Virus record (IMG/VR): IMGVR_UViG_3300035180_004093
Location: 1-30,287 of that record
Source of the DNA: a virus
Reading direction: 5' to 3' (one strand)
DNA length: 30,287 nucleotides
Positions 1-30,287 of the stretch are shown here, piece after piece (the stretch's first letter is position 1; every line of letters starts with the position of its first letter). The translations under genes were made by a program, and so were the position numbers. The notes under the pieces are model-generated. The model searched no databases. It was not told the origin of the DNA and saw only the letters and a program-made list of their open reading frames with translations.

Positions 1-612
1 TTACAGAAAAGAAGTTGCTTTATCCCGCGTGAAGATGTGTCGGATCAATTTGGCCTCCTGTGGATTGGGGACCAAGCGTCGATTTTCCACATCGTAGCCA
101 AGAGGTGGCACTCCACCCATCCACATGCCTTTGCGTTTGCTGGCTGCAATCTTGTCCCGGATTCGCTCCCCGGTGACTTCGCGTTCAAACTGTGCAAACG
201 AGAGCAGCACATTGAGCATGAGTCGCCCCATGGACGTCGTGGTGTTGAATTGCTGCGTTACGGATACAAAGGACACACCCTGTCGCTCAAACACCTCGAC
301 CATCTTGGAAAAGTCGGCCAGGCTGCGCGTCAACCGGTCAATCTTGTAGATCACAACCACATCAATCTTGCCTGCCTCAATGTCGGTCATCAAGCGCTTG
401 AGTCCAGGGCGTTCCATGTTTCCGCCGCAAAAGGCCGGGTCGTCATAGTCGTCGGCGACCGGAATCCAGCCTTCGGCGCGCTGGCTGGCAATATAGGCAT
501 GGCCTGCGTCACGTTGCGCATCAATCGAGTTGTATTCCTGATCCAACCCTTCTTCACTGGACTTACGGGTGTAGACGGCGCAGCGCATGCGCCGTTTCAG
601 CACGTCGCTCAT
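1..612 (-). CDS. Serine recombinase, catalytic domain only (truncated large serine recombinase)
   Basis: A resolvase/invertase-type recombinase that would cut and rejoin DNA through a serine nucleophile. The N-terminus has the Y-x-R-x-S signature (Y14, R16, S18 as likely nucleophile) and the D92-R-L-T-R96 motif of the resolvase fold, which spans about residues 10-155. About 30 residues typical of the start of the Recombinase domain follow (GGVPPLGYD, then a PNPQEAKLIRHIF segment). The protein then ends after a short unrelated tail, TRDKATSFL. Large serine recombinases with this N-terminus usually exceed 450 residues and carry a zinc ribbon and coiled coil, all absent here. The TAA stop lies at bases 1-3, so truncation is visible but its cause is not. 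The start ATG overlaps the stop of the DUF2924 gene by 4 bp, implying translational coupling. It is probably inactive or altered in DNA binding; that is inference. Confidence 0.88.
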   Translation of the reverse strand: MSDVLKRRMRCAVYTRKSSEEGLDQEYNSIDAQRDAGHAYIASQRAEGWIPVADDYDDPAFCGGNMERPGLKRLMTDIEAGKIDVVVIYKIDRLTRSLADFSKMVEVFERQGVSFVSVTQQFNTTTSMGRLMLNVLLSFAQFEREVTGERIRDKIAASKRKGMWMGGVPPLGYDVENRRLVPNPQEAKLIRHIFTRDKATSFL

Positions 613-1070
613 GACCGACCTCCCTTCCTAGTCGCTGCCTTTTTCTCAGTACGCGCTTTGAGACCAAAGAATACTGGCCCCGACCACCGCGTACCGGTAA
701 TTTCCCGCGCGATCTGGGAAAGGCTTTGGAACGTCCGCCCGTCAAAGTTGTAATTGCCATCGGCGCTGGCAATGACGCGATATTCCTTGCCCTGGTACTC
801 GCGGGTGAGCATGGTGCCAGCCACAGGACGGTAGTCAGGGTCGCGAGTCTTGACCTTGCCGGTTTCAATCAAGTTTTCGATGCGGCGCTTATTGCGATCA
901 AGAAGTCCTGGGTCGACCTTGCGAAACTCGATTTCCTGCAATTTGTAGGCAATCCGGCGTTCCAGAAATTGCCTGTTGTGGGTGGGGTTCGCAGCGTGGA
1001 ACAGCCGTTGCCAAAGCGACTTGATGTCCGCCATGGCCAGTTCGGGCAACTGAGAAATCTGCGATGCCAC
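609..1070 (-). CDS. DUF2924 domain protein
   Basis: A small basic protein of about 153 residues resembling the DUF2924 family, which is commonly found immediately upstream of large serine recombinases. Recognisable stretches are SLWQRLF, THNRQFLERRIAYKLQE and, near the C-terminus, a TMLTREYQGKEYRV segment with a following helix-turn-like part (FQSLSQIAREITG) that recalls a small DNA-binding fold. No biochemical role is established. The open frame extends upstream to a GTG at 1190, but those extra residues look like noise and cross a hairpin-rich leader. I chose GTG at 1070, giving an ASQISQLPELAM start; CTG at 1076 and ATG at 1034 are alternatives. None has a convincing ribosome site. The stop overlaps the recombinase start by 4 bp, so the pair is probably co-translated. 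Confidence 0.75.
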   Translation of the reverse strand: MASQISQLPELAMADIKSLWQRLFHAANPTHNRQFLERRIAYKLQEIEFRKVDPGLLDRNKRRIENLIETGKVKTRDPDYRPVAGTMLTREYQGKEYRVIASADGNYNFDGRTFQSLSQIAREITGTRWSGPVFFGLKARTEKKAATRKGGRS

Positions 1071-1101
1071 AGACAGTGGCGTGGCGGGGGTATGGTTGCG
1101 A

Positions 1102-1146
1102 GAGGTCTGAGAAATCAGACGACCCGTCAGATTTCGACGGGTCCTC
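1102..1146. repeat. Two perfect adjacent hairpins in the divergent leader
   Basis: In the space between the DUF2924 gene (minus) and the first methyltransferase (plus), GTCTGA (1105-1110) is followed by GAAA and its exact reverse complement TCAGAC (1115-1120). Directly abutting is GACCCGTC (1121-1128), a 7-base loop and GACGGGTC (1136-1143). GAG (1102-1104) can close both with CTC (1144-1146). An alternative pairing also exists: 1111-1121 with 1125-1135, 10 of 11 positions matching. It could be a regulatory RNA structure on either strand, an operator, or a recombinase site. Only the symmetry is observed; the function is unknown. Confidence 0.6.
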
Positions 1147-1200
1147 CCTGGCCAAATCGCAATGCGGGGGGAGCGAGCGCAAGAGTCCACTAGCGACAGA

Positions 1201-1237
1201 GTGCAAACCCAGGTTTGCGGGGTTTGCAGGGTTGCAC
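1201..1237. repeat. GCAAACC/GGTTTGC inverted and direct repeats
   Basis: GCAAACC at 1203-1209 is answered by GGTTTGC at 1212-1218, and GGTTTGC recurs at 1221-1227. GTGCAAACCC (1201-1210) is nearly complementary to GGGTTGCAC (1229-1237), with one bulged base. The stretch can form competing hairpins about 90 bp upstream of the first methyltransferase start. Apart from this and the two hairpins at 1102-1146, nothing else was seen in the 257-bp gap 1071-1327. Role unknown; possibilities are an operator for autoregulation or a leader hairpin. Confidence 0.45.
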
Positions 1238-1327
1238 CCCATACCGCCCCGCAGGCCCATCCAGTTCCCCTTCGACCCGCCCACGGTATTTGATGTCGGC
1301 GGGTTTCCCATTTTGAGGATCCCTCGT

Positions 1328-2734
1328 TTGAAAACGCTCAACGTCGAGTACCGAAAGGTCGAGGCGCTTATTCCGTACGCCCGCAATCCCCGCACGCACA
1401 GCGAGGCGCAAGTGGCCAAGATCGCTGCCAGCATCGTGGAGTTTGGCTGGACCAATCCGGTGCTGGTCGATGGCGAGAACGGCGTGATTGCTGGACACGG
1501 TCGATTGGCGGCTGCCCGCAAGCTTGGTTTGATTGAGGTGCCGGTCATTGAACTGGCACACCTGTCGCCCAACCAAAGGCGCGCCTACGTGATCTCCGAT
1601 AACCGACTGGCACTTGATGCGGGTTGGGATGAGGAGTTGCTGGGGCTTGAGCTTGCCGAGTTGACCGACGCAGGATTCGACCTTGCCCTGACAGGTTTTG
1701 ACGATGTCGAATTGGACACGATGTTTGGCGCACCAAGCGCGACCGATTCCGATTTGGATGATCCTGACGATGGTGAGGACGCAGCAGACGATGTTCCGCC
1801 AACACCAGTAGATGCCATTTCGAGAACCAACGATGTTTGGGCTTTGGGGCAGCACCGGTTGATTTGTGGCGATGCCACCGATCAGTCTGTGGTCGCCACT
1901 CTGATGCAGGGTGATGGTGCCACCATGTGCTTTACCTCGCCACCCTATGGCAATCAGCGGGACTACACCAGTGGCGGAATCACCGATTGGGATGGCCTGA
2001 TGCGTGGCGTGTTTGCCAAACTGCCTGTGACTGACGATGCGCAGGTGCTGGTCAATCTTGGTTTGATTCACCGTGACAACGAAGTCGTTTCCTACTGGGA
2101 CGGCTGGCTTGGTTGGATGCGCACCCAAGAATGGAGACGCTTTGCCTGGTACGTCTGGGACCAGGGCCCGGGCATGCCGGGTGACTGGTCAGGACGGCTG
2201 GCCCCGAGTTTTGAGTTCGTTTTTCACTTCAACCGGCAAAGCCGTACACCCAACAAGATCGTTCCCTGCAAGCATGCGGGTGAAGAATCTCACCTGCGCG
2301 CGGATGGGTCCTCCACTGCTATGCGCAGCAAAGAGGGCGAAGTCGGTGGCTGGGCCCACAAGGGTCAGCCTACACAAGATAGCAAGATCCCTGACTCTGT
2401 GATCCGGGTGATGCGCCACAAAGGAAAGATCGGCGAGGACATTGACCATCCGGCAGTGTTCCCGGTCGCGTTGCCAGAGTTCATTCTGGAGGCCTATTCC
2501 AACACCGGGGACATCGTGTACGAGCCCTTTGGTGGGAGTGGTACCACGATGCTGGCAGCTCAGCGCTCTGGTCGCCAGTGTCGCTCGGTTGAGATTGCGC
2601 CGCTGTACGTTGACGTCGCCATCAAGCGCTTCCAGCAGAATTTTCCCGGCGTGCCGGTCAAACTGCTCTCGACCGGTCAGACCTATGAGGCAGTGGTGGC
2701 CGAGCGTAGTAAGTCGGCTGAGGTGGTGCAATGA
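1328..2734 (+). CDS. ParB-like domain fused to DNA methyltransferase (SPPY type)
   Basis: A 468-residue phage-type modification enzyme. Residues about 6-90 form a ParB/sulfiredoxin-like domain (IPYARNPRTHSEAQV, GHGRLAAARKLG at 56-67). After an acidic linker, the methyltransferase part has catalytic motif IV S204-P-P-Y207 and the SAM-binding motif F401-GGSGTT407. Motif IV precedes motif I, the beta-class order. SPPY is most often seen in N4-cytosine enzymes but also in some N6-adenine enzymes, so the product base is uncertain. The start is TTG at 1328, preceded at about 8 bp by GAGGAT; the open frame continues to 1064 but that part has no family-like sequence and lies in inverted repeats. The stop overlaps the next gene by 4 bp (ATGA). 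It probably protects phage DNA from host restriction. Confidence 0.9.
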   Translation: MKTLNVEYRKVEALIPYARNPRTHSEAQVAKIAASIVEFGWTNPVLVDGENGVIAGHGRLAAARKLGLIEVPVIELAHLSPNQRRAYVISDNRLALDAGWDEELLGLELAELTDAGFDLALTGFDDVELDTMFGAPSATDSDLDDPDDGEDAADDVPPTPVDAISRTNDVWALGQHRLICGDATDQSVVATLMQGDGATMCFTSPPYGNQRDYTSGGITDWDGLMRGVFAKLPVTDDAQVLVNLGLIHRDNEVVSYWDGWLGWMRTQEWRRFAWYVWDQGPGMPGDWSGRLAPSFEFVFHFNRQSRTPNKIVPCKHAGEESHLRADGSSTAMRSKEGEVGGWAHKGQPTQDSKIPDSVIRVMRHKGKIGEDIDHPAVFPVALPEFILEAYSNTGDIVYEPFGGSGTTMLAAQRSGRQCRSVEIAPLYVDVAIKRFQQNFPGVPVKLLSTGQTYEAVVAERSKSAEVVQ

Positions 2735-4002
2735 CCACTTCCTGGCTGGCAGACAAGATCCAGCAATGGCCGGTTGCCAAACTGATTCCCTATGCCCGCA
2801 ATGCCCGGACCCACTCTGACGAACAGGTGGCGCAGATTGCGGCGTCCATCGCAGAGTTTGGATTTACCAACCCCATCCTGGTCGGTGCCGACGGTGTGAT
2901 CGTCGCGGGTCATGGCCGGTTGGCCGCAGCCCAAAAGCTCGCCATGGAGATGGTCCCGGTGGTGGTGCTGGAGCACTTGAGCCCCACGCAACGCCGTGCA
3001 CTGGTCATTGCGGACAACCGGATTGCGGAGAACGCAGGCTGGGACGAGACCATGCTTCGCTTGGAAATGGAGGCCCTGCAGCTGGATGACTTTGACATGT
3101 CGCTCACCGGCTTCGATGCAGATGCGCTGGCCGAATTGATGGCGGGCGGCGGTGGTGATGATTCAGGCAACACTGATGACGATGCCGTGCCGGAGGTTCT
3201 TGAGACTGCAATCTCACGCACTGGCGACGTTTGGTTGCTGGGTCCGCACCGACTGCTGTGCGGGGACTCTACGCTGGAGGAGAGTTACGCGCAGTTGCTG
3301 CAGGGCGAGGAAGTGGACATGGTATTCACCGATCCACCCTACAACGTCAACTACGCCAATACCGCCAAGGACAAGATGCGTGGCAAAAACCGCGCCATCC
3401 TCAATGACAACCTGGGCGATGGGTTCTATGATTTCCTGCTTGCGGCTTTGACGCCCACGGTCGCCAATTGCAAGGGTGCGATTTACGTGGCCATGTCCTC
3501 CAGTGAACTGGACGTGCTCCAGTCAGCCTTTCGGGAAGCCGGTGGCAAGTGGTCGACCTTTGTGATTTGGGCCAAGAACACCTTCACTATGGGGCGCTCG
3601 GACTACCAGCGCCAGTACGAACCCATCCTCTATGGCTGGCCCGAGGGTGGCAAGCACCATTGGTGTGGCGACCGGGACCAGAGTGATGTGTGGCAGATCA
3701 AGAAGCCCCACAAGAACGATTTGCATCCGACCATGAAGCCGGTCGAATTGGTGGAGCGTGCCATTCGCAACTCCAGTCGGCCAGGGAATTCGGTGATGGA
3801 TCCCTTTGGCGGTTCCGGCACCACGTTGATCGCCGCAGAAAAAACGGGGCGTGTGGCCCGCATGATCGAGTTGGATCCCAAGTACGTGGACGTGATCGTG
3901 CGCCGCTGGCAGGACTGGACTGGCAAACAAGCCACCCGCGAGTCTGATGGGGTGGCGTTCGATGCTCAGTCAGTGAGCAGTTCCTCGGAAATTTCGCAGT
4001 GA
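2731..4002 (+). CDS. ParB-like domain fused to DNA adenine methyltransferase (DPPY type)
   Basis: A 423-residue second ParB-methyltransferase fusion, translationally coupled to the first through ATGA. The N-terminal 125 residues closely match the upstream protein (IPYARNARTHSDEQVAQIAA, GHGRLAAAQKL, LSPTQRRALVIADNR). The catalytic half differs: motif IV is D201-P-P-Y204, followed by NVNYA, then an LHPTMKPVEL segment and the SAM motif F359-GGSGTT365. DPPY with HPTMKP is typical of beta-class N6-adenine methyltransferases, so N6-methyladenine is the likely product. The ParB-like part may contribute DNA binding or another nucleotide-dependent activity; this is not shown. The last 37 bp overlap the 3' end of a convergent minus-strand gene, with no terminator visible between them. 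Confidence 0.92.
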   Translation: MTTSWLADKIQQWPVAKLIPYARNARTHSDEQVAQIAASIAEFGFTNPILVGADGVIVAGHGRLAAAQKLAMEMVPVVVLEHLSPTQRRALVIADNRIAENAGWDETMLRLEMEALQLDDFDMSLTGFDADALAELMAGGGGDDSGNTDDDAVPEVLETAISRTGDVWLLGPHRLLCGDSTLEESYAQLLQGEEVDMVFTDPPYNVNYANTAKDKMRGKNRAILNDNLGDGFYDFLLAALTPTVANCKGAIYVAMSSSELDVLQSAFREAGGKWSTFVIWAKNTFTMGRSDYQRQYEPILYGWPEGGKHHWCGDRDQSDVWQIKKPHKNDLHPTMKPVELVERAIRNSSRPGNSVMDPFGGSGTTLIAAEKTGRVARMIELDPKYVDVIVRRWQDWTGKQATRESDGVAFDAQSVSSSSEISQ

Positions 4003-4343
4003 ATCACAAATCCTGTGAGGTAAGGCAGGCCGCGAGGGATTCCGTAGTCCTTGGCGGTATGGCGTCCGATGCTCCAGCCCATCCATTTTTGGGTGGCTGC
4101 TTGCACTGCTTGCGCCAAGTCCTTGCCAACATACAGATGGTTTTGGACTTCGTCCGCAAAGTGGCGTCCATGGCGGCTGTCCAGAAACGCGCGCACTGCG
4201 CCAGGGGTGCAGCCAGTGATCTGTGTAATGGCAGGCAATGCGATCGCCCATGCTGCTGGTGCAATATCCTGCATCGTTCCCCAAAAGCCCCAGTCTTCAT
4301 TCTGGGTGGCGGGGATGCTGGTGTTGGAGGTCATGGTGGTCAT
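3966..4343 (-). CDS. Conserved accessory protein of unknown function (125 aa)
   Basis: A 125-residue protein of unknown function. The sequence has a WGFWGTMQD motif near the N-terminus, a central helix pair ending in VRAFLDSRHGRHFADEV, and the C-terminal GIPRGLPYLTGFVIHCE. It looks soluble: there is no signal peptide and no clear membrane segment. I recall similar small proteins beside DUF3489 genes, which fits this neighbourhood, but no activity is known to me. The open frame runs to 4559; ATG at 4343 was chosen because AAGGA lies 7 bp upstream and the residues before it are not protein-like. A copy of the two-part promoter-like element ends 39 bp upstream. The 3' end overlaps the convergent methyltransferase gene by 37 bp. 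Confidence 0.75.
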   Translation of the reverse strand: MTTMTSNTSIPATQNEDWGFWGTMQDIAPAAWAIALPAITQITGCTPGAVRAFLDSRHGRHFADEVQNHLYVGKDLAQAVQAATQKWMGWSIGRHTAKDYGIPRGLPYLTGFVIHCEISEELLTD

Positions 4344-4382
4344 GGTCTTGTCCTTGATGGTGTGTGTTGCGACATCCGTAGT

Positions 4383-4411
4383 AACGCGCTGTAAAGCAGA
4401 GAAGCCAAGCT
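4383..4411 (-). promoter_or_regulatory. Two-part 29-bp element, copy A
   Basis: On the plus strand, AACGCGCTGT, nine variable bases and AAGCCAAGCT. It lies 39 bp upstream of the gene starting at 4343 (minus). Read on the minus strand it contains TTGGCT followed after exactly 17 bp by GTTACT, a weak sigma70-like arrangement. A second block, GCATCTTTTC(A/G)ATC at 4419-4432, is shared with copy B at the same spacing. Probable promoter or activator site. Confidence 0.6.
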
Positions 4412-4443
4412 GTTCTTGGCATCTTTTCAATCTATTTTTTGAG

Positions 4444-4809
4444 TCATCCGAGACGGGCAACATAGCGGGCGTAGTCGCCGCCCTCCGGATTGACATACAG
4501 GTACGGGCGACCGGGCGCGTGGACTTCCACGCAGAAGTAGCCGTCGCCGGTGCCACCACCTTTGCCGCGCAGCCAGTCGCGTGACATCATCAGGTTGCTG
4601 GCAAAGGTGTCGAAGTCGCTAGGTGTCATCTCCCGCGTCTCGGTGACAAAGATCCTGGTGCTGCCAAAACCGCCTACCTCGCTGAGGTCGGCAGGTTTTC
4701 TGGCAAAGGGCAGTCGCACACTCAACTCCACGACCTGGATGGCGGTGCCTTCCAGTGTCATGGTGCGAGGTGTGCGTTCGATGGTGATGGTTATGGTGCT
4801 TGCGTTCAT
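4444..4809 (-). CDS. Small accessory protein of unknown function (121 aa)
   Basis: A 121-residue protein I cannot assign. The N-terminal half is Thr/Ile-rich with alternating beta-like sequence (STITITIERTPRTMTLEG). The C-terminal half contains DWLRGKGGGTGDGYFCVEV and ends with PYLYVNPEGGDYARYVARLG. No signal peptide, membrane span or catalytic motif stands out. The start at 4809 has AGGA 8 bp upstream. A copy of the two-part 29-bp element begins 44 bp upstream, so the gene probably has its own promoter, shared in design with the 125- and 79-residue genes. Its position between the DUF3489 gene and the 125-residue gene suggests one accessory set expressed together. Confidence 0.72.
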   Translation of the reverse strand: MNASTITITIERTPRTMTLEGTAIQVVELSVRLPFARKPADLSEVGGFGSTRIFVTETREMTPSDFDTFASNLMMSRDWLRGKGGGTGDGYFCVEVHAPGRPYLYVNPEGGDYARYVARLG

Positions 4810-4853
4810 GGTGCTTTTCCTGTGCGTTGGTCGTCAATCACGACAACTGCATG

Positions 4854-4882
4854 AACGCGCTGTTCCAATCAAAAGCCAAGCT
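4854..4882 (-). promoter_or_regulatory. Two-part 29-bp element, copy B
   Basis: Same AACGCGCTGT, nine bases, AAGCCAAGCT arrangement, 44 bp upstream of the gene starting at 4809. The minus strand shows TTGGCT, 17 bp, GTTCAT. The extra shared block GCATCTTTTCGATC lies at 4890-4903, seven bases beyond the element as in copy A. A small inverted repeat (ATCAA, four bases, TTGAT at 4901-4914) sits between it and the stop of the DUF3489 gene; no U-run follows, so it is not a clear terminator. Confidence 0.6.
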
Positions 4883-4914
4883 ATTTGCAGCATCTTTTCG
4901 ATCAATTGTTTGAT

Positions 4915-5502
4915 TCAGGCGATTCGATATACGCGCTCGCCACCCTGGACCTTGTCAGACTCGATGGTGAGGCCTAGCTTCTTTTTGAAGGCTCCGGCAA
5001 AGGTGCCGCGCACCGTGTGGGCCTGCCATCCGGTGGCCTCGCAGATCTGCGCGATCGTTGTTCCTTCGGGACGTTTGAGCATGGCGACGACCTGTGCCTG
5101 CTTGCTGTTTTCGCGGGTGCGAACCTTGACGGGTTCTGGTGGCAGTTCTGAGGCGGGTGTCGCGGTTGTCTCATGTTGCGCAAACGTGGCCTCGTATTGC
5201 GCCACAGTGGCCTCCAGTTCCGGGTCGGCGACCAAGGGTGGCAACGGTTGCGGGGGCGCGACGGCTGCCACCGACGCAACCGTGGGGCGTGGGCGACCCA
5301 GAGCGTCGTAGCCCTCGGCCGCGACGTACCAGTGGGTGCCGCCGTCGGTGGTGACCAGGGCGCGGTTAAAAAGTCCGTCGAGCACCTTCTTGCGGGCTCC
5401 GCCCTTGACGCTTTCAGGAAACCAGACGACCTGGCCGTCGTTGTGATCCAGTGCGTATTGCAGGACTTGGGTTTGGGTGTGGGTGAGTTGAATCGTGGTC
5501 AT
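4915..5502 (-). CDS. DUF3489 domain protein (probable DNA-binding)
   Basis: A 195-residue protein in three parts. Residues 1-70 are a compact N-terminal segment with helices and a GARKKVLDGLFNRALV stretch like a small winged helix. Residues about 71-124 are a Pro/Ala/Glu-rich linker. Residues about 125-195 match DUF3489: TRENSKQAQVVAML, then a helix-turn-helix-like TIAQICEATGWQAHTVRG, then KKKLGLTI and a VYRI ending. The fold suggests DNA binding, but no function is established. AAGGAT about 6 bp upstream supports the ATG at 5502. It has no copy of the two-part element in front, so it is probably co-transcribed with the 79-residue gene 74 bp upstream. The leader between them is rich in C and A and poor in G on the transcribed-sense strand. 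Confidence 0.85.
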   Translation of the reverse strand: MTTIQLTHTQTQVLQYALDHNDGQVVWFPESVKGGARKKVLDGLFNRALVTTDGGTHWYVAAEGYDALGRPRPTVASVAAVAPPQPLPPLVADPELEATVAQYEATFAQHETTATPASELPPEPVKVRTRENSKQAQVVAMLKRPEGTTIAQICEATGWQAHTVRGTFAGAFKKKLGLTIESDKVQGGERVYRIA

Positions 5503-5576
5503 TTGAGATCCTTACGTGGGTTGGTGATTGGGTTGGTGGTTTGTTGCTCGGGAGTGGGTTGCAGCGGAGTTGGCGT

Positions 5577-5816
5577 TCAGTCCTCCCAAACTTGCGTGCC
5601 GTCCAGGGTGATCCAGAGGCGCGCGTCGTCGAAGGTGGCCATTTCGCGCACTTCCAATCCGGTCTTGCGGTTGGTGCCCGCCTTGTGCGTGTAGCAGTAG
5701 GTCTGGCCGTCGTGCTCGACCAGGCTGGGGCCAGTCTTGTCAAAGTCGACCTGGATGCTCATCTCCCCGCGTGCGCGGTGGTTGGTGTCGGTGACTTGTG
5801 CGTTGATCGTTTTCAT
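5577..5816 (-). CDS. Small protein of unknown function (79 aa)
   Basis: A 79-residue protein without a recognised domain. It has alternating hydrophobic segments (MSIQVDFDKTGPSL, ARLWITLDGTQVW) typical of a small beta-rich fold and no membrane span. AAGGA lies about 10 bp before the ATG at 5816. The two-part element copy C begins 35 bp upstream. It is probably the first gene of a two-gene transcript with the DUF3489 gene. It lies back-to-back with the terminase genes, marking the switch from the accessory block to the late operon. Confidence 0.65.
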   Translation of the reverse strand: MKTINAQVTDTNHRARGEMSIQVDFDKTGPSLVEHDGQTYCYTHKAGTNRKTGLEVREMATFDDARLWITLDGTQVWED

Positions 5817-5851
5817 TTGCTTGTTTCCTTGTTGGTTGCGACGCCTCTATG

Positions 5852-5880
5852 AACGCGCTGTTCCAGATGGAAGCCAAGCT
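5852..5880 (-). promoter_or_regulatory. Two-part 29-bp element, copy C
   Basis: AACGCGCTGT, nine bases (TCCAGATGG), AAGCCAAGCT, 35 bp upstream of the 79-residue gene at 5816. The minus strand reads TTGGCT, 17 bp, GTTCAT. Unlike copies A and B the flanking GCATCTTTTC block is absent. The site lies in the divergent space between the accessory genes and the small terminase gene, so it could affect both directions. Confidence 0.6.
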
Positions 5881-5895
5881 AAATCTGCAAGAAGA

Positions 5896-5909
5896 CAAAC
5901 AAATGTTTG
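5896..5909. repeat. Small inverted repeat before the terminase genes
   Basis: CAAAC, four bases (AAAT), GTTTG, ending 9 bp before the ATG at 5919. It could be an operator half-site pair or a leader hairpin near the ribosome site of the small terminase gene. It is short enough to occur by chance. Confidence 0.3.
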
Positions 5910-5918
5910 AAATATCCA

Positions 5919-6458
5919 ATGGGAATCTCGATACGTGCCTATGCCCGCCACAGGGGGGTCACCGACACCGCTGTGCACAAGGCCATTCGTACTGGTCGCG
6001 TCACGCCAGAAGCTGATGGAACCATTGATGCGGATCGGGCTGATGCCGACTGGGCACGCAATACCGATGCGCCCAAAAGGGGAACAAGGCAGCGTGCTGA
6101 GAGCGTGGTGGTCAGGGAGGCCAATGGGGAGTCGTCCGCAGTGTTACCAGCCTCGCAGGGAGCTGGTGGAACCTCACTACTTCAGGCGCGTACCGTCAAC
6201 GAAGTGGTCAAGGCGCAGACGAACAAAGTCCGACTGGCCAGGCTCAAGGGCGAACTGGTGGATCGGCCGCAGGCCATTGCGCATGTTTTCAAGCTGGCTC
6301 GCTCGGAGCGCGATGCCTGGCTGAATTGGCCCGCACGGGTCTCAGCCCAGATGGCAGCCAAATTGGGTGTGGATGCCCACGCTATGCACGTGGCCCTGGA
6401 GGCCGCACTACGGGAACACCTGCAGGAACTCGGTGACTTGCGTCCCCGGGTAGATTGA
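5919..6458 (+). CDS. Probable terminase small subunit
   Basis: A 179-residue protein, close to the 181 residues of lambda Nu1, placed directly before the large terminase. The N-terminus holds a helix-turn-helix (IRAYARHRGVTDTAVHKAI, about residues 5-23), the usual DNA-recognition part of small terminases. The middle is a low-complexity linker. The C-terminal half is helical (NKVRLARLKGELVDRPQA, then WLNWPARVSAQMAAKLGVD), fitting oligomerisation and large-subunit contact. The role would be recognising phage DNA for packaging. A TTG at 5907 would add four residues; ATG at 5919 was preferred, although no strong ribosome site precedes either. It is the first gene of the late, plus-strand operon. 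Confidence 0.78.
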   Translation: MGISIRAYARHRGVTDTAVHKAIRTGRVTPEADGTIDADRADADWARNTDAPKRGTRQRAESVVVREANGESSAVLPASQGAGGTSLLQARTVNEVVKAQTNKVRLARLKGELVDRPQAIAHVFKLARSERDAWLNWPARVSAQMAAKLGVDAHAMHVALEAALREHLQELGDLRPRVD

Positions 6459-6473
6459 AGCGGCGCACGGTAT

Positions 6474-8429
6474 ATGGAAGATTACGAAGGTGCTCAGGAA
6501 ATTGAGAGAGCCTGGCGCGAGGGTCTGACACCGGATCCGCTGCTGTCGGTCTCAGAATGGTCGGACCGCCACCGCATGCTCTCCAGCAAGGCATCCGCTG
6601 AGCCAGGTCGCTGGCGCACCAGCCGCACGCCGTATCTGAAGGCCATCATGGACTGCCTGTCGCCCACCTCGGCGGTGGAGCGGGTGGTGTTCATGAAAGC
6701 GGCGCAACTGGGTGCGACTGAGATGGGGTCGAACTGGATTGGCTATGTCATCCACCACGCGCCAGGACCCATGATGGCGGTGTGGCCCACGGTGGACATG
6801 GCAAAGCGCAATTCCAAGCAACGGATCGACCCGTTGATTGAGGAGTCCGCAGCCTTGTCGGCACTGATTTCGCCAGCACGCTCACGTGACTCAGGTAACA
6901 CCATCCTGGCCAAAGAGTTCAGAGGTGGGGTGTTAGTGATGACGGGGGCGAACAGCGCGGTCGGCTTGCGCTCGATGCCGGTACGCTACTTGTTCCTTGA
7001 CGAGGTCGATGGTTATCCGCTGGACGTCGAGGGCGAAGGCGATGCGATCTCTCTGGCCGAGGCCCGCACGCGCACCTTTGCCCGGCGCAAGATTTTTATT
7101 GTCTCGACCCCAACCATCTCTGGCGTGAGTGCCATTGAGAGGGAGTACGAGGCCTCTGATCAGCAGCGCTATTTCGTGCCATGTCCGCACTGCGCACATC
7201 GGCAATGGCTGAGATTCGAGCAGTTGCGCTGGGACAAAGGGCAACCGGAGACCGCCGCCTATACCTGCGAGTCCTGCGACACCGCGATCCATGAGCACCA
7301 CAAGACCTGGATGCTTGAGCACGGTGAGTGGCGAGCCATGGTGCCGGAACATGGCACCAAGACCGCTGGATTTCACCTATCCAGCTTGTATAGCCCGGTG
7401 GGCTGGCGCAGTTGGAAGGACATTGCCGTGGCATGGGAAAGTGCGGTGAGCAAGGTTTCTGGATCGGCTGCGGCCATCAAGACCTTCAAAAACACCGAAC
7501 TGGGTGAGACCTGGGTCGAGGAAGGCGAAGCGCCAGACTGGCAACGGCTCATCGAGCGTCGGGAAGATTACCGAATCGGCACTGTGCCCGTAGGTGGCCT
7601 GCTGCTGGTCGGCGGTGCAGACGTTCAGAAGGACCGGATCGAAGCATCGGTCTGGGCGTTTGGTCGGGGCAAGGAATGCTGGTTGGTCGAACACCGGGTA
7701 CTGATGGGTGACACCGCGCGAGACGCAGTCTGGAATCAACTCAAAGCAATGCTCGACGAGACCTGGACACACGAGTCTGGTGCATCGCTGCCGTTGGTGC
7801 GGTTTGCGCTGGACACCGGCTTTGCCACCCAAGAGGCTTATGCCTTCGTGCGTTCTTGCCGCGACTCACGTGTGATGGCGGTCAAAGGTGTGGCGCGTGG
7901 TGCCGCCTTGATCGCCACACCAACTGCCGTGGACATCACGCAGGGTGGCAAGAAGCTGCGCCGGGGCATCAAAGTGTTCTCCGTCACTGTCGGGATGGCC
8001 AAGCTGGAGTTCTACAACAACCTGCGCAAAGCTGCAGACGTCCAGGAGGACGGAACCACGGTCAAGTACCCCGCTGGCTTCGTGCACTTGCCCAAGGTCG
8101 ATGCGGAATACGTGCAGCAGCTTTGTGCTGAGCAGCTGGTCACCCGGCGCGACCGCAATGGTTTCGCCATCCGTGAGTGGCAAAAGATGCGTGAGCGCAA
8201 CGAAGCGTTGGACTGTTATGTGTATGCCCGGGCCAGTGCCAGTGTGGCGGGCCTGGACCGATTTGAAGAGCGTCACTGGCGCGAGTTAGAGAAACAGCTT
8301 GGACTGGCACCGCCACCGGATCCCATTGCGACTCCCACTGAGATCCTGGCCACCCCTAGCGGTGGCCTTGTTGTTTCTGATGGCCGCAGGGTGGCAAGGC
8401 GCGTGGTGCGCAGCCGATGGCTGTCTTGA
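6474..8429 (+). CDS. Terminase large subunit (gpA family)
   Basis: The 651-residue packaging motor and nuclease, compared with 641 in lambda gpA. The ATPase domain shows a Walker A-like M74-KAAQLGATE83 and Walker B R171-YLFLDEVD179, followed by the coupling STPT at 211-214. A zinc-binding pair, C237-PHC240 and C265-ESC268, is characteristic of the GpA family. The nuclease half contains GGADVQKDRIEASVWAFG, the acidic DTGF and a late EALDCYVYARA segment, all with plausible metal-binding acids. It would translocate DNA into proheads and cut it at the packaging site together with the upstream small subunit. The gene starts 15 bp after the small-subunit stop. Confidence 0.96.
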   Translation: MEDYEGAQEIERAWREGLTPDPLLSVSEWSDRHRMLSSKASAEPGRWRTSRTPYLKAIMDCLSPTSAVERVVFMKAAQLGATEMGSNWIGYVIHHAPGPMMAVWPTVDMAKRNSKQRIDPLIEESAALSALISPARSRDSGNTILAKEFRGGVLVMTGANSAVGLRSMPVRYLFLDEVDGYPLDVEGEGDAISLAEARTRTFARRKIFIVSTPTISGVSAIEREYEASDQQRYFVPCPHCAHRQWLRFEQLRWDKGQPETAAYTCESCDTAIHEHHKTWMLEHGEWRAMVPEHGTKTAGFHLSSLYSPVGWRSWKDIAVAWESAVSKVSGSAAAIKTFKNTELGETWVEEGEAPDWQRLIERREDYRIGTVPVGGLLLVGGADVQKDRIEASVWAFGRGKECWLVEHRVLMGDTARDAVWNQLKAMLDETWTHESGASLPLVRFALDTGFATQEAYAFVRSCRDSRVMAVKGVARGAALIATPTAVDITQGGKKLRRGIKVFSVTVGMAKLEFYNNLRKAADVQEDGTTVKYPAGFVHLPKVDAEYVQQLCAEQLVTRRDRNGFAIREWQKMRERNEALDCYVYARASASVAGLDRFEERHWRELEKQLGLAPPPDPIATPTEILATPSGGLVVSDGRRVARRVVRSRWLS

Positions 8430-8453
8430 TTGAACGCAATTTATTGAGGTGCC

Positions 8454-8813
8454 ATGACGCTGCAAGCGCAAATCTACAGCCTGGTCGAACGCATTGCAGA
8501 AAAGTTCTCGGGTGTGGATGCGCGCATTGGTGGTCTGAACCGCCTCGACACCACAGCCAAGACCGATCTGGTTGCAGCGATCAATGAACTGGCGGCCAGG
8601 AGCACTGCATCTGGCAGTGGAGTGGCCTTCATCCACCAGCAATGGGTGGCGTCTGCGCTCTGGACCATCAACCACAACCTGGGTCTCCGGCCCACGGTCT
8701 CGATTCTGGATGCCGGGGGCAACGAGGTCGAGGCTGATGTCGTGCACATGAGTGCCAACCAATTACTGATTCGCTTCGCCATTCCCGTCGCGGGGCTGGC
8801 TCGGCTCACCTGA
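8454..8813 (+). CDS. Fibre-tip-like virion protein (119 aa)
   Basis: A 119-residue probable virion protein. Residues 1-50 form a helical segment with heptad-like spacing (IYSLVERIAEKF, LVAAINELAAR), as found where fibres trimerise. Residues about 60-119 resemble the beta-rich end domain of phage fibre proteins: WTINHNLGLRPTVSILDAGG, then a VEADVVHMSANQLLIRF segment. The start has GAGGT 3 bp upstream. It is the first of three fibre-like genes inserted between the large terminase and gpW, where lambda has none. It could be a head or neck fibre rather than a tail fibre because of this position; that is inference. Confidence 0.6.
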   Translation: MTLQAQIYSLVERIAEKFSGVDARIGGLNRLDTTAKTDLVAAINELAARSTASGSGVAFIHQQWVASALWTINHNLGLRPTVSILDAGGNEVEADVVHMSANQLLIRFAIPVAGLARLT

Positions 8814-8851
8814 TTCGCACACCTGAATCGATTATTTGAAAGGACCGATGA

Positions 8852-9643
8852 ATGTCTCGCAAACAACTCTCTGATCTGGATTTCGCTGGCGTTGCCCGCA
8901 TCCGCAATCTGCCCGCACCCGTCAATCCGGATGAGCCGGTGCGCCAGCAGGACCTCAACTCGGCAGTGGAAGGTCTGGCTTGGAAGGATTCCTGCCGGGT
9001 GGCCAGCCAGGCCAACTTGAATCTGTCCTCGCCGGGCGCGTCGATCGACGGTATCACTATTGCTGCCGGTGACCGCGTCCTGGTCAAAGCCCAGACGGTC
9101 GGTACAGAAAACGGCATTTACATCTGGAACGGTGCGGCCGTGGCCATGACGCGCAGCCTGGATGCCAATACCAGTGATGAACTGGAGCAGGCCATCACCA
9201 CGGTGGAGGAAGGAACCTCGACGGGTACGAGCTGGCGGCAGTCGGTCGTAAATTTCGTGCTCGGTACCGGCTCCGTTACGTGGATTCAGTTTGGCTCCTC
9301 GGTGGGCGCTGCCTCGGAAACCAGCTCGGGTATCGCGGAACTGGCCACGCAAGCGGAGACGGACGCCGGAATCGATGACCTGCGTATCGTCACGCCACTC
9401 AAACTCAATACATGGTCCAACAAGACCCGCCGTGCGCAAGCCACCATTGGCGACGGCAGCAGCACCCAGATCGATGTCAATCACAACTTTGCCACGCGCG
9501 ACGTGATTGTTCAGGTCTACCAGGCGTCTGGCAGCTATGAGCAGGTCAACTGCGATGTGAGCCTGCCCACCTTGAATACGGCGCGCCTGAACTTTGCCGG
9601 TGCGCCCGCTGCCAACGCTTACCGCGTGGTGGTGATGGGCTAA
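8852..9643 (+). CDS. Fibre-like virion protein (263 aa)
   Basis: A 263-residue fibre-type protein. The N-terminus (LSDLDFAGVARIRNLPAPV, then QQDLNSAVEGLAWKDSCRVA) matches a module frequent in phage fibre proteins; DGITIAAGDRVLVKAQT and ENGIYIWNGAA are typical of the same module. Residues around 170-190 carry GIAELATQAETDAGIDDLR followed by VTPLKL, a repeat known from many tail fibres. The C-terminus has VNHNFATRDVIVQVYQASG, which resembles the end domain of the preceding 119-residue protein. AAAGGA 7 bp upstream supports the ATG at 8852; a nearby ATG at 8848 is out of frame. It probably forms a trimeric fibre or spike on the particle. The binding target is unknown. Confidence 0.72.
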   Translation: MSRKQLSDLDFAGVARIRNLPAPVNPDEPVRQQDLNSAVEGLAWKDSCRVASQANLNLSSPGASIDGITIAAGDRVLVKAQTVGTENGIYIWNGAAVAMTRSLDANTSDELEQAITTVEEGTSTGTSWRQSVVNFVLGTGSVTWIQFGSSVGAASETSSGIAELATQAETDAGIDDLRIVTPLKLNTWSNKTRRAQATIGDGSSTQIDVNHNFATRDVIVQVYQASGSYEQVNCDVSLPTLNTARLNFAGAPAANAYRVVVMG

Positions 9644-9656
9644 ACGAGATAGCACG

Positions 9657-10253
9657 ATGAGGGATTTGGCCTACAGACAAGCGCCGGTTGTCTCAGCGTT
9701 GCCAGCTCCGTCTGTCGCAATAGCCGGTGTGGTGGTTCGCCTGTCCACGGACAACAAACCCTACTGGTGCGATGGCACAGCCTGGTTTGACCTGACACAG
9801 CCGGGCGGGAATGACTCGCGTCTGAGCACAGTACGTCTTGCTGCCGATGTAACCAACAGCACGGTCACGCTTGCCGACGTCACTGGTCTCCTTGTGGCGC
9901 TGGCTGCCAACAGCACCTATGCCGTTGAGGCCAAGGTGATGTTTCAGACAGCGGCGACGACTACCGGCATTCGCTTGACGCAGACAGTGCCGACTGGTGC
10001 CACTGTGGTCGCGCAGTGGAACACCCCTACTTCATTGACTGCCAGCACCTTGGCAAATCAACGTGCGGCTGATGCCGGTGCTGCGTCGACAGCCATTGAT
10101 GCTGCCAACGCGAACACGTTGGCATCCGGATCGTTGCTGGTCATCACCGGCGCTACGCCTGGAAATCTGCAGATCCGCTTTGCTTCTGAGGTCGCTGCAT
10201 CCAACGCAGTAGTCAAGACTGGCAGCAATCTGGTGGCCACCAAGGTCGCCTGA
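9657..10253 (+). CDS. Fibre-associated or decoration-like virion protein (198 aa)
   Basis: A 198-residue Ala/Thr-rich protein. The N-terminal 50 residues contain VVRLSTDNKPYWCDGTAWFDL, a segment commonly found within phage fibre proteins. The remainder is predicted beta-rich (STVRLAADVTNSTVTLADVTG and similar alternating stretches), like a jelly-roll or beta-sandwich. No enzyme motif is seen. It starts 13 bp after the previous gene with only a weak ribosome site. Position and composition place it with the two fibre-like genes before it; together they may form one surface appendage. The exact role is not known. Confidence 0.6.
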   Translation: MRDLAYRQAPVVSALPAPSVAIAGVVVRLSTDNKPYWCDGTAWFDLTQPGGNDSRLSTVRLAADVTNSTVTLADVTGLLVALAANSTYAVEAKVMFQTAATTTGIRLTQTVPTGATVVAQWNTPTSLTASTLANQRAADAGAASTAIDAANANTLASGSLLVITGATPGNLQIRFASEVAASNAVVKTGSNLVATKVA

Positions 10254-10268
10254 TAAACCTAAAACACC

Positions 10269-10490
10269 ATGGCCTATACCCAAGACCAACTCACAGCCCT
10301 GGAAGCCGCACTAGCCAAGGGAGAACGCAGGGTCACTTTCGGCGACAAGACAGTGGAATACCGCTCGGTGGAAGAACTGCGTGTGGCCATGCGTGATGTC
10401 CGCCGTGGCCTGCTGGAACAAGCCCAAGCTACTGGTCTGTGGCCAGGTGCACCGCGCCAGATCCGACTCAACACCTCCAAGGGCACCTGA
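10269..10490 (+). CDS. gpW-like head-tail joining protein
   Basis: A 73-residue protein matching the size and pattern of lambda gpW (68 residues): an N-terminal helix (YTQDQLTALEAALAKG), a beta hairpin (ERRVTFGDKTVEYRS), and a second helix (VEELRVAMRDVRRGLLE). gpW sits between portal and FII and stops DNA leaking after packaging. The TGA stop shares one base with the portal start, indicating coupled translation. The gene order large terminase - gpW - portal is as in lambda except for the three inserted fibre-like genes. Confidence 0.88.
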   Translation: MAYTQDQLTALEAALAKGERRVTFGDKTVEYRSVEELRVAMRDVRRGLLEQAQATGLWPGAPRQIRLNTSKGT

Positions 10491-11998
10491 TGGGCTGGTT
10501 CAAGAACATTCGCAGGAAGTTGCTGGCATCCACGCCCACCTATGACGGAGTGGGTGGTGGCAGGCGTGCGCTGTCGTGGTCGGTGGGCAACCCCGGGGCG
10601 GTGGCTGCCATGCTGTTCAACCAAAGTGAACTGCGTGCCAAGAGCCGGGATCTGGTGCGCCGTAACGCGTGGGCCAACTCAGCGCTGGAGTCCTATGTGG
10701 CCAACGCCATCGGAACGGGTATCAAGCCCCAATCGATGCGTGCCAATCCACAGCAGCGTGAGGCGGTTCAAGCCCTGTGGCGCAACTGGACCTTGGAAGC
10801 CGATGCAGCAGGGCTTACCGATTTTTATGGTCTGCAGGCCATGGCATGCAGAGCGATGCTCGAAGGTGGCGAGGCTTTGATTCGACTGCGGTACCGCAGG
10901 CCCGACGATGGGCTTAGTGTTGCGTTGCAGATCCAGGTCCTGGAGCCTGAGCACTTACCGGTGCAGATGAACATCACAGCAGAAAACGGCAATCTGATCC
11001 GCGCAGGCATTGAATTTGACCGACTGGGGCGTCGCGTGGCGTACCACCTGTATCGCTCGCATCCGGAGGACGGACTGCTGGCACCCATGTCGGGCGATGG
11101 TGGTTTGAGCACGGTGCGGGTGGATGCTGCAGAAATCATTCACCTGTTTCGTCCACTGCGGCCCGGCCAGATCCGTGGTGAACCCTGGCTGGCGCGTGCG
11201 CTGGTCAAACTCAATGAACTGGACCAGTACGACGACGCAGAACTGGTGCGCAAGAAGACTGCAGCCATGTTTGCAGGCTTTGTGACCCGCCTGTCACCTG
11301 AGGACAACCTGATGGGTGAAGGCATGGCGGATTCCAACGGGGTGGCCTTGGCCGGACTGGAGCCCGGCACCATGCAAATCCTGGAGCCAGGTGAGGACAT
11401 CAAGTTCTCTCAGCCTGCCGATGTGGGCGGGTCGTACTCGGAATTCCTGCGCATGCAGTTTCGGGCGGTGGCCGCTGCCATGGGCGTGACCTATGAACAA
11501 CTCACCGGTGATCTCACGCAGGTCAACTACTCGTCCATCCGTGCAGGACTCCTGGAGTTCCGACGCCGTGTGGAGTCCTTGCAGCACGGCGTCCTCGTGC
11601 ACCAGCTGTGCCGACCGATCTGGGCTGCATGGATGGACCAGGCGGTGATCGAAGGCGCCTTGAGTCTGCCGGGGTATGGCTCTGTCCAAACCAAACGCCG
11701 TGAGTACCAGGCGTGTAAATGGATTCCTCAGGGCTGGCAATGGGTCGATCCGCTCAAAGAAGCGGATGCCATGAAGGCAGCCATTCGCTCTGGACTGATG
11801 AGCAGGTCTGAGGCCATCTCGGCGAATGGCTACGACGCAGAAGACGTCGATCGGGAAATAGCTGCCGACAACGCACGCGCCGATGACCTGGGGTTGGTCT
11901 TTGATTCCGACCCCCGGCACGAATTGACCAAGTCCCTGTCTGCTGCAACCGGTGCTGTGCTGATGGCGCAACCCGAATCTCCTCTTCAAGGAAACTGA
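10490..11998 (+). CDS. Portal protein (lambda gpB family)
   Basis: A 502-residue portal subunit (lambda gpB, 533). Typical segments include the early RDLVRRNAWANSALESYVAN and GTGIKP, the stem-region AELVRKKTAAMFAGFV, and the YSEFLRMQFRAVAAAMGVTYEQLTGDL stretch (this family block is among the best conserved in lambda-type portals), followed by VNYSSIRAGLLEFRR. Portals form a 12-fold ring at one capsid vertex through which DNA enters and leaves. The open frame reaches 10439, but ATG at 10490 was chosen because it overlaps the gpW stop and starts with the conserved-looking GWFKNIRRKL. Confidence 0.95.
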   Translation: MGWFKNIRRKLLASTPTYDGVGGGRRALSWSVGNPGAVAAMLFNQSELRAKSRDLVRRNAWANSALESYVANAIGTGIKPQSMRANPQQREAVQALWRNWTLEADAAGLTDFYGLQAMACRAMLEGGEALIRLRYRRPDDGLSVALQIQVLEPEHLPVQMNITAENGNLIRAGIEFDRLGRRVAYHLYRSHPEDGLLAPMSGDGGLSTVRVDAAEIIHLFRPLRPGQIRGEPWLARALVKLNELDQYDDAELVRKKTAAMFAGFVTRLSPEDNLMGEGMADSNGVALAGLEPGTMQILEPGEDIKFSQPADVGGSYSEFLRMQFRAVAAAMGVTYEQLTGDLTQVNYSSIRAGLLEFRRRVESLQHGVLVHQLCRPIWAAWMDQAVIEGALSLPGYGSVQTKRREYQACKWIPQGWQWVDPLKEADAMKAAIRSGLMSRSEAISANGYDAEDVDREIAADNARADDLGLVFDSDPRHELTKSLSAATGAVLMAQPESPLQGN

Positions 11999-12000
11999 CC

Positions 12001-13377
12001 ATGCTGCTGCCACATCTGGCGTCTCGTTTGTACGGGACGCCGCTTCTGCTTGCCCGTACCAAACTCGACATCATCCTCTCGGTGCTGGGTTCTCGCGTGG
12101 GCTGGCCCATCCAGTCGGAACTGGCCTTGCCACCGTCGCGGGCGTCCCCTGCAGGTCAACACATGGCTGCAACCGGCATTGCGGTTGTTCCTGTGCACGG
12201 GTCGCTGGTTCGACGCGCTATGGGTATCGATGCTGCCTCTGGATTGACGTCCTACGGCGACATTGCTGCCATGCTCGACGCGGCCGTGGCCGACCCGACG
12301 GTGTCAGGAATTCTGCTGGACATTGACTCTCCCGGCGGAGAGGCCGGTGGCGTGTTCGAGCTAGCGCAGCACATTCGCGCCATCGATGCCATCAAGCCCG
12401 TCTGGGCCATGGCGTGTGACTCGGCATTTTCTGCGGCCTACGCCATTGCCTGTGCGGCATCGAGAGTGTTCGTAACTCAGACCGCAGGGGTCGGTTCCAT
12501 CGGTGTCATTGCCATGCATGTGGACCAGTCAGTGCGCGATGCCCAGGAAGGGTACAGGTTCACCGCAGTCTCAGCCGGTGACTTCAAGAACGATTTGTCG
12601 CCGCATGAACCCATCGACAAAGCTGCACTCGGCCGACTGCAGACCGAGGTGGATCGGCTCTATGGCTTGTTTGTAGACCACGTGGCAGCCATGCGTGGGA
12701 TGCAAGCAAAGGCCGTACGCGATACGCAGGCTGGGTTGTTCTTCGGGCCCGACGCGGTTCGCTCTGGCTTTGCGGATTCGCTGGCCAGTACCGCGCAGGT
12801 TGTTTCCGACTTCACCTCCTACCTGGGAGCAAAGAACGTACGAGGCATTGGGTCTCGCGTGATCACCGCCTCAGCCATGGAAGCCCAGTCCAGTGTTTCC
12901 CTTTCTCTCCAAACCAATCCCAAGGACCTACCAAAGGAGATATGTATGAATCCAGAAACCAAGAATGATCCGGCGCCTGCCGATCCTGACATCGCAGTTG
13001 CTGAAACAGATGAGGCGGAGCGCAAGGACGTGCCCTCAGAGAAGCCATCGCCAGCCCCTGTAGCGGTGCCAGTTGCACCTGGTGTGAACGACACAGCCAT
13101 TGCAGCAGCCGTCAATTCAGCCAAGGCTGAAGCTGTGGCCCAAGCAATCTCTATTGCCGAGCTGTGTCAACTCGCCGGGCAAAGCCATCGCATTGCTACG
13201 TTTCTCACCCAAGGCCTGTCGGCATCCCAAGTGCGTCAGACCCTGTTGGCCAGCCGTGCACAGAGTGAAGAAATCACTTCCCTCATTGCCCCCGACGCAG
13301 CACCCAAAGGTGCGGGGACTGCAAGCGACGCCGGTGCCCTGATGGCAGCGGTCAAAAAACTCACCCAAAAGATTTAA
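12001..13377 (+). CDS. Head maturation protease, S49 family (gpC-like), fused to scaffold
   Basis: A 458-residue protein combining a capsid protease and scaffold, as in lambda gpC (439 residues). Residues about 55-290 have the SppA/ClpP-like fold: DIDSPGGEAGG (107-117), then the nucleophile region DSAFSAAY with S144 as likely catalytic serine, and SAGDFKND with K196 as candidate general base. The C-terminal part, from about 316, is Ala/Pro/Glu-rich and helical, and is also encoded as a separate in-frame scaffold gene. It would cleave scaffold and capsid termini during prohead maturation. AAGGAA 10 bp upstream supports the start, which follows the portal stop by 2 bp. Confidence 0.92.
   Translation: MLLPHLASRLYGTPLLLARTKLDIILSVLGSRVGWPIQSELALPPSRASPAGQHMAATGIAVVPVHGSLVRRAMGIDAASGLTSYGDIAAMLDAAVADPTVSGILLDIDSPGGEAGGVFELAQHIRAIDAIKPVWAMACDSAFSAAYAIACAASRVFVTQTAGVGSIGVIAMHVDQSVRDAQEGYRFTAVSAGDFKNDLSPHEPIDKAALGRLQTEVDRLYGLFVDHVAAMRGMQAKAVRDTQAGLFFGPDAVRSGFADSLASTAQVVSDFTSYLGAKNVRGIGSRVITASAMEAQSSVSLSLQTNPKDLPKEICMNPETKNDPAPADPDIAVAETDEAERKDVPSEKPSPAPVAVPVAPGVNDTAIAAAVNSAKAEAVAQAISIAELCQLAGQSHRIATFLTQGLSASQVRQTLLASRAQSEEITSLIAPDAAPKGAGTASDAGALMAAVKKLTQKI
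12934..12939 (+). promoter_or_regulatory. Internal ribosome binding site for scaffold
   Basis: AAGGAG, within CCAAAGGAGATATGT, lies 6 bp before an in-frame ATG at 12946 inside the protease gene. It is the strongest Shine-Dalgarno match in this part of the operon and is well placed to direct separate translation of the scaffold region. Confidence 0.8.
12946..13377 (+). CDS. Capsid scaffold protein nested in protease gene (Nu3-like)
   Basis: A 143-residue protein made by internal initiation at M316 of the protease frame, sharing its stop. The sequence starts MNPETKNDPAPADPD, is acidic and Pro/Ala-rich for the first 60 residues, then helical (AAAVNSAKAEAVAQAISIAELCQLAG), and ends with a basic AVKKLTQKI. 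A basic C-terminal tail that touches the capsid protein is usual in scaffold proteins. Lambda uses the same design for Nu3 inside C. The evidence is the strong AAGGAG with 6-bp spacing and the change in composition; synthesis of the short product is inferred. Confidence 0.8.
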   Translation: MNPETKNDPAPADPDIAVAETDEAERKDVPSEKPSPAPVAVPVAPGVNDTAIAAAVNSAKAEAVAQAISIAELCQLAGQSHRIATFLTQGLSASQVRQTLLASRAQSEEITSLIAPDAAPKGAGTASDAGALMAAVKKLTQKI

Positions 13378-13395
13378 CCCGGAAGGACCCAAGCC

Positions 13396-13776
13396 ATGAA
13401 CGTCATCAATCAAGCCCTCAATCTGGGTGACCTCGTCAAGTACGAGGAGGACTGCCTTAACTACTCGCGTGACGTGGTCACCGTGGAAGCGGGCCAGAAC
13501 CTGCCCCTTGGCTGCATCGTTGGTCGCGTGACCACCACCGGCAAGGTCAAGCAACTCGATCCCGGCGCTGAAGACGGCTCCCACCTGCCAGTGGGAATCC
13601 TGCTGGGCGCTGTGGACGCGTCACTCATCGACCGTGAAGACGCATTGATCCTGGCACGTCACGGTGTGGTCGCGTCCAAAGCAGTCGTGTGGCCGGTGGA
13701 GATCTCCAACGCTCTGCAGGCAGCCATCACGTCGCAACTGGCGTCGCTCGGCATCCTGATTCGCCAATCCGCGTAA
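13396..13776 (+). CDS. Head decoration protein (gpD-like)
   Basis: A 126-residue protein like lambda gpD (110 residues), which binds as trimers at capsid three-fold sites and stabilises the expanded head. Supporting segments are SRDVVTVEAGQNLPLGCIVGRV, LPVGILLGAVDAS and the ALILARHGVVASKAVVWP stretch, all seen in this family. The start is preceded by GGAAGGA at about 8 bp. Its place between scaffold/protease and major capsid gene is the lambda order. Confidence 0.92.
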   Translation: MNVINQALNLGDLVKYEEDCLNYSRDVVTVEAGQNLPLGCIVGRVTTTGKVKQLDPGAEDGSHLPVGILLGAVDASLIDREDALILARHGVVASKAVVWPVEISNALQAAITSQLASLGILIRQSA

Positions 13777-13812
13777 TTGGCCTATTTTTCAACATCGAAC
13801 GGACACCTCACT

Positions 13813-14814
13813 ATGAACAATCCATTCAACACCCCCGCGTTTTCGATGGCTGCACTCACCGCTGCCATCAACATCATCCCCAACCGCTACGGTCGCATGG
13901 AGGCCTTAAACCTCTTTCCGGCCAAGCCGGTTCGTACACGTCAGGTCATCGTGGAAGAGCAAAACGGCGTCCTGAATCTGCTGCCCACCATGCCTCCGGG
14001 CTCGCCCGGTACGGTCGGTACACGTGGCAAGCGCAAGGTGCGCTCCTTTGTGATTCCACACATTCCCCATGACGACGTGGTTTTGCCGGAAGAAGTCCAG
14101 GGTATCCGTGCCTTTGGCTCTGAGACCGAGATGGAGAGCGTGGCAGGCGTGATGGCGCGCCACCTGGAGACCATGCGCAACAAACACGCCATCACGTTGG
14201 AGCACCTGCGCATGGGCGCACTCAAAGGCGTGATCCTGGACGCCGATGGCTCTGTGATCTACGACCTTTACGACGAGTTCGGTATTGCGCCTGGCTCTGT
14301 GCCGTTCGAACTGGGAAATGCCAATACCAACGTCAAGTCCAAGTGTGCCGAGGTGCTGCGCTATCTGGAGGACAACCTCAAGGGTGAATTCATGACCGGC
14401 ATTCACGTCCTCTGTTCGCCCGAGTTCTTTGATGCGCTCACCGGGCACGCCAAAGTGGAGAAGGCGTACACCTATTGGCAGCAGGGTGCGGTGCTGATCA
14501 ACGACATGCGCGCGGGTTTCACCTTTGGGGGCATCACCTTCGAGGAATACCGTGGGCAGGCCACCGACATCAACGGCATATCCCGGCGCTTCATTGCCGC
14601 TGGTGAAGCCCATGCGTTTCCGTTGGGCACGGTGGACACCTTCAGCACCTACTTTGCACCGGCGGACTTCAACGAGACCGCCAACACGCTGGGTCAGGTG
14701 CTGTACGCCAAGCAGCAACCCCGCAAGTTCGAGCGTGGTACCGATCTGCACACGCAGGCCAACCCGCTGCCCATGTGCCACCGCCCCGGTGTGTTGGTCA
14801 AGCTCACCGCCTAG
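13813..14814 (+). CDS. Major capsid protein (gpE family)
   Basis: A 333-residue major head subunit (lambda gpE, 341). Family-like segments are the N-terminal FNTPAFSMAALTAAINIIPN, the loop RGKRKVRSFVIPHIPHDD, the LRMGALKGVILDADGSVI stretch and the ending LPMCHRPGVLVKL. It would adopt the HK97 fold and build the icosahedral shell around the nested scaffold. The frame is open from 13777, but ATG at 13813 gives the conserved-looking beginning; upstream residues are not protein-like. The ribosome site is weak, so coupling to gpD translation 36 bp upstream is likely. Confidence 0.95.
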   Translation: MNNPFNTPAFSMAALTAAINIIPNRYGRMEALNLFPAKPVRTRQVIVEEQNGVLNLLPTMPPGSPGTVGTRGKRKVRSFVIPHIPHDDVVLPEEVQGIRAFGSETEMESVAGVMARHLETMRNKHAITLEHLRMGALKGVILDADGSVIYDLYDEFGIAPGSVPFELGNANTNVKSKCAEVLRYLEDNLKGEFMTGIHVLCSPEFFDALTGHAKVEKAYTYWQQGAVLINDMRAGFTFGGITFEEYRGQATDINGISRRFIAAGEAHAFPLGTVDTFSTYFAPADFNETANTLGQVLYAKQQPRKFERGTDLHTQANPLPMCHRPGVLVKLTA

Positions 14815-14820
14815 AAAGTC

Positions 14821-15111
14821 TTGTCCGTGCTCAGCGTTGAGTTTCTCTACGCCGCTGCCGCCAACGCCGGACTTCTGAAAGCAGCCTCCATTGGGGGCAC
14901 GCAAGTCATGGTCGACTTCCGTGCCCCTGATGAGGATGTCCTCGGTGGCATGGGCGTAAGCCGGGACTACGCCATTCGCTATCCGCTGGCATGGCTACCA
15001 GCGCTTGCGACTGGCTCCACGCTGGACATTGGCGGCATCACCTACCGGGTCCGCGAGGTCCTGGCCATGGGTGATGGCAGCGAAATGCGCGCTCACCTAA
15101 CCCAACTCTGA
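14821..15111 (+). CDS. FII-like head-tail attachment protein
   Basis: A 96-residue protein resembling lambda gpFII (117 residues) in pattern: an N-terminal helix (VEFLYAAAANAGLL), then beta strands with VMVDFRAPDEDVLGG, a long insertion and TLDIGGITYRVREVLAMGDGSE. FII attaches to gpW at the head exit and makes the site for the tail. The start is TTG at 14821, six bases after the capsid stop; GTG at 14827 is a near alternative, and the first ATG (14908) would delete the N-terminal helix. No strong ribosome site is seen, suggesting re-initiation after the capsid gene. Confidence 0.68.
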   Translation: MSVLSVEFLYAAAANAGLLKAASIGGTQVMVDFRAPDEDVLGGMGVSRDYAIRYPLAWLPALATGSTLDIGGITYRVREVLAMGDGSEMRAHLTQL

Positions 15112-15135
15112 TGACACAACTCTAAGGATCCGACC

Positions 15136-15579
15136 ATGACCCAATCCGTGCGTGAGCAACTGATTCAGGCAGTTGCTCAGATTCTCGCGCCCGTTGCTGA
15201 ACTGCAGGGCGCGCAGGTCCTGCGCTCACCCACCAACGGCGTGACCCGTGAGCAGTCACCCGCCATCCTGATCTTTCCAGAAGCTGATGCAGTTTCCCCT
15301 CGAGTGAATGACCGTGTGGAGCGCCAACTGGTGCTGCGCGTGGTGGCTATTGCACGGGAGAAAGATGGCATTTCGCCGGAATCCATTGCCGACAAGTTGC
15401 TGGTCGCAGCCCACGCAGCCATGTTTGCCAATGGCAATTTGGGCGGTCTGTGTTTGGGGTTGAAGGAACTCGATTGCGAGTGGGATGTGGAGGATGCCGA
15501 CGCTTTTGCCACGGCCATTCCTGCGCGTTATCAGCTCACCTACCGGACCTTTGTCCACGACATCTCCATAACCGGATGA
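15136..15579 (+). CDS. Probable tail terminator (gpU-like)
   Basis: A 147-residue protein placed where lambda has Z and U. The pattern is an N-terminal helix (VREQLIQAVAQILAPVAEL), a strand with PAILIFPEADAV, a basic strand RQLVLRVVAIARE, a helix ESIADKLLVAAHAAMFAN and a last strand AIPARYQLTYRTF. That alpha/beta layout and the length (lambda gpU, 131) fit a tail terminator, which caps the finished tube and joins it to the head. Sequence identity to gpU is not evident by eye, so the call rests on order and fold pattern. AAGGAT 9 bp upstream supports the start. The stop overlaps the next start (ATGA). Confidence 0.62.
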   Translation: MTQSVREQLIQAVAQILAPVAELQGAQVLRSPTNGVTREQSPAILIFPEADAVSPRVNDRVERQLVLRVVAIAREKDGISPESIADKLLVAAHAAMFANGNLGGLCLGLKELDCEWDVEDADAFATAIPARYQLTYRTFVHDISITG

Positions 15580-15776
15580 AACCCATGAACAGCCTCACTT
15601 TATTGAAGCCACATACCCACGCGGGCATGGCTTTCGCCGCAGGCGATCGCCTTGAAGTCGATGCCGTCACTGCCGAATGGCTGGTGGCGCAGGGCGTTGC
15701 GCGCATCGACACCTCTGACATCTCCAAATTTCAGCCTTCTCAACCATCCAAACCTCTTAAGGATTCCAAGCCATGA
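15576..15776 (+). CDS. Small tail-module protein (66 aa)
   Basis: A 66-residue protein overlapping both neighbours by 4 bp through ATGA junctions, which argues that it is real and translationally coupled. The core LLKPHTHAGMAFAAGDRLEVD, followed by AVTAEWLVAQGVARID, looks like a small SH3-like or barrel domain found in phage tail regions. The C-terminal 18 residues are Ser/Pro/Lys-rich. ATG at 15585 is an alternative start. Its role is unknown; being between tail terminator and tail tube genes suggests a tail-assembly part. Confidence 0.7.
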   Translation: MKPMNSLTLLKPHTHAGMAFAAGDRLEVDAVTAEWLVAQGVARIDTSDISKFQPSQPSKPLKDSKP

Positions 15777-16525
15777 GTACATATGCATCATTTCAAGGCC
15801 GTGTCTATCTCGGCAAGCGCGATATCAACGGAGAACCTACTGAGGTCCGTTCGCCCGGCAACGTTGCCGAGCTGAAACTCTCCCTCAAAACCGACGTGCT
15901 GGAGCACTATGAAAGCCAGACGGGTCAGCGCACGCTCGATCACCGCATGGTCAAGCAGAAATCTGCCACCGTGAAGCTCACGATCGAGGAATTCACCAAA
16001 GAAAACCTATCGCTGGCGCTGTACGGCAACTTTGTCACTTCCACGCCCGGCACGGTGACTGCCGAGACCCTTGGTGGCGTAGCCCCGGTCATTGGCGATC
16101 GCTATTTCTTGGCGCACCCCAAGGTCTCCACGTTGGTCGTCACCGATTCTGCAGCGACTCCGGCGACCCTGACCTTGGGCACGAATTACACCGCTGAGAC
16201 GGACTTCGGCGCGATTCAGTTCCTGGATGTGACGGGTTTCACCGCCCCATTCAAGGCCAGCTATGGTTTTGGCGTGGCCACCGAGATCGGAATCTTCACG
16301 CAACCGTTGCCAGAGCGCTATTTGCGTCTGGAAGGTCTCAACACCGCGCAGGGCAATGCCAAGGTGCTGGTCGAGTTGTACCGGGTGGCCTTTGATCCCT
16401 TGAAGGAAATCTCCTTTATCTCGGATGACTACAACAAGTTCGAGATGGAAGGCTCCCTGTTGGCCGATTCCACCAAGCCGTTCGACGCGGTGCTGGGCCA
16501 ATTCGGCCGCATCGTTCAGTTGTAG
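15773..16525 (+). CDS. Major tail (tube) protein, gpV-like
   Basis: A 250-residue tube subunit, almost the length of lambda gpV (246). It starts with a strand typical of tail tube proteins (ASFQGRVYLGKRD) and shows VAELKLSLKTDVLEHYES, the KSATVKLTIEEFTKENLSLALYG segment and a final domain ending in FISDDYNKFEMEGSLLAD. These match the beta-sandwich/barrel plan of tube proteins, which stack as hexameric rings around the tape measure protein. It overlaps the 66-residue gene by 4 bp. Confidence 0.85.
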   Translation: MSTYASFQGRVYLGKRDINGEPTEVRSPGNVAELKLSLKTDVLEHYESQTGQRTLDHRMVKQKSATVKLTIEEFTKENLSLALYGNFVTSTPGTVTAETLGGVAPVIGDRYFLAHPKVSTLVVTDSAATPATLTLGTNYTAETDFGAIQFLDVTGFTAPFKASYGFGVATEIGIFTQPLPERYLRLEGLNTAQGNAKVLVELYRVAFDPLKEISFISDDYNKFEMEGSLLADSTKPFDAVLGQFGRIVQL

Positions 16526-16536
16526 AGGGGCAAACC

Positions 16537-16932
16537 ATGTCTGATTTGGAGCAACTCATCCCCCAAGCCACGGATCTGACCATTCATGGCGAGACACTGG
16601 CCATCAAACCGCTCAAGGTGGGCCAGATGCCCGCCTTTTTGCGCGCCATCACGCCGGTCATGAACCACTTGAACCGCAGTGAGATCGACTGGATAGCGCT
16701 CTTTGGCGAACGCGGGGACGACTTGCTCTCTGCGATTGCCATTGCGGTGGGCAAACCCCGAAGTTGGGTCGACGATCTGGCAGCGGACGAAGCCATTGTG
16801 CTGGCGGCTAAGGTGATCGAGGTGAATGCTGATTTTTTTACCCGCACGGTGATGCCCAAACTGGACGGGCTGTTCACCCAGGCCAAAAACATCAATCCGA
16901 CCACGCCTGGTTCGACGCAGCCCAACGCCTGA
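16537..16932 (+). CDS. Tail assembly chaperone, gpG-like
   Basis: A 131-residue protein in the position and size of lambda gpG (140). It opens with a beta segment (DLTIHGETLAIKPLKVGQMPAF), continues with helices (WIALFGERGDDLLSAIAIAVG; DEAIVLAAKVIEVNADFF) and ends in a Thr/Pro-rich tail. gpG-type proteins coat the tape measure during tail assembly and are not in the finished particle. The downstream -1 frame encodes a T-like extension, so a minor fraction is probably made as a longer G-T fusion. Confidence 0.85.
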   Translation: MSDLEQLIPQATDLTIHGETLAIKPLKVGQMPAFLRAITPVMNHLNRSEIDWIALFGERGDDLLSAIAIAVGKPRSWVDDLAADEAIVLAAKVIEVNADFFTRTVMPKLDGLFTQAKNINPTTPGSTQPNA

Positions 16933-17129
16933 TCAACCACGGCCACCGGTTTGCTGACATTCAGGACTACACCTTGGCACAGATGCGCGGATTTCTGGAC
17001 GCGTCCGTGCGTCTGGATGCCAGCATGGATACCCGGCTGCTGTCTCTGATTGCCGTTGGCAGCCGGGGTGACGCCAAAAACCTGGACCAGACCCTGGACC
17101 GGCTTACCGATCAAGCCCAGAGTCAGTAA
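16537..17129 (+). CDS. Tail assembly chaperone G-T fusion by -1 frameshift
   Basis: The -1 frame relative to the gpG-like gene is open from 16833 to TAA at 17127-17129. Its last part is protein-like and helical (AWFDAAQRLINHGHRF, ADIQDYTLAQMRGFLDASV, then a SLIAVGSRGDAKNLDQTL stretch) and has no start codon of its own with a ribosome site. It fills the otherwise gene-free 203 bp before the next gene. This is the arrangement of lambda G and GT. A slip at 16884-16890 would give about 197 residues. The T part binds tail tube subunits in lambda. Frameshifting itself is inferred. Confidence 0.8.
16833..16839 (+). other. Candidate slippery run TTTTTTT
   Basis: Seven T in codon phase GAT TTT TTT ACC, codons 99-102 of the gpG-like gene. 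A -1 step here re-pairs both phenylalanine tRNAs perfectly. The -1 frame is closed by TGA at 16830-16832 immediately before it, so this is the earliest possible site. Confidence 0.5.
16884..16890 (+). other. Candidate slippery site C AAA AAC
   Basis: In-phase AAA AAC preceded by C, codons 117-118 of the gpG-like gene and 14 codons before its stop, about where lambda slips. The heptamer is close to the strong A AAA AAC site but has C at the first position. Confidence 0.5.
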
Positions 17130-17135
17130 TCCTTC

Positions 17136-17780
17136 ATGAAAATTTCTATTCGCATTGACAGCGCAGCAGCACAAGCACAACTGCGCCGCTGGGGTGGCGA
17201 ATACCGGGACAAGGTCAAAAAGGCGGTGGCCCGGGCCATACGGAGTGAGGCCACAGAGATCAAACAGGAGGTGCGCGAGCAGGTTGCCTCTCAAATGGCG
17301 GTGGTCAAAAACGCCTTCCTCAAGGGCTTCAACGCCAAGGTGCTCGATCAGGATCCAAACCGCCTGCCCGCACTCTATGTGGGCTCGCGCATTCCTTGGT
17401 CCGGCATACATGAGCGCGGTGGCTCCATCAACGCCAGGATGCTGATCCCACTGCATGGCCGCGTAGGGCGCAAGAAGTTCAAGGCGCAGATTGCTGAGTT
17501 GATGCGTGGTGGCAATGCCTACTTTGTGAAGAACGCCAAGGGAAACATCGTGCTGATGGCGGAGAACATCAAGGAGCACGACCGACCCCTGGCTGGCTTC
17601 AAGCGCAGGTACCGCAAAGCCGATGGCGTCAAACGTCTCAAGCGTGGTGCCGACATTCCGATCGCGGTGCTGGTGCCCCGGGTCATGCTCAAGAAGCGGC
17701 TCGACATTGAAAGACTGGTGGCTGGCCGGATTCCCCGGTTGGCAGCCCAGATTGAAAGACAGATTCAAGCCCTGGACTGA
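17136..17780 (+). CDS. Tail completion-like protein (gpZ/DUF6441-like)
   Basis: A 214-residue basic protein between the tail chaperones and the tape measure. It has an N-terminal strand-helix (ISIRIDSAAAQAQLRRWGGEY), a helix rich in Lys and Glu (RSEATEIKQEVREQVASQM), and IPWSGIHERGGSI, a pattern often found in gpZ/gp10-type and DUF6441 tail proteins. The second half is strongly basic (FKRRYRKADGVKRLKRG). Lambda Z has 192 residues but lies before U, so the order differs. The ribosome site is weak. A role in tail completion is a guess from pattern and location. Confidence 0.5.
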   Translation: MKISIRIDSAAAQAQLRRWGGEYRDKVKKAVARAIRSEATEIKQEVREQVASQMAVVKNAFLKGFNAKVLDQDPNRLPALYVGSRIPWSGIHERGGSINARMLIPLHGRVGRKKFKAQIAELMRGGNAYFVKNAKGNIVLMAENIKEHDRPLAGFKRRYRKADGVKRLKRGADIPIAVLVPRVMLKKRLDIERLVAGRIPRLAAQIERQIQALD

Positions 17781-17816
17781 TTGATTGTCCGGGTCCCATT
17801 GAGGTTTTCCTGATTC

Positions 17817-20800
17817 ATGGCTACCAACCGCATTGCCGTTCTTGTCGCCCTCGAGGGCTCCGATGACGGGCTCAAGCGCGCCCTCAATTCCGCCCAGCAA
17901 AGTCTGGGTGATCTGTCAGCGAACGCCAAGACCGCAGGAGAAAAGGCTGCTGCTGGCCTGGCAGAAGTCAAAGCCGGGATGTCTGCCTTTGGCGATCAAA
18001 TCAACTCGGCCAAGACCCAGTTGCTGGCCTTCCTGACGATCAATTGGGCGGCAGGCAAGGTTCAGGAGATCGTGCAGATTGCGGACGCCTGGAACATGAT
18101 GGCTGCGCGGCTCAAACTTGCCACGATCGGCCAGACCGAGTTCACTACGGCGCAAAAGGAGCTATTCGACATTGCGCAGCGCATTGGGGTGCCGATCCAG
18201 GAGACCGCCACGCTGTACGGCAAATTGCAGCAGGCCGTACGCATGCTGGGTGGCGAGCAGAAGGACGCGCTCACCATCACCGAGAGCATTTCGCAGGCCC
18301 TGCGCATCTCCGGTGCGTCGGCCACAGAAGCCCAGTCCTCCTTGCTGCAGTTTGGCCAGGCTCTTGCCTCCGGCGTGTTGCGTGGCGAGGAATTCAACTC
18401 CGTTGTAGAAAACAGTCCCCGTCTGGCTCAGGCTCTGGCCGATGGCTTGAATGTGCCCATTGGCCGCCTGCGCAAACTCGCTGAAGAAGGACGCCTGACA
18501 GCCGATGTGGTGGTCAATGCGCTGCTGAGTCAAAAGGACAAGCTCGCAGCCGAGTACACCCAGTTGCCCCAAACCGTGAGCCAGGCCTTCCAGCGCCTGC
18601 AAAACGCGTTCGGTCAGTGGGTCAGTCAGGTGGATGCATCCGCTGGCATCACAAAAAAACTCGCCGACGCCTTGACATGGCTTGCCACCAATCTGGAGAA
18701 GGTCATGTCCTGGCTCAAGGTAATAGCCGAGGTGGGTCTGTCGGTCCTGATCTACCGGCTCATCCCAGCCCTGATTACCGCATGGCAGACAGCAGGTGCA
18801 GCGGCCATCACGGCGGCGACGGCGACCTCAGCAGCCTGGGCCACCGCCAATCTGTCAGTCACTGCGGCCGTACAAAGCATTGGTCTGCTCAAAACCGCCT
18901 TCTCTGTGCTCGGCGCCTTTGTGGTCGGCTGGGAAATCGGCACCTGGCTATCCGAGAAGTTCGAGATTGTTCGCAAAGCGGGCATTCTCATGGTTGAAAT
19001 TCTGGTCAAGGGAATCGAGCAGTTGCAATACCGCTGGGAAGCGTTTTCGGCCATCTTCTCCTCGGACACCATCGATGCAGCCACCAAGCGCCATGAGGCA
19101 CGTCTGGCAGAGATGAACCAGATCTTTGCTGCCATGTATGCCGACGCCACCAAAGGGTCTGATGCGGCCAAAGGTGCCATGACCACCGTGGCCAACACCG
19201 CCGAAGAAATTGCCAAGCGTCTCGAGGCTGTGCGTCAGGGCACTCAGGAAGCAGTCGGCCGTGGATTGGAAGCCGTGCACGCTGCAGTCGAAAAGCTCAA
19301 ATCTCGCTTGGGTGAGGTGGAACAAGCGGTGTCCAAGGCCAATGCGGTGGTGACGGACGCCACTGCCAAGATGGCCGAAGCCTATAAAGGGTTCACTGCC
19401 ATCGTCGAGGCCAATTTGCAGCGACAGGTCGATGCCGTCAAGGCCCGCTACCAGCAGGAGCAGTCGGCACTGGACTTGTCGAAGGCGTCAGAGGCCGACA
19501 AGCTCACCAAATCCACTCAACTGCTGCTGGAGTCGCTCACCCAGCAGACAACGCTGCGCCGCCAGGCTCTGGCTGACACCTTGAAGCTCATCGATGACGA
19601 GTCCAAGGCGCGCATTGCGGAGGCTGCTCGGCAAGGCCAGACGGAAGCCGAGCGCAGTGCCAATGTCACCCGGGTCGAAAACGAGATTCTGGCCACTAAA
19701 CGCCAGTCCATGGCGCAGGCTTCCGCTGAATACAAAGCCCACATCGATGCGCTCAATGCCGAGGCCAACCGGCATCTGGCAGAAATCCAGCGCATCGAGG
19801 AGGCCAAACGCCAGCTGACCCTGTCCACGGAGGACCGCATCCGCGAGATCCGTCGTCAGGGCATGACGGAATTTGAAGCCACGGAGGATCGCAAGCGCCA
19901 GGTCGTGGAGTTGCAGACCAAGGCGCGTGATGCACTGGCTGCAGGTGAGTTTGAACAGGCCCGCCAGTTCGCACAGAAAGCCATGGATCTGGCCGCACAG
20001 GTGGCCAGCACCCAGACATCGGAGGCCAAGAAGGCAGAAGAAGCACGCAAGCAGTCGGAGCAGGCTTTGTCGGAGGTGACAAAGCTGGAATCTCAGTCGC
20101 GCGAGGCCTATCGCAAGCAGGAATACGCCACAGCGCAGGACTTAATGCGCCAGGCTGATGCACTACGTGCTGAACTGGCCCAAAAGACCAAAGAATCGGA
20201 TGCGGCCGTCACCAAGGGCAAGGAAGGCGTTAATCAGGCCATTCAGAACATTCGGGAATCGGAAGACATCCTGAACAAGACGCTGGATGCGGAAAGTCAG
20301 GCTCACCAGAATGCGGCCAAATCAGCCTTGGCCGCACGCGATCAGATCAAGCAGACCCTCACTGAGACTGAGACCCAGATCGACCAGATCACGACCAAGC
20401 TCAAAGAGGGCCTGAAAGTCACGCTGGATGCGGACACCTCGCGCTTTGACAAGGCCATTGCTGATCTGGACAAAGCGCTCGCTGAAAAAGAGCGACTGCT
20501 GCCCATCAAGGCGGATCTGGAGCAGGCGCAAAAGAAACTGCAGGAATACGAGCAACTGCTCAAAGAGGGCAAAACCCTGCCAGTGGATGCCGATGTCAGT
20601 CAGGCCAAGGCGGCGCTGGACAAACTGACTGCTTATGCCAAGGAAAGTTCGCAGCTGGAATTGCGCATTTCCTCAGAAAAGGCCCAGGCGTCCATCACCA
20701 ATGTCGAAGGCATGATCCGCGCGTTGGATCGCATCAAGACCGAGTCCCAGCACCAGATCAACAGCAATGCGGACGCTGCAAAAGGCCAGGTGCTGAGCCT

Positions 20801-21848
20801 CAACGGCATGAACACCTCCAGCACCCACACCATCTACGTGACCAAGGTGGAAACCAATGCCACCGGTGGATTGGTCGGTAGTGGCGTGCCCCATTTCGCT
20901 GATGGTGGGCCAGTGGCATCTGCGTTCACGCGCATGACCGGTGGGGCGGTACCTGGTTCGGGTGACCAGGATACGGTTCCGCGCACACTGGATGCAGGTG
21001 CCTTTGTGCTTCGCAAAGCGGCGGTGCGCAAATACGGCGGTGCAGCGCTGTCCCGTCTTGCAAGTGGCGCTGCGAGCGCCGTGACGGGTGTTGCCAAATT
21101 TGCCACGGGCGGCCCGGTCAACTCTAGCGCCAACGCCGTCAAGCGCAACAAGGATGCTGTCGAAGCCCAGCAGATGGTTGAGTTGGGAATGCAGTCCATG
21201 CGCGAGTACACCAGCTGGATGCGCGGCCACTATGGCGCATCGCTGAGCATCGGGTTTGAGTGGGATACGCTGAAATCCTATGGCGAGCAGGCCTACCGGG
21301 ATCGTGGCGTCCTCGAATCTCTGGTGAGTCGCAAGCAACTGACTGCCAACGAACGCCAGAAACTCGATGCCATCAAACAGACCTGGCGGCAGGCCATGGC
21401 GCAGCCCCTCCTGTGGGGCAAAGATGTCGAGCGCGATCTCATGGACTACATGGAGCAGCACCAGGGTGAGTTTTACCGGGGTGGCGGCATTGCCAAGTCC
21501 GACAGTGTGCCCGCCATGCTGACCCCTGGTGAATACGTGGTGAATCGGGATGCTGTCAGCCGCTTTGGTTCTGGCTTCTTTGAATCCTTGAACAACCTCA
21601 CCGTTCCCGCCCAGGCACTGGCGCAGCGGGTCCAGGGCCAGATACAAGGCTTCGCGACCGGTGGACTGGTGGGCACGTCGCTCGCCAATACCGTGCAGCG
21701 TCCGATGGTGGAGAGCGCATCAGGCCCGGTGCGAACCGTGCGGGTGGAGTTGGCTGCCAACGGTCGGCAGGTCAGCGCACAGATTGATGAGCGTGACGAG
21801 GGGCGGCTTTTGCAACTGCTGCAAAGCGCACAAATGAGGGCAGCCTGA
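17817..21848 (+). CDS. Tape measure protein
   Basis: A 1343-residue tape measure protein, the longest gene here (lambda gpH, 853). Residues about 65-260 form the N-terminal tape-measure domain (ADAWNMMAARLKLA; LRISGASATEAQSSLLQFGQ; LASGVLRGEEFNSVVENSP; GRLRKLAEEG). Hydrophobic segments at about 300-325 and 358-379 could cross the host inner membrane during DNA entry. Residues about 440-1000 are long, charged and coiled-coil-like, rich in Ala, Lys, Glu and Gln. The C-terminal third has repeated Gly-rich units (HFADGGPV, KFATGGPV, GFATGGLV) and a twice-used AGAFVLRKAAVRKYGG / PGEYVVNRDAVSRFG unit. By the usual scale of about 0.15 nm per residue the tail would be near 200 nm. GAGG 12 bp upstream is a weak ribosome site. 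Confidence 0.95.
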   Translation: MATNRIAVLVALEGSDDGLKRALNSAQQSLGDLSANAKTAGEKAAAGLAEVKAGMSAFGDQINSAKTQLLAFLTINWAAGKVQEIVQIADAWNMMAARLKLATIGQTEFTTAQKELFDIAQRIGVPIQETATLYGKLQQAVRMLGGEQKDALTITESISQALRISGASATEAQSSLLQFGQALASGVLRGEEFNSVVENSPRLAQALADGLNVPIGRLRKLAEEGRLTADVVVNALLSQKDKLAAEYTQLPQTVSQAFQRLQNAFGQWVSQVDASAGITKKLADALTWLATNLEKVMSWLKVIAEVGLSVLIYRLIPALITAWQTAGAAAITAATATSAAWATANLSVTAAVQSIGLLKTAFSVLGAFVVGWEIGTWLSEKFEIVRKAGILMVEILVKGIEQLQYRWEAFSAIFSSDTIDAATKRHEARLAEMNQIFAAMYADATKGSDAAKGAMTTVANTAEEIAKRLEAVRQGTQEAVGRGLEAVHAAVEKLKSRLGEVEQAVSKANAVVTDATAKMAEAYKGFTAIVEANLQRQVDAVKARYQQEQSALDLSKASEADKLTKSTQLLLESLTQQTTLRRQALADTLKLIDDESKARIAEAARQGQTEAERSANVTRVENEILATKRQSMAQASAEYKAHIDALNAEANRHLAEIQRIEEAKRQLTLSTEDRIREIRRQGMTEFEATEDRKRQVVELQTKARDALAAGEFEQARQFAQKAMDLAAQVASTQTSEAKKAEEARKQSEQALSEVTKLESQSREAYRKQEYATAQDLMRQADALRAELAQKTKESDAAVTKGKEGVNQAIQNIRESEDILNKTLDAESQAHQNAAKSALAARDQIKQTLTETETQIDQITTKLKEGLKVTLDADTSRFDKAIADLDKALAEKERLLPIKADLEQAQKKLQEYEQLLKEGKTLPVDADVSQAKAALDKLTAYAKESSQLELRISSEKAQASITNVEGMIRALDRIKTESQHQINSNADAAKGQVLSLNGMNTSSTHTIYVTKVETNATGGLVGSGVPHFADGGPVASAFTRMTGGAVPGSGDQDTVPRTLDAGAFVLRKAAVRKYGGAALSRLASGAASAVTGVAKFATGGPVNSSANAVKRNKDAVEAQQMVELGMQSMREYTSWMRGHYGASLSIGFEWDTLKSYGEQAYRDRGVLESLVSRKQLTANERQKLDAIKQTWRQAMAQPLLWGKDVERDLMDYMEQHQGEFYRGGGIAKSDSVPAMLTPGEYVVNRDAVSRFGSGFFESLNNLTVPAQALAQRVQGQIQGFATGGLVGTSLANTVQRPMVESASGPVRTVRVELAANGRQVSAQIDERDEGRLLQLLQSAQMRAA

Positions 21849-21850
21849 TC

Positions 21851-22258
21851 ATGCTTCTGACCAATCTCACGGATGGCATCTCTCTGGCCCTTCCGGACGA
21901 CCTGCTGTGGAGCGATGAACATAGCTGGAGTCCTGCAGTGGCCTCGGTGTCGTACCTGATCACTGGGGCGCTGCTGGTGCAGTCCGCTGTGCGCCAAGGC
22001 GGAAGGCCCATCACCCTGGTGGGTGCGGCCGATATGGCTTGGGTGACGCGCGCCACGGTGGAGCAGTTGCGCGGCTGGGCCAGCATTCCCTTGGGTGCCA
22101 GCGACGGGCGATTTACTTTGACGTTCTCCGATGGGCGCGATTTCACGGTCGCCTTTCGACACGCCGAAGTGGCCATCGAGTCCGAGCCAGTGAAGGGCAT
22201 CCCGGCGCGGCTCGAGACGGACTTTTATCGCATCACCTTGCGGCTCATGCAGGTGTGA
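21851..22258 (+). CDS. Minor tail protein after the tape measure (135 aa)
   Basis: A 135-residue protein two bases after the tape measure stop, where phages usually encode distal tail proteins. It is beta-rich: ISLALPDDLLWSDE, then GRPITLVGAADMAWVTRATV, then GRFTLTFSDGRDFTVAFRH. No catalytic motif is apparent. Size and place are comparable to lambda gpM (109 residues), but sequence similarity cannot be claimed. It likely belongs to the tail tip and may connect tube to hub. Confidence 0.65.
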   Translation: MLLTNLTDGISLALPDDLLWSDEHSWSPAVASVSYLITGALLVQSAVRQGGRPITLVGAADMAWVTRATVEQLRGWASIPLGASDGRFTLTFSDGRDFTVAFRHAEVAIESEPVKGIPARLETDFYRITLRLMQV

Positions 22259-22294
22259 GTCGGCTTCTCATTTTTTGAATTTCTGGAGGTCTGA

Positions 22295-25200
22295 ATGGCC
22301 ATTCTCACGGGCGACATCAAGCTGGTCGCCTCGCAAGTCATGCTCGACGTTCCCGAAGGCGGTGGTGCACCCACGTCCACCGTGATTCAGGACGCTACCA
22401 GCAATGCGATTTTTCCGGACATATCGGAACTGGATCGGTCTGGCGGCCGGGTCAACCTCCGCAAAGTGCATGTCAGCGTGCAGACCCCCGACACCGACAC
22501 CTATCTGGGCTGCAACGTGATCGTGGCCGATCCGCCCGCAGACCCCAACGTCAGCGTCACGCTATTTAGCACCAAGGAAATCTTCGACCGGCGCGATTCG
22601 GCCAAGAAGCGGGTGGAGGCCTATCTGGCACCCGGTCCCGCTTGGGCCGGATTCCTGTTTGAGAACCACATCATCGGCCAGCGCTCCATCCAGCTCTTTC
22701 AGATGCCCAGCAGCACCGCGCCCGAGGTGGGGCACACGCTGCTCATCGTGCAAAACGAGGGACTAACCACAGAGAAACTGCAGTACGTGCGTGTTACGCG
22801 AACAGCTTCCATCCTGCGCACGTTTATCAAGGACAACGGGCAGGAATACAAGGCGCTTATCGTCACGGCAGACCTGAGTGACGCACTGCGCTTTGACTTC
22901 ATGGGCTCGCCGCCCAGTGAATTCTTCCGCAAAGCTGCGGCTGCAGCCCTGATTCGTGACACTACGGTGGCCGATGCAGCCCAGTATTTCGGTGTCGTCC
23001 CTCTGACCGAAGCCGTGACCATGGGCAGCCTTAGTGCCAAGGCCAAATCCATCTTCACCCAACTGGTTCCCAGTGCACAGACCGAGATTCCCGTCATTGA
23101 TGCCAATGCGGCCGGGGAATACGACACGGTGGTGGATGCCTCCAACGGCAATGTGTCGATCACCACGTCCATCGGCTTCAACCCCAACGTGGCGTTGTAC
23201 TTTGGCAACCCGGTGTACCCGGGCACTCTCAATATTGCCTATTCCGGTGGCGCACTGACCGATTCGTCCGGGGATCTGCTGCAGGGCACGACCGTCATTG
23301 GCACGGTGGACTATGCCCGGGGCACTGCCACGCTGTCGCCCTCGGCACCCTCCATCGGTGGGTCCAAGACCATTACCTACAAGGCGGCCGGTGCACCCCT
23401 GCAATTGGCTGACACCGCTGGCATCTACGTCTCTCAGGAAACGCGCGCCTACAACTACATCCAGACCATCAGCCCACCGCCTGCGCCAGCCACGACCCGG
23501 GTGAGCTATCGCTCCAACGGCAAGTGGTACGACCTGCGTGACAATGGTGGCGGCAAACTGGTGGGCTCGGATGTGGCCTATGGCGCTGGCACTGTGAGCT
23601 ATACAACCGGCACCGTTGCAGTCACGTTGGGTGCCTTGCCCGATGTGGGCAGCCAGATCATTCTGAATTGGGGCTCCCGCGTCAATTACACCAACCGGTC
23701 TTCGGTGGCGCTACCGCCCCTCACGGTTCCACTGCAACTGGCTCAGACTGGCATCACACCTGGCTCGGTCGTCATCAAATGGAACGACGGCACTGCGCGC
23801 ACCGCCACGGATGACGGCAAGGGAAACATCACCGGCAGTGCCACTGGCACCATCCGCTACCAGACCGGGCTCATCAGTCTGGCTCCCACGGTCCTTCCCG
23901 CCGGTGGCCAGATCTACACGGTGGACTACACCTATGGTCCGCCTGATGTGCAGGAGTTTCCGGCGCCACTGCGTGACGGCAATGGGAATGTCCCCTTGAC
24001 GCTATCCAAGTCCAACCTGCGTCCCAACACGGTCGAGGTGACTTGGAACCTGCTCTACAACCCCTATGACCCGGTCACGATGACGGTGTTCCCATCTCGG
24101 GACCCGTACATGACGGTGCGCGACGATGGTCTTGGCATCTTGCGTGACACCTTGGGTGCGGATCACGGATCGGTCGATTACGTCACCGGGATCATCAGTC
24201 TCAAGACGGAAACGACAGTCGGCATGCCCAAGGCTAAATATGCATGGGTCACATTGGGTGTGGTTGCTGGTGGTGGGACGGTGCGTCGGTACCTGTTTCA
24301 GGGCTGGGAATACTTCCCAGTCGGGGCCAATATGCCCAACGATGAGACCGCACATGTCTCGGTGAAATACCGGGCAATGGCCTCGGACTCGGCTGTGACA
24401 ACGCCGATCGCAACCACCGCGCTGAAGTTCGATCTGACCAATCAGTACTCCGAGAACATTGTTCCGGGCAGCGTGAATTTCACGCTCGGTGGACGCACCT
24501 ACTTTGATCGCGCCGGGAACCTGTACTACGGACTTGATGTTGCTTCCGGCAGTGCCATCAAGGCGGGCACCCTGAACTACCAGTCCGGCGAAGTGACCCT
24601 GGATTCATGGGTCGCCGCTGCATCGTCTGCCGTGTCCGTCAAATCCCTGCTGACCTCAATGGATGGCCACCCCGTGGACGAGGTAACGTTTCGTGCCCCT
24701 GTGGCACCGCTGCGCACAGGATCCGTGCAGGTGCTGGCGACATGGCTTGCCGGAGGCCTGCTCAATGTGTCGGCCAATACGGCGGGGGACTTCATTGGCA
24801 CGGACGTTTCTGGCCATGTGGATTACGACACTGGCGTGGTGCGCTTGCGCTTTGGGTCGTATGTCACGGCAGCAGGCAATGAAACGGCGGTCTGGTACTC
24901 GGCAGCCAATGTTGGAACGGACGGCAAGATCTTCAAACCGGCCCCCGTCATTGCGAACACCATCCGCTTCAATGCCGTGGGGTTCACCTATCTGCCTTTG
25001 GATGCCGACATCCTTGGACTGGATCCGGTGCGCTTGCCGCAGGACGGCAAGGTGTCGATATTCCGGCCCGGTGGCTTTGCCGTGCTGGGGCATACCGGAT
25101 CGATTTCGGCAACGGTATCCAACGGACAGGTCATCAACTGCGCCCGGGTTCGACTGAGTCGTGTGCGGGTGATCGGCTCTGACGGCCATGTGATCAATAC

Positions 25201-25858
25201 GGGATACACCGCAGATCTGGAAGCGGGCACGGTTACTTTCACCTCGGTGAGTGGCTACGCCCAGCCGGTCGTGGTGGAGCACCGCATCGAGGACATGGTG
25301 CAGGTGTCCGATGTGCAGATCAATGGCCAGTTGGCCTTTACCCGGCAGGTCACCCACGCGTATCCGTTTCCGGGCAGCTTCATTTCCAGCGCTTTGGTGG
25401 CACAGGACCTCAAGGCACGGGTCTCGGTCCTGTTTGACCAGGCCACCTGGGACTCAGTCACTTATGCCGATGCGGTGACAGGGTCGGTGGCACCCGGAAC
25501 CTACAACGACATTCTGGCCCCGCTGGTGGTGACCAACAACGGGGCCGTCACCGAGAAGTGGGCGCTGCGCTTCACCAACACCACGACCTTTGACGTGATT
25601 GGCGAGCACGTGGGCACGATTTCCAGCGGAAGTATTGCCACCGACACCTCGCCACTCAACCCGGCCACTGGCAGTCCGTATTTCACGATCAAAGGCATTG
25701 GCTGGGGCAGCGGCTGGTCCGTGGGCAATGTGCTGCGGTTCAACACCGTGGGGGCTCTGTTTCCGGTCTGGATCGTTCGCACGATTCAGCAAGGCCCCGA
25801 AAGCGTCATCAATGACAAGTTCACTGTGCTGGTGCGCGGTGACGTGGACCGACCCTAG
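22295..25858 (+). CDS. Large tail-tip protein with repeated beta cassettes (1187 aa)
   Basis: An 1187-residue virion protein. About 280 N-terminal residues form a distinct part (DTYLGCNVIVADPPADPN; IFDRRDSAKKRVEAYLAPG). From residue 330 a cassette recurs: an Asp/Gly-rich turn, then G-[ST]-[VIL]-x-Y-x-[TS]-G-x-[VI]-x-L. Copies start near residues 336 (divergent), 432, 518, 625, 758 and 840, with a weaker one near 973, spaced 82-133 residues. Such repeats suggest a chain of similar beta domains, forming an elongated tail-tip or side structure. The C-terminal 180 residues differ again (DMVQVSDVQINGQLAF). GGAGG 5 bp upstream strongly supports the start. No enzyme motif was found; the role in host contact is inferred from length and position. 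Confidence 0.75.
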   Translation: MAILTGDIKLVASQVMLDVPEGGGAPTSTVIQDATSNAIFPDISELDRSGGRVNLRKVHVSVQTPDTDTYLGCNVIVADPPADPNVSVTLFSTKEIFDRRDSAKKRVEAYLAPGPAWAGFLFENHIIGQRSIQLFQMPSSTAPEVGHTLLIVQNEGLTTEKLQYVRVTRTASILRTFIKDNGQEYKALIVTADLSDALRFDFMGSPPSEFFRKAAAAALIRDTTVADAAQYFGVVPLTEAVTMGSLSAKAKSIFTQLVPSAQTEIPVIDANAAGEYDTVVDASNGNVSITTSIGFNPNVALYFGNPVYPGTLNIAYSGGALTDSSGDLLQGTTVIGTVDYARGTATLSPSAPSIGGSKTITYKAAGAPLQLADTAGIYVSQETRAYNYIQTISPPPAPATTRVSYRSNGKWYDLRDNGGGKLVGSDVAYGAGTVSYTTGTVAVTLGALPDVGSQIILNWGSRVNYTNRSSVALPPLTVPLQLAQTGITPGSVVIKWNDGTARTATDDGKGNITGSATGTIRYQTGLISLAPTVLPAGGQIYTVDYTYGPPDVQEFPAPLRDGNGNVPLTLSKSNLRPNTVEVTWNLLYNPYDPVTMTVFPSRDPYMTVRDDGLGILRDTLGADHGSVDYVTGIISLKTETTVGMPKAKYAWVTLGVVAGGGTVRRYLFQGWEYFPVGANMPNDETAHVSVKYRAMASDSAVTTPIATTALKFDLTNQYSENIVPGSVNFTLGGRTYFDRAGNLYYGLDVASGSAIKAGTLNYQSGEVTLDSWVAAASSAVSVKSLLTSMDGHPVDEVTFRAPVAPLRTGSVQVLATWLAGGLLNVSANTAGDFIGTDVSGHVDYDTGVVRLRFGSYVTAAGNETAVWYSAANVGTDGKIFKPAPVIANTIRFNAVGFTYLPLDADILGLDPVRLPQDGKVSIFRPGGFAVLGHTGSISATVSNGQVINCARVRLSRVRVIGSDGHVINTGYTADLEAGTVTFTSVSGYAQPVVVEHRIEDMVQVSDVQINGQLAFTRQVTHAYPFPGSFISSALVAQDLKARVSVLFDQATWDSVTYADAVTGSVAPGTYNDILAPLVVTNNGAVTEKWALRFTNTTTFDVIGEHVGTISSGSIATDTSPLNPATGSPYFTIKGIGWGSGWSVGNVLRFNTVGALFPVWIVRTIQQGPESVINDKFTVLVRGDVDRP

Positions 25859-25887
25859 TTTTAACGCTTCAACTCAAGGAATCAGAC

Positions 25888-27156
25888 ATGGCAACCATTC
25901 CTGTCAAACACTACAACTCTGGCATGCAGGGCGCGCCCCAACTGGCGAACGCGTGGGGCGACATGACCGCCTTGCTCGACGCGGTGCTGGTGGACGGATT
26001 CAACCTGCGCACCATCGACACATTAACCTTTGCCGATGGCATCGCCACCGCTCGGGTGAATGCCGGTCACCTGTACCTTGTCGATCAGGTAGTAAGCATT
26101 CAAGGTGCCAATCAGGCTGAGTACAACGGTGAATTCCGGGTTTTGAGCACGACCGCACTGGAGTTCACCTATGCGGTGGTGGTAACCCCAGTAACACCTG
26201 CCACCGGCACGCTGTCAGTGAAAGTCGCGCCACTGAACTTTGAGCGCGCGTTCACCGCGACCAACAAGCGCTGCTACCGCAGCAAGAACATCCTGAGCAA
26301 CCGGCCGTTCCTGCGGGTGGACAACTCGCTCGATCCTTCGTACACCACGACCTATGCCAAGAAAGCCAAGGTGCTTATCGCCGAGAACATGTCGGATATC
26401 GACACAGTGGTGGGAGCACAGGCCCCGTTTGACCCCAACAAGCCACAGCAAAACACGGTGGGCACTGGCACCGGGACTGGGGCAGTAGATGGCTGGTACA
26501 AGTGGTACCACTCCCGCAGTGATCAAAACAGTTCGGAGAGTTCCGGCGGCACTGGGGGCAATAAGAACTGGGTGCTGGTTGGCGACGACCGGGGCTTCTA
26601 TTTGTTCAATGAATGGCAAGTTTCGGTCTACGGCCGCGCCGGTTACTTCTTCACGGACTTCGCCAGCTATCGCCAGGGCGATGCGTACAACACGCTGCTG
26701 ACGGCCACCGAGTCCTACATCGGCGTCAGCTCCAACATCGGCTACAACGGAGTCGATTACCAGGGCTACTGCAATCGCTCGCTGGACTTCACGGGCAAAG
26801 TGCTCATGCGTGACCACCTGCAGGTTGGCAATTACATCCGGGCCGGATTCCTGGCGCTCAACACCAACAATGCCCAGCAGATCACCGGTTACAGCACATC
26901 GGTTCCCTGGCCCAATGGACCGGACTATGGCTTGATCCTGCATCCGGTGTACCTGCGCCATGAATCGCCTGGCCACTTGCGCGGAAAGATGCCTGGCATC
27001 TTCTGGGTGCACAACGACAGCCCCATGGCCGACCTGAACGTCGTCAGTGGCGTGGTCGGTTATCCCGGACGCAAGTTCCTGATCGTTTGCAACGGCTACA
27101 GCACCGCAGGCAACGCTGCCCGTTATGCCTTTGACATCACCGGTCCATGGTGGTGA
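25888..27156 (+). CDS. Tail-tip virion protein (422 aa)
   Basis: A 422-residue protein with no recognised enzyme motif. The first 120 residues are beta-rich (HYNSGMQGAPQLANAWG; YNGEFRVLSTTALEFTYAV), resembling a small adaptor domain. A Gly/Thr hinge (TGTGTGAVDGWYKWYHS) follows, and the second half is aromatic- and Gly-rich (AGYFFTDFASYRQGD; YGLILHPVYLRHESPGHLRG). It ends in FDITGPWW. AAGGAA 6 bp upstream supports the start. Together with the neighbours it appears to build the tail tip; receptor binding is possible but unproven. Confidence 0.7.
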   Translation: MATIPVKHYNSGMQGAPQLANAWGDMTALLDAVLVDGFNLRTIDTLTFADGIATARVNAGHLYLVDQVVSIQGANQAEYNGEFRVLSTTALEFTYAVVVTPVTPATGTLSVKVAPLNFERAFTATNKRCYRSKNILSNRPFLRVDNSLDPSYTTTYAKKAKVLIAENMSDIDTVVGAQAPFDPNKPQQNTVGTGTGTGAVDGWYKWYHSRSDQNSSESSGGTGGNKNWVLVGDDRGFYLFNEWQVSVYGRAGYFFTDFASYRQGDAYNTLLTATESYIGVSSNIGYNGVDYQGYCNRSLDFTGKVLMRDHLQVGNYIRAGFLALNTNNAQQITGYSTSVPWPNGPDYGLILHPVYLRHESPGHLRGKMPGIFWVHNDSPMADLNVVSGVVGYPGRKFLIVCNGYSTAGNAARYAFDITGPWW

Positions 27157-27159
27157 GCC

Positions 27160-28263
27160 ATGTCCTGGTGGAATTCGATTTCAACGCTGACTGCACTGGC
27201 GGCGTGGGACGCCATTGATACGGAGTCCAGCGGCTACGCGACCGACCTGTCGGGCAATGCGCACCATGCCAATTTCGGTGGAGCCCCCCGTATGGCGGTG
27301 GTCAATGGCGCACAGGTTAGCCAGTACATCAAGTGCCCCGGTGGCAATACGGGCTTTAGCCACTCGGTAGTCAACATCCCCCCAACGGGGGTTCTCTTTG
27401 CGCTGGTGACCGATGTTCGAGCCACCATCATGCTGTTCTCGAATTACGCGTCCAACAGCGTTCACGGCTGTCTGCTCGATACCAGTGATGCCTCTGGCGC
27501 GCCCTATGGGGTGATACGCAATGCGGGCACTGTGGGTCAGGCCGTATTGCCAACGCAAGTGTCCAGCCCGACCTTGTTTGGCATTGTGTTTACGCCGACG
27601 CAGTTCCAGTTTTTCTACAAAGGTGCGTGGCTTGGCAGCGTGCAGTCGGCGAATTTCTCGACCATACTGCCAACCACCACGGGTTCAACCTGGCCCTCGA
27701 CGTGGGGCCCCAACTGTTCGGTGGGTGGCATCGGGATCTTTGCTGGAACGGCCACGCTGGCAGAGATCAATGCCATGGATTCCCAGCTTCGAGACAAGCT
27801 ATACCTCGGCACTCCATCGTTTCGTGGTCTGCAGCCCAGCGAGCAAAGGATTTCCTTGCCTGTACCAGAAGCGGTTGCATCAGGGCTGCCGGGGGCACGC
27901 TTTCTCACAGGCTTTGGAAGGCTGGACTCCAGCATCCCACAGGCACAAGGCCCGGGCGGAACCGTTGGACGCTATGTGGGCCAGCAGATCGCCTATCGCA
28001 ACACCTACCAAGGCGGTAATGGGCGCATCGTTGGAACGGTAGGAATCAAGGGCTCGCCCAACACCCCGGTGCAACGGCGGGTACGCCTCATTGATGAGAA
28101 AACCGGCCTGCTGGTGCGCGAAGTGTTCAGCGACCCCGTCACAGGTGCGTATGAATTTCTGTACGTCGCCATGGACCACAAGTACACCGTGATGACCTAC
28201 GACTATGAAAACAACTACCGGGCGGTGGTGGCTGACAACATCACTGCGGAGTTTGCGCCATGA
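27160..28263 (+). CDS. Tail-tip protein with lectin-like and Ig-like parts (367 aa)
   Basis: A 367-residue protein in two parts. Residues 1-225 look like a concanavalin/laminin-G-type beta sandwich (AWDAIDTESSGYATDLSGN; VLFALVTDVRATIMLFSNY; FQFFYKGAWLGSVQSANF; IGIFAGTATLAEINAMDSQL), a fold often used to bind sugars. Residues about 285-367 resemble a transthyretin/carboxypeptidase-regulatory-like domain (GRIVGTVGIKGSPNTPVQRR; RLIDEKTGLLVREVFSD; YEFLYVAMDHKYTVMTYDY). The linker between them is Pro/Gly-rich. The stop overlaps the next start through ATGA. It may bind cell-surface polysaccharide; fold assignments are by eye. Confidence 0.65.
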   Translation: MSWWNSISTLTALAAWDAIDTESSGYATDLSGNAHHANFGGAPRMAVVNGAQVSQYIKCPGGNTGFSHSVVNIPPTGVLFALVTDVRATIMLFSNYASNSVHGCLLDTSDASGAPYGVIRNAGTVGQAVLPTQVSSPTLFGIVFTPTQFQFFYKGAWLGSVQSANFSTILPTTTGSTWPSTWGPNCSVGGIGIFAGTATLAEINAMDSQLRDKLYLGTPSFRGLQPSEQRISLPVPEAVASGLPGARFLTGFGRLDSSIPQAQGPGGTVGRYVGQQIAYRNTYQGGNGRIVGTVGIKGSPNTPVQRRVRLIDEKTGLLVREVFSDPVTGAYEFLYVAMDHKYTVMTYDYENNYRAVVADNITAEFAP

Positions 28264-28655
28264 CCCTCTCCGTGTCCTTCGATCTGAAAAACGCCCGACT
28301 CATCGCAGTCGTGGCATTTCTCGACACTGGTGCGAGCGTGGCCCGAGTGCGCATTTATCCCGGCGTGCGTGTGCTGGTCGCAGCAGCACCAAATTCCGGA
28401 TTCCTGGCAGAACTGCCACTGCAAAAGCCCAGCGGCTCTGTTCTGGATGGACTGCTGACCCTGGCCGCAGGTGATCCGGTACTCAATGCCAACAGTGGTG
28501 TGGCCACCTGGGCGCGGGTGGTCAACGGAAACGGCGAGACTGCCTTTGATTGCGATGTGTCCGACATGACAGGGACTGGCGAGATCAAGATTCAGAACAC
28601 GGTGCTCTTTGAAGGGGGTGAAACACGCATGGTCAGCGGCGTCCTGGGGGGATAA
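28260..28655 (+). CDS. Small tail-tip protein (131 aa)
   Basis: A 131-residue beta-rich protein coupled to the gene before it by ATGA. It starts with alternating strands (LSVSFDLKNARLIAVVAFLDTG; ARVRIYPGVRVLVAAA) and ends with GEIKIQNTVLFEGGETRMVSG. Similar small genes often sit beside tail-tip proteins in related prophages, but no function is known to me. It probably packs with the 367-residue protein or with the hub-like protein downstream. Confidence 0.65.
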   Translation: MTLSVSFDLKNARLIAVVAFLDTGASVARVRIYPGVRVLVAAAPNSGFLAELPLQKPSGSVLDGLLTLAAGDPVLNANSGVATWARVVNGNGETAFDCDVSDMTGTGEIKIQNTVLFEGGETRMVSGVLGG

Positions 28656-28658
28656 GCC

Positions 28659-30287
28659 ATGCCAGTAGTTGACTTGCTTTTTGACCGCACGGCGGCGTCT
28701 GGCCCACCCTGGGTGCTGCTGTTTGGTGATCTGCTGGGGCAGGCACCTGCCAGAAGTCTGGAATTTGCTGCCCAGTTTGATGAACTCAGATTTACCGGTC
28801 GCGCCAGTTCGATCATCCCGTGCACCGTGTCCGTGGTCTTCCCGGAAATGACTTTTGCATCGACTGCCATGTACCAGAGCAAGACCCAGCGTCCCACGGT
28901 GGCGAGGGTGGTGTCGCCCTGGTCCAAGGGAGCCGGTACAAGGGAAATTGGCGTGTCTGCCGCTCACACCCTGGCCAACCGTGCACCGCGGGGTTCTCAG
29001 ATCCTTTGGAGCACAGGGCTGGCATCCAGAGTGGGTGCATCAGCGCCGCAGTATTCGGCCATCCGACATGACTCCTACGTCCTGACAGGGTTTGACAGTT
29101 CCTTGCACCGCCGCCTGGAGCCCAGTGGCTTGCTATTTCAGAGTGCGGATCATGCCGTGCGCCTACGCATAGTCAACGCGTTTCAAGTGGCAGCCCGGTT
29201 GGGTGCGTCGCGGGTGCGTGATTTTTTCAATGTAGGTCTCAGGCGTTCAGCACCGCTAACTGCTCTTTGGAATCGTGGTGCTACATACCGCTTTGGTGCT
29301 TTGAGTAGCGCAGGGGCGGCGTTGCGAAGCAATCGGGGATGGCAACTGAGGTTTCAGGACGCATGGGTACCAAGGGCCGGTCGCACGGCAGTGTCGGGGC
29401 CTTCAGTTTCGCCCGTGAGGGACCCTTGCTATCTCCCGGACACGCATTTGCTCTTTGACCTGATGTGGGCCGGTGACACAGGACTGGTTTTCATCTGCGA
29501 GCGTCATTCCACACCGCTGCCGTCACGCACCACGGTGGTAGTGCCGATACGAAGGATTTATATGGTCGTGAACGATGCCAGACTGCGCCGCGTGGATGGC
29601 AATATTGAACTGCCGACTTTGAGCATGACGCTCGGACTGGATGTGGATTCCTGGACCTGGAGTTTCAGCGCCGCGCTGCCCGGTCGGGCTCTGGCCAACC
29701 TGGAGCCTGCTGGCATTGGTTCACCGGTCGAAGTCGAAGCCGTTATCAACGGCACGGCCTTTCGTGCCCTGGTGGAAAGCATCGAGCGCACACGCGAATT
29801 TGGCACCAATGACCTGAGGATTTCCGGGCGTGGCAAAACAGCGCTGCTGGACGCACCCTATGCACCGATCCAGACATTTACCAACACACAGTCGCGCACT
29901 GCCCAGCAGATCATGGGTGACGTGCTGACTATCAACGGGGTGCCTCTTGGCTGGAGCATTGAATGGGGTCTGGCGGACTGGTCGATTCCGGCCGGTGTGT
30001 TCAATCACCAGGGCACCTACATCGGCGCGCTCAACAAAATCGCCAGTGCTGCCGGTGGCTATGTGCAGCCACTTGCATCTGCCCAGATTCTTAAGGTTCT
30101 TCCACGGTACCCAACGGTTCCATGGGAGTGGGGAAGTGTCGTGGCTGACTTCCAATTGCCTGTTGATGCCACCTCACGCGAGTCCTTGCGCTGGGTTGAA
30201 AAGCCTGCGTACAACCGGGTGTTCGTAGCCGGTCAGGAGGTGGGTGTACTTGGACAGGTGACACGAGCCGGTAAGGCTGCAAGATGA
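28659..30287 (+). CDS. Tail hub-like protein, C-terminus apparently cut short (542 aa)
   Basis: A 542-residue protein whose last 250 residues look like a phage tail or baseplate hub of the Mu gp44/P2 gpD type: IELPTLSMTLGLDVDSWTWSF, GSPVEVEAVINGTAFRALVE, LRISGRGKTALLDAPYAP, AQQIMGDVLTINGVPLGW, and HQGTYIGALNKIASAAGGYV. The first 300 residues are beta-rich with basic repeats and may hold the attachment surface. The protein ends GVLGQVTRAGKAAR then TGA at the last three bases. From memory, relatives continue past this point with a TRAGTAGD-like stretch, so a frameshift or nonsense event near 30275-30287 is suspected. The hub would close the tail tube and hold the tape measure end. Confidence 0.72.
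   Translation: MPVVDLLFDRTAASGPPWVLLFGDLLGQAPARSLEFAAQFDELRFTGRASSIIPCTVSVVFPEMTFASTAMYQSKTQRPTVARVVSPWSKGAGTREIGVSAAHTLANRAPRGSQILWSTGLASRVGASAPQYSAIRHDSYVLTGFDSSLHRRLEPSGLLFQSADHAVRLRIVNAFQVAARLGASRVRDFFNVGLRRSAPLTALWNRGATYRFGALSSAGAALRSNRGWQLRFQDAWVPRAGRTAVSGPSVSPVRDPCYLPDTHLLFDLMWAGDTGLVFICERHSTPLPSRTTVVVPIRRIYMVVNDARLRRVDGNIELPTLSMTLGLDVDSWTWSFSAALPGRALANLEPAGIGSPVEVEAVINGTAFRALVESIERTREFGTNDLRISGRGKTALLDAPYAPIQTFTNTQSRTAQQIMGDVLTINGVPLGWSIEWGLADWSIPAGVFNHQGTYIGALNKIASAAGGYVQPLASAQILKVLPRYPTVPWEWGSVVADFQLPVDATSRESLRWVEKPAYNRVFVAGQEVGVLGQVTRAGKAAR

Follow-up and report, generated by a model that had tools for sequence, protein, structure and literature searches.

A very strongly conserved promoter-like box precedes unrelated cargo genes of prophages and genomic islands

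The late promoters of phage Mu, the Ogr-dependent late promoters of P2 and the MotA-dependent middle promoters of T4 share a box that is fixed relative to the transcription start, together with a weak hexamer that needs a helper. In the KorA/KorB regulon of plasmid RK2, as at the locus described here, many copies of one site stand before unrelated transcription units of a mobile element. Our analysis concerns a 30.3-kb viral record (30,287 nt, the whole stretch of DNA hereafter called the window) and a box that recurs in it and in its relatives. The box is real, resembles a promoter, is very strongly conserved in front of cargo genes of prophages and islands, and is undescribed in the literature searched, where the matches listed for its 10-mers bear no relation to phage regulation.

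The accessory block of the window lies between two ParB–methylase genes and the terminase genes and points against them. It is transcribed from the minus strand in the order of a 79-aa, a 195-aa (DUF3489), a 121-aa and a 113-aa protein. The 79-aa protein (gene C, 5577–5816) belongs to the TDTN family, the 121-aa protein (gene B, 4444–4809) to the ERTP family and the 113-aa protein (gene A, 4004–4343) to the ATQN family (phrog_8020), all of unassigned function, and searches of the accessory proteins against PADLOC and NCBIfam assigned no family. The DUF3489 gene (4915–5502; PF11994) encodes two predicted winged-HTH domains. At the contig end, the DUF2924 gene of an integration operon (609–1190, minus strand) is followed by a serine recombinase gene (1–612); since the contig end cuts the latter, the HTH gene of the operon falls outside the window. 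This operon (1–1190) abuts the first methylase gene, and at 1064–4002 come two neighbouring genes, each coding for an N6/N4 DNA methylase with a ParB-like domain at its N-terminus. As listed, the first of them overlaps DUF2924 at its start and is probably too long.

A sequence-only reading of the window had noticed three exact copies of a two-part element, AACGCGCTGT-N9-AAGCCAAGCT (AGCTTGGCTT-N9-ACAGCGCGTT on the minus strand, which is the gene strand), at 4383–4411, 4854–4882 and 5852–5880. All three are exact, no further copy was found in the window at up to three mismatches across the 20 fixed bases, and the chance expectation of the box in the window is 0 (100 dinucleotide shuffles). The distance to the start codons, given there as 35–44 bp, measures 39 bases for the start at 4343, 44 for 4809 and 35 for 5816. 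The three bases after ACAGCGCGTT are ACT in copy A and CAT in copies B and C. On the minus strand, predicted promoter box A (4380–4410) comprises a –35 element TTGGCT at 4408–4403, a 17-bp spacer and a –10 element GTTACT at 4385–4380, with the predicted +1 at G4373 for the gene starting at 4343. Predicted box B (4851–4881) has TTGGCT at 4879–4874, GTTCAT at 4856–4851 and its predicted +1 at G4844 for the gene starting at 4809, and predicted box C (5849–5879) has TTGGCT at 5877–5872, GTTCAT at 5854–5849 and its predicted +1 at G5842, serving the first gene of the block (start 5816). Box C sits in a 90-bp gap, divergent to the terminase small subunit ORF (listed start 5907). DUF3489 (start 5502) is the only gene of the block without its own box in the window and is presumably read together with gene C. 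No box is present upstream of the DUF2924–recombinase operon of the window, although most relatives carry one there.

Recurrence at a comparable distance in relatives had been set beforehand as the test on which the element would stand or fall, and the motif does recur. Its consensus is [AC]GCTTGGCTT-N10-CAGCGCGTT[CA][AC]T. The exact 20-base pattern occurred in at least 120 stretches in a scan of viral contigs, and the 18-base core GCTTGGCTT-N10-CAGCGCGTT in at least 118 stretches in a genome scan; at up to three mismatches, at least 551 sites were counted in at least 241 loci. An ORF starts 28–48 nt downstream of the box, mostly at 36–41 nt, in 521 of 551 sites (95%). The carriers are phages, prophages and genomic islands of Beta- and Gammaproteobacteria, plus Nitrospira, and the hosts among the matches listed from the genome scan include Burkholderiales, Rhodocyclales, Nitrosomonas, Xanthomonadales, Pseudomonas, Halotalea and Candidatus Nitrospira defluvii. 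In Acidithiobacillus phage AcaML1, the nearest named phage, the box is present in the corresponding block and ahead of the DUF2924 gene. Across 30 whole genomes or records, perfect copies fall almost wholly within mobile loci, and matches with two mismatches are scattered. A few of the perfect matches, among them those in loci L196, L202 and L144, probably arose by chance in coding DNA, and one exact match in a Clostridia MAG (L157), without a convincing gene behind it, probably reflects chance or contamination.

The geometry of the box is nearly rigid. When right halves were searched alone, the left half lay at exactly 10 bp in 543 of 544 cases; with a gap of 9, 338 copies were found, and with gaps of 7, 8, 10 or 11 none (up to three mismatches). 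The sole right half without a left half, near 2378 of locus L080 (minus-strand offset), belongs to a tandem duplication of the box right half and leader. In 156 representatives with less than 80% identity in flanks and spacers, about 18 positions hardly vary, a degree of conservation for which recent common descent is no explanation. Counted from the G of GCTTGGCTT as 0, TTGGCT occupies positions 2–7 and GTT[CA][AC]T positions 25–30, separated by 17 bp, and the TTGGCT-17-GTTCAT/GTTACT arrangement first seen in the window thus holds in the relatives as well. TTGGCT occurs in 498 of 500 sites and, matching TTGACA at four of six bases, qualifies as a –35 element; the spacer, 17 bp in effectively all sites, falls within the 16–18 bp of sigma-70 promoters. 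The downstream hexamer, GTTCAT in 395 and GTTACT in 83 of 500 sites, matches TATAAT at three of six bases and is too poor for a consensus –10 element, with the T at –7 kept and the A at –11 absent. Transcription standardly starts 7 nt after the –10 hexamer. The next conserved feature, outside all search patterns, is a pyrimidine-purine-pyrimidine (YRY) triplet at 36–38, which puts +1 at 37. The triplet falls on the predicted +1 in 66 of the 91 leaders that are less than 70% identical, as against a mean of 11 and a maximum of 20 in 500 shuffles, and fits all three window copies (4373, 4844 and 5842). A second YRY peak 3 nt further downstream (54/91 leaders) indicates that the leader pattern is not solely a start signal.

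We therefore read the box, with a probability of roughly three in four, as a predicted dedicated promoter of a prophage and island family, on the strength of its exact geometry, invariance, place before start codons, start-signal statistics and host range, all taken from sequence. One box would stand before each transcription unit in a large family of prophages and related islands, laid out as TTGGCT (–35), 17 bp, GTT[CA][AC]T (–10), 6 bp and a purine +1, at which RNA polymerase would initiate; a leader of usually about 20–40 nt with a ribosome-binding site would then lead to the ATG. The bases outside the hexamers, GC before the –35 and CAGCGC before the –10, are as invariant as the hexamer bases, and together with the poor –10 element this suggests that a trans-acting factor may be required, which could activate, or else repress from a site overlapping the promoter. 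The commonest form of the box also contains a weak dyad, GAAC-AGCGC-GTTC, over the –10, with both outer bases in 97 of 156 representatives. Invariance past the hexamers, this dyad and the ParB/KorB-like HTH encoded by the boxed integration operon would also fit if the box were a repressor or activator operator only, lying beside an ordinary promoter that gives the real start. We regard such an arrangement as quite improbable, in that a sigma-70 consensus scan found no promoter at the three window starts and the box-to-ATG distance and YRY position leave scant space for an alternative start. In addition, first-of-cluster copies lie about 50 bp or less from the divergent terminase small subunit start, with almost no space for another promoter. 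The copies before DUF2924 are the most variable (CCTTGGCTT, GCGCGTG; loci L248, L249, L245 and L254, also genomes G007, G016 and G022) and would be useful to map the tolerated bases.

Copies A and B had also been said to share identity beyond the box, and they do so in GATYGAAAAGATGC on the minus strand. This is where relatives have the 5' arm of a hairpin restricted to internal gene junctions, which accounts for its presence at A and B and its absence at the first-gene copy C. At box A, the hairpin region (4404–4433, minus strand; shared GATTGAAAAGATGC, stem GCCAAG/CTTGGC) lies upstream of and overlaps the box and is also terminator-like when scored on the plus strand; at box B, the upstream arm (GATCGAAAAGATGC; 4875–4904, minus strand) marks the internal junction past the DUF3489 stop codon. 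In many internal copies the upstream arm pairs with GGCTT and the variable spacer. Own spacers paired better than swapped ones in 300 of 300 shuffles for internal copies, an advantage not seen for first-gene, VIDDV or DUF2924 copies, and the mean folding z was –2.22 for internal, –0.38 for first-gene, –0.12 for VIDDV and –0.79 for DUF2924 copies. Being limited to internal copies, the hairpin belongs to the cistron junctions and not to the box. It probably forms the 3' end of the gene before, as a terminator- or processing-like structure without a T run: a stem is present, the T fraction after it is 0.19, which falls short of an intrinsic terminator, and the terminator scan matches the plus strand alone. 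A single-strand (hairpin) promoter was rejected, given that first-gene, VIDDV and DUF2924 copies have no conserved hairpin.

The hairpin could instead be part of a 5'-leader RNA element, made up of the hairpin and a conserved single-stranded stretch, through which translation or mRNA processing would be controlled between the cistrons of a long transcript. The strong pairing of internal copies with their own spacers would fit such an element, as would the tight box-to-ATG distance and the leaders of beta and alpha phages, which look partly homologous by eye. We nevertheless consider it unlikely: first-of-cluster, VIDDV and DUF2924 copies display neither hairpin excess nor spacer pairing, the first copies leave nearly no upstream room for a separate promoter, and the –35/–10/+1 geometry would have to be a coincidence. 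Rfam gave no match in the window at the gathering threshold, nor in 3950–6000 at E values up to 5.

The genes behind the box are diverse. The ORFs that follow the 551 sites of 241 loci form over 20 clusters unrelated to one another, led by DUF3489 (118 sites), DUF6900 (105), ATQN (102), ERTP (40), DUF2924 (23) and VIDDV (22); TDTN (18) is among the smaller ones. In mapped prophages, boxed genes generally run against the late genes and comprise the accessory block, the VIDDV gene and a DUF2924–serine recombinase–HTH operon. The idea that a shared promoter-like element joins unrelated genes in one regulon thus gains support from the geometry and the recurrence at the same distance, whereas its restriction to small accessory genes does not hold. 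A single copy before each gene, variable gene content and a recombinase operon in the same element might also point to a recombination or cassette-boundary site, at which the serine recombinase or homologous recombination shuffles small genes. This we hold to be highly improbable, as the orientation and distance relative to the next start are constant, the accessory gene order is mostly kept (DUF6900 > DUF3489 > ERTP > ATQN) and boxes are also present at solitary genes. An integron attC site was rejected on its core sequence, since GTTRRRY is absent and GTTCAT or GTTACT is found in 478 of 500 sites.

The HTH gene accompanies the recombinase in 30 of 36 loci. The remaining six have an interrupted HTH gene, an HTH gene in the neighbouring locus (L267 then L268), or a recombinase close to the end of the locus or contig. 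A perfect copy stands before the integration operon of Nitrosomonas europaea ATCC 25978 and of gammaproteobacterium HdN1, on islands where none of the phage genes looked for turned up. Their loci (L266, L267–L268) hold DUF2924, recombinase (96% identical) and HTH genes. Nearby in HdN1, methylase-like and 1011-aa helicase-like ORFs resemble a restriction system, and an SmpB-like ORF follows.

Some DUF499–DUF3780–DUF1156 anti-phage genes have a same-strand box further upstream. Between it and DUF499 lies a small ribbon-helix-helix gene, which begins about 240–310 bp after the box; at this distance the usual box-to-ATG geometry applies only to a predicted, unverified ORF. Four of 10 element-bearing genomes tested have DUF499 (G002, G009, G027 and G030), each with a box at a similar distance. 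At three loci (L257, 6408–10577; L247; L128), the box is followed first by the ribbon-helix-helix gene, upstream of which stands a separate repeat-like sequence (ACTGTAAAGTGCAGTA), and then by DUF499–DUF3780. Box and ribbon-helix-helix gene are a candidate for two-layer control of the anti-phage operon. No box accompanied the DUF499-family loci that were sampled in 369 other genomes, all of one class, and this indicates that the box goes with mobile elements and not with defence genes; on this ground, the box as a property of DUF499 defence operons was rejected.

As to the regulator, the sequence-only reading had put forward the adjacent DUF3489 protein. Modelled with a mean pLDDT of 85, this protein is predicted to fold into two winged-HTH domains that weakly match winged-helix regulators, so that it looks like a DNA-binding protein. 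However, N. europaea ATCC 25978 and HdN1 have perfect boxes and no DUF3489 match in the searched assemblies, which makes it unlikely as a required regulator, and despite the plausible double winged-HTH model it was rejected in that role. The integration-operon HTH weakly resembles the DNA-binding domains of ParB, Noc, SopB and KorB (Foldseek E 0.03–0.2; Pfam SoPB_HTH, E 0.003) and, judged by co-occurrence and fold, is a better candidate than DUF3489. DUF2924 has a partial match to the RAMA DNA-binding domain (PMC11342252). In the literature searched, DUF3489 turns up in a large survey and DUF2924 only in Wolbachia papers. A PDB sequence search yielded nothing useful. Either the HTH protein or DUF2924 could act on the box, and the integration operon would be the likeliest source of the factor, as co-occurrence and fold suggest. 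Xenophilus (G011) has the box and DUF3489 and no DUF2924 or recombinase match, so that none of the candidate regulators is strictly universal. One of its DUF3489 matches is split in two pieces, which suggests decay. It is also possible that the host polymerase acts alone, with no special factor.

More diverged relatives bear on the age of the box. In the DUF3489 block of an Eleftheria terrae plasmid, GAGCGTTCAT or a variant stands at the corresponding place and is preceded at 17 bp by TTGCTG or TTCACT and at 18 bp by TTGACG; with the Eleftheria DUF3489 as query, no relatives were found among viral contigs. The 80 alphaproteobacterial sibling loci (L291–L370) have no box at all, and their leader contains a conserved GAGCGATTCT (–10-like GATTCT) with C-A 7 nt later. 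These loci carry a different conserved leader, GAGCGATTCTG...AAACGATGCAACTC, ahead of the corresponding block, and fall by their upstream sequence into two classes, TTGATTACACT and TTGCCTACACTA. The promoter-like hexamers of the Eleftheria and alphaproteobacterial leaders speak for the promoter reading, and the lack of the GCTTGGCTT half in the alphaproteobacterial loci speaks against it. From the Eleftheria and alphaproteobacterial leaders, the start-proximal part of the box is probably older and the GCTTGGCTT half lineage-specific.

Under the promoter reading, the box would drive the genes that lie opposite the lytic or late genes, namely accessory cargo, the integration operon and some anti-phage operons. 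Their opposite orientation and their link with integration and defence point to expression by the resident prophage or upon entry, and not late. More tentatively, a factor of the mobile element (DUF2924 or the ParB/KorB-like HTH) might redirect host RNA polymerase to a private promoter in hosts of several classes and two phyla, and genes landing behind the box would join a portable lysogeny and defence regulon. If the box is a promoter, more than 20 gene families, mostly of unassigned function, form one regulon; the cargo genes of a very widespread family of prophages and islands can be recognised by a near-invariant box, which offers a sequence handle for finding more accessory, anti-defence or defence genes; and the question arises how one promoter can work unchanged in Nitrosomonas, Pseudomonas and Nitrospira.

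Comparison with known systems reveals both common and distinct features. With sigma-70 promoters the box shares TTG at –35 and a 17-bp spacer, and its predicted +1 would likewise lie seven nt past the –10; it differs from them in having GTTCAT or GTTACT in place of TATAAT, and in its roughly 18 near-invariant bases, far above what sigma-70 needs. The activated promoters of Mu, P2 and T4 drive lytic genes, whereas the boxed genes oppose lytic genes and include cargo and integration genes. Internal box copies overlap a hairpin, as in the hairpin promoters of the N4 virion RNA polymerase and plasmid Frpo, whereas first-gene copies have none. The likeness to the KorA/KorB regulon of RK2 extends to one boxed unit, which encodes a predicted ParB/KorB/SopB-like DNA-binding fold. 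By comparison, the box, which we take to be distinct from the KorB operator palindrome, is asymmetric and spans a whole predicted promoter, and its binding by a regulator is putative.
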